From Candidatus Daviesbacteria bacterium (GTDB taxonomy: Bacteria > Patescibacteriota > Microgenomatia > Daviesbacterales > UBA10151), in NCBI GenBank assembly GCA_021731695.1, contig JAKFWZ010000030.1, positions 1 through 47,346 of the forward strand: DNA of 47,346 bases, read 5' to 3'. A program made the translations under genes and the position numbers. The notes under the pieces are model-generated. The model was given only the letters and a program-made list of their open reading frames with translations. It was not told where the DNA came from and did no database searches. Positions within the stretch are counted from its first letter, which is position 1, and each line of letters starts with the position of its first letter. Shown one piece after another: positions 1-47,346 of the stretch.

Positions 1-1
1 A

Positions 2-133
2 TTTATTAATGAAGGGAATGGCAAAGCTCAGGACTTTTATGATTTAGCCCGTGAGTATCAGGAAAGGGTTTATGATAAATATGGCATAAAGCTTGAGCCT
101 GAAGTTCAGCTCATCAATCTCCCAGCTTTATAA
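2..133 (+). CDS. murB: UDP-N-acetylenolpyruvoylglucosamine reductase, C-terminal fragment (truncated by window edge)
   Basis: Frame 2 reads FINEGNGKAQDFYDLAREYQERVYDKYGIKLEPEVQLINLPAL*, resembling the MurB C-terminus (N.GNAKA...L....V...FGI.LE.EV..I). Confidence 0.7.
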   Translation, partial: FINEGNGKAQDFYDLAREYQERVYDKYGIKLEPEVQLINLPAL

Positions 134-169
134 TTTGACAATAATTTTAAATCCTATATAATTTACTAC

Positions 170-544
170 ATGGCAAAATCAGAAATAGATCAAACAGAAC
201 ATGAGGGAGACTATAGCAGTGCCCCAAGTTTTCCTCTCATTGAAAAACTAGCCGATTTTAATACTAGACAAAACAGATCGTTGGCAAGAGGAGGCATTGC
301 AATTTTGGTCGGACTTTTTGAGCTGACGCGAGGACACAAAGTTACCGGTTCTGTTATAGGTGCTTTAGGCCTAATAACTGTGTATGAAAATATAATCCAA
401 GAAGCTCCGATCTCAGTTGCTGATTCTAAAACCCAACAGGAAACTACATTCCGTCAAAAACTATTAGAGCGAATAAGTTCAGCTAGAGACTCATCAAGGA
501 GAACGATTACAGGCTTAACTCGACCACAGAGATTTGAGTTCTAA
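170..544 (+). CDS. hypothetical protein with a hydrophobic segment
   Basis: ORF 124 aa; hydrophobic stretch GGIAILVGLFEL...GSVIGALGLITVYE. Confidence 0.6.
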   Translation: MAKSEIDQTEHEGDYSSAPSFPLIEKLADFNTRQNRSLARGGIAILVGLFELTRGHKVTGSVIGALGLITVYENIIQEAPISVADSKTQQETTFRQKLLERISSARDSSRRTITGLTRPQRFEF

Positions 545-1191
545 TCTCGCCCTTCAAACATTTCTTTCCTAATTATCTCCTCCATTATTTTATGACCCTC
601 TGAGTTCGGATGAATTCCGTCTTCCAGTAGTTGATTTAGATTCATTCCCCTCATTCTTTCGTATAAATCGATAAAGGGCGTTTCGCGGGATTTACAAAAA
701 TTCCTCAGAATATCATTATATTTTTCAATAACTTCATTTGAATAAATCTTATCGGGCTCCCAATTAACAGGATTTGAGAATGCCTCATTTACCGGAGTTA
801 GGCCTATAAATGCCACATCTGCCGTATATTTTTTAGCAATTTCCCAAAGGTCCCAAAGATTTTGTTCGTATACTCCGGGTTCAGTTTCATATTGCTTTGC
901 CTTTTGGTAATAACGGGTATCATTTATGCCGATTGCAAAAATTATCACAGTCAGCTCATCAGGGTTAAAGCGCGGAATCATTTCTGATTCAAATCTCTCG
1001 AGCAAACCCGCTGAGGTATCACCCGGAATTCCTAAGTTGTAAGTTAAAGTGTAATATTTTGAATATAACTCGTTTGCTGTATAAGCTGCTAAAGATTTAC
1101 TGTCCAGGTTTTTCCTGAGTCTCCCGACCCATCCGCCTTCAGCGTCCCAGTTGCCGTATGTAATTGAATCTCCAAAACAAAATAAAGTCAT
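541..1191 (-). CDS. SGNH/GDSL-type hydrolase
   Basis: N-terminal FCFGDSITYG (GDS block), FAIGINDT block and C-terminal DGIHPNSEGH (DxxH). Confidence 0.88.
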   Translation of the reverse strand: MTLFCFGDSITYGNWDAEGGWVGRLRKNLDSKSLAAYTANELYSKYYTLTYNLGIPGDTSAGLLERFESEMIPRFNPDELTVIIFAIGINDTRYYQKAKQYETEPGVYEQNLWDLWEIAKKYTADVAFIGLTPVNEAFSNPVNWEPDKIYSNEVIEKYNDILRNFCKSRETPFIDLYERMRGMNLNQLLEDGIHPNSEGHKIMEEIIRKEMFEGRD

Positions 1192-1412
1192 TTTAATTTT
1201 TTTAATTGATCTTCCGAAATTTTAGCTTGGGTAATAATTTGTTTTAAAGTTCCTGTTGGAATTGGTCCCGGGTGAACTGCGACTTGTGTCCATTTGCCAT
1301 CCGGGTGAGCTAAACGAATATGACTGCCTTTCCCCTTCCCCTGAACAAATCCCAGTTTTTCCAGGAATTTAATCATCCTCTGCGGCTTGATATTCCTCGG
1401 TAACCTGGTCAT
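1188..1412 (-). CDS. hicA: HicA-family mRNA interferase toxin
   Basis: 74 aa, KFLEKLGFVQGKGKGSHIRLAHPDG...VAVHPG.IPTGTLKQIITQAKIS; typical YcfA/HicA pattern. Confidence 0.85.
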   Translation of the reverse strand: MTRLPRNIKPQRMIKFLEKLGFVQGKGKGSHIRLAHPDGKWTQVAVHPGPIPTGTLKQIITQAKISEDQLKKLK

Positions 1413-1414
1413 GT

Positions 1415-1681
1415 TTAAATGATAACTGCACCTTCGGGAGCTTTAATTTGAGTGGATGTAATCATTTGTCCCTCCAGTTGGTCAGCTGGAACTTCTCTGC
1501 CTTCTTCGATGAGACATTCAATAGCCAATTCCATACCATCTTTTAAGCTTTTTAAAGCAGCTTCTATTGAATCTCCCCAATCAGCAACTCCTAAAGTCGG
1601 ACAATAAGCATTGTAAACAGTTTTTCTGCCAATTTTTTCCGGTTCAATAATAATTCTGTAATTTAAAATTTGAGCTTGCAT
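1415..1681 (-). CDS. hicB: HicB-like antitoxin (short form without obvious DNA-binding domain)
   Basis: 88 aa, YNAYCPTLGVADWGDSIEAALKSLKDGMELAIE; directly upstream of hicA on the same strand. Confidence 0.8.
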   Translation of the reverse strand: MQAQILNYRIIIEPEKIGRKTVYNAYCPTLGVADWGDSIEAALKSLKDGMELAIECLIEEGREVPADQLEGQMITSTQIKAPEGAVII

Positions 1682-1702
1682 AAGTGCATTTTACCACAAG
1701 AG

Positions 1703-1888
1703 TTAATCGATAAGCTTTAGAAGTTCAGGAAACTGTTTATACTTCTCTCCGACTTCCAAATTAAAATGTCCCTGACCTTTCATCACGATTAATCTCCCAC
1801 CGGTTTTTTCTTCTAAAAGTCCGGCATTTTTAAACGGAACAGCCGGATCGTTATCCGAATGAATTAAAATTATTTCTTTGGCTGATTT
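1703..1888 (-). pseudogene. C-terminal remnant of an alpha/beta hydrolase (RBBP9/YdeN-like)
   Basis: Minus-strand frame reads *KSAKEIILIHSDNDPAVPFKNAGLLEEKTGGRLIVMKGQGHFNLEVGEKYKQFPELLKLID*; catalytic-Asp and GxGH blocks present, N-terminus with nucleophile absent, stop immediately upstream. Confidence 0.65.
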
Positions 1889-1906
1889 TTACATAGAATA
1901 GTGAAT

Positions 1907-3307
1907 TTACTTTGAAGGAGAAGCAACTGGATTTGGTCTAACGTATTTATCTAAAACCTGCTGAATTCCTTTGGCAGTTGTTCCCAGTGCACCGACAGGA
2001 TCACCGTTATTTGTCGTTGAATTAACTGCATCTTCATAATATTTAATCATCTCGTCACTAATCCCCTGATCATGGGTATCTGAATTTAAATACCACGATT
2101 TATAGTACGGCCCCTGGGCAACAAATGCTCCGGTTAGAGGATCATTTAAAAGATCTTTCTGAAGATCAACTCTCGAATAAGGTAATCCAAATAGTCTGGT
2201 TTCAGATGCCTTTTGATAAAGCAATTTTTCCGCTTCCTGCGAAGTCATAAATTTCAAAAACTCCCACGATTCTTTTGGAAATTGAGCGCGGGAAGAAACT
2301 ACATAACCCCAATAATTTGCCCAAGCAACTTGTTTTCCGGCGAGCTGGGGAACCGGCGCAATTTTAAAATTTAAACGTGGATTCATCTGACGAAGTTCAT
2401 GTGCTCTCCATGACGGACCAAAGTAAAAGGCTACTTTTCCGGCAGCGAATGCTTCTGTAGAAGGTTCAAATGTATTATCCCAAACGCGGGACGCTGAAAC
2501 TCTGGCAAAATCTGTATAAAACTTTAAAACATCTCCGCCAGTCGGATTTGCCGGTGCATCAATTCTAGCATTTGGTTGCTGATAAAACAAAAGACCAACG
2601 ATATCAGGCCAATGATCAACATTTCCTGTAAGCCCCAATGCTGCTCCAGAAGTTTTTATAATGTTATTTTGATCCACTACAGTAAGCTTAGTCGCCGCAT
2701 CGCGAAATTCATTCCATGTTTTCGGAACCTGAACACCCGCTGCATTTAATATATCTACATTATAATAAAGCGCCAAACCATCAATCCCTCTGGGGATTCC
2801 ATAAATTACACCATCAGAATTAAACTGATCCTGAAGTGCTTTATTTTTATCAGCAATCTGAGGGCTTGAATCAATCGCAGCTTTTAAAATTAAATAATTT
2901 GTAAAGTCATCCCTGACAACCGGATAAAAAGTTTGAGAGTATTCCTGTGATGTAAATACTTCCCGGGGTGCCGGATAGATTGAGCCTGATTTTAGAAACA
3001 TCGAAATCCAGGCATTATTAACCATATAAATATCCGGACCTTCATTAGCAGTTATTTTAGTTTGAGTTCTGGTCCTGTAGTTTTGCGAAGATTGATACTG
3101 ATAATTAATCGTTACGTCAGGGTGAGTCCTTTTATATTCATCGAGCACAGGTTGCATCAATTTCTCATCTTCCCAAAGTCCCCAGATATTTATAACTACG
3201 GGGATTTTCTCCTCAGGCTCTTTGTTGAATGATGGCCCAAATTTCCAGAATAGAAATCCGGCGATAACTGCAAACACCAGCACGCCTATAATCAAATATT
3301 TCATCAT
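1907..3307 (-). CDS. extracellular solute-binding protein (sugar ABC-type, family 1)
   Basis: N-terminal TM/signal; INIWGLWEDEKLMQPVLDEYKRTHPDVTINYQYQ; YNVDILNAAGVQVPKTWNEF; FYFGPSWRAHEL. Confidence 0.85.
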   Translation of the reverse strand: MMKYLIIGVLVFAVIAGFLFWKFGPSFNKEPEEKIPVVINIWGLWEDEKLMQPVLDEYKRTHPDVTINYQYQSSQNYRTRTQTKITANEGPDIYMVNNAWISMFLKSGSIYPAPREVFTSQEYSQTFYPVVRDDFTNYLILKAAIDSSPQIADKNKALQDQFNSDGVIYGIPRGIDGLALYYNVDILNAAGVQVPKTWNEFRDAATKLTVVDQNNIIKTSGAALGLTGNVDHWPDIVGLLFYQQPNARIDAPANPTGGDVLKFYTDFARVSASRVWDNTFEPSTEAFAAGKVAFYFGPSWRAHELRQMNPRLNFKIAPVPQLAGKQVAWANYWGYVVSSRAQFPKESWEFLKFMTSQEAEKLLYQKASETRLFGLPYSRVDLQKDLLNDPLTGAFVAQGPYYKSWYLNSDTHDQGISDEMIKYYEDAVNSTTNNGDPVGALGTTAKGIQQVLDKYVRPNPVASPSK

Positions 3308-3462
3308 AGAGTTAAATTATAACTCACTATTGTTCAATTGTTTCATCGTCCGATTGTTTTAAAACTAAACGAGAATCTTTAATCTGACAATAAGCGAAGC
3401 TTGCGAACTATGCTCTTGAAACAATGTGGTAATGTAACAATTTCTCGGTTAAAATATGCGTC

Positions 3463-5388
3463 ATGGGCAACAAGAAAAAAAAGGGAGCAAAACAGGAAGA
3501 AAATCAAAATAATCAGGAGACTTCAGCCAAATCAGAAAAAAGAGTTCCAATAAATGAACACGACGGTTCCTTTCCGCAAGCGAAAAGTAAAAAATATTTT
3601 TTTGGAGCTATAACAGTTTTCGCCCTTCCTCTTCTGTTTATTCTGTTTCTGGTTTTGTTTTTATTTATCACTCAAAGAATCTATCCGAATATCAAAATTG
3701 CCGGAGTTGATGTTGGTCTTTTAACAAAAGAAGAGGCATCTCAAAAAGTTGCTTTAGTTTTATCAAAAAGAGGCGCAACGCTACTCGATCTTAAACAACA
3801 AAATGCCAGTCTTTCTGCACAACAAAACTTCACAATTGATTTAGCAAAACAAGAAACTGCACCCTTTGCTGATAAGGCAATCAGTGAGGCATTTGGAATA
3901 GGAAGAACAAAAGCCTATTTACCTGCAGAAATCGATTTAAAGATTAAACCATCGATACCGATAAGAAATCAGATCGAAAATATTTCATCATCAATCAACC
4001 AAAATCCAATAGATTCCGATTTAAAGATCTTCGAAGGCGAAATAACTGTCACTCAGTCACAAAGTGGAGTTGTTTTAGATGAGGATAAATTATATTCGAT
4101 AGTAAGTGATTATCTTAATGGGAAAACCCTTTCTAATAGTAATCTCCCGATAAAAACTGCAGAACCTGAGCTTTCTTACGAAGAGGCAACTGCAATAAAG
4201 AAACGTTTGGATGAAATTAAACTTTCCCCTATTAAGTTAACTTTTGAGGATTTAATTTTTTCTTTAGATCTGGAAAAAACCCTGGAACTGATTGATTTAG
4301 CAAATTCCCAAAACTCTGTAATACTTGCAACTGTAGGTAATGAGAAATTTAATATCGGTGCAATCGGAATAAATGGCGAAGATACTTCAGACAGCAAGTT
4401 AACTTTAAATCCCGAAAAACTAAACGAATATTTAATAGATATCTCTTCTCAGATCGACCGAACAGTTCAGGAACCTCTCTTTTCAGTTGATCCGAATTCG
4501 TCCCCTGAAAAACCAAGAATTACTGAGTTTCGTCCCCCACTTGAGGGCAGACAACTTGATAAAGCAAAAGCTGCCGAACTAATTTCTGCAGCTCTGATAA
4601 AAGAAGGTCATCAAAATAATATTAATCTACCGGTTAATATTATTACACCTAAAAATAGTTTGGTGAACGATCTCGGTATTAAAGAGTTAATAGGAACCGG
4701 GGTGTCTAATTTCGCCGGATCAATTGAAAATAGAAAATTTAATGTCGGACTAGCAGCATCCAGAATAAATGGAGTAATAATTGCACCAAATGAAGAGTTT
4801 TCTTTTGTTAATACTGTTGGTGATATTTCAGCAGCCACGGGTTATAAACAGGCTTATGTTATTAAATCCGGACGAACTGTTTTAGATGACGGCGGTGGAG
4901 TCTGTCAGGTTTCAACAACAATCTTCAGATCCGCACTTAATACCGGATTACCAATCACTGCCAGAACTGCACATGCATATCGTGTAGGCTATTATGAACA
5001 GGGCTTCCCGCCGGGTATCGATGCAACGATCTTTCATCCTTCAGTTGATTTCAAATTTAAAAACGATACCGGACATCACATCCTAATTCAAGCTTACGTA
5101 ACCGGAACTACATTAACAGTTGATCTTTACGGAACATCTGATGGACGCACTGTTTCGATGAGTAAGCCGGTTGTTGGGAGTGTTACCCCTGCTCCACCAG
5201 AATTAAGACAGGACGACCCTTCTTTACCAAAAGGAACTGTTAAGCAAGTCGACTTTGCGGCCAACGGAGCTAACGTATCATTTTCAAGAACAGTCACCAA
5301 GGGGGGAGTTACATATATTAATGAAACATTCAGGTCAAACTACAGACCCTGGCAGGCAGTTTATTTAGTCGGAACAAAAGACGGCTAA
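3463..5388 (+). CDS. VanW family protein with peptidoglycan-binding-like N-terminal repeats
   Basis: One N-terminal TM; VanW block GGGVCQVSTTIFRSALNTGLPITARTAHAYRVGYYEQGFPPGIDATIF. Confidence 0.88.
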   Translation: MGNKKKKGAKQEENQNNQETSAKSEKRVPINEHDGSFPQAKSKKYFFGAITVFALPLLFILFLVLFLFITQRIYPNIKIAGVDVGLLTKEEASQKVALVLSKRGATLLDLKQQNASLSAQQNFTIDLAKQETAPFADKAISEAFGIGRTKAYLPAEIDLKIKPSIPIRNQIENISSSINQNPIDSDLKIFEGEITVTQSQSGVVLDEDKLYSIVSDYLNGKTLSNSNLPIKTAEPELSYEEATAIKKRLDEIKLSPIKLTFEDLIFSLDLEKTLELIDLANSQNSVILATVGNEKFNIGAIGINGEDTSDSKLTLNPEKLNEYLIDISSQIDRTVQEPLFSVDPNSSPEKPRITEFRPPLEGRQLDKAKAAELISAALIKEGHQNNINLPVNIITPKNSLVNDLGIKELIGTGVSNFAGSIENRKFNVGLAASRINGVIIAPNEEFSFVNTVGDISAATGYKQAYVIKSGRTVLDDGGGVCQVSTTIFRSALNTGLPITARTAHAYRVGYYEQGFPPGIDATIFHPSVDFKFKNDTGHHILIQAYVTGTTLTVDLYGTSDGRTVSMSKPVVGSVTPAPPELRQDDPSLPKGTVKQVDFAANGANVSFSRTVTKGGVTYINETFRSNYRPWQAVYLVGTKDG

Positions 5389-5391
5389 AAA

Positions 5392-6027
5392 TTAAGCGGG
5401 AACCTTCATTCTTTGTAATCTTTGGTTGATGTGACCCAAAACTTTTATAACTAAACCTCTGTCCTCAGATCTTAAAGGGGATCTACTCATTTCCATTACT
5501 CTACCTGGGAAAGTAAAACCAAATCCATTTTCCCCCTTGTCCACATTCGCCCTTTGATCATTCAGCCATTCTCTGGCTTCAAACACACCGGTTTCATCAA
5601 ATCCTACCACTAAAGGCTTCATCGGATCGCCCCTTCTTCTTATCTCCAGTCTGGTTCCGTAGTCTACGCCATTAAACTGAGGGCGTCTTACCAGATGCGC
5701 CGACTCCACCTCTTCAACACCATCTAAGCCATCAGGGTTTGCAAAAACTTCCAGTTTCTCGGTCTCGATTTTGAGCCCACCAACTTCTTCCTGAACTCTA
5801 GTCCTCCCAAGATATAAACCTTCCCCAGAAATCGTAGTACTAACAGAATGGTCAATTAACTCAACAGCCCGCTGCTCAAGCTCTTTAATTTCAGTCAAAT
5901 CAGTGCCTTCAGCCTGCTTTGATCGATGACCATTTGCCCAAAGTTCGGCCCTAAAACCAGTCTTTTCCTCGTTGAAATATCTTTCGATATCTCTTATTAA
6001 GAGATCAGAATTTTCTTTTTCAGCCAT
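5392..6027 (-). CDS. hypothetical protein, predicted target of a SAM-clan riboswitch
   Basis: ORF 211 aa; no recognised family; ATG follows a hairpin plus T-tract. Confidence 0.7.
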   Translation of the reverse strand: MAEKENSDLLIRDIERYFNEEKTGFRAELWANGHRSKQAEGTDLTEIKELEQRAVELIDHSVSTTISGEGLYLGRTRVQEEVGGLKIETEKLEVFANPDGLDGVEEVESAHLVRRPQFNGVDYGTRLEIRRRGDPMKPLVVGFDETGVFEAREWLNDQRANVDKGENGFGFTFPGRVMEMSRSPLRSEDRGLVIKVLGHINQRLQRMKVPA

Positions 6028-6240
6028 AAAAAATCCCCTCCATTAGGAGAGGACATCAGAAAAAAATTCAGATTAATTTGCTCGAATATTCGAACCAAAT
6101 CCTCTCCCTTGCGGGATTTGGGTTTGGCACCGTGTCAGTTATTCAAAAGGTCCTTCGCATTCGCTCAGGACGATCTCGTATAACTCGATCGGTTGCCGGA
6201 TGGATTAACGAGCCAAAACTCTACCCATCACTCTTGATTT
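6028..6240 (-). promoter_or_regulatory. SAM-I clan (S-box / SAM-I-IV-like) riboswitch with transcription terminator
   Basis: Minus strand: P1 AAATC/GATTT, AAGAGTG, P2 GATGG...CCATC, CCGGCAACC, GGTGCCAAACCC, AGAGGATTT; possible pseudoknot TTTGG/CCAAA; GGAGAGGA in P1 3' side pairs with TCCTCTCC of the terminator; TCCTCTCC-TAAT-GGAGGGGA-TTTTTT immediately before ATG. Confidence 0.8.
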
Positions 6241-6250
6241 CTTTTGTTAT

Positions 6251-6277
6251 CTTATAAAAAGATTGAGAAAATGTCAA
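6251..6277 (-). promoter_or_regulatory. sigma70-like promoter of the riboswitch transcript
   Basis: Minus strand TTGACA-ttttctcaatctttt-TATAAG(AT) just upstream of the aptamer. Confidence 0.55.
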
Positions 6278-6302
6278 ACACTTTTCCTACATCGGATCTT
6301 GG

Positions 6303-6359
6303 TGTCATTTCGAGTGCAGAGAGAAATCTATGGATTCTTTGTTTCTCTCAGAATTACAT
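6303..6359. repeat. palindromic repeat of the GTCATTTCGAG...GAGAAATC type
   Basis: TGTCATTTCGAGTGCAGAGAGAAAtctatggattctttgTTTCTCTCAGAATTACA; imperfect inverted arms. Confidence 0.6.
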
Positions 6360-6419
6360 CCTCTTGACCCTTGCCTGCGAAGTAGGGGCGTGTGATACTT
6401 TATACTTAATACAAGTCCT

Positions 6420-6977
6420 ATGAGATTCTTCATTGCGCTCGAAATTCCGGACACCAGTAAAGATGATTTATTTAGAGCTCAAAAAAGACTGGGCGAACTT
6501 TTTCCCGATTTCAAACCTTCCCGAATCGACAAACTTCACCTGACAATTGCTTTTTTAGGCGAAGAGCCCGAAGAGCTAAAAGAACCTTTAATTGAAGTCT
6601 TACATAAATCTGTCGACGGTGTTGCTCCGTTTACTGTAACCCCTGCATACATTGACGGCTTCCCTCATCTGCACAACGCTCATATTTTATGGATTGGTGT
6701 TAAAGGAGATATAGATAAATTATTTATAATCAGGCACAGAGTTAAAGATGGTCTTCAGGCTTTAAAGTTAAACGTGGACGAGAGAAGATTTGTGCCACAT
6801 ATCGCTTTAGGCAAAATCTCAGAGTTAGAACTTAGCCCTTATCAGGAACAGGAGTTAGAAAAACTGGAGATGGAAACATTTGACCCCATCAGAGTCGATT
6901 CAATTAAACTCTTTGAATCTGTTCCTGATAGAGGATTACACAATCACAATACCTTAGCTGAAATAAAGTTAAATTAA
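6420..6977 (+). CDS. thpR: RNA 2',3'-cyclic phosphodiesterase (2'-5' RNA ligase family)
   Basis: Two HxT/HxA-type motifs: KLHLTIAFLG and FVPHIALGKI. Confidence 0.88.
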   Translation: MRFFIALEIPDTSKDDLFRAQKRLGELFPDFKPSRIDKLHLTIAFLGEEPEELKEPLIEVLHKSVDGVAPFTVTPAYIDGFPHLHNAHILWIGVKGDIDKLFIIRHRVKDGLQALKLNVDERRFVPHIALGKISELELSPYQEQELEKLEMETFDPIRVDSIKLFESVPDRGLHNHNTLAEIKLN

Positions 6978-7064
6978 GTAACAAGACGCAAGATACAAGT
7001 TTTCCAGTCAAATCTCAAATTCCAATTTTCAGAATTGTTTGTTCCTTGTATCTTGCTTACTTGG
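6976..7064. repeat. MITE-like inverted-repeat element A
   Basis: Perfect 11-bp inverted repeat CAAGATACAAG (6989-6999)/CTTGTATCTTG (7045-7055); outer AAGTAACAAG / CTTACTTGG. Confidence 0.65.
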
Positions 7065-7080
7065 TCATTAAAATTACCAC

Positions 7081-8184
7081 ATGGTAATTTTGGGCATTGA
7101 AACCTCTTGTGATGAAACAGCAGCCGCGATCCTCCGAAAAACAGATAAAAATATTGAGGTGCTTTCGAACGTGATCGCCTCAAGTGCCAAACTTCAATCA
7201 GAATTTGGCGGGATTATTCCCGAACAAGCAGCCAGAGAGCAGCTCAAATTCATAATCCCGGTAATCAAACAGGCGATTAACGAATCACGATTGACGATTA
7301 ACGATATTGATGCAATCGCAGTAACTCAGGGCCCCGGTTTAATTGGTTCTCTTTTAATCGGCGTTGAAACTGCAAAAACACTGGCGCTGGTTTTAAACAA
7401 ACCGCTTGTGCCTATTAATCATCTTATAGGCCATTTCTACGGAAACTGGATTCCCTCTTCGTCATCGCGCAGCGAGATCGCGCCAGCGTCATTGCGAGAC
7501 CATGAAATGGCGAAGCAATCTAAGAAAACCGGGATTGCCGCGTCGACTTCGTCTCCTCGCAATGACGTCTTTCGCATACCAACCTTTCCAATTATTGGTC
7601 TTCTTGTCTCAGGCGGACATTCTGATTTGGTTTTATTTACAGATCATAATGAATATGAGTATTTAGGCGGAACCAGAGATGATGCAGCCGGGGAATGTTT
7701 TGATAAGTGCGCACGCCTTATGAATTTACCCTACCCGGGAGGACCTGAGATTTCAAAGCTGGCGGCCAAAGGAAAGCCAAGTATAAATTTACCAAAACCT
7801 ATGGTTTCATCCGGTGATTTTGATTTTTCTTTTTCCGGCCTAAAAACAGCTGTCTCAAATTTCATTAAAGCAAATCCTAATTATAATAAAAACGATTTAG
7901 CTGCCTCAATTCAGAGCCGGATTATTGAATCGCTTGTTAAAAAAACAACTGATGCTGCAAAAAAGCACAATATTAAAAACATAATGATAGCCGGAGGAGT
8001 TGCTGCTAATGTTGAGCTTTCGCGTGCTCTGCGGACTTCTTTCAACGGGGAGGTTTTTTCGCCGTCGCACAATATTTTTTGCACTGACAACGCAGCGATG
8101 ATAGCTTCAGCTGCTTTCTTTGTTGGTAAACCCATCGATCCCCTAATGCTTCAAGCAAATCCCAATCTTTCACTCACTCAGTGA
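7081..8184 (+). CDS. tsaD: tRNA N6-adenosine threonylcarbamoyltransferase TsaD, with an in-frame palindromic-element insertion
   Basis: MVILGIETSCDETAAAI, VTQGPGLIGSLLIGVETAKTLA, NHLIGHFYGNW, LLVSGGHSDLVL, DDAAGECFDKCAR, AGGVAAN. Confidence 0.95.
   Translation: MVILGIETSCDETAAAILRKTDKNIEVLSNVIASSAKLQSEFGGIIPEQAAREQLKFIIPVIKQAINESRLTINDIDAIAVTQGPGLIGSLLIGVETAKTLALVLNKPLVPINHLIGHFYGNWIPSSSSRSEIAPASLRDHEMAKQSKKTGIAASTSSPRNDVFRIPTFPIIGLLVSGGHSDLVLFTDHNEYEYLGGTRDDAAGECFDKCARLMNLPYPGGPEISKLAAKGKPSINLPKPMVSSGDFDFSFSGLKTAVSNFIKANPNYNKNDLAASIQSRIIESLVKKTTDAAKKHNIKNIMIAGGVAANVELSRALRTSFNGEVFSPSHNIFCTDNAAMIASAAFFVGKPIDPLMLQANPNLSLTQ
7487..7567. repeat. 81-bp palindromic element inserted in frame inside tsaD
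   Basis: 12-bp perfect inverted termini CGTCATTGCGAG (7487-7498) / CTCGCAATGACG (7556-7567); inner GCAATC/GATTGC; 81 bp = 27 codons. Confidence 0.85.
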
Positions 8185-8208
8185 ATTTACTTTTTAGAAA
8201 AAGATGTA

Positions 8209-8214
8209 TATAAT
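8209..8214 (+). promoter_or_regulatory. -10 element (TATAAT) of the valS leader transcript
   Basis: TGTATATAAT; 6 nt before the first base of the proposed T-box stem I (8221). Confidence 0.5.
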
Positions 8215-8220
8215 CTCCCT

Positions 8221-8350
8221 GAAAGCGTTGAGACAGACTAACGTCACCTGTTGAGCTTTCCGGTAAAGACCGTTATCTCTTAAAGAGAACAAATTTGGGT
8301 GGTACCACGGTGCACATCGTCCCATAAAGAAGGGATTGGTGTGCTTTTTT
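8221..8350 (+). promoter_or_regulatory. T-box leader with very short stem I, upstream of valS
   Basis: Canonical T-box sequence AAATTTGGGTGGTACCACGG (8291-8310); stem I GAAAGC/GCTTTC (8221-8260) with AACGTCACC in its loop; CGGTAAAGACCG hairpin; terminator GCACATCG.CCC..GGG..TGGTGTGC-TTTTTT. Confidence 0.88.
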
Positions 8351-8563
8351 ATGTTAAAAGACGGAGAAAACATCATAATTGCAACTGCTAGGGGGTTGCG
8401 ACAACGATTAACCCGCAATCCTGATGTACCCATTCAAATAGTAGATGAAGGACTAATTGTGAACACCAGAGAAAGAGGGGATTTGTTTGCAACTCGTATG
8501 CACATAAGCAACGAACCAATTAGTCCAAAAAATAAACGGATAGTGCTATTCTTAGAAGGATAA
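8351..8563 (+). CDS. small hypothetical protein between T-box and valS
   Basis: ATG directly after the terminator T-tract; MLKDGENIIIATARGLRQRL...LFLEG, 70 aa, ends 5 bp before the valS ATG. Confidence 0.6.
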   Translation: MLKDGENIIIATARGLRQRLTRNPDVPIQIVDEGLIVNTRERGDLFATRMHISNEPISPKNKRIVLFLEG

Positions 8564-8568
8564 AGTTA

Positions 8569-10704
8569 ATGGATAAAATTTACGATCAGTTAAAAACAGA
8601 GGCAAAGTGGTATAAATTCTGGGAGGATTCAGGTTTCTTTAAACCAGAAATAAATCCATACGGAAAACCTTTTACCATAATTCTTCCTCCACCTAATGCC
8701 AATGCTGATTTACATTTCGGACACGCAATGATGTCTATTGAAGACATATTAATCAGATATCACAGAATGAAAGGCGAGGCAGCATTATGGCTTCCGGGGT
8801 CAGATCATGCCGGTTTTGAAACTCAGGTTGTTTTCGAAAAAAGGCTTAAAGCTGAAGGAAAATCCAGATTTGATTATGACCGCGACACCCTTTATCAGAT
8901 GATTTGGGACTATGTTCAGACCAATAAGTCAGGAATGGAAAACCAATTAAGAAGACTCGGGTTTTCATTGGATTGGTCAAGGGAAAAATTCACTTTAGAT
9001 CCAGACATCATTGACGAAGTTTATAAAACATTTAAGAAGATGTTTGACGAAGAGTTAATCTACCGGGACTATAGATTAGTTAATTACTGCACGAGAGACG
9101 GTACATCTTTTTCAGATCTGGAAGTAGTCCACGTTGAACAAAAGGACCCCCTCTACTATCTAAAGTATGGACCTTTTACCATTGCCACTGTTCGTCCTGA
9201 AACAAAATTTGGAGATACTGCAGTTGCAGTTAATCCAAACGATGATCGCTATAAAGAATGGGTTGGTAAAGAAATTGAAGTCGAAGGTTTAATTGGTAAA
9301 TATAAACTTAAGGTTATCGCCGATGAATTAATTGATCCGGAATTTGGAACGGGTGCTGCAAAAGTTACACCATCAATTGATTTTAAAGATTTTCAGATGA
9401 GCAAACGCCACAATCTCGAATTAAAAATGATTGTAGGGTTTGACGGAAAGTTAACTGATGTTGCCGGATCATATGCCGGGCTTTATGTTAATCAGGCTAG
9501 AAAAAAAGTTGTTGAGGATATGCAAGAGAAAGGCTTGATTGAAAAAATTGACGAGGATTATACTCATACAGTTTCCAAATGTTATAAATGCGGAACGACT
9601 CTTGAACCTCTTCCTTTGGAACAGTGGTTTTTGAATGTACAGGAGTTAAAGAAAGAAGCGTTAGCGGTTGTTAAAGAAAAAAAGATAGCGATATATCCTA
9701 AGAATTTTGAGGAGCAGTATAACCAATGGCTGACCAATTTAAACGATTGGAATATTTCACGTCAGACGGTTTGGGGAATAAGAATCCCTGCATGGAATTG
9801 TTTAGCCTGCAATGCGTGGATTACAACCACGGGCGAGACTCCTACCACATGCGATAAGTGCAGCAGCAAAAATTTAAAACAAGACAGCGATACTTTTGAT
9901 ACTTGGTTTTCTTCTGGGCAGTGGCCGGTTGTAACATTAAAAACAACTAAGCCCGGCGACTTTGAAAAATTTTATCCGACCTCAGTAATGGAAACCGGAT
10001 ATGATATTTTAAAAGCCTGGGTTTCAAGAATGGTAATGTTAGGACTTTATACAACCGGCGAAGTCCCCTTTAAAGATGTTATTTTGCATGGACTTGTCCG
10101 TGATCCGCTGGGACAAAAAATGAGCAAATCAAAAGGCAATGTTGTCTCTCCTATGGAAGTTGTTGATCAATACGGAGCAGATGCAGCAAGAATGGCATTG
10201 GTTTATGGGACTGCCTTAGGGCATGATCAGAACTTATCTCATCCAAAACTCCAAGCAATGAGAAACTTTACCAATAAGCTTTGGAATATCGCACGATTTA
10301 TTATCGAATTTGATCCTTCTGTCATCCCTGGCGACAAACCAGGGATCCAGGCAAAAACAATCTGGATTCCTGATCAAGTCCGGAATGACAAACTTAGCGC
10401 TGAGGATAAAGCAATTTTAGAAAAACTTAATCTGACCATTAAGAAGGTTTCAGATAGTTTAGATCAATTTAGATTCCATGACGGAGCAGATGCTCTATAT
10501 GAATTTATCTGGCATGAGTTTGCTGATAAGTATATTGAATCTACTAAACAAAGACGGGAAGAAGCACAGCCAATTTTAGAATATGTTTTCAGAACTTCGC
10601 TGGAGCTTTTACATCCATTTATGCCGTTTATCACCGAAGAGCTCTGGCAAAAACTACCTCACGAAGGCGAGTCGATCATGATTACCAGATGGCCTGCTGA
10701 TTAA
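8569..10704 (+). CDS. valS: valyl-tRNA synthetase (class Ia), with an in-frame palindromic-element insertion
   Basis: PPPNANADLHFGHAM, GSDHAGFETQ, WNISRQTVWGIRIPAW, KMSKSKGN; editing domain present. Confidence 0.93.
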   Translation: MDKIYDQLKTEAKWYKFWEDSGFFKPEINPYGKPFTIILPPPNANADLHFGHAMMSIEDILIRYHRMKGEAALWLPGSDHAGFETQVVFEKRLKAEGKSRFDYDRDTLYQMIWDYVQTNKSGMENQLRRLGFSLDWSREKFTLDPDIIDEVYKTFKKMFDEELIYRDYRLVNYCTRDGTSFSDLEVVHVEQKDPLYYLKYGPFTIATVRPETKFGDTAVAVNPNDDRYKEWVGKEIEVEGLIGKYKLKVIADELIDPEFGTGAAKVTPSIDFKDFQMSKRHNLELKMIVGFDGKLTDVAGSYAGLYVNQARKKVVEDMQEKGLIEKIDEDYTHTVSKCYKCGTTLEPLPLEQWFLNVQELKKEALAVVKEKKIAIYPKNFEEQYNQWLTNLNDWNISRQTVWGIRIPAWNCLACNAWITTTGETPTTCDKCSSKNLKQDSDTFDTWFSSGQWPVVTLKTTKPGDFEKFYPTSVMETGYDILKAWVSRMVMLGLYTTGEVPFKDVILHGLVRDPLGQKMSKSKGNVVSPMEVVDQYGADAARMALVYGTALGHDQNLSHPKLQAMRNFTNKLWNIARFIIEFDPSVIPGDKPGIQAKTIWIPDQVRNDKLSAEDKAILEKLNLTIKKVSDSLDQFRFHDGADALYEFIWHEFADKYIESTKQRREEAQPILEYVFRTSLELLHPFMPFITEELWQKLPHEGESIMITRWPAD
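10320..10390. repeat. palindromic double-hairpin element inserted in frame in valS
   Basis: TGTCATCCC...GGAATGACA termini; CCCTGG/CCAGGG hairpin; ATCCAG/CTGGAT; resembles the widespread GTCATTCCCGCGAAAGCGGGAATCCAG palindrome. Confidence 0.75.
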
Positions 10705-11002
10705 CTCCTGTAAATGTTTTTTATCCAGTAATCCTTAACAAAAGACAAAGCTAGCGTAGATAATAAAAACACTACAGTAGGAATTAAAGCATTTAACCAG
10801 GGATCAATTTTAAGACAGAATAAAAATAAACTGCAATCAGTAAGTAGGTTAAAAGGGCGATTAATCCTTTTCTGAACCAGGAACCTTCCTAAGCCTTATT
10901 TGCCTCAACAGTTCTATTGCGAAGTTTTATCTGAGCAACAGAATCCTCAAGATTCTGATTTCTTTTTTCAATAGCCTTAACTCTTTCCTTTAGCTCTTCC
11001 AT
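10701..11002 (-). pseudogene. degraded small membrane protein gene (nonsense plus frameshift)
   Basis: Minus: MEELKERVKAIEKRNQNLEDSVAQIKLRNRTVEANKA*EGSWFRKGLIALLTYLLIAVYFYSVLK, then frame change to IDPWLNALIPTVVFLLSTLALSFVKDYWIKNIYRS*. Confidence 0.6.
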
Positions 11003-11283
11003 CGAAAAATTATAATTCTTTTGAGAATTAATGAAAAGAATTTATACGTAGAGATTTACTCTCATTCTTTGGGTATAGCAGAAATTTTAAGCGGCCCGTC
11101 TAAATGGTTTGTCTGCAGGAGTTGTTTTAATTATCCTGGTTCGTCTTATCTTAAAGGCTTGAGTGCCCGTCGTTTTAAAGGAATCATAGGGGTAAATATG
11201 CGTCTTTCGGGTATCAGTTTTGGGTGAGGTGTGAACGTGGAATCTTCGACTTCCCTATCTAAACTTCTCATAGTTTAAATAAA

Positions 11284-12090
11284 TTATTCAACAGATTTTT
11301 CGTCAGATTTATTTTCAGTCTTATCACTTCCCTCTTCCTTTGGCTCGCCGGAGGCGGCACCACCCTCAGCTTTTGCTTCTCCCTCAACTCCCTCTTCTCC
11401 CTCAGCGCCTTCAGCTTTCTCCCCTTCTTCGCCTTCTTTCGCTTCCCCACCTTCAGATACTTCAGCTGCGTCTGCCGCTGCTTCTGCCTCAGCTGCCTGT
11501 TCTTCAAGCAAAGCCTTCATTTCTTCTGTAACTGCATTATCTAACTTAACAACAACCTCTTCAGGTTCAGCCAAAATTGTAAGTAAGCTGCGGTCAAGAT
11601 TTAAGTCTGCAACGGTAATTGCATCCCCTATTTCTTTAAGAGACTCAATATTTACTTCTATATTTTCAATAAGGTCTGTTGGTAACGCTTCAACATTGAC
11701 CTCACCCAATGTCTGAAGAACTACAGTCTCTCCTAATTTAACCGACTCAGGACCTTCGCCAATCAAGACAATCGGGACAGGTACTGTAACTTTCTCTTTT
11801 AGGTTAACTGCATAAAAACCAACATGCAGAATACGATCTGTAACAGGACTCACATCAATCTCCTTAACCATCACAGGCCTAGTTCTGTCATCACCTATTT
11901 TTAGATCAATAAGACCTGTTTCTCCGGATTGTTTAAAAACTTTTTTAAAACTGATTTCATCAATGCTGACATGTTCAACTTCTTTGATATTTCCGAATAC
12001 ATGTGCGGGAAGCTTGCCTTCTTTGCGAAGATTTTTAACTTTTTTACCTAATACGGTTCTGTCTGTTGCTTTGAGTGGAATTCTATCCAT
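11284..12090 (-). CDS. rplY: 50S ribosomal protein L25/CTC family with long acidic Ala/Glu tail
   Basis: MDRIPLKATDRTVLGKKVKNLRKEGKLPAHVFG; L25 beta domain LIGEGPESVKLGETVVLQTLGEVNVEALPTDLIENIEVNI. Confidence 0.9.
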   Translation of the reverse strand: MDRIPLKATDRTVLGKKVKNLRKEGKLPAHVFGNIKEVEHVSIDEISFKKVFKQSGETGLIDLKIGDDRTRPVMVKEIDVSPVTDRILHVGFYAVNLKEKVTVPVPIVLIGEGPESVKLGETVVLQTLGEVNVEALPTDLIENIEVNIESLKEIGDAITVADLNLDRSLLTILAEPEEVVVKLDNAVTEEMKALLEEQAAEAEAAADAAEVSEGGEAKEGEEGEKAEGAEGEEGVEGEAKAEGGAASGEPKEEGSDKTENKSDEKSVE

Positions 12091-12136
12091 GTTGTGTAAG
12101 ATAACACAAAAGCGACGCCTGAAGCAAGCGAGAGAG

Positions 12137-15100
12137 CTACTTAACTACCTTAAACTCAAAAACTCTGTCAGTTTGAAGATCTGTTATGATTTTCACTTCC
12201 TGAACGCCAGCAGAAGAATCCTCCGGCCTCTCTGCGAGTTTATAATTAATCGGATAAGTTAAGATAAAATCTAAAGGATCGGCCAGCATTCCTGCTTGTT
12301 TAAATATTTCCATTCGATATAAAACTTCATTATCGGCAAAATTCAAAGGCTCACCCAATTCATATTCAAAAACCAAAGTCTTTTGTTCTTTCGGAGCAAC
12401 TGAAATTAAAGCAGAGAATGCACTACGTTCATAATCAGAGAAAGGCAAAAATTGAGCAGTTATATCCTGATCATTTAAAGTCGCTTTAGTTAATTTAGAC
12501 CCCAAAGGTGTGTATATTTTAAGTCTATTTTTATATGTACCCGCAGGGAAGATGTCTGAGGGAGAATTGTTTTTATAATTAATCTTCAGCTGATGGCGCA
12601 CTGCACCTTCTTTTGTGAAGGATGCATTTACCGTCATTTTCCTTTGCAGGTAGTAATTGGCTTTATTTGCTCCCATATTTGATTCAATCACTCCGAGAAA
12701 ATCACTCGTTATGCCCTCTTTTTTCTCGGCTCCTCTCGGGAATACTCCGGACCAATTACTTGAAGCCAAATATGAAAAAAGAGACGGATCTTCAAGATAA
12801 ACAAGCAAATGCTTTTCCTTAAGCGATTTACCCAGAGCCTGAATAATAGCCGGCCAATTTTGTTTTGAAAGATAGAATATTTTATTAAACATTTGGTTTT
12901 GCAAAGAAGTTAAATAATTCTTTTTAGCCTGGGAACCGGGAAAAAAGTTCGTTTCAGCATGCGAGATAGCTTTTTCAAATAAATTTGAGCCGTTTACTGA
13001 TTCTCCGTATTCAGGCAAATCAACTCCACCTACTGCATCAAGCAGATAGCCTGAACCCTTAAGATCAAGTGCAATTACCCCATGCACCGGCTCCCCTGCT
13101 TCTCTTTTATAAAAAAAGCTGGCCTGACGTGCCGATGAAGGAAAGTCCGGTTCATAATTTGAATCGCGCAGATAGAGCCTTTCCATATTCATATCAGACT
13201 TCAAATCCGGCGGCGGTGCGATCACATCGGCTAATTGCCCATCCAAATTATAAATATCGTCCACTTTAATTGCCTTAAGTCTTCCGTCCTCAAAATCCAG
13301 CTTTGCATACGAACCAATAAATCCTCCACCCGGTCTTAGCTCTAAATTATTTTGGAGCAAAACCAGATAAGACTTCTTCGTACCGACTGCAGTAATCTCG
13401 GGCATTAAAGCTGCAGCGGATTTTGCCTGTTCAACTAAAACCTGATAATAGACAATTCTCAATTTTAAATCATCAATCCTGTCTGCCGCGAATTCAGGCA
13501 AACCCTGCTTTAAATTCTTATCGCTCAAATTGGCGGAAATCTTGGAGAGCTTTGTTGAGGCAAATTGTAAATCACGTTCAGCATTCTCATAATAAGGCGC
13601 CGGATTATCCCGTGATTGCCCGGAAATTATTTTTGTAGTCTCAAATAAAGATTTGCTGCCGCGTGTTGCATACAACACCCCATCTGTACCTTCTTTGGCC
13701 AGATCAGCAATTCTTGAAGCTTTTTCAACACCATTTTGAATTAGTGGGATTTTTTCTAAAATTCCGGTATTATCTAAAACATTTTCAAATTCCCCTATTC
13801 TCTTCTGCGCTTCGACGACCTCTGACTCAGCTCTGTCAAATTCACCTTTTTCAAGAGCATCGCGGGATGAAAGCAAATTATTACGGATCTCAAATCCCTG
13901 ATAACCTAAATATATAAACGGCCAGACAAGTCCGTAAAGCAAAACTGCTGTAAGGATCGCTACCCAAAAAAATCTTTTTGCCTTACTGCCACCTGTTTTT
14001 CTAATTTCTGCTTCGAGTTCTTTATCTAAATCCTGCTTATCGTTTTTCGTTCTTCGTTTTTCGTTTTCTTGATCCTCCTTCCTCTTCATTTCTCCCTCTT
14101 CATTATTTTCTCTTCCCTCTTCTCTATTTAGGAATCCTGATCCGGCAAACGACCAACTTTTTGAATATTCACTTTTTTCATTTTGAGTTTTTGGTACCAG
14201 CTCCGGATTTTCTTTAAAGTAAGCAATTGTTTCTCTTAAGGCCTTTAGGATTGGAGTCTGGGGTTTCCATGATAATTCTTTAATTGCTTTCAAAAGATTC
14301 GGAGTCGGCCACTCTGGTAGTTTAGTTAGCTCAGGTGGATTTTCTTCAGACCAGACTGGGTTAGATAAGATTTGCTTAATTTCGGATAACTTAACCGGAT
14401 GCAAAAGCGCTCCATCATAGATTTTATTTGAGGTTGAACCGGCTAAAACAGCTTTTGTTAAAAGACGCACCGCATCATCAACGAATAAACTTCTTTCTGT
14501 AAAAACTAAACTGGTTTTTTCATCTGAAAGAGTATCGTTAACAGTGGCTGCAATTAATCTCGCCAGTGGATTTTGATCCTCAAGAATCATTCCCGGGCCA
14601 AAAACATCTGCCAGACGAACTACGCGGCCGTTAAGATTGAAATGCTTTATACCTTTAGCAAATTTAGACTCAGATTCCTTAATGATCCGATTTTTCCCCT
14701 CAGGAGATCTGGCATAAAGATTAATTGTGCTTGAATAAACTAAACGTGGCTTGTCACTACTTCCTGTTTCTTTGTGGGAATGTTTTTCTTTAAAATCTTT
14801 AGCAAATTCAATAAAATTAATAACTCCACGCCCTAGGATTACATCCGGCACTTCAGAATCTGTAATAAAAAAGCCGTAATCAAAGCGGGACAAGTTAAGG
14901 TTAATTAACTGCTCAAGTGATCTGCCCTGATCAAATGCTAAATTCAGAAAATGAAAATCCTTATTCTTTGAAAACTCGTCTACAGATGATTTATCTGCAT
15001 AAGTTAAATCATCTATTGCCAGTACCTGAATATTTTTCTCAAGAAGACTTTTTATTAAATGCACACCAACTAAGTTGCACGAGGTAATAATAACCGCAAC

Positions 15101-15247
15101 CGGACGGTTTCGCGAAACCAGATTGCTATTTTTTTCAATTCGTGAATTGGCAGATTCTTCCACAACTAAATCGTAGTGCACGTGGGCTTTTAGTTCAAGT
15201 CTTCTCTCAGTAATTTTTCCGGTATTCGAGGAATAACGCAATTGCAA
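12137..15247 (-). CDS. NAD-dependent epimerase-like domain fused to a DUF4012 domain
   Basis: N-terminal VAVIITSCNLVGVHLIKSLLEKNIQVLAIDDLTYA (Rossmann); C-terminal SYLVLLQNNLELRPGGGFIGSYAKLDFEDGRL (DUF4012); TM between. Confidence 0.8.
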   Translation of the reverse strand: MQLRYSSNTGKITERRLELKAHVHYDLVVEESANSRIEKNSNLVSRNRPVAVIITSCNLVGVHLIKSLLEKNIQVLAIDDLTYADKSSVDEFSKNKDFHFLNLAFDQGRSLEQLINLNLSRFDYGFFITDSEVPDVILGRGVINFIEFAKDFKEKHSHKETGSSDKPRLVYSSTINLYARSPEGKNRIIKESESKFAKGIKHFNLNGRVVRLADVFGPGMILEDQNPLARLIAATVNDTLSDEKTSLVFTERSLFVDDAVRLLTKAVLAGSTSNKIYDGALLHPVKLSEIKQILSNPVWSEENPPELTKLPEWPTPNLLKAIKELSWKPQTPILKALRETIAYFKENPELVPKTQNEKSEYSKSWSFAGSGFLNREEGRENNEEGEMKRKEDQENEKRRTKNDKQDLDKELEAEIRKTGGSKAKRFFWVAILTAVLLYGLVWPFIYLGYQGFEIRNNLLSSRDALEKGEFDRAESEVVEAQKRIGEFENVLDNTGILEKIPLIQNGVEKASRIADLAKEGTDGVLYATRGSKSLFETTKIISGQSRDNPAPYYENAERDLQFASTKLSKISANLSDKNLKQGLPEFAADRIDDLKLRIVYYQVLVEQAKSAAALMPEITAVGTKKSYLVLLQNNLELRPGGGFIGSYAKLDFEDGRLKAIKVDDIYNLDGQLADVIAPPPDLKSDMNMERLYLRDSNYEPDFPSSARQASFFYKREAGEPVHGVIALDLKGSGYLLDAVGGVDLPEYGESVNGSNLFEKAISHAETNFFPGSQAKKNYLTSLQNQMFNKIFYLSKQNWPAIIQALGKSLKEKHLLVYLEDPSLFSYLASSNWSGVFPRGAEKKEGITSDFLGVIESNMGANKANYYLQRKMTVNASFTKEGAVRHQLKINYKNNSPSDIFPAGTYKNRLKIYTPLGSKLTKATLNDQDITAQFLPFSDYERSAFSALISVAPKEQKTLVFEYELGEPLNFADNEVLYRMEIFKQAGMLADPLDFILTYPINYKLAERPEDSSAGVQEVKIITDLQTDRVFEFKVVK

Positions 15248-15704
15248 ATCCGGCTAAAAATCCACCTAAAATTCCGGATAATAAAAACTTTAAACCTAAA
15301 GGCTGAACTGCTGAAACGACTAAGGGTGCCGCTTCCGCGACATTAAAATTCTTATCAAGATAATCATTTATGCGCAACATAACGTCGTATGCATCCTCAC
15401 GACTGGGGGAATCTACCTCAATGGCTATTAAAAGCGGAGCACTTTTGTAGATTATGGCTTTAGTCTCGGGAAACGCCTGATTAAATTTCTGAGCTCTTGT
15501 TTCGGCCACAGCCTGATCGGCCAGAGCTATTTTTACATCTGCATTTTCTACTTGATATTCAATTCTAAAAACCTGCTCTAAACGGGCTTTTTCAGGAGCT
15601 AATGCATAAAAAATAGTACTTAAGATCAGACCTGTGACAAGTGGCAGTAGAATTATCCAGATGTTACGCCTGAAGAAATTAATATAAACTTCGGATTCTT
15701 TCAT
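15207..15704 (-). CDS. Wzz/chain-length-determinant-like membrane protein
   Basis: Two TM segments flanking a ~100-aa periplasmic-like region; adjacent to polysaccharide genes. Confidence 0.6.
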   Translation of the reverse strand: MKESEVYINFFRRNIWIILLPLVTGLILSTIFYALAPEKARLEQVFRIEYQVENADVKIALADQAVAETRAQKFNQAFPETKAIIYKSAPLLIAIEVDSPSREDAYDVMLRINDYLDKNFNVAEAAPLVVSAVQPLGLKFLLSGILGGFLAGFAIALFLEYRKNY

Positions 15705-15794
15705 AATTTATGATCTATGCGAAATATAAGCTTGTCAAGTCATTGCCTACGACCTTTTGTCGGAGCTTTGCTCACTGCATAGGCAGGAACTCGT

Positions 15795-16202
15795 TCATTT
15801 TTCAAATGCTCTATTAGCTAAACGGTCTGCAATAAAGTTTTCTGCTCTGGGCACGCTTCGATATGTTACCTCGCCTAAGTCAAATTCCATGATCTTAATT
15901 TTCTCGAGAATAACCCTAAGATGAGGGCTTTTAATTTTAAAACGGCCTGAAAGCTGCTCAACTACTAGCCGCGAGTCAGCGACCACTTCAATTTTATGAG
16001 GAGCTTTGGCTGGATATCTTTTTAAGATATATTCAAAGGCTTTTAGTACTGCTGTATATTCAGCGACATTATTTGTCGTCACTCCGATTTGTTCGCCTTC
16101 TTCGTGCAAAACCGCACCACCGCGGGACTTGATGATATAGCCATATGAGGATGGACCCGGGTTTCCCTTTGATGCGCCATCTGTATTGATTACGAAATCC
16201 AT
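15795..16202 (-). CDS. rnhA: ribonuclease HI-like protein (ORF extends to 16238; MDFVIN start preferred)
   Basis: NTDGASKGNPGPSSYGYII, TTNNVAEYTAVLKAFEY, ADSRLVVEQL, VPRAENFIADRLAN. Confidence 0.9.
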   Translation of the reverse strand: MDFVINTDGASKGNPGPSSYGYIIKSRGGAVLHEEGEQIGVTTNNVAEYTAVLKAFEYILKRYPAKAPHKIEVVADSRLVVEQLSGRFKIKSPHLRVILEKIKIMEFDLGEVTYRSVPRAENFIADRLANRAFEK

Positions 16203-16239
16203 GGTGTAAAGAATAATCTCATAAAGCATAAAATTCAAG

Positions 16240-17493
16240 TTAAGCCTTTTTACCTCCAGATGAGGGGCGTGCTGAGAAGCTTAAACCAAATATTAAAAAA
16301 AGAAGTCTTAGGTTTTGGGGTAATGTTAAAAAATAATGATCAAATAAACTCAAAAAAATCACCATCAAAAGCAGGCTGTTTAAAATCCTTCCCAGAGAAG
16401 AGCGAAGATTACTCAGAAAACTTAAAGCAAAAATAAGCATTAAGGAAAAAAGACCAAAAATTCCTGTCTCAGATAAGACCAGCAAAAAGATATTATGAAC
16501 CGGCTGCAAAAAACGGCTGGTACCAATTAAAACCCGGTCTGCAGCCAGAACATTTATAAAATTATTCAGGCCAACGCCAAAAAGGGGGTGTAGTGAAAAT
16601 AAATATAATGAATATTCGGTTAACTCTTCGCGTCTTAAGACAGCCAGGGAATCATAAGTAAATACAGAAGCCAGTCTGACAAAAGCAACTGGTGCGATTA
16701 AAATTCCCAGAATAATTAAAATTTTCCAGAATCTCTTAAAAGCAAAGAATAAATAAACCGCGATAAGTATCAGGCCAGTTCTGGAAAAAGTTATGAAAAT
16801 TGTGCTTGCTATAAATAAACTCAACATCAGCTTAAATACTGGTTTTGTTAAACGAAGCAAATAAAGCATCAACGGCAAAACTACAACAAGATAGCCTGCA
16901 AGAGAATTCGGATGGGAAAATGTCGCGTAGGGACGCAAAAATATTTTATCGTAAAAATTGAATTTTGACACTAATGGATTATCAAGCCGGAGTTCACGTT
17001 CACCTAAAACCCAAAAGCCTACTGAGCTGCCAATTAAAAATTGGATTAAAGCGAGTAAGCAGATAAAAATTAGACCCGATATTAAAGCTCTTGTTAGTGG
17101 CTTTTTGTAAAAACTAAAAGAGGAAGAGGCCAGATACAATCCAAATAGTCCTGCCATTAAATATTCTTTTAAACTAACCAAACCCGCTAAAGGATTAACA
17201 GCTTCAAAAAGAGAAAATATTTGTGTAAGCAAAAAGAGACTAAAGACTAAAAAATAGGCTGGATTTAAGTAAAGTTTTTTACCTTTAGAAAAAATATTAA
17301 ACAAAGATATGGACCAAAGAGCTAAAACTAGTAAGTCCCAAAAGTATATAACAGGGGAGAGATAGTCAATTCTTAAAGAATAGATCGAGGCAAAATCAGG
17401 CCAAAAATGTTTTCCAAATTGTGTAGGCAAAAAAAGAATAGTTAAAAAAAATAAGACACTCTCAAGTTTTGCAGGGTTTAAGGGTTTAAACAA
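16240..17493 (-). CDS. O-antigen ligase/polymerase (WzyC-like) family membrane protein
   Basis: Multiple TM segments; RPYATFSHPNSLAGYL and HPLFGVGLNNF...PVHNIFLLVLSETGIFGL. Confidence 0.85.
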   Translation of the reverse strand: MFKPLNPAKLESVLFFLTILFLPTQFGKHFWPDFASIYSLRIDYLSPVIYFWDLLVLALWSISLFNIFSKGKKLYLNPAYFLVFSLFLLTQIFSLFEAVNPLAGLVSLKEYLMAGLFGLYLASSSFSFYKKPLTRALISGLIFICLLALIQFLIGSSVGFWVLGERELRLDNPLVSKFNFYDKIFLRPYATFSHPNSLAGYLVVVLPLMLYLLRLTKPVFKLMLSLFIASTIFITFSRTGLILIAVYLFFAFKRFWKILIILGILIAPVAFVRLASVFTYDSLAVLRREELTEYSLYLFSLHPLFGVGLNNFINVLAADRVLIGTSRFLQPVHNIFLLVLSETGIFGLFSLMLIFALSFLSNLRSSLGRILNSLLLMVIFLSLFDHYFLTLPQNLRLLFLIFGLSFSARPSSGGKKA

Positions 17494-17559
17494 AATATTC
17501 GGGCGGGATTATTCAGGCTTTATGAAGATTCACAGGCTAGGCCTGTGCTTCTTCTAACT

Positions 17560-18015
17560 TCAAGCGTCAAGTTTTGGCGCTATTACCAAGCGTCTCTCAG
17601 GTTCTTCACCAATACTTTCAGAGGTTACGCCTTCAGTTGCTTCGATTGTCATATGCACGATTCTTCTTTGCCAGGCTGGCATTGGATCAAGCTCTAATGG
17701 TTCTTTTGTTTCCAAAACCTTTTGTGCCCATTCTTTTGCCCTGGTTGCTAGTTCTTCTTCTTTTGATTTTCTCCAATCGGAAACGTCAACGATAATTCGT
17801 TTTGAATTCTCAGCACCAAATTGACGGGAAGCAATTAAGTTTAGGATCAGCTGCAAAGAAGCAAGCGTTTCGCCACCCCGACCAATTAAAATGCCCGGAT
17901 CTTCAGCATCAATCGAGACAAAAATGGCATCCTCTTTTTCATCAACTTCAAATGAACCCTCAAGTCCAAGAAGGCCTAAAACATTTTCTAAAATTTCTGA
18001 TACTTTTTCTTCCAT
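17560..18015 (-). CDS. jag: Jag/SpoIIIJ-associated KH-R3H RNA-binding protein
   Basis: GILIGRGGETLASLQLILNLIASRQFG (KH); R3H-like RRIVHMTIEATEGVTSESIGEEPERRLVIAPK. Confidence 0.9.
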   Translation of the reverse strand: MEEKVSEILENVLGLLGLEGSFEVDEKEDAIFVSIDAEDPGILIGRGGETLASLQLILNLIASRQFGAENSKRIIVDVSDWRKSKEEELATRAKEWAQKVLETKEPLELDPMPAWQRRIVHMTIEATEGVTSESIGEEPERRLVIAPKLDA

Positions 18016-18067
18016 ATAATCTTGTGTAATATAGCTTGTTTTAAGTTTAAAAACAAGCCCAAATCCT

Positions 18068-18155
18068 CAAGTTACAAGATATAAGTTACAAACAATGTTT
18101 TAATTTTCAAATTTCAAAATTGGAATTTATTTGTTTTTTGGTATTTGTTACTTGG
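18068..18155. repeat. MITE-like inverted-repeat element B (same family as 6976-7064)
   Basis: CAAGTTACAAG... / ...TTTGTTACTTGG ends; shares AAAATTGGAATTT core (18116-18128) with element A in inverse orientation. Confidence 0.55.
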
Positions 18156-18984
18156 TTTTTCTAATTTTTGCTAAAAAATCAGTTAGTCCGCCCCAACCGC
18201 TTATTTTGTGTTGCTGCCAGATACCAAGTAAGGTTAAGGTATTCCAATAAAGTGCAAGGCCCATCGGAAAAGTGAAGGAAACATAGCCAATCATTAAAGG
18301 CATAAAATAAGTCATTTGCGACTGCACAGCAAGCATTGTATCTTCACTCTGAACTTTTTCTTTTTTCTCTTTTGGAGAATCAGAAGGGTAAGTTTTTACC
18401 GGTTTTGGTGCCATCATCTTAGCCTGAACAAATTGAAGTAGTGCTGTGACAACAGGAATCAATAAAACCGCCGCCCCAACCGTCTGAAAATCTGAAGGCT
18501 TAATTGCCAGATTCATTCCAAAGAAATTAAGGTCAGGGATCTGAGCCAACTGCCAGGACTTGTCATATAAAACCGCATTGATTTTGTCCAAGCCGTGCTG
18601 CCCTTCAAAAAAAGCAAAAATTACCTGATAAATCGCAATCATTGGGGGGATTTGGATTAAAAGAGGTAGGCATCCTGCAGCCGGATTAATTCCGTGTTCT
18701 TTATAAAGATCCATCTGAGCTGCAGCCAGTGCCTGCTTATCTTCACCGTGTTTTTTCTTAAGCTCATCTAAGTGCGGCTTTAAGTCTGTCATCTTTTTTG
18801 CAGATTTTAACTGTGTTGCCATTAACGGCCAGATTAAAAGTCTGATTCCAATTGTGAGTAAAATAATAGATATACCTAAAGCACCGGGGATATTTGACGC
18901 ATCAAGCACTCTAATAACAAAAACAATTAAGTTAACAATAGGCGCAAAAAATAAGAAATTATAAATATCGCCAACTATCGGCAT
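18148..18984 (-). CDS. yidC: membrane protein insertase YidC
   Basis: LLIWPLMATQLKSAKKMTDLKPHLDELKKKHGEDKQALAAAQMDLYKEHGINPAAGCLPLLIQIP; conserved gene neighbourhood. Confidence 0.95.
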   Translation of the reverse strand: MPIVGDIYNFLFFAPIVNLIVFVIRVLDASNIPGALGISIILLTIGIRLLIWPLMATQLKSAKKMTDLKPHLDELKKKHGEDKQALAAAQMDLYKEHGINPAAGCLPLLIQIPPMIAIYQVIFAFFEGQHGLDKINAVLYDKSWQLAQIPDLNFFGMNLAIKPSDFQTVGAAVLLIPVVTALLQFVQAKMMAPKPVKTYPSDSPKEKKEKVQSEDTMLAVQSQMTYFMPLMIGYVSFTFPMGLALYWNTLTLLGIWQQHKISGWGGLTDFLAKIRKTK

Positions 18985-19232
18985 GAAGCAATCCTCCTAA
19001 GCCCGAGCCATAAACCCTTTAAAACACCGTGATCAATAATCTGTTGTTTCGTATATTCAGAACAAGTAATTTCATATTTGCAGGCTCCGCCGGGCGCAAG
19101 AAATGCAAATACTGTTTTTGGAAAGAAAATCTGATAAAGATTAATTAGTGATAAAGCTCCAAGGACTAACATCCGTGATATTTTTTTACTCTGTAATAAG
19201 ACTAGAAAGCGCATTTTTAAATTCTTTCTCAA
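18975..19232 (-). CDS. yidD: membrane protein insertion efficiency factor YidD
   Basis: LINLYQIFFPKT...CKYEITCSEYTKQQIIDHGVLKGLWLGLRRIASCR; YidD Cys motif. Confidence 0.9.
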   Translation of the reverse strand: MRKNLKMRFLVLLQSKKISRMLVLGALSLINLYQIFFPKTVFAFLAPGGACKYEITCSEYTKQQIIDHGVLKGLWLGLRRIASCR

Positions 19233-19521
19233 GCTCTTCTCCTGAAAGATCCAATACTTGAGACCTTGGCATAATAACCAAATTTAGATTTTTGCGCAAC
19301 AGGGCGTAATAAGGTCTGAGCGCATTGAAGCAAATTCTCTTGGCATGATTTCTTTCTGTAGCTTTTTTAAATTGACCCGAAGAGATAGAGACGCCAATTT
19401 TAGGAACTATGTTTTCGCCTTCGCGATAAAAGATTTTAAAATTCTTAGAGGTAATTGATTTTCCTGAGGCAACCCAACGGAATGAAGTTTTGAGGTTAAG
19501 ACGTTGAGATTTTGCTAACAT
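19186..19521 (-). CDS. rnpA: ribonuclease P protein component
   Basis: KIGVSISSGQFKKATERNHAKRICFNALR; position between rpmH and yidD. Confidence 0.88.
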   Translation of the reverse strand: MLAKSQRLNLKTSFRWVASGKSITSKNFKIFYREGENIVPKIGVSISSGQFKKATERNHAKRICFNALRPYYALLRKNLNLVIMPRSQVLDLSGEELEKEFKNALSSLITE

Positions 19522-19659
19522 GTGTTTGCGTCATAAAATGGTTTAGGGTTAAAGGGAAAGGAAGCTCGTATCGTTTAGTGTAGAGGGGTTAGGTTTTTTA
19601 CCTACTTCCATGCCTTTCATCGATACCAGCATCGTAACCGTATAACTCTTAACGATATT

Positions 19660-19800
19660 TTAAATTGCCAGTCGGTCGCGGCCTGCTTCTCTTCTTCGTT
19701 TTAAAACGTTTCTGCCGTTAGCAGTTTCCATACGAGACATGAATCCGTGTTTACGAACTCTTTTTAATTTTTTTGGTTGATATGTTCTTTTAGTTGACAT
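19660..19800 (-). CDS. rpmH: 50S ribosomal protein L34
   Basis: Minus strand [46 protein letters not shown]; too short for the ORF track. Confidence 0.97.
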
Positions 19801-19910
19801 AGTTTATGCAAGTATAACAAAGTTTAAGGTCAAATTGCAAAAGTTGATCCAGTTATTAACAGTTTCGCCGTCTTTACTGGGGATAACTTGTCCACTATAT
19901 TGAGTTTTCT

Positions 19911-21254
19911 ATGGACGAAGAAGCTACATGGAATAAAATACTAGCAGAGATAAAACCCCAAATCACTTTTAACAATTTTAAAGCCTGGTTTTCCCAAACT
20001 AAAATTAATTCTGTTTCGGACAATTTAATTTCCTTTTCTGTTCCTTCTTCTTTTCATAAGAATCAATTGCTTGACCGTTACGAAGATTTAATGAACAAGG
20101 CGGCCGTTAAAACACTCGGAAGAGATGTCAGATTCGAATTAACTGTAGATTCCAGCCTTTTAAAGAAAAAAACTGAAAAAGAAGTCCCTGAAGAAGAATT
20201 GTTTCAAGTCCAAGGCAGAAGCGCACCTCAAACAATTAGATTAAATCAGAGATTTACTCTGGAAAATTTTGTTGTGGGGCTTACAAATAACTTGGCATTT
20301 GCTGCCGCTCAGGCAGTAACCGACAATCCGGGGATTTCTTATAACCCGCTTTTTATTTATGGACCTTCAGGTGTAGGAAAAACTCATTTAATGCACGCCA
20401 TTGGCAATGCCATGGTGAGTAAAAATCCTGATTTAAAAATTATTTTTGCCTCAAGTGAGAAATTTATGAACGATTTCGTTGAGTCGATTAAGTCCAAATC
20501 CAATGAGTCCTTCCGCCACAGATACCGTTCCTGTGATCTTCTATTAATAGATGACATCCAATTTATTTCCGGAAAAGATTCTACTCAGGAAGAGTTTTTT
20601 CATACTTTTAATGATTTGCATTCCCGAAATTCTCAATTAGTTTTTACCTCCGACCGTTCGCCAAATGAAATAGAAAAACTTGAATCCCGTTTAAAATCCC
20701 GTTTTCAGGGAGGACTTATGGTTGATGTTCAATTACCTGATTTTGATACCAGAGTGGCAATCTTAAAAGCCAAATTATCAGAAAAAGGGGAGAGTTTGCC
20801 AGAGGAGCATCTGGCAGCGATTGCTGAAAACGTTGTTTCAAATACCCGGGAACTTGAGGGAAAACTGATTCAGTTTCTCCAGATCAAAAAAACCAATAAC
20901 CGTCCGCCGAATGAAGACGAAATGAAAAGAGTTTTAGGCAGTATTATTAAACCAAAAGCGTTACAAACTTTAAATCCTGCTCAGATTCTGGAATCAGTCA
21001 CTAAATATTTCAATATCTCTTCCGAGGAGATTAAAGGACCCAGAAGACAGAAGGAGCTGGTTTTACCCAGACAAATTGCGATGTTTTTGATTTATGCGGA
21101 ATGCAAGACTCCCTTTGAAAAAATAGGGGAGATATTAGGTGGTAGAGATCACACCACAATCATGCATGGTGTTGATAAAGTAAAGCAGACATTGGGACGG
21201 GATAGAGAGATTCAAAGAATGGTAATTGAAATCAAACAACAACTAAAAGTCTAG
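19911..21254 (+). CDS. dnaA: chromosomal replication initiator DnaA
   Basis: NPLFIYGPSGVGKTHLMHAIGN, LLIDDIQFISGKDSTQEEFFHTFN, C-terminal GGRDHTTIMHGVDKV. Confidence 0.98.
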   Translation: MDEEATWNKILAEIKPQITFNNFKAWFSQTKINSVSDNLISFSVPSSFHKNQLLDRYEDLMNKAAVKTLGRDVRFELTVDSSLLKKKTEKEVPEEELFQVQGRSAPQTIRLNQRFTLENFVVGLTNNLAFAAAQAVTDNPGISYNPLFIYGPSGVGKTHLMHAIGNAMVSKNPDLKIIFASSEKFMNDFVESIKSKSNESFRHRYRSCDLLLIDDIQFISGKDSTQEEFFHTFNDLHSRNSQLVFTSDRSPNEIEKLESRLKSRFQGGLMVDVQLPDFDTRVAILKAKLSEKGESLPEEHLAAIAENVVSNTRELEGKLIQFLQIKKTNNRPPNEDEMKRVLGSIIKPKALQTLNPAQILESVTKYFNISSEEIKGPRRQKELVLPRQIAMFLIYAECKTPFEKIGEILGGRDHTTIMHGVDKVKQTLGRDREIQRMVIEIKQQLKV

Positions 21255-21259
21255 CTTAT

Positions 21260-21560
21260 TAGACTCCGAAACCCGTGCTGACGAAGTTATCGCATAGCGA
21301 AACCGGAGGTTATCACGCAGCGAAACTGAACGGAGCGAAGTTATCGCATAGCGAAAGCTAACGCAGCTAAGTTATCGCCTGGTGAAACCTCGCGCAGCGA
21401 GGTTATCAACATACTAAATCTCAAATTGTTAATAAGTTGGGTATAACTCAACTTTTTCTTCAATAATCCGGTTTTAAAATCATACTTAAAATAGTTATCC
21501 CCAACTTATCCCCATTACCCACAAAGTTATCCCCATATTTATCCACTAAAATTCATGGTT
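21260..21560. other. oriC: putative replication origin (oriC) with DnaA-box-like cluster and GTTATC iterons
   Basis: Downstream of dnaA: GTTATC units at 21286, 21309, 21340, 21371, 21412; then multiple TTATCCCCA and TTATCCACT sites around 21495-21545. Confidence 0.7.
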
Positions 21561-21855
21561 TTCAACACGAACGTGTGCCCGAAACTAAGCATGAATTTCA
21601 ATCTTGTGCACTTATGAACACCCTCTAATAATACTGATACTATTTTTATATAACTATTAAGAGGAGGGGATTTAAAAAAATATTGGGGAAAACTGTATGA
21701 GATAATAAACAAATAAACCAATGTCAAATATACAAATACCCAATTAAAAAATAAGATTGGGAATTGGGTTATAAGCGAAGCTTGCGAGCCTACGCTCTTT
21801 GGCTTTATTTGTATATTGGGTTAAGACGAAGTCGCAAGCTTTGCTTATTAATATC

Positions 21856-22305
21856 ATGGATAGTTCAATTCTTTACGCCTTACTCGTACTCTTAGCAATC
21901 ATAATTGCATATCTTTTGGGTCGGGTTAATTCCAGAAAAAATGCAGATATCCCTCAGGACATGATTGATCTTTATAGGAAAGTTGATAACTTGCCGGTGA
22001 GGATTTTACAGACCATACAAGGGTCAATAAACCCTCAAAAAGGCAAGGTAGCAGAGCTTCTGACTTATGCAGAGTTACGTTATGATTACGACCGAATTAT
22101 CCCTTTAGGACATCCGGTTGATTTTATTGGTATTAAAAATAATGAGCGGATTGATTTTATAGAAGTGAAGTCGGGAGAGTCTTTCGTCTTGACAGATGAA
22201 GAGAAACATATTAAAAGTCTTATTACACAGGGACAGGTTAGTTTTAGGCTGATAAAAATTACTGAATCAGAAATTAATCAATTTATGTCTGCCCGGAGTA
22301 AGTGA
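21856..22305 (+). CDS. Holliday junction resolvase-related endonuclease-like membrane-anchored protein
   Basis: N-terminal TM; GKVAELLTYAELRYDYDRIIPLGHPVDFIGI...DFIEVKSGES (nuclease-like D...ExK pattern). Confidence 0.7.
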   Translation: MDSSILYALLVLLAIIIAYLLGRVNSRKNADIPQDMIDLYRKVDNLPVRILQTIQGSINPQKGKVAELLTYAELRYDYDRIIPLGHPVDFIGIKNNERIDFIEVKSGESFVLTDEEKHIKSLITQGQVSFRLIKITESEINQFMSARSK

Positions 22306-22389
22306 TTAGTTATTAGTTCATGGTTAGTTAGTAAAAATAATTCCACTGCTTTAGGCTATGAACCGTGAACGAAGAACTGTGAACCAACT

Positions 22390-23499
22390 ATGCATTTAAA
22401 AATATTACAGCAGGATCTGAACTTACCACTTCAGGCTGTGTCGCGTTCTGTAGGAGTTAAATTAAATCTTCCGGTTTTAGGAAATATTCTGCTTGAAACC
22501 TCAAGTGGAAAACTAAAACTATCTTCAACGAATCTGGAAGTTGGTGTCATTAAATATATTAATGCCCAGATTCTGGAAGATGGGGCGGTTACTGTTCCTG
22601 CAAAAACTTTGAGTGAGGTAGTTTCCTCTTTATCTAATAGTGAAATCGAACTTCAGTCGGAAGGCGAACTTTTAAAAATAATCTCCGGTAAATTCAAGGC
22701 TGATTTAAATGGGATTTCTTCTTCAGAGTTTCCGGCAATTCCTGAGGCAAAAGATTTCTCTGTTCAGATTCCGGCGGAAGTTTTTAAAGATAATATCCCC
22801 CAAATTAGCTTTGCTTCAGCTGTTGATGAGGGAAGACCAGTTTTAACCGGAATCTTAACTGAGATAAAAGATAATAAATTTGAAGCAGTTGCTACCGACG
22901 GATTCAGGTTGGCGCATAAAAGTTATTCTGCAGAAAATTTAAAAGAAATTGATTTTAAAGCTTTAGTTCCCAGAAAAACGCTTGATGAATTGGTTAAATT
23001 AATCAACGAGGAAGGGGGAGTTGAGACCGTAGGGATTGCGACTACTGATAATCAGAATCAGGTAATTTTTAAGATAGGGGAGACAGTTTTGTCTTCGAGA
23101 TTAATTGAGGGTGTTTTTCCCTCGTGGGAAAAAATAATCCCTGAAATTTTCATCGGGAAAGTAATTATTTCAAAAGAAGACTTAATTAAAGGATTAAAGC
23201 TCGCCTCAGTATTTGCCAGGGGAGAGGCGAATGTAATTCGTCTTAAAATAACAAAATCGGGGATAGGGCTTTCATCTGAAACAAAAGAACTTGGGCATCA
23301 GGATGCAGAAGTAGAAGCGGAAATGAGCGGTGAAGAGATTGAAGTGGCATTTAATTCAAGGTATTTACTGGATGCTGTTTCTAATTGTCCCGGGGAAAAA
23401 ATTAAGATTGATTTTTCAGGCAGTTTATCTGCGGCAAAGATTTCTCCAATTGAAGATACAGGTCTTGAATATATAGTGATGCCTGTGAGGATAAACTAA
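22390..23499 (+). CDS. dnaN: DNA polymerase III subunit beta
   Basis: LQAVSRSVGVKLNLPVLGNILLE, ATDGFRLAHKSY, C-terminal EYIVMPVRIN. Confidence 0.96.
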   Translation: MHLKILQQDLNLPLQAVSRSVGVKLNLPVLGNILLETSSGKLKLSSTNLEVGVIKYINAQILEDGAVTVPAKTLSEVVSSLSNSEIELQSEGELLKIISGKFKADLNGISSSEFPAIPEAKDFSVQIPAEVFKDNIPQISFASAVDEGRPVLTGILTEIKDNKFEAVATDGFRLAHKSYSAENLKEIDFKALVPRKTLDELVKLINEEGGVETVGIATTDNQNQVIFKIGETVLSSRLIEGVFPSWEKIIPEIFIGKVIISKEDLIKGLKLASVFARGEANVIRLKITKSGIGLSSETKELGHQDAEVEAEMSGEEIEVAFNSRYLLDAVSNCPGEKIKIDFSGSLSAAKISPIEDTGLEYIVMPVRIN

Positions 23500-23502
23500 A
23501 AG

Positions 23503-23546
23503 AATAATCCAATAAACAAATAACCCAATAATCCAATGCCCAATAA
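23503..23546. repeat. left inverted word-repeat flanking S23 gene 1
   Basis: AATAATCCAATAAACAAATAACCCAATAATCCAATGCCCAATAA; inverted counterpart at 23915-23957; 12-bp perfect match AAATAACCCAAT (23518-23529). Confidence 0.7.
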
Positions 23547-23904
23547 AGCATTAAAATACGATATTTATGAACGAATATTCAACTTTGTTCTCAATGTTTT
23601 GAAATTGATTAATAAAATTCCAAGAACTTATGCTAACCAAGTAATTATTAATCAAATCACCAGATCTGCAACTTCCATGGGAGCCAATAGTCAGGAGGCG
23701 GACGGGGTTAATAGCAGGAAAGATTTTATTCATTGCTTTACAATAGTTAGAAAAGAGAATAAAGAAACTATTTATTGGTTAAGACTTATTACAGCCCTAA
23801 ATCCAAGAATACATGAAGAAGCAGAGTTGTTGATTAATGAGGGAAGTGAAATTTTGGCAATAATCAGTACGATTATCAAAAAGACAACTTACAATAACCA
23901 GTGA
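23536..23904 (+). CDS. four helix bundle protein (S23/IVP family)
   Basis: YERIFNFVLNVLKLINKIPRTYANQVIINQITRSATSMGANSQEADGVNSRKDFIHCFTIVRKENKETIYWLRLI. Confidence 0.88.
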   Translation: MPNKALKYDIYERIFNFVLNVLKLINKIPRTYANQVIINQITRSATSMGANSQEADGVNSRKDFIHCFTIVRKENKETIYWLRLITALNPRIHEEAELLINEGSEILAIISTIIKKTTYNNQ

Positions 23905-23914
23905 CCGTACAATA

Positions 23915-23957
23915 AATTGGGAATTGGGTTATTTGTATATTGGGTTATTGGTTTATT
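23915..23957. repeat. right inverted word-repeat flanking S23 gene 1
   Basis: ATTGGGAATTGGGTTATTTGTATATTGGGTTATTGGTTTATTT; contains ATTGGGTTATTT (23923-23934). Confidence 0.7.
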
Positions 23958-23964
23958 TTCCTAG

Positions 23965-24426
23965 CTAGATTCCCGAGTAATTGATGATATTAAAATGAAC
24001 TGTAAATTCTTTGTCTAATGTTTTTCCACCCTTTATCTTAGTTTCAGGTTTAATTGTGATTGTATACCCCTGACCTAGTCTCCAAGGCTGAACAGGCGAG
24101 ATTTTAGCTGTTTTACCATCGTTTGTAATATCTACTTTTACTTCAGCCGGTGGATCAAAAATTAATTTTGTTTCCGGCCCGTTTTCCAGTTCTGCATTAA
24201 AATTTAATTCTAAAATTTGATCAGGCGGGAAAACCATTGGTTTCTTTTGAAATAGTTCAGGAGGGTTGGTAGAGATAAGCTGGGGAGTTGAAGGATCAAT
24301 TTGATTATCAACAATTTCAACTGGTTTCCCGCCGCCCAAACCAAAGTTAAAAATGGCAATCAGCAGTGCGCCAAGTAAAACAATAAAACCTATTAATGCG
24401 CCTTTTGTTGATTTAATTTTATTCAT
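23965..24426 (-). CDS. membrane-anchored protein with SbsA Ig-like fold candidate
   Basis: N-terminal TM; LISTNPPE...LNFNAELENGP...PAEVKVDITNDGKTAKISPVQPWRLGQGYTITI. Confidence 0.55.
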   Translation of the reverse strand: MNKIKSTKGALIGFIVLLGALLIAIFNFGLGGGKPVEIVDNQIDPSTPQLISTNPPELFQKKPMVFPPDQILELNFNAELENGPETKLIFDPPAEVKVDITNDGKTAKISPVQPWRLGQGYTITIKPETKIKGGKTLDKEFTVHFNIINYSGI

Positions 24427-24448
24427 TTTCGATTAGAAAAGAGCTTGC

Positions 24449-24925
24449 TCATCGCTCAATAATTTGTAAATTATTTATCCAGTTTATATTTTCAATATTA
24501 TTCTTTTTAAGTAAATCCGCAAATTCTGCAACTGCTGCAGCCTTATTGTTCCTATCATACTCTAAATAAACCTGATTGTTATAAATATTATATGAAACTT
24601 TTATATATTGTCCGGTAAAAGGGAGAGTATCGACAAATTTAGAAACTGTTAAAGCGCGATTATCTAAGGGCTGTTCTTCCTGATCGACGATTTTTTGTTC
24701 TTCCAGATACTCCTGGCTGTAAGTGTTGTAGATATTATTGATCGGAGCATCCGGTGGGATGGACGGAGGAGCCAGATTTGGAAATGAAGTTGGTTGGGGA
24801 GTACTTATGACTTGATCTTGAGGAGGTGCGATAGGCGCAGATAAAGAAAAAACGATTGCCAGAATAATTATTAAAAGGATGCCACCCAATATTAAAGTAG
24901 TTTTTAAATTACTTAGTAAAATCAT
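24449..24925 (-). CDS. hypothetical single-TM protein
   Basis: N-terminal TM, Pro-rich linker, small C-terminal domain; co-oriented with T4SS-like genes. Confidence 0.6.
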   Translation of the reverse strand: MILLSNLKTTLILGGILLIIILAIVFSLSAPIAPPQDQVISTPQPTSFPNLAPPSIPPDAPINNIYNTYSQEYLEEQKIVDQEEQPLDNRALTVSKFVDTLPFTGQYIKVSYNIYNNQVYLEYDRNNKAAAVAEFADLLKKNNIENINWINNLQIIER

Positions 24926-25750
24926 TTAATTTGCCTTCTTTTTAACAGCGTATGAATACATTAATGGTTGTCCTCCCCAGGGTGCGCTGGCGCTTCTATA
25001 TACGCCGTCCTTATTCTCACATCTTCCAGGATCCCTTAATCTTAAGATATTTTGAGCCGGATCAACACCGTCAATGACGAATATATGGCCGTTAGTTGAG
25101 CCAATAATCAAATAGCCGGCATTTAGGAATTCCTGCGCCCGCTGGAGGTTTAATGGTGCGCCAAGAGCATGATACTCATAACCCATTTCGGGGAGGAGAT
25201 TTTGAATTGCGCTTTGCATATAACTTGGTTTATCTCCGCAGGCTCTCCAACCTCTTTGTCTGAATATTGAATCCATATCAGGTGGAGTGATTGTGTCCCC
25301 GTATGCGCTTAAAACCATCGCCATAGTGGTTGGTCCGCAGCCTGCACTTGCTAAATCACAAATCCTACCCCATTGAGGGTCTCCCTGGCAGTAAAAAACA
25401 TAGCCAGGTTTGTAGCATAAAACAGGATTTCCTTGCAGGTCTTCATCGCCGCAGTATTCTCTAATTACCGGGCCGGAAGTACCTTGTTGGGAAGTGGTTG
25501 CTTCTTTACAGACTGATGCTTTTAAGCTTTCGTCAGGAGTGCCTACTTTGACGCAGGAGAGCGCGCTGGAAACAGTTTGGGTGGAGGTTTGAACTGGTGC
25601 TAAATCCTGAGCTGGGGATTGAGCAGAAGTGGTTGCAGTCCCTGAGTCTTGAGTTACGGGAATCTCTATGGTATTTGATTCTTGAGCGTAAACATTAACA
25701 CAAAAAAACAGACTTATTATTAAAAATAAACAAAGAATTATTTTTTTCAT
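24926..25750 (-). CDS. secreted C39-like (papain-fold) peptidase
   Basis: Signal peptide; CDLASAGCGPTTMAMVLSAYG (Cys nucleophile motif), GHIFVIDGVD, LRDPG. Confidence 0.8.
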   Translation of the reverse strand: MKKIILCLFLIISLFFCVNVYAQESNTIEIPVTQDSGTATTSAQSPAQDLAPVQTSTQTVSSALSCVKVGTPDESLKASVCKEATTSQQGTSGPVIREYCGDEDLQGNPVLCYKPGYVFYCQGDPQWGRICDLASAGCGPTTMAMVLSAYGDTITPPDMDSIFRQRGWRACGDKPSYMQSAIQNLLPEMGYEYHALGAPLNLQRAQEFLNAGYLIIGSTNGHIFVIDGVDPAQNILRLRDPGRCENKDGVYRSASAPWGGQPLMYSYAVKKKAN

Positions 25751-26328
25751 TCACTTAGCCATTTTTCCGCAGTCCTGCGGATGTATTCTTTATCACCCCA
25801 GTTGATAATTATTTTTTCAGAATTTATATTAGATTCTTTCATCCAGCCAAAAATTTCGGAGACAGCCTTAATAAAATTGCCCTTTTGAATCTGGTAATCA
25901 GGGTCCGTTTCTATGGTTTGGTAATTTATTCCAAAAACCTGTACATCCAAAACCCAGGATGTTTCTTGGTATGAAGCGGAAGGGATTGATATTTCAATCA
26001 TTTCTCCACTAGACGATTGAAACTTATTTTCGTAAGGGAGTAATGGCAGAATCTTTGCGATTTCTCTTTGGGAATTTTGTACTAGTGAGGAGCTAAGATC
26101 TACGCCTCCCCCTTCCGATTGGGGCACAAAAGGAATATCTTCAATTAAGATTGGTTTAGCCTGAAGAGGCAAATTGTTAGCAATAGAAGGCGTAGGGAAG
26201 AAAATTATTTCTTCTGAACCTTCCTCATTATTTTTCGTAGAAAAAAGGACGATGGTTAGCAAAATTAAAATGAAGAATAAAATAGCTAGTATTAAATAAA
26301 TCTTTGGTTTGATAAAAATATTCATCAT
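25747..26328 (-). CDS. hypothetical single-TM protein
   Basis: N-terminal TM; overlaps neighbours by 4 bp at each end, suggesting translational coupling. Confidence 0.6.
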   Translation of the reverse strand: MMNIFIKPKIYLILAILFFILILLTIVLFSTKNNEEGSEEIIFFPTPSIANNLPLQAKPILIEDIPFVPQSEGGGVDLSSSLVQNSQREIAKILPLLPYENKFQSSSGEMIEISIPSASYQETSWVLDVQVFGINYQTIETDPDYQIQKGNFIKAVSEIFGWMKESNINSEKIIINWGDKEYIRRTAEKWLSE

Positions 26329-28508
26329 CTACCCTCCTCAATTAACGCCCTGACAACGCCCATTACGCCTGGTCTGCCAAAGATCTTGTGCGGATCACAT
26401 CTTACTCCGTCAAAGCAGTATATTAAATACATTTTATTATCTGCATGAGCTTCATCAAAGTCTGCCATGGCATAGGGATCGTCTTCTCCCTCAAACTCAG
26501 GAGGACACTTTTCATAGGGAACCCTGCCGCAATTTCTATTTCCTGTTCCGTTATATCTCGTGAGGGCAGTAACTGCTTCTTGGAAGGTGGATGGTGTTTT
26601 GCCTATTTTTTCAGCCAAGTGTTTTGCAGCATAAATCATGCTATCTTGTTGGGTTGCAAATCCGCAACCGTTGCCTATTGGTATTGGTACTCCTGGTCCT
26701 GAAACGCCTGCAGCACACTTAGCAGGAGTGATATCAGGTTCTACTTGTCCGATTACTCTTCCGCTAACCAATGAGGTGTCCGGTCCGGGTCCGTTCCCTT
26801 TTTCAACGAAATGAATACCTGCAAGTAATTGCCATGATATTCCAGTTGCCTCTGAGGCTTGTTTATATCTGTCTATTAACTCTGGGTGTTTATTAAATGC
26901 ACCGGCAACAAGAGCTCTGACTTCAGTCCAATTTGCGGGAGGAGGTGTTAAGGAGCTAGGTAATAATCCAGTTGCATCAGAAAAATTGTTTGTTTGAGTT
27001 GACGGCCCAATTAGACTTGAGGAGTAAGTGCTATAAGCAATAGATGCCTGATTGGCAATCCAGATATCATTAGAATTGGCTGTGACCGAAAACTTAATTA
27101 AGGCTGGGAAATCAGAACGAACTCTGTCGACACGCCAGACTAGTGTGTTTCCGTCCAGCCGACCGTCAATAAGCGTGGGAGTGTCGATGTTAATAAATTG
27201 ACCTCCTGTCAGCTGAAGCGCGCTGGCTTTAGCAGTTCCAGGAACATAAGTAGTGTTTGCCGGAATATTATCGCGAACCTCAATATCAGCATAGGCATGT
27301 GGGCATTTGACCTGATAGGTTATTCTGATCGTATATTCAATATTTTCGCCTTCGAGGTAAGACTCCTTATTCGTATACTTTTCAGCGAGGATTTGTCCTG
27401 GTTTACCGCACTCGGAGTTAGAATCAAACAAGGACCATATTGTGAACAGGGTCAGCGCTACGATTGAGCCCCAGATTAAAAAAGTGCCAACACCTGCGGC
27501 TGTAACTCCACCGAGACCCATAGCGAGTGACCTGCTTGCCATGCCTGCAAGCTGTCCTGCAAGCCTTCCGCCAAGATTCATAAGTCCTCTGCCTAAAGCA
27601 GAAAGAGCGCGACCAGCTTGAGGGAGGATGCGGCTTGCAAGATTAGACAGACCTCTAAGCGCACTTTTAGCCAGGTTCCCGAGTCTTTGCCCGATTCTTT
27701 TAAGAAAGGAATTATCCCAGAGGTTTCCTGCGGGTTTTTGAACTTTAGGCAGTAACCCTCTCCGTCTTTCCTCTCCATCATCACCAGAGGGTTCGGGTTG
27801 TTGATTATTCGATCGGCTTGGTGGGGGCGACCAGGGCTGTCTCCCTGAAGGGGTGTCCTGTGCGAGTTGTTGTTCCTGCGGTTGTACCCTGATTTCGGGT
27901 GAATTTTCCTGTATTGTTTGTTCGGCAGGTCTTTTATCTTTCGATTGCTCAGGCTTATCTTCGTTAAGTGCCCCTTTATCGTCAGCAGGTTTTTTAATAA
28001 CCGTTTGAGGTTTATTATCGGGTTTTCTGTCGGGTTTTCTGGTATTTTTATCACTGGCCTGATTATTCCCGGCAGGAGTTGCTAACGGTTCTTTTGTTGC
28101 TGAAAGGGTTTTTTCGCCTGGTGCAGGGACTTTCTCTGCGTGTTCAGGGTGATGACTATCGATCTTTTTTTCCGGTACTAATGAGTTAGTTTCATCTATA
28201 TCAATTGCATGCTTGACTGCATTAACCAAAAGCTCGCCTTTCTCAGTCCTCACGTGACGAAAATGATCAACTAAACCTTCAAAAACATCTTTTTTGTAGA
28301 CGTTGTAAACACCGCTTAGTTCGAATTGTCTGATTTCACTGGTTTTAAAATTCGGCAGATCGAGCAAGACTTTTTGAACCTGGATAAGACTGACAGCTCC
28401 GTAATATCCTGTATCTAAAGCGTCAACCGTAAAACTCGATGTGGGGTAAAGGGCAATTTCAACCAGCGCTTCTAAGGCTAATTTAGTGCTTGGATTAAAT
28501 TTTGCCAT
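26325..28508 (-). CDS. T4SS-associated protein: N-terminal domain, Pro/Gln-rich linker, TM segments, DUF11-like domain, C-terminal lytic-transglycosylase-like domain
   Basis: DIEVRDNIPANTTYVPGTA (DUF11-like); YKQASEATGISWQLLAGIHFVEKGNG...AVTALTRYNGTG (lysozyme/SLT-like). Confidence 0.7.
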   Translation of the reverse strand: MAKFNPSTKLALEALVEIALYPTSSFTVDALDTGYYGAVSLIQVQKVLLDLPNFKTSEIRQFELSGVYNVYKKDVFEGLVDHFRHVRTEKGELLVNAVKHAIDIDETNSLVPEKKIDSHHPEHAEKVPAPGEKTLSATKEPLATPAGNNQASDKNTRKPDRKPDNKPQTVIKKPADDKGALNEDKPEQSKDKRPAEQTIQENSPEIRVQPQEQQLAQDTPSGRQPWSPPPSRSNNQQPEPSGDDGEERRRGLLPKVQKPAGNLWDNSFLKRIGQRLGNLAKSALRGLSNLASRILPQAGRALSALGRGLMNLGGRLAGQLAGMASRSLAMGLGGVTAAGVGTFLIWGSIVALTLFTIWSLFDSNSECGKPGQILAEKYTNKESYLEGENIEYTIRITYQVKCPHAYADIEVRDNIPANTTYVPGTAKASALQLTGGQFINIDTPTLIDGRLDGNTLVWRVDRVRSDFPALIKFSVTANSNDIWIANQASIAYSTYSSSLIGPSTQTNNFSDATGLLPSSLTPPPANWTEVRALVAGAFNKHPELIDRYKQASEATGISWQLLAGIHFVEKGNGPGPDTSLVSGRVIGQVEPDITPAKCAAGVSGPGVPIPIGNGCGFATQQDSMIYAAKHLAEKIGKTPSTFQEAVTALTRYNGTGNRNCGRVPYEKCPPEFEGEDDPYAMADFDEAHADNKMYLIYCFDGVRCDPHKIFGRPGVMGVVRALIEEGR

Positions 28509-28514
28509 AATTCA

Positions 28515-30293
28515 TTATCTATTTTTATCTCCCGTAGTTTCAGCTGGATTTGTAGTAATTAACTTGTGCTCCTCAGGAGAGGCCACAACAGACATTGCTA
28601 CGTGTGTCGGACCGGCAAAGAATAGTCCTTGGCCAATGCCTGCAGAAAGAAGCAGTAATTTTTCTCCCTCTGATAAATTAAAAACCTTAGCTACTTTTTC
28701 GATTGAAGCCGGAGCTTGCTTAAGCAAAACCTGAATGGAAGAGTTGGAAATAATTGCCTTGCCCCGATCTTCTGCCAGAAAGTCCTCAACGTCCTGAGTA
28801 ATCGTAGTAACACCTAAATAATACTTGCGGGCTCTTTTAGCAATACCGACTAAAAATTCAGCCGAATCTTCGTTTTGCATCATATACCAAGCCTCATCGA
28901 CGATCAGAAGTCTTTTTTGAATATCCTTGCGGATTTTGGTCCAGATGTAATCCAGGATTAAATACATCGCGAGCGGTCTTAATTGATCTGCCAGATCCCT
29001 CACGGAAAAAACGATAAGGGAAGACTCAAGTTTAATATTGGATTGGGCAGAGAAGATTCCGGCTAAAGACCCTTTAATAAACCGCTCAAGCCGGTAGGCT
29101 AATTCCTGAGCGCTTTTATCTTCCATTCCCACCAGAACTTTATATAGATCTTCCATCAGAGGAGGAGGGAGTTGCTGGGTTTTTGGATCCTGCGTAATGC
29201 CTTTTAATCTATATGTTGTAACTAGTGCTCTGTCTAATATTGCAGACTGAGAAGCATCAAGCTGGCCCAGGACTAATTTTAAAAAGCCGGTTAAAGTTAA
29301 TATCTTTCTGCCAAGCTCATTTTCACCTTCCTCAGCAATACTTGATAAATCAAACGGATTAATATTAACCGCTGAATTGGACGAGAAGTCGATATATTGC
29401 CCGCCAACAGCCTGACAAAGTTTTAAATATTCATGCTCAGGATCAATAATGATTACCTGGGTACCAAACATTAAATATCGCACGGCTTCGAGTTTAACCA
29501 TATAAGATTTTCCGGCACCGGATTTTGCAAAAACAACTGAATTGGCATTTTCAAGGGAAAATCTGTCAAAAATAATTAATGAGCCGTTATGTTCGTTTAT
29601 GCCGTAGATTATTCCTTCGTTTGAGGTCAGCTCGCTGGTGGTAAAAGGAAAGGTAGTTGCGAGGGAAGTTGTATCCATATTGTGATCCAGCTTTAAAATA
29701 TCCAGATCTAAGGGTGCTGTTGAATTAAAACCTTCAACCATCTGAAGAGTTGTGGCTCTGGCAGTTATAGAAAGCGAGCCTAAAGTCGATTCAACCAGTT
29801 TTGAAATATTGCTTAATTCTTCCTTGTCTTTAGCGGGAACTGTGACATATAGAGCAAGTTTGAAAAATCTTTCAGCGCCTTTGACCAGTTGTTCCTGCAA
29901 AGATTTCGCGTCATCTAAGGCTACCTGTACGGCCGGATCTAGTGCCCGGCCGCGTTCCATATCTGTTTGAATTGTGGCCTCCATTTCGGCAATCTTTCTT
30001 TTTAAATCATCGAGGATATTTTTTGAGGTTGAAGGATAGATGAACATGGAGATATTGAGTGAGTGCTCAAAAGAAATTAACGGCTCTAGCCAGTTGGGCT
30101 CAACATATCTCGGATAACCTGAAACAAAAAATGAGCGGTAATAATGCTGGTCGATTCGAAGATATGAGAAGTCAATCTCAACCTCTTTAGGCGCAATTGC
30201 GTCTGGCAGGCTAAACTCCAGCGAATCCGGCGTTTTTGCCGGGCTTTGAGCTTCGTCTTTTGGTTTATCTTTTTTTCCGAAAGGCAGTTTCAT
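28515..30293 (-). CDS. VirB4-like T4SS ATPase (start MKLPFGKK preferred over ORF start 30344)
   Basis: VVFAKSGAGKSYMVKLEAVRYLMFG (Walker A), RLLIVDEAWYMMQN (Walker B), GVTTITQDVEDFL. Confidence 0.9.
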   Translation of the reverse strand: MKLPFGKKDKPKDEAQSPAKTPDSLEFSLPDAIAPKEVEIDFSYLRIDQHYYRSFFVSGYPRYVEPNWLEPLISFEHSLNISMFIYPSTSKNILDDLKRKIAEMEATIQTDMERGRALDPAVQVALDDAKSLQEQLVKGAERFFKLALYVTVPAKDKEELSNISKLVESTLGSLSITARATTLQMVEGFNSTAPLDLDILKLDHNMDTTSLATTFPFTTSELTSNEGIIYGINEHNGSLIIFDRFSLENANSVVFAKSGAGKSYMVKLEAVRYLMFGTQVIIIDPEHEYLKLCQAVGGQYIDFSSNSAVNINPFDLSSIAEEGENELGRKILTLTGFLKLVLGQLDASQSAILDRALVTTYRLKGITQDPKTQQLPPPLMEDLYKVLVGMEDKSAQELAYRLERFIKGSLAGIFSAQSNIKLESSLIVFSVRDLADQLRPLAMYLILDYIWTKIRKDIQKRLLIVDEAWYMMQNEDSAEFLVGIAKRARKYYLGVTTITQDVEDFLAEDRGKAIISNSSIQVLLKQAPASIEKVAKVFNLSEGEKLLLLSAGIGQGLFFAGPTHVAMSVVASPEEHKLITTNPAETTGDKNR

Positions 30294-30299
30294 GTTTGT

Positions 30300-30480
30300 T
30301 TGAATAACCCAATAAAGCCAATAACCCAATATACAAATGCCCAATAAAAATTAAGAGCATAGTTGGGAATTGGTTTAAGACGAAGTTGCAAGCTTTGCTT
30401 TAGATCATCAGATCGCAAGCTTTGCTTATTTGCTATATTTGGCATTGGTTTATTTGCTATATTTGGCATTGGTTTATTCC
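30300..30480. repeat. complex word-repeat region including a 24-bp perfect tandem duplication
   Basis: AATAACCCAATATACAAATGCCCAAT motif; GCAAGCTTTGCTT twice; ATTTGCTATATTTGGCATTGGTTT at 30428-30451 and 30452-30475. Confidence 0.75.
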
Positions 30481-30482
30481 TG

Positions 30483-31337
30483 CTATGCAGGTAGTTCCTC
30501 CACAACAAAAGGCGAATTTCTCGTGTTATTAGAGGATGAATAAAGTGGTGGTTTTTGAGCTTGAGGTGGAGGGGCTGGAGCTGAAGTTGTAGCTTGAGCT
30601 TGCTGAGCGACTGCAGCTGGGGTTTGTTCGGCTGGGTTAATTGCGCTTGGTGGAGGAGGGACAGGGGCTGCAGCAGGTGCGATGGGAGGTTGGTGAGCAG
30701 GAGGTGGGCTTTGGAATTTTGAAGGAGCGTTTGCTGGTGTTGCGTTTGCCGGATTCCCCTGAACATCATTTAAACTGACTTTATCTTCGTCATTATAAAT
30801 ATCATAAAACAACTTAATCAGTTTTTCGTCATCGAGCTGGGTAGACTTTAGTCCGATTCGTCCGAGCTGTTTTAGAATATGATCTCTTCTTGGCTCCAGA
30901 ATATTTTTAGCTTTAGGCAGGTTCTTCTGCGCATCTGTTGTTGAAACCGCACCAAGTTCGATCGGCGAGACCGCTAAAACCACATAGAATTGTTTATCAA
31001 GCACCTCGTTATCACGGATAATGGCTGCGACGAATGCCCGGTATCTTTGCATCATGAGCTGAAGCAGCGGCTGGGTTTGTTTTTTTTCTGCCTCCTTTAG
31101 CGTGTTTAAATAATGGGAAATATCCAGCTTTTTACTTCTAATTACAATTTGAATCGAAAAGGAAAGGGAGTTTAAAAATCCCGCGAATGAGCCAATTATT
31201 GCCAGCTGTTCGTTCTCGGAAAGCAAATCGAAATTAACAGCTGAAGTTTGAATGATCATAGCCATAGAGCCGTCCTTTTGGACAACCATATTATTTAATA
31301 CTCGACTGACAGGTACAAAATCTTTTGTATTAGGCAT
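30483..31337 (-). CDS. TraC/VirB4 N-terminal-like T4SS protein with Pro/Gln-rich tail
   Basis: VSRVLNNMVVQKDGSMAMIIQTSAVNFDLLSENEQLAIIGSFAGFLNSLSFSIQIVIRSKKLDI; adjacent to VirB4. Confidence 0.75.
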   Translation of the reverse strand: MPNTKDFVPVSRVLNNMVVQKDGSMAMIIQTSAVNFDLLSENEQLAIIGSFAGFLNSLSFSIQIVIRSKKLDISHYLNTLKEAEKKQTQPLLQLMMQRYRAFVAAIIRDNEVLDKQFYVVLAVSPIELGAVSTTDAQKNLPKAKNILEPRRDHILKQLGRIGLKSTQLDDEKLIKLFYDIYNDEDKVSLNDVQGNPANATPANAPSKFQSPPPAHQPPIAPAAAPVPPPPSAINPAEQTPAAVAQQAQATTSAPAPPPQAQKPPLYSSSNNTRNSPFVVEELPA

Positions 31338-31423
31338 AAATAGTTTGGAGTGAAGAGGAAAGAGAGAAGAAAATATAACTTGAGGTTTTTGGTTTTACCT
31401 CCGTACTCTTCACTCATTACTCT

Positions 31424-32857
31424 TCACTGTATCAGTTTCTTCGCCGCCATTAAAATCGGTGGTAAAATTTCGTTAGTGAGCTCAATACCAACCTTATCAA
31501 AGAGCAGGTCGTCTTTTTCGACTGTTATTGAGTACTCTCCATTGGGAAGAGGTGTGGCTGCAACGAACTGTCCAAGCTTATTACTTTTTAGCGCCCGCAC
31601 TGGCAATCCCTGTTTATCATGAGCTACAACTATTGCTCCTGAAAGATAATTGCCAAGAGAATCGGTGACGATTCCGTTGATAACGTTAGGGAATGTAGTG
31701 AGTTTTAAAGTCGGAATACTTTTAGCTTTTGTAACAGGAACTACACTAACCGCAGGTTTTGGCGGTTCCTTTTGCAGTTCAGCCATCTTCTGAGCGGTTT
31801 CAGAAGCTTTCTGGTTTAGCTTCTGAAGTTGTGTCAAAAGATCTTCAAAGTTTTCGATATAAGATTTTGGGTCAACTCCTGGTTGGGCCGCTTGCTGTTT
31901 GATTTGAGCCAGGGAGCTTTCAATTTTAATAATTTCTTCCTGATTCTTCTGGGCTTCTTTAGCTAGTTCGACTGTTTTTTTCAGTTGCTGTTCTGTTGCT
32001 ACTTCAGGCACCTCAGCTGGCGCTGGTGTCTGGGCTTGCGGCTGGGTTTGAAGCAGCGGCTCTGGTTTGGATACAGGATTGTTCGGGCGACTGATATTTA
32101 AATCAGGCAATGGTATGTTCGCTTCCATTTTTTGCTGGTCTGGCGGGGTAGCTGGTAGCGGGGTTTGTGGTTTCGGCGGTGCAGGTGAAGCTACCGGAAC
32201 AGCTAACGGAGATTTTAGAGCAGGTGAAATAGGCGGGGTTGGTATGGGAGCTGGCTGAGGCTGAACCTGTGGTCTTGGTGCTGGTGCCTGAGCCGAAGGC
32301 CCTGATGTTGAAAGTGGGACAAAAGATGTTTGACCGGCTTTGAATTTGTCGATAAAATTTTGCTTCTTTCCGAGCGTTGGCGGGGGAGCAGATTTAGAAG
32401 CAGGTCCGGCTACGGGAGCCAAAGAAGAAGAAAGAGCAGAGGGTAATAGATTTGGATTTCCTAAAACCGCATGCTGTTTTATTTCTTCATATTTATAAGT
32501 TTTTAAGTAGTGGCTAAGTCTTTTGTTAAATAGTGGGTCTTCAGTGTTTAATATTTTTGAAGAAAACTTTAAAGAAGTAGGCTGGAAAATAGCCTTAAAA
32601 AATGCACCAACCCAATGATCCAGCGGTCGTTCCTGAATCGGCAAAAAAGCAAAAGCGACCCCTAAAAGAGAAGAGATAACGATGATTGGCCAGGCGATAA
32701 TCGGCTGGACTGTTGAAAGAGTGGTAAAAATTAAGAAGGCAAAACCAACTCCACCGGCAAGATAAGCAAATTGTTTTAAAGTCATATCGCCCACGAGATG
32801 GAACTCGAAATTGGTGACGTTTTGAGGTATAGGATGGGCTTGAAATACAGGTTCCAT
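31424..32857 (-). CDS. PrgI-family membrane protein with long Pro-rich linker and carboxypeptidase-regulatory-like C-terminus
   Basis: IPQNVTNFEFHLVGDMTLKQFAYLAGGVGFAFLIF (PrgI-like); C-terminal NVINGIVTDSLGNYLSGAIVVAHDKQGLPVRALKSNKLGQFVAATPLPNGEYSITV. Confidence 0.8.
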   Translation of the reverse strand: MEPVFQAHPIPQNVTNFEFHLVGDMTLKQFAYLAGGVGFAFLIFTTLSTVQPIIAWPIIVISSLLGVAFAFLPIQERPLDHWVGAFFKAIFQPTSLKFSSKILNTEDPLFNKRLSHYLKTYKYEEIKQHAVLGNPNLLPSALSSSLAPVAGPASKSAPPPTLGKKQNFIDKFKAGQTSFVPLSTSGPSAQAPAPRPQVQPQPAPIPTPPISPALKSPLAVPVASPAPPKPQTPLPATPPDQQKMEANIPLPDLNISRPNNPVSKPEPLLQTQPQAQTPAPAEVPEVATEQQLKKTVELAKEAQKNQEEIIKIESSLAQIKQQAAQPGVDPKSYIENFEDLLTQLQKLNQKASETAQKMAELQKEPPKPAVSVVPVTKAKSIPTLKLTTFPNVINGIVTDSLGNYLSGAIVVAHDKQGLPVRALKSNKLGQFVAATPLPNGEYSITVEKDDLLFDKVGIELTNEILPPILMAAKKLIQ

Positions 32858-32862
32858 AATTT

Positions 32863-33240
32863 TTAGTTGGCTAGCTTGTTTGTTTTAAGATTTTTAAGAA
32901 TAGCCTGAAGCATTTTTGAGACTTCTTCTAGAAGTTCAAAGCTTTTTTGAAAACTGCTGCCTGGCGCAAACTTTAGCTCCCGGCTTAATATTAACTGGGA
33001 CTCAAGTTCTAAAACCGACCCATATGCAAAAGAATAAAATTGCCGCCATTCTTTAGCAAAACCCCTTCCTGATCCTTCGGCGATGTTAGAAAGGATTGAA
33101 ACAACAGCCGGTCTCATTTGAGAGATGAGCCCGAACTGTTCTTCTTTCGGAAACGATTTTGTTAAATAATATATCTCTTTTGCAAGCTGAAGCGATCTTT
33201 GCCAAACGATTAAATCCTTATATGATCTTATATTCGACAT
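32863..33240 (-). CDS. four helix bundle protein (S23/IVP family)
   Basis: SYKDLIVWQRSLQLAKEIYYLTKSFPKEEQFGLISQMRPAVVSILSNIAEGSGRG. Confidence 0.92.
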   Translation of the reverse strand: MSNIRSYKDLIVWQRSLQLAKEIYYLTKSFPKEEQFGLISQMRPAVVSILSNIAEGSGRGFAKEWRQFYSFAYGSVLELESQLILSRELKFAPGSSFQKSFELLEEVSKMLQAILKNLKTNKLAN

Positions 33241-33295
33241 ACTATAACTAGAATCTAGTGACTAGCAAACTAGTATCTAGTTAGCTAACTATCTT
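33240..33295. repeat. CTAGT-rich word-repeat upstream of S23 gene 2
   Basis: ACTAGAATCTAGTGACTAGCAAACTAGTATCTAGTTAGCTAACTA. Confidence 0.6.
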
Positions 33296-33398
33296 GCTTT
33301 TAAATCCTACGTCGTGAAAATTTTTGTGTCCAGAGCCTCAAAGTAGATCAGTTTAAATATTGACTCGTACATTTCTAAGATGTACGATATCAGAAGTT

Positions 33399-33689
33399 AT
33401 GCTATTGGAAGAACCTCTGGAGTTTGAATGGGACGCGGGGAATATTGGTAAAAATAAAAAGCATGATATTGAGAACAGTGAAGCAGAGCAACCCTTTTTT
33501 GATAATAAGAAAAAAATATTTAAAGACAGTCTGCATTCTGGGGGAGAAGAAAGGTTTAGAATTGTTGGAGAAACAAACAGAGGAAGGTTATTGTTTATAG
33601 CTTTTACGAAGAGAAAAGGCAGGATCAGGATAATTTCTGCCAGAGATATAAATAAAAAGGAGGTGTATTTATATGAAGAAGCCGCTTAA
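33399..33689 (+). CDS. brnT: BrnT-family toxin (ORF track start 33360; internal ATG preferred)
   Basis: FEWDAGNIGKNKKHDIENSEAEQPFFD...ERFRIVGETNRGRLLFIAFTKRKGRIRIISARDINKKE. Confidence 0.87.
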   Translation: MLLEEPLEFEWDAGNIGKNKKHDIENSEAEQPFFDNKKKIFKDSLHSGGEERFRIVGETNRGRLLFIAFTKRKGRIRIISARDINKKEVYLYEEAA

Positions 33690-33936
33690 ATTACCAAAAT
33701 TTAAAAATGAGGATGAAGAGAGGGAGTTTTGGGCAAAGATTGATTTGTCTGAATATTATGAACCTTCAGATTTGGAAAGCGTAAGTTTTCCTAATTTGAA
33801 GCCTACCTTCGAAAGGGTGAGTATGCGCGTACCGGCTCACCTGCTGAATAGGTTAAAGAGTAAGGCGAATGAATTAGATGTGCCGTATCAGTCTTTAATA
33901 AAGCAGGCGATTGATCATTGGCTTAAAACTGCATAA
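33673..33936 (+). CDS. brnA: BrnA/CopG-like antitoxin
   Basis: KLPKFKNEDEEREFWAKIDLSEYYE...RVSMRVPAHLLNRLKSKANELDVPYQSLIKQAIDHWL (RHH-like C-terminus). Confidence 0.8.
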   Translation: MKKPLKLPKFKNEDEEREFWAKIDLSEYYEPSDLESVSFPNLKPTFERVSMRVPAHLLNRLKSKANELDVPYQSLIKQAIDHWLKTA

Positions 33937-34079
33937 GAATTTTTAACTAAACCCTTAACGCTTCACGCTGTGATCTGTTTTGCTGTGAACCATGAACTAA
34001 CAACGAGTGATCAAAGAGGGTCAGATAGAAAATTGGTTTAGTTGACCTTAGAAGGTTAGCGAGAGTAAAATTAATATAT

Positions 34080-35963
34080 ATGGCTGATGGTTCTGGAAAC
34101 ATAGATGCTGGTGTGAGAATGAGTAATGCCGATATGCGCCCTTACGGAGAAGGGGTGGTTCCGTCGCACATATCTCCTGCTCCTGGTATTGAGTCGGCAC
34201 TCTCTCCTCGTGTCTTAATTTCCAATCGTGTAACTAATATGTTTAGGAGGTCTCCTGATGAAGCGTCCGAAGCCCCCCGTAAGCCGGAACCTATCCGGGC
34301 TTCGGAAAATTACCCGGAAAACGAACGGAAGCTAGTAGATCAGATGCTTGATAGATTGGGTCAACCCGCGGGTGAAATGGAGTTACCGGAGGTGGTAGAC
34401 GCCATCGTCAGTAAGATGCCTAATCCCGAAAAAGCCGCCCGAAAAGCTGGAGAGAGCGATCTTCAATATTACGATAGGATTGGTAATTTTTTAGCCAGGG
34501 ATATTGCGAATAAGATGACTAACGAGCAGTCTGCGCTGCCAATAAGCGGAGAGATTCTTTATGCGCTGGGAGGAGAGATGAGGGGGAGAATGATCGATGC
34601 TTTACCGCGGGAAAAATTAGACGAAGTAGTGGACGCTTATGTTGATTATGCAACGCTAAGAGACAAGGAATTGAGGCAGCATGAAGCAGGTAGTGATCAG
34701 GGTGAAATTCTGACAAACCCCGGAGATATGGATTATGCCCGTACCCAGACACCGGTAACTGACCCTGACGAGGGTAGAAGTCTCGCCGCAGATGCCGAGC
34801 CGGCAACCCCCGTAACTTCATCCGTTCCTGAAGCAGAGGCTGCAGAATCTTCGGATGCTGAACCAAGAGAGGTGGAGATGCGTATTATTGATAATAATCC
34901 GGGCGAAATGAATCAAAATGTTTCTCATATATTAGATCAAATAGCAGAAAACGGAATGGAAGGCGTCAGGTTTAAGATAGCGGCTTCGCCAAAAGATTTT
35001 ATTGCTTTTCGTCGTTATCTCGAAGACGCACTCATTGATCCGGATTCCTTTATCATGAGCGACGTTGACGGAGAAACTGTATTTAGCGGGCAGCCTGAAT
35101 TGGTTCCTTTTGATCTTACAAAAGATAATTCACCAGAGGATTTAAGAACAGGAATGGAGCAGAGGCTTAAATTGATCGGGCAAAAAGACGGAGCTTTAAG
35201 AGTAATGCTTTCTACTAAAGAAGAAGATGAGGAGGTAAGAGAGGGGAGGTTTGATCAATTAAGGGCTGTTGCAGTTTCTGTGGCAGGAGAAGCAAAAGTC
35301 GAAAAGTGGCTTGGTGATGACGACAAAGATTTTGCTGAGATGAATGGTAGAGCAACAGGAAAAGTTCGCGTGCCGGCAGGCACTGGTTTACCTCTGCAGG
35401 GCGCAAGCGCTGATACTCAGCTAGATAATCCTCAGCCGACTTTAGATGAATTAGCGCGACGACAAATAGAGGCTGTAGGCCGTGCTGTCGATGCAGGGAG
35501 TGAGGCTGCGGAGGCAAGCGTAGATCCTAATGTAGATAGGGTTAACGCCCGAAGAAATGAGCAGGAAGTTATGCGTACATTATCGGTAATTTCCGACGTT
35601 GCAACTTCAATAGCGGATGGTGATTTTTCCGAAAGGAAAGCGCGTCAGTTTATTGACGATGCCAGCAATCTGGCCGGAAAAGAGATAACAGGTATGGCAT
35701 ATGTACAACTTGATGAAGTCATCGCTAAAATAAGAAAAGTAATTCAACGTTCTTCAGGGCCCGTCAGGCTTATGATTGTTAATGCTTTTACGGAAAAAAT
35801 GAAAACCGATATAAATGCCGGAAAGAATGATAAAGCTTTGGAAACTGCTAAGGCGATTAGTCTTTTAGATCTTGATACTCCAGCGGATAATGGTGAAGCT
35901 TTGCTTGAGGGTTTTGATGAAGAAACAACAGAAAGCTTAATAGATTCTTTGGAAGGAGTGTAA
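34080..35963 (+). CDS. large hypothetical protein (627 aa), no signal peptide
   Basis: Continuous ORF in a co-oriented block 34-43.6 kb; no recognised domain. Confidence 0.75.
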   Translation: MADGSGNIDAGVRMSNADMRPYGEGVVPSHISPAPGIESALSPRVLISNRVTNMFRRSPDEASEAPRKPEPIRASENYPENERKLVDQMLDRLGQPAGEMELPEVVDAIVSKMPNPEKAARKAGESDLQYYDRIGNFLARDIANKMTNEQSALPISGEILYALGGEMRGRMIDALPREKLDEVVDAYVDYATLRDKELRQHEAGSDQGEILTNPGDMDYARTQTPVTDPDEGRSLAADAEPATPVTSSVPEAEAAESSDAEPREVEMRIIDNNPGEMNQNVSHILDQIAENGMEGVRFKIAASPKDFIAFRRYLEDALIDPDSFIMSDVDGETVFSGQPELVPFDLTKDNSPEDLRTGMEQRLKLIGQKDGALRVMLSTKEEDEEVREGRFDQLRAVAVSVAGEAKVEKWLGDDDKDFAEMNGRATGKVRVPAGTGLPLQGASADTQLDNPQPTLDELARRQIEAVGRAVDAGSEAAEASVDPNVDRVNARRNEQEVMRTLSVISDVATSIADGDFSERKARQFIDDASNLAGKEITGMAYVQLDEVIAKIRKVIQRSSGPVRLMIVNAFTEKMKTDINAGKNDKALETAKAISLLDLDTPADNGEALLEGFDEETTESLIDSLEGV

Positions 35964-35965
35964 TT

Positions 35966-37921
35966 ATGGCTGAAGCACCGCTAAGTATTTTAAGAGGAAT
36001 TGATGAAAGGGCTAATGCCGCTTATGGAAGAGGGGGTGGAGCGCCAACGCCTGCCAGTCCTGATTTAACTGCCGGAGCTCCTGCAAGCCCGAGTGGTCCT
36101 AAAGAAAAAAATATTTTCGGAAAAACGTGGGAGAAAACTAAAGAGGGCGGGGGTTGGTTAGTAGATGCACTCTGGAAAAAAGAAGATGTCAGAGCGAGTC
36201 TTCTAACCGGAACAACGCTCTCACTGATTAGAGCTGGACTTAATTGGGGAACAGGAGGAATGGGGCTAGGTTTAAGTATTGGATTTGGTGCAGTTGGAGG
36301 AGGGATAAAAGCCGCGCAATCGGAAATTTACAGGCAGGCTACGGATAGAAAAGCGCAGCTTGAGGAAAAGGTGAGGTTAGCGCCCGTAACTGTTACAAAG
36401 GAAGATTCAGACAGATTAGATGAATTACGAGAAGCAAAGATATGGAGTATCAAGGCAAAATTCCGTGCCGCTGAAGATAAAAAACAGATTGCAAAAGCTG
36501 CATTCAGAGGTCTTTGGTGGGGAGCTGTTGGAGCGGCTATCGGAGTGGAGTTAAGTAAGTTCGATTTGGCAGGGCTTCTAAACGAACATAGAGATGCGCT
36601 TCTGCAAAGGCATGATGGTGCTAAGTTTGGCTTTTTGGCCGGAGGGTTGGCCGGTTCTACAGAAAGACTTGTTAAAGCAGTAAGACTGAAAAGCGGAGAG
36701 AAGTTTTCCTTTAAAAAGATGGGCGCTATTGTCGTAGGAAGTGCAGTGGCAGGTGCTCTATTGGGTGAAGGGATAGAGCAGGTAGTCAAGTCCGTAGGCA
36801 TAAAATTCCCCGGAACTGAAACACCCTCAGTCAAACCTGCAGATCAGCCTGTTGGGGTGACAGGATCCGGAGAAGCGGCAAAACCTGCAGTAGCTGCTCC
36901 TGCTGAAAAGCTTGGAGTTGTTGCACCTGCCGGCGGTGAGCAAGCTGCGGTTCCGGGTGCCGGACAAGTAGATTCTCCTCCCGGATCTATGGCTGAGGTA
37001 ATGCGTCCTGAAGCTAAGACCATGGTTAGTCCGGATGCAGATTTAGGTGCAAAAACTGAGGACCTAACGAAATTAAGAGATACGGAAGTGCATGCGTTAA
37101 CCGAGTATCGGGGGGCACAGGATTATGCAAAGGAATTATGGGGAGTGCTTAACGATCCTAATAATACTGAAAAATTAAATCCCTTCGATAATAATTTGCC
37201 ACCAGTTACAGAAGAGGGGGTTAAGGCAGCTGTTTATGATGCCAATATAAAACTATATGAACTTGATCAATCGGGTAGCCGGCTCGTTGATCATGCTTGG
37301 GAGATAAAAACTCCGGGGAATATGGATAGTTTAAATGCTACAGCGCAAAAAGAATTTGGAGAATATCAGGGGGCTCAGGCCTACGCCGATTCATTAAAAC
37401 CTGGCGATGTCGGAGCTAACGGAAATGTAATTAGTATTGAGGATGTTAGAGCTGCTCATGAAGAGGCCAAAAATCAATTTGAACAGGCACAAAGCGCAAT
37501 CAGGAATTCTGAATTAATTCAAAACTCAGATTCCAGACGTTGGGTTCCTCAGCTTCCGGAGGAGGTCAGGGGATTGCCAAATTTCTTTGATCAGGAAATA
37601 AGCGTTAAGCCCGGTTCGTCCTTTTGGGATTCATGGGACATAAAGCACGGCTATTTTGCGAGTGATTTAGAAGATGGCTGGATCAATCCGGCAAACGGTG
37701 TAACTCAGGAAGATGTGGTCAAAGGAATGATTAAGCAATTTGCTGAAGAAAACGGGCACCCCTTAGATAAAATTCCGGCCGGAACTATAAAACTAAGCGA
37801 TTTGGATTTAACAGACGAGCAAAAAGCTGCGATCAGAAAAGCGCTCGCTACAAATAGCGTCAGTAATTATCAGGATCAGGGAGTTAAAGCTTTTCGGACA
37901 GCGCTTAAAAGAGCAGCCTAA
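35966..37921 (+). CDS. large hypothetical protein (651 aa) with Gly-rich hydrophobic helices and an internal repeat
   Basis: GMGLGLSIGFGAVGGGIKAA, GAVGAAIGVEL, IVVGSAVAGALLGEGI; repeated YRGAQDYAKEL / YQGAQAYADSL. Confidence 0.75.
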   Translation: MAEAPLSILRGIDERANAAYGRGGGAPTPASPDLTAGAPASPSGPKEKNIFGKTWEKTKEGGGWLVDALWKKEDVRASLLTGTTLSLIRAGLNWGTGGMGLGLSIGFGAVGGGIKAAQSEIYRQATDRKAQLEEKVRLAPVTVTKEDSDRLDELREAKIWSIKAKFRAAEDKKQIAKAAFRGLWWGAVGAAIGVELSKFDLAGLLNEHRDALLQRHDGAKFGFLAGGLAGSTERLVKAVRLKSGEKFSFKKMGAIVVGSAVAGALLGEGIEQVVKSVGIKFPGTETPSVKPADQPVGVTGSGEAAKPAVAAPAEKLGVVAPAGGEQAAVPGAGQVDSPPGSMAEVMRPEAKTMVSPDADLGAKTEDLTKLRDTEVHALTEYRGAQDYAKELWGVLNDPNNTEKLNPFDNNLPPVTEEGVKAAVYDANIKLYELDQSGSRLVDHAWEIKTPGNMDSLNATAQKEFGEYQGAQAYADSLKPGDVGANGNVISIEDVRAAHEEAKNQFEQAQSAIRNSELIQNSDSRRWVPQLPEEVRGLPNFFDQEISVKPGSSFWDSWDIKHGYFASDLEDGWINPANGVTQEDVVKGMIKQFAEENGHPLDKIPAGTIKLSDLDLTDEQKAAIRKALATNSVSNYQDQGVKAFRTALKRAA

Positions 37922-37958
37922 GCTTGTATAGATTTTAAAAGCAGGGTAATATTAAATT

Positions 37959-38312
37959 ATGGATGCTCAAACAGATAAATTTTTAAATGATTTTGCAGAC
38001 AAAGCCTTAAACGGGCCGGGGTTTATTGCCTATGCCCCAAAGGAAAAAGAGGAATTTAAGCTAAAACTCCTAGAATATTTTAATGAATTAATTTTCGATA
38101 CTATGATCAGGAATTTAAATGATGCGCAACTTGAGGAACTAAATGCAATTGAAAATCTGGACAGCGAAGTGGCTCAGGAAAAAATTGCACTAATAAGCGC
38201 TTCAATCCCTGATTTCATTTTTATTTTGCAGGATAGGCTGGAAAAAGTATCGCAAGAAATTGCCATATCAGGTAAAATTCCTCAGGAACAAGCTCTCCCA
38301 CCTCAAGTTTAA
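37959..38312 (+). CDS. hypothetical helical protein (DUF5663-like candidate)
   Basis: 117 aa, ...ELIFDTMIRNLNDAQLEELNAI...ASIPDFIFILQDRLEKVSQEI. Confidence 0.6.
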   Translation: MDAQTDKFLNDFADKALNGPGFIAYAPKEKEEFKLKLLEYFNELIFDTMIRNLNDAQLEELNAIENLDSEVAQEKIALISASIPDFIFILQDRLEKVSQEIAISGKIPQEQALPPQV

Positions 38313-38369
38313 AGTTTTTATCATTCTTATATCTTTCCCAAGGTTGATCTAAAGAGTAGAATAAATTAT

Positions 38370-41300
38370 ATGTCCGGAGAATTAGGACCAGGCGGTCTGC
38401 CAACCTCAAAACCTACAGAGAATCCAATTACGCCTGTTGAGGGTCTGAGAACTCTTCCGTCAGCTGTTCTACTACCTGACCGTGCTCCGACTTTAGAATC
38501 TGCAATTCAACATATTTCCAGTCCAGTTTCCAGTCCGACTGAACCTTCCCCGGAAAAAGCAGCTCAAATAAGTGAAACCCGAACCCCAATAAAAGAGATG
38601 TTGGCATCAGGTGTTATTCCTGAAGTAAGGGGTGGAGCAACGGGCATGGATCCTGAGAAGTATGGAGAGAAGCTGGCTGAGACGAGTCAGGCTATTTTAA
38701 ATATGTTGCAGCACCAGGATTTTAGTAATCCGGATGTGAGACGTGCGTATGATGCTGAAACGTTGGAGTTTGCCGAAGAATACCAGAGATTAAATCCTCT
38801 ACCTCCACCTGAAGCACCACCGGTCATAGCACCTGAGCCAGCTCCTGAAGAACCTGAGGAAATAGATTTTCTGGGTGATTTGTTATCTGGAGCTGATACC
38901 GGTAAACATGGTGAACCTCACGGAGCTCATGAAGCTCATGAATCTCATGGAGCTCACCATGAAAGCGATGAAGAGCCTAATGATTTTAAACGGATAGAAA
39001 AAGAGCTTCATCATATAGGAACGGAACGTGTAGAAACGACTGATGCGGCCCGACGGCGAACGATTGAGCAAATAAGGTTGGAGTTGGATATGGAAAAGCT
39101 GGAAGCTAAAAAAGCTGAGCTTTTGAAAGGAAGAACGGAAGATAAATTAAAAAAAGACGAAAAAGAAGAACTAGAAAAAATTAATCAGGGGATCAATCAA
39201 GTTAAAACCGGCAAGGACAGTGATGGGAATGAAGTTGGAGGAAGCCTTGATGAGCTGGAAGCAGAATTTGGCTCGATTCTTGATCGTTTCAGAAATCAGG
39301 CAGCGGAGACAGAAAGAGGAAAAATAGCGGGCATGCAAAAGAGATGGGCGAAAAAAAAGGAAGAGGCTGCAGAAGCGAAGGATCCTACATTTGACTTAGA
39401 GTCGATCCCTGATCTTGATGAGGCTGACTTTAAAGCTAAATATGAAGCACCGCAGTATATTCCTGACGGACAGATAGTATTTACTGATGAGGAAAATACA
39501 GCTATTGGTCGTCTTGAGACTAGAGCCGTGGAGTTGGCTGAAGAGAAAGGAGAAACTATCGAGTTCTTAGCTTCTCCCGAAAGAGGTATTGAAATTGCCA
39601 AGGTTATTATGCATTGGGAAGGAATGCGAAAGGCGGGTTTGTATAAGGAGATAAACTGGGAGGAGTTAGATGAAGCATATGAGGATGAGATTATTTTTGT
39701 TGAAGCCGCAAGATTAATATCAAAGAGAGAGAGAGTCCTTTCGAGAAGCGCCCCTCCGAAAGAATTTGAGATTCGGGATGTTGATGTAAAAGAGCTTGAT
39801 AAGGTGCCGCCTCTTGAGACGCTTTACAAGCAGTTTTATTCCGGCGAGCCCCTTAGCCCGGAATTTTATAAAGATTTGGATGTTTATTTTGGGGAAGCAA
39901 AAGCCGCAGGAATGTTGCGTGATATGGAGCAAAGACTCACAACGGCTTACGGGCAGGTTGCTCAGGGTTTAGATGAGGGATTATCGGTAACTGAAATTTT
40001 ATCCGCTGGTTCCCAACAAGCACAACCAATACAGACAATATTGGAACCTACAAGAGCTACGGCTGCCGAATTTTTTGATATCAGACAAGATCGTGACAGT
40101 AACTTAAGCAGGCTTGTTGTTGGATTAGATGATGATAAGCGACTACGTGGGGTGTGGGATCTTTATCTTGATATAGCAATCAGAAGACTTAAAGAGGGTG
40201 CTCATATGGGCGATATAGATTATGCGGGAGACATGCATCGTAATTTTGAAAAAAATGAATTTAAACCTGATCCAAATCTAACTGAAACCCAGGAAAGGTA
40301 CTGGAGACCTTCGGCAGGAGGATGGTCGATCGATGTTACTGCGCGAACCCCTGCCCAATACGATATTGCAGCTGATACATATATCACTGATGTGCAGGCA
40401 CGTACATCGGATCCCTCAGAGGCATTTCAGGAAGGCACGCAATTTATTCAGCAGATTACCAGATCCACAGGACATCACACCCCGGAGTTTATTAAGGGAC
40501 TTCGGGAAGCAAAAGGTGGTGCCGAGGATAAAACAAACGAACAATTGGTTCAGGAGTTTTTAAAAGATTTAGCCACAAGAATACAGGCAAGGTTGGGTGT
40601 CAGGAGTGCTGATCACTCGAATGAACTTTATCACGGGGGTCAGTATAAACAGTCAATGGATTATATGGCCAAAGACGGAGAGGGTCCGAAGAGGTGGTTA
40701 GCGCTGATGCAGATTCCATATGTTGCTGAGGCTGTATGGAAACTTGAAAACGATCCGAGATTTGAAATGATTTATGCCATGTACGGTTCGCATGGACAAT
40801 TGGCTTCAGACACCGTAGCTCAACGAGGAAATGGAGTTGGGCTGCATAATCAGGTAATTAGTGTTCTGACTGAAGAGGTTATGGGTACCCGAATTGTGAA
40901 TGAAGCGTATAGGCAGGATGTAGCAAACGATATGTCTGAAGCGCAGTTTGCGAAGATGTTTGACGGGCTTTACGAATACGGAAAAATAAAGGTTGGTGGT
41001 TTTCAGGGGGATGCCAATATCAATGTCTATAAAAAATATGGTGACTTAGAGCCGGATCAACTAAGAGGAATACCGAAAGCTGACAGAGAGGCGTATAAGC
41101 TGGGTAGAGTTCAATACCTACTACAACCTGTAAATAGCCCCGGTGGCGGTGGAGGCCTTACTCATCATCAATTATCAAAAGAGGATAAAGCAGTATTAGC
41201 AAAGGCTGAAGCTCAGGTAGAAAAAGCTGTTGAAATCGCTTTGGAAATTGCCGGAGCAATGGGTGAAAAATCCAAGAGAGGTGGAGGAGTTGTAAAAGTG

Positions 41301-43631
41301 GGTAAGGAAATAAGTAATCCAAGAGACGGCGAACCAAAACACTATGATTTTGTAGCAATTCATCAGGGTGAGAAATTTGTTCAGATGGCCGAGTCGACTA
41401 CAGAAATAAAGTATGCCGATGATGCGGAATTTTGGAGAAAGGGAATTCCCGACAGGATGAAAGATGATCCAATAGGGAAGAAGATAATAGATTCTAATAG
41501 GAAAAAAGCAATTGAAACGAAGAAAGGAGTTCCTGATTTAGAGAATTTCAAAGCAAGATACAGGGCTGCGATGGTGGCGATTGCTCGCGACAAAGCGCTT
41601 GAGGAGTTTGCCGGTGTGGAGTGGATCTTGGGTAGGGATGGTAAACCGGATCACGTAATTACACCCGAAGAGAAGAAGATTATGAGTGCGAATCCGAGGG
41701 ATCTTAGTCCGGAACAAAGAATGAAATTATACGGAGATGATGAAAAGAAAATATTCGCACTTAATGCAGTCAGGATAGGCGGAAAGGGATTTGAGTCAAA
41801 GCTATACGAATATGAGTACCAGGGCAACAGGCTCATTCAGAAAGACGTGGTAAGGGTAAACAGGCCTCTGGATGTGTTTGACTTTGAAACAGGCGAAACA
41901 AGATCAGGATTTAAAGGGACATTGCTGGGTTATGACGAGAATGGTGTAAAAGTTACACTGAATTATGGTGCTGATGGTGTGCTGATGCTCGGGGATGTGT
42001 GGGATAAAGATGGTAGGGCTAAGTTGTATGACAGTCCTCCTGCTAGCCCTGGCTCCAAGGATCACCGCCAAAGAGTAAACTTCCATTTTAGTAAAGACAG
42101 CAGAGTTATTGAAAAAGAAATTACGGTTATTAATGCTGATACAGGAAATCGGGAGAAAAGAATTACTCTGGTTCAGCAGGCTGAAGCAGATTTCGCTTTG
42201 GCCAATAACCACCTCTTAGGTGATTGGACATCCCATACTTACTGGGGTTATCAGGAGGAGGATCGTCATATGATCCTTGCGCCTCAAAGCTTTGCGGAAG
42301 CAAGACAAATCCGGGATGGAACATTACGTCCTGAGGATGCGAGTATCTGGGGTCGTCAGTTATTGCTCCTTGATCCGACCCTGCTCCGTGTAATGAGATT
42401 CGCAGCCCCTGGTTCAAAGCAGGAAGATCATGAAAGAAAGCTGGCAATGGCTGCCGTTGAACACAAATACCAAAGCCATTGGAGAATTTCAAGAGAACTC
42501 CACCGTGCATTCTTCCCAACGCTTGCCACACCGGTAAGATTTAACGGACTTTATTACGGTTTGCAGGATTTTGGAGGATTCAGAAAAATGCTTGAATCCG
42601 CAAGAGCGCAAATCGGAGAGGATGAGGAGAGATTTTCAAGAAGAGGAAAAAGACTTACTCCTGATTTACATATTCCTTACGCCTCAGCTGCTGAGATGTG
42701 GGGTGTAGGTTCTCAGGGCGTTATGGGAGTAATGAGGTTATTGAATGCACCCCTTTATAAAGCTGTCGGGACGATGGCACTTGATAAGTTTGCCAATCAG
42801 GCCGAGGTAGCGGATAAGTTAAGATCGGCTCTGGTTGAGGGAAGGGATGGCAACGGAGGTTATCAGGAGTCGTTATTGCTTAAGCTGACCAATAATTCAG
42901 ATAAGGTTTCGGCGGAGCACAGAGGCGATATACCTGGATTTACAGAAGAGCAACTAAAAGCGCTACAAGAGGAGCTTCTAAGAACGGGAATAAAGCAGCA
43001 CTTAAAAAGACGTAGTTGGATGCGGGCAAAATCGGGCATTTCTTATGGTGAGATTGTAAATCAAAATAAATTTGCTTATACGCTGATAGAATCCCTTGGA
43101 AGATATGATAAGTATTTGAAGCTATTTCCTCTGATGGAAACATCAATCAGGAATGCTCCCGGAGCTTTTTGGTTTGCTCAGGATGAAAAAAGCGCTGTGG
43201 ATATATTTATTGAACCACCAAGCTCCGCATTTTACGATGGTCTCCAAACACAGCTGAGTACCGTGCCTTCCCGAAGTCTGAGTAGTAATTGGAATAAGAC
43301 ACAGTTTATGGCTTATAGCAACGAAGCCCGAAAGATACAGCGTGAAATAGAGAGGGAATTCACACTAAGATTAAATCTTGCTGATATTGATGATGCAGGT
43401 TCTCCTTTTACCGGTTCGGGGAGACATAGCGCCAAAATATTCCACGATACCTTTGGAGGGTTATTGGTGGATCAGGGTCCGAGAGGGGGAGGACAGCTCT
43501 ATAAGGGAGAGAGGTTCTTCTATGCAAGAATTTATGACAGATGGATGGAATATGATGAAAATGGTGAAGCTGTATTTAGTAAAACCGAGAATATGTGGGA
43601 CTTTATATTCGGTAAGTTAGTTCCAACATAA
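38370..43631 (+). CDS. giant hypothetical protein (1753 aa)
   Basis: Single uninterrupted ORF; His-rich tract near residue 180; no signal peptide; no recognised domain. Confidence 0.8.
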   Translation: MSGELGPGGLPTSKPTENPITPVEGLRTLPSAVLLPDRAPTLESAIQHISSPVSSPTEPSPEKAAQISETRTPIKEMLASGVIPEVRGGATGMDPEKYGEKLAETSQAILNMLQHQDFSNPDVRRAYDAETLEFAEEYQRLNPLPPPEAPPVIAPEPAPEEPEEIDFLGDLLSGADTGKHGEPHGAHEAHESHGAHHESDEEPNDFKRIEKELHHIGTERVETTDAARRRTIEQIRLELDMEKLEAKKAELLKGRTEDKLKKDEKEELEKINQGINQVKTGKDSDGNEVGGSLDELEAEFGSILDRFRNQAAETERGKIAGMQKRWAKKKEEAAEAKDPTFDLESIPDLDEADFKAKYEAPQYIPDGQIVFTDEENTAIGRLETRAVELAEEKGETIEFLASPERGIEIAKVIMHWEGMRKAGLYKEINWEELDEAYEDEIIFVEAARLISKRERVLSRSAPPKEFEIRDVDVKELDKVPPLETLYKQFYSGEPLSPEFYKDLDVYFGEAKAAGMLRDMEQRLTTAYGQVAQGLDEGLSVTEILSAGSQQAQPIQTILEPTRATAAEFFDIRQDRDSNLSRLVVGLDDDKRLRGVWDLYLDIAIRRLKEGAHMGDIDYAGDMHRNFEKNEFKPDPNLTETQERYWRPSAGGWSIDVTARTPAQYDIAADTYITDVQARTSDPSEAFQEGTQFIQQITRSTGHHTPEFIKGLREAKGGAEDKTNEQLVQEFLKDLATRIQARLGVRSADHSNELYHGGQYKQSMDYMAKDGEGPKRWLALMQIPYVAEAVWKLENDPRFEMIYAMYGSHGQLASDTVAQRGNGVGLHNQVISVLTEEVMGTRIVNEAYRQDVANDMSEAQFAKMFDGLYEYGKIKVGGFQGDANINVYKKYGDLEPDQLRGIPKADREAYKLGRVQYLLQPVNSPGGGGGLTHHQLSKEDKAVLAKAEAQVEKAVEIALEIAGAMGEKSKRGGGVVKVGKEISNPRDGEPKHYDFVAIHQGEKFVQMAESTTEIKYADDAEFWRKGIPDRMKDDPIGKKIIDSNRKKAIETKKGVPDLENFKARYRAAMVAIARDKALEEFAGVEWILGRDGKPDHVITPEEKKIMSANPRDLSPEQRMKLYGDDEKKIFALNAVRIGGKGFESKLYEYEYQGNRLIQKDVVRVNRPLDVFDFETGETRSGFKGTLLGYDENGVKVTLNYGADGVLMLGDVWDKDGRAKLYDSPPASPGSKDHRQRVNFHFSKDSRVIEKEITVINADTGNREKRITLVQQAEADFALANNHLLGDWTSHTYWGYQEEDRHMILAPQSFAEARQIRDGTLRPEDASIWGRQLLLLDPTLLRVMRFAAPGSKQEDHERKLAMAAVEHKYQSHWRISRELHRAFFPTLATPVRFNGLYYGLQDFGGFRKMLESARAQIGEDEERFSRRGKRLTPDLHIPYASAAEMWGVGSQGVMGVMRLLNAPLYKAVGTMALDKFANQAEVADKLRSALVEGRDGNGGYQESLLLKLTNNSDKVSAEHRGDIPGFTEEQLKALQEELLRTGIKQHLKRRSWMRAKSGISYGEIVNQNKFAYTLIESLGRYDKYLKLFPLMETSIRNAPGAFWFAQDEKSAVDIFIEPPSSAFYDGLQTQLSTVPSRSLSSNWNKTQFMAYSNEARKIQREIEREFTLRLNLADIDDAGSPFTGSGRHSAKIFHDTFGGLLVDQGPRGGGQLYKGERFFYARIYDRWMEYDENGEAVFSKTENMWDFIFGKLVPT

Positions 43632-43645
43632 AGGCCTACATAAGG

Positions 43646-43750
43646 CGAATTTATGACAGATGGATGGAATATGATGAAAATGGTCAGCCTGTATTTAGCA
43701 AAAGTGATAACATGTGGAATTCTGTATTAAGCAAACTGCTTCCGATATAG
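43646..43750 (+). pseudogene. orphan duplicate of the 3' tail of the 1753-aa gene
   Basis: RIYDRWMEYDENGQPVFSKSDNMWNSVLSKLLPI* versus gene tail RIYDRWMEYDENGEAVFSKTENMWDFIFGKLVPT* (43527-43631); identical length, out of frame with the upstream gene. Confidence 0.8.
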
Positions 43751-43786
43751 AGTAACTTCCTGAGTTTCAGAATAAAAAGATTTATT

Positions 43787-45790
43787 TTAAACGCCTGATG
43801 GATCTTTAGCTGCCTCTGGCTCGCTCGGTTTGCCGTCAGTTTTCTTTGGAGGTGGATTTTCTGGTTTCCATCTTTGTGGCTGAATGCCTCTAAATGAGGA
43901 TTTCGCCCATGCTTCGTTAAATTTGCTTGCCTGGCCTTGTCTAGGATTTGCCCGATACAGTTCATCTGATGTGCTATTCTCATCTGGTCTTCTGAAGAAG
44001 TATCTAAGCTTACCATCAGTACCTCTACCAACTTGCATGATATGTCCGGGATCATTTGTCAGTCTGCCAGTCTGGTTAGCAAAACCGCTTACGCCGCTTT
44101 GCACCTGACCCTGATATTTTTGCCCCTGTCCGATTGCGCCACCGACAGCACCGGCCAGTAAGGCACCTGCTTGTGATTGTTTGCCTACCGATTTACATAT
44201 CATGTCGGGTATTGAAGGAGTTGCGAGGAGCGCCCCAAAGGCAATAAGCAAATTTAGAAATCCTAAATCAAATCCTCCAAGCAGGGGAAAAGTGGCAGTG
44301 CCTGTGATAGATGATGCACCTGCTCCTATTTGAAAGAGAGGTTCAGCGCCGTTGCTCGTCTGGCCTTTAAGTATAAAAGCGACAAAATAGAAAACTGCGA
44401 ATACTGCCGGAAAGGCTAGAACATTGCAAAGCATGTTTTGAGCCCAATCCGTCATCATTTTTTGTCTGCCGGGGATTGAGGCTGCCAGAAAGAAGAAAGG
44501 TGAAGCAATAGTTAAAAAGATAATATTTAAAAAATTGCCGATTAATTTAAACAAAAGTTTAAACATTGTATAAATTAAAGCCAGCATGGCAGCGAACGAT
44601 AACACCATTGCAACCATCACCTGTGTACCGCTTGGATTCACAGGAGTGGCAGGTATTAAGGAAATGATAGTGGGAATTACAGCACCCCAAGCTTGTCCTT
44701 TTCCTCCCCAGAGCGAACCAAAAGGCAGGATAAACTGAACGGCCACCATGTTGGCGAAGATACCTATGGCTTCCTCCGGATCCAGTCCAAATTTGAAAGC
44801 GTCTAAGCCACCAATAAGTGGGAATTCACCACGATTAGGATCATCGAGATAAGGCCAGATTGTTCTCAGAGCCCCCACAATCTTATCCATTCCTAAAATT
44901 CCGGTATATCTGCTGAAAATAGTTAACACATTCGCTTCCTGTGTTGTAGGAGCAGTTCCTAGTATGCCGGGTTTGCTATTTTCATTAAGCGGCAGTTGAG
45001 TGGGAGTTGTGATTGATGGGTCGGCTAAGGCAAAATAATAACCAACTACATTAGTGCCAACGAAAGCCATATCTGAGATTAGTGAAGCTAAAAAGTAGCT
45101 GAAGGTGATCATGACAAGGCCGATCACAAGTCCAGGCAGAGCCATTTGAATGGTGACAACTGTTTGTGGATTTAATTTTTGACGAAACATGACCATAAAT
45201 CCAACAAGCACAAACACTAAAATCATTACCATATAAGCAATATTTCGGCTAACTTCCCAAAGGCTGAAAATAGGCGATAAAACTCCGCTTCCTGAGCCTG
45301 CAACCTGAGCATTTGCAGATTTAACCCCAATTTGCTCGCCAAAGTTAGCAATAAATTCTGTGCTGCTGACCGGTTGGGTATCGAGTAATACGCCAACCAT
45401 TGACATAGACATGCCTAAGAGTCCGTTATTCGTATCAGTGTTTGAGAGTACTGGGACAGATTGAATCATTCCTTGTGCATCACGGATCTGTTTGTATTCT
45501 AAACAGGGAGCCAGAGGAGATCGGCCGGCTAAAACACAGGACATTGCGTGAGAGAAGTTATAAATAGCCATGCTGGCATAGTGGGGGGATTGATCGGCAT
45601 AGTAAGGAGTAGGGAGTGAAGAGTGAGTAGTAAAGTCCAAACTGCCCGAAACTGTAGCCTCGTCACTCTTTTCTCTTTCCTGAATTGATGTTTGAGCAAA
45701 AGCCGGCCTTATTAAAAGAAGAGACAGTAAAGCGAAAATTAAAAGAAAGACTGATTTTAAGAATAGAGTTGAGCAGAGCCTATTGACCAT
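43787..45790 (-). CDS. VirB6/TrbL-like polytopic T4SS membrane protein
   Basis: Signal peptide; many TM helices; AQNMLCNVLAFPAVFAVFYFVAFIL; adjacent to pilin-like genes. Confidence 0.75.
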   Translation of the reverse strand: MVNRLCSTLFLKSVFLLIFALLSLLLIRPAFAQTSIQEREKSDEATVSGSLDFTTHSSLPTPYYADQSPHYASMAIYNFSHAMSCVLAGRSPLAPCLEYKQIRDAQGMIQSVPVLSNTDTNNGLLGMSMSMVGVLLDTQPVSSTEFIANFGEQIGVKSANAQVAGSGSGVLSPIFSLWEVSRNIAYMVMILVFVLVGFMVMFRQKLNPQTVVTIQMALPGLVIGLVMITFSYFLASLISDMAFVGTNVVGYYFALADPSITTPTQLPLNENSKPGILGTAPTTQEANVLTIFSRYTGILGMDKIVGALRTIWPYLDDPNRGEFPLIGGLDAFKFGLDPEEAIGIFANMVAVQFILPFGSLWGGKGQAWGAVIPTIISLIPATPVNPSGTQVMVAMVLSFAAMLALIYTMFKLLFKLIGNFLNIIFLTIASPFFFLAASIPGRQKMMTDWAQNMLCNVLAFPAVFAVFYFVAFILKGQTSNGAEPLFQIGAGASSITGTATFPLLGGFDLGFLNLLIAFGALLATPSIPDMICKSVGKQSQAGALLAGAVGGAIGQGQKYQGQVQSGVSGFANQTGRLTNDPGHIMQVGRGTDGKLRYFFRRPDENSTSDELYRANPRQGQASKFNEAWAKSSFRGIQPQRWKPENPPPKKTDGKPSEPEAAKDPSGV

Positions 45791-45866
45791 ATAGATTTGG
45801 CTAACTTAAAGATTAGTACAATTGGGGGGAAGTTTCAACAGAGGTTTTAAGCGCAAATACCTCTGT

Positions 45867-46247
45867 TTAGACACAGTAGGGAGGGAATCCGAGACAGAAT
45901 TCAGATACATTAAAGCCTGCGATCTCGCCAATTAAGCGAAGGGAAATATAGGCCAGTACCAAAAAGAAAATACCCATAAAAGCCCAGGTAACAGAACTCC
46001 ATGCTTCAGCCAGTGCTTTGGGTTCTCCGCCGGAAACGATAAAAAGCTTAATCGCGCTCCAAACAAGCCAAACTGTTAATGCCAAAAAGGCCACTGAAAC
46101 CGATAGATTAATAAGCCGGGTTATAACTTCCCGAACCTGAACTATTCCCGATGCTGGACAGGAGTCGTCTGTGCATTGGGCAAAAACAGGACTATTAAAA
46201 ACAAAAACAGAGAGAAGAACCAGAGAGAGTGTCAGGGTTTTGAGCAT
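45867..46247 (-). CDS. VirB2/TrbC-like pilin paralog (divergent)
   Basis: Signal peptide, two TM helices, LFIVSGGEPKALAEAWSSVTWAFMGIFFLVLAYISLRLIGEIAG. Confidence 0.7.
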   Translation of the reverse strand: MLKTLTLSLVLLSVFVFNSPVFAQCTDDSCPASGIVQVREVITRLINLSVSVAFLALTVWLVWSAIKLFIVSGGEPKALAEAWSSVTWAFMGIFFLVLAYISLRLIGEIAGFNVSEFCLGFPPYCV

Positions 46248-46299
46248 ATTTTAACAATAAACGATTGTTTAGTTAGATGCAATAAAAATATTAGACAGC

Positions 46300-46722
46300 T
46301 TAGGATTCAGGTGTAGGGAAGGCGATAGGCTCGTCGCCTAATCTTGGGATAATAGGTAAGTTGAGTAAGTTGATACCAACGATTTGTCCGAACAAAACTG
46401 TGATGAAGAAGGCTAAAGCTAAGATCGCAAGACCAATTAAAGCATTTACGATTGTGCCTCGTGCTTTACCGATAGCATCTTTATCTCCGCCTGAAGTGAT
46501 CCATTTAAAAGCGCCAATAACTAAATAAATTAAAACAGTGAGTGCAGCAGCAATAAAAACGATTTGTAAAGCATTGGAGATTAATTCACCGGTAGTAGTT
46601 GTTCCGGGATTAACACCAGGAAAAGTTTTAGGATCGATTTTTGTTTCTCTTGGTTGAGCAAATACAGAAGCTGTAGTTAGAAGGTAACCGGCCGATGCGA
46701 TTAAGGCAGAAACTTTTTTCAT
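46300..46722 (-). CDS. VirB2/TrbC-like pilin paralog
   Basis: FKWITSGGDKDAIGKARGTIVNALIGLAILALAFFITVLFGQIVGI. Confidence 0.75.
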   Translation of the reverse strand: MKKVSALIASAGYLLTTASVFAQPRETKIDPKTFPGVNPGTTTTGELISNALQIVFIAAALTVLIYLVIGAFKWITSGGDKDAIGKARGTIVNALIGLAILALAFFITVLFGQIVGINLLNLPIIPRLGDEPIAFPTPES

Positions 46723-46790
46723 CTTTAATAATCGTAGTACTCCGGAAGATATTCTGTCAAGAGGTAGTTTATTTATGCTAATTTATCTAG

Positions 46791-47180
46791 TTAAGGAGCC
46801 TGGTTAAGTTTTGGTAGTGGTCCCTGGTTTAATATGTTGTTGATACCAAGTATCTCTCCGACAAGCGAGATGATAAATAGAGATAGAGCCATCACAGTAA
46901 GTCCGATTATCGCAGTGACTATTTTTTTTCTGGCACCGGCAAGTTTTTCTTTATCTCCTCCTGAGGTAATCCAGTCGAGAGAACCCCAGACAATAAAAAC
47001 TAATCCTCCGAGAATCCCGACAATAAACATAATTTGCAAAACATTGGCAATAACGCTGCCAAGAGAGGTTTCAAAAGGAACGCCGGCTGGGACTTTGCTT
47101 TTTGGTAAACCAATATTTTGGGCAAAAGCGGATATGGGATAGATGAAATAGAGGGAAATTAAAAATAATACTTTTTTCAT
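46791..47180 (-). CDS. VirB2/TrbC-like pilin paralog
   Basis: LDWITSGGDKEKLAGARKKIVTAIIGLTVMALSLFIISLVGEILGI. Confidence 0.75.
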   Translation of the reverse strand: MKKVLFLISLYFIYPISAFAQNIGLPKSKVPAGVPFETSLGSVIANVLQIMFIVGILGGLVFIVWGSLDWITSGGDKEKLAGARKKIVTAIIGLTVMALSLFIISLVGEILGINNILNQGPLPKLNQAP

Positions 47181-47182
47181 TG

Positions 47183-47346
47183 TTAAACAAATAAAGTGAT
47201 ACCGGTAATATATTCAATAAGTTGCATAATGAAGAAGGAAAGAGAGAGCAGAAAGATACCGATAATGGCCCAGGTAATTCTGGCACGGGCTTTTGCAACA
47301 GCTTCTTTATCTCCTCCGGATAAAATCATAGCGACGGCTCCCCAGA
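47183..47346 (-). CDS. VirB2/TrbC-like pilin paralog, truncated by window edge
   Basis: Minus strand: WGAVAMILSGGDKEAVAKARARITWAIIGIFLLSLSFFIMQLIEYITGITLFV*. Confidence 0.75.
   Translation of the reverse strand, partial: WGAVAMILSGGDKEAVAKARARITWAIIGIFLLSLSFFIMQLIEYITGITLFV

Follow-up and report, generated by a model that had tools for sequence, protein, structure and literature searches.

A leader on the minus strand of the analysed window, a stretch of 47,346 nucleotides from an uncultured, ultra-small Candidatus Daviesbacteria bacterium, very likely is a SAM-I riboswitch with OFF logic by attenuation that controls a 211-aa gene. This reading is built on homology, base pairing, covariation, competing helices and the syntenic replacement of the gene by methionine genes. 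Class and mechanism of the leader are ordinary. The value of the finding lies in its target, in an exchangeable cargo slot and in a natural k-turn variant. The elements of the leader and its target are located as follows:

6277-6272 and 6256-6251 (-): promoter-like site TTGACA/TATAAG, from the sequence, spacer 15
6243-6028 (-): whole switch from aptamer start through terminator, SAM-I (S-box) with a transcription-terminator platform
6094-6243 (-): SAM-I (S-box) aptamer, by RF00162 match and lineage covariance model
6236-6240 (-): P1 5' strand AAATC, partner 6101-6097
6097-6101 (-): P1 3' strand GATTT, partner 6236-6240
6199-6229 (-): P2, made up of P2a, internal loop and P2b
6229-6225/6203-6199 (-): P2a, GATGG/CCATC, by pairing
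6221-6219/6212-6210 (-): P2b, GAG/CTC, by pairing
inside 6199-6229 (-): k-turn-like internal loop of P2, GUA/GUUAAU
6213-6216 (-): pseudoknot 5' strand UUGG in L2, pairing with CCAA 6121-6118
6118-6121 (-): pseudoknot 3' strand CCAA in J3/4, pairing with UUGG 6216-6213
6126-6197 (-): P3, stems 6197-6191/6131-6126, its loop holding a 51-nt lineage-specific insertion
6106-6115 (-): P4, CCC-GCAA-GGG, 3 bp, forming in this sequence and with a counterpart in relatives
6100-6107 (-): antiterminator 5' strand GGAGAGGA, overlapping P4 and P1
6080-6095 (-): P5 hairpin 3' of P1, stems 6095-6090/6085-6080, from the predicted fold
6046-6053 (-): antiterminator 3' strand and terminator 5' arm, TCCTCTCC
6028-6052 (-): intrinsic terminator CCTCTCC-TAAT-GGAGGGG-A-T6, -15.0 kcal/mol, an arrangement that recurs in relatives
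6041-6035 (-): terminator 3' arm and Shine-Dalgarno sequence, GGAGGGG
5392-6027 (-): 211-aa target gene, family-less (no Pfam, NCBIfam or PHROG match), with the codon usage of known genes

The promoter, P1, P2a/P2b, core motifs and terminator named in a first-pass annotation were all located. The core motifs AAGAG, CGGCAACC and GGTGCC are present, and P1 to P4 all form when the leader is folded from its own sequence. Absent from that annotation were the L2-J3/4 pseudoknot, the P5 hairpin (6095-6080) and the 51-nt insertion in P3. At the equivalent place in the sister species, TTGACA-N15-TATAAA was found with matching spacing, and TTGACA-like sites precede the leader in many relatives.

The SAM-clan identity proposed by the annotation was confirmed with RF00162 (SAM-I), the best model of the clan, which matched 6243-6094 with 30.8 bits (E 4.1e-5 in a search against the whole Rfam) and thus fell under its curated gathering cut-off of 44.4 bits. 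At gathering cut-offs, no Rfam family passed in the window. According to the alignment, the low score is mainly due to the 51-nt P3 insertion and additionally to some weak pairs in P1 and P4. A lineage covariance model (R1) built from 15 relatives, with this leader excluded, gave 89 bits (E 1.4e-25) for the leader and E 0.5 for the runner-up site of the window. The fold of the leader was more stable than 200 out of 200 shuffles (z = -4.0).

Covariation was analysed in 25 homologues, as composites of core pieces with the P3 and P4 loops removed. In this set, 97.0% of the pair cells were paired compared to 87.8% after shuffling and 25-41% after sliding. Both sides changed in 13 of 24 pairs, compared to 7.2 in shuffles (0/500 reached this value), and the covariation score was 0.306 vs. 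0.128. P1 to P3 covary, P2a and P2b almost throughout. The L2-J3/4 pseudoknot was paired in 100% of its cells with two of four pairs covarying, and occurs as UUGG/CCAA, CUGG/CCAG, CUCG/CGAG and CUAG/CUAG. The core nucleotides AUC/GAU of P1, AAGAG, GCAACC and GGUGC, which we take to be the SAM-contacting positions of the SAM-I riboswitch, are unchanged here and nearly invariant among the homologues. Since the pseudoknot and the split into P2a and P2b are present, the element goes with SAM-I and not with SAM-I/IV, a variant of which had been considered at first. Judged by its sequence, the leader is very probably a real SAM-I riboswitch, a known class, and is predicted to be very likely functional.

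The 8-bp switch helix described earlier, GGAGAGGA/TCCTCTCC, is formed by Watson-Crick pairs at eight of eight positions and was extended to nine paired bases with -15.3 kcal/mol in a duplex prediction. The terminator hairpin (-15.0 kcal/mol) runs into six U. As TCCTCTCC is used by both, the two helices are mutually exclusive, which agrees with the terminator logic of the first-pass annotation. For a transcript that has not yet reached the 3' arm of the terminator, the antiterminator fold came to -64.0 vs. -56.3 kcal/mol for the aptamer fold, both without SAM or pseudoknot energy. In the full-length leader, the two folds were nearly equal with -72.8 (antiterminator) and -71.3 kcal/mol (aptamer). 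These modelled energies fit an OFF switch under kinetic control, where the missing stability would come from SAM. In a control with all relatives, the duplex energy averaged -7.0 vs. -5.8 with shuffled arms, a modest gain. The switch helix is strong in this leader, but as a feature of every homologue it is less secure and not proven.

Transcription would start adjoining the aptamer. When SAM is scarce, GGAGAGGA on the 3' side of P4/P1 would pair with TCCTCTCC as antiterminator and break the terminator. The 211-aa gene would then be transcribed, and GGAGGGG would be accessible to the ribosome as its binding site. SAM bound between P1 and P3 would keep P1 closed and leave TCCTCTCC free for GGAGGGG; the terminator would form and its U-run would stop transcription. 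In read-through messages, the Shine-Dalgarno sequence would be locked inside the hairpin. SAM binding, the direction of the switch and the gating of translation are what we infer for this leader. Translation may be gated too since the terminator arm GGAGGGG is the only Shine-Dalgarno sequence before the target ATG. This role had been recognised before, though with a gap of 6 nt, while 7 nt were counted from GGGG to ATG. Judged by the anatomy, the proposed dual gating of transcription and translation is plausible. Most relatives have a similar hairpin and U-run immediately 5' of the first start codon. Several of them, as here, lack a separate Shine-Dalgarno sequence, and others carry AAGGAGGTG downstream. 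Thus, termination appears to be the common denominator and masking of the Shine-Dalgarno sequence an optional addition.

The P2 internal loop indeed has no canonical k-turn, as noted before. In a standard SAM-I k-turn, 1b.1n is G.A and 2b.2n is A.G, whereas the leader has A.A and A.U; the 3-nt bulge is in place. Among the 25 aligned sequences, six have U at 2n, and in five of these it is accompanied by A at 1b; none of the 19 sequences lacking U at 2n has A at 1b (Fisher p 1.1e-4 for sequences counted without phylogenetic correction). A sixth A at 1b is present in relative G030, whose P2 has an inserted hairpin and was read by eye. More leaders with U at 2n, from outside this alignment, retain G at 1b. 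Five other Daviesbacteria share the k-turn change in otherwise intact leaders. Alternatively, G-U and U-A pairs could lengthen P2a so that the helix continues and a 1x4 loop is left. In relatives G033 and G040, an A lies opposite G at the neighbouring k-turn position, which favours the k-turn-like reading over the 1x4 loop. The altered k-turn can serve as a natural experiment on the departures from the standard turn that are tolerated in a SAM-I riboswitch.

An inserted hairpin such as ACGCTAAAGCTTCG, with variable arms, recurs in P2 of the SAM-I leader in several genomes (L027, L034, L047, L032, L041 and L049). Palindromes similar to CCTGAGNGAANNCGAAGG were seen in P3 or in the P5 hairpin of many leaders (window 6170-6151, L008, L013, L027, L028 and L127). 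The P3 palindrome was considered as a dispersed repeat, but this was rejected given just one other copy, with one mismatch, in its own genome.

The 211-aa ORF is clearly a real coding gene. Its codon log-likelihood of 0.228 per codon resembles the one of the long genes of the window, while the other frames are at approx. 0, and the chance of such an open frame is about 3e-6. It ends 3 bases from a convergent VanW gene and is thus alone in its transcription unit. The target had been called uncharacterised, and this still holds: the protein has no match in Pfam, NCBIfam, PHROGs or PDB sequences, no homologue in 190 related genomes, GTDB contigs or viral contigs, and its AlphaFold model (pLDDT 54) has no significant fold match in the PDB. 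With the orphan protein of relative G031 it forms a reciprocal-best but weak pair (E 0.02 and 0.008, approx. 4,050 ORFs), which is unsupported by a two-sequence profile. Sequence comparison established no membership in the cargo families described below. As there is no established homologue, it cannot be demonstrated that leader and target are conserved together. The first-pass annotation had proposed to look for the leader upstream of target orthologues; no orthologue was found, while the SAM-I leader is kept at the same site in relatives.

In many Daviesbacteria, this site has the order LigT-family gene (divergent), SAM-I leader, cargo, VanW-like gene (convergent) and gene of a solute-binding protein; gene names were taken from Pfam for this window and read from the sequence in the other genomes. 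According to Pfam, the cargo is MTHFR in G007, the catalytic domain of cobalamin-independent methionine synthase (MetE) in G010, G012 and G031, a Cys/Met PLP enzyme (cystathionine-synthase-like) in G024, G030 and G038, and homocysteine S-methyltransferase in G039. Methyltransferases are also among the cargo (Pfam). Genes of adenosylhomocysteinase and a PfkB kinase adjoin the slot in several relatives. The earlier statement that the switch controls a target other than the usual Met/Cys/SAM genes holds for the gene itself, but in relatives such genes do follow the leader at this site. Most likely, the leader is a SAM-responsive OFF switch for a methionine/SAM-related protein of no recognised family, and we infer a role for the 211-aa protein in the supply of methionine/SAM or in its reactions.

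In other Daviesbacteria, a small orphan protein is the sole cargo. Six of these orphans form family A2, which a profile detected in seven of 45 genomes (loci L099:1711-2145, L100:4371-4688 and L101:1471-1863, with counterparts in G015, G026, G044 and G041). In all seven, A2 sits behind a SAM-I leader, one of which (G041) is truncated. The A2-type proteins (105-145 aa) have no database match and were seen in Daviesbacteria only immediately 3' of a SAM-I leader; AlphaFold gave a poor model for orphan family A (pLDDT 49). In G041 (L112 1200-2000 (-)), the leader has lost its 5' half (P1/P2) but its terminator is kept, as is the family-A orphan gene, which is either decay or an assembly error. In the sister species G001, of the same genus, the orthologous leader also has the k-turn change, has a comparably extended P3 and precedes a 145-aa family member. 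Two further, very similar SAM-I leaders of G001 precede a SAM-hydrolase-like cargo gene, with a weak match to the C-domain of SAM hydroxide adenosyltransferase (21.5 bits at a cut-off of 25.5). These leaders of G001 were noted at L033/L099 1395-2477 and L053 77-1086. If this match holds, a SAM-degrading enzyme repressed by SAM would be puzzling.

At E <= 0.1, RF00162 had matches in 59 of the 190 relatives, of which only 12 exceeded the cut-off; in the phylum as a whole, 81 of 384 genomes matched at E <= 1e-4. The lineage model matched 27 of the 45 genomes of the family, the weaker matches including SAM-I/IV leaders of metK. Many SAM-I leaders of CPR/Patescibacteria are therefore below the Rfam cut-off and overlooked by routine annotation; SAM riboswitches of this group are apparently undescribed in the literature searched. 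In sister genomes, slot leaders match RF00162 and the metK leaders tested mostly match RF01725 (SAM-I/IV). Judged by these matches, the two classes seem to be divided in Daviesbacteria, with SAM-I/IV placed before metK and SAM-I at the cargo slot. At L036, L042, L046, L048, L050, L051, L084, L085, L087 and L089 of sister genomes, metK follows compact leaders of the SAM clan whose P2 is plain; a new SAM-I form was considered for them and dropped, as Rfam gives SAM-I/IV for most of those tested. In the 1.45-Mb assembly of the own genome, this leader is the only RF00162 match, metK has no recognisable leader, two adenosylhomocysteinase genes are present and MetE was not found. Elsewhere in the window, genes of a HicA toxin and a HicB-like antitoxin (1188-1681 (-)) adjoin a GDSL lipase gene.

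Control could be mainly translational, with a hairpin that hides the Shine-Dalgarno sequence and is a poor terminator. GGAGGGG as both 3' arm and only Shine-Dalgarno sequence 7 nt 5' of ATG, a layout common to several relatives, would suit this explanation. It is nevertheless unlikely given the strong hairpin (-15.0 kcal/mol) that runs into six U. Furthermore, many relatives have the same hairpin and U-run but a separate downstream Shine-Dalgarno sequence, and there the hairpin must work by termination. It is quite improbable that the leader is a decaying relic of an ancestor's methionine-gene switch whose altered k-turn and P3 insertion weaken SAM binding. The low Rfam score, the non-standard k-turn, a genome without MetE and the truncated copy in G041 point in this direction. 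However, all helices are intact, as are the pseudoknot and the core, the k-turn change recurs in five other genomes above otherwise intact leaders, and the switch helix (-15.3 kcal/mol) is the strongest of the whole set. U at 2n is also compatible with SAM binding: in the k-turn section of PMC3651934, a SAM-I riboswitch with G2nU,G3nU bound SAM with a Kd of 1.95 uM by ITC, while changes of A1n abolished binding.

Concerning the class, a SAM-I/IV or SAM-IV riboswitch is very improbable. The P5-like hairpin after P1 and the non-canonical k-turn would agree with it, but RF00162 is the best-scoring clan model in Rfam and the leader has both P4 and the L2-J3/4 pseudoknot, which contradicts the definitions given in PMC6890682. 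That the aptamer senses another ligand, e.g. S-adenosylhomocysteine, is hardly credible: an AdoHcyase gene adjoins the slot in several relatives, yet the SAM-I core nucleotides are unaltered and the targets of the homologues are typical of SAM-I.

Beyond the SAM-I attenuator itself, we tentatively propose a wider reading whose chances we put below even. The slot might harbour small proteins of Daviesbacteria that evolve fast and have not been described before: the 211-aa protein, the family found in seven further genomes and another small family. They would be under SAM control and act in methionine/SAM supply or turnover. The leader would also contain a natural k-turn in which A.A at 1b.1n functions only when 2n is U. 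The syntenic slot connects orphan proteins of uncultured bacteria with SAM/methionine, which is a testable hint at their function.

Compared to known systems, the leader shares with SAM-I (RF00162) P1 to P4, a divided P2 with an internal turn, the L2-J3/4 pseudoknot, the core nucleotides and the terminator/antiterminator platform. It deviates by the 51-nt P3 insertion, a 3-bp P4, the altered k-turn, a score below the gathering cut-off and an orphan target. With SAM-I/IV (RF01725), it has the SAM-clan core and the P5-like hairpin 3' of P1 in common. However, SAM-I/IV has an undivided P2 and no L2-J3/4 pseudoknot and SAM-IV (RF00634) has no P4 (PMC6890682), whereas the leader has a divided P2, the pseudoknot and P4 (CCC-GCAA-GGG). 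Among the engineered SAM-I k-turn variants, the section of PMC3651934 reports no change at 1b, while the leader has A.A at 1b.1n. Natural k-turns with U at 2n are represented by Kt-23 in PMC4316175: the ribosomal Kt-23, a natural non-standard k-turn, has U at 2n facing A at 2b, as does the leader.
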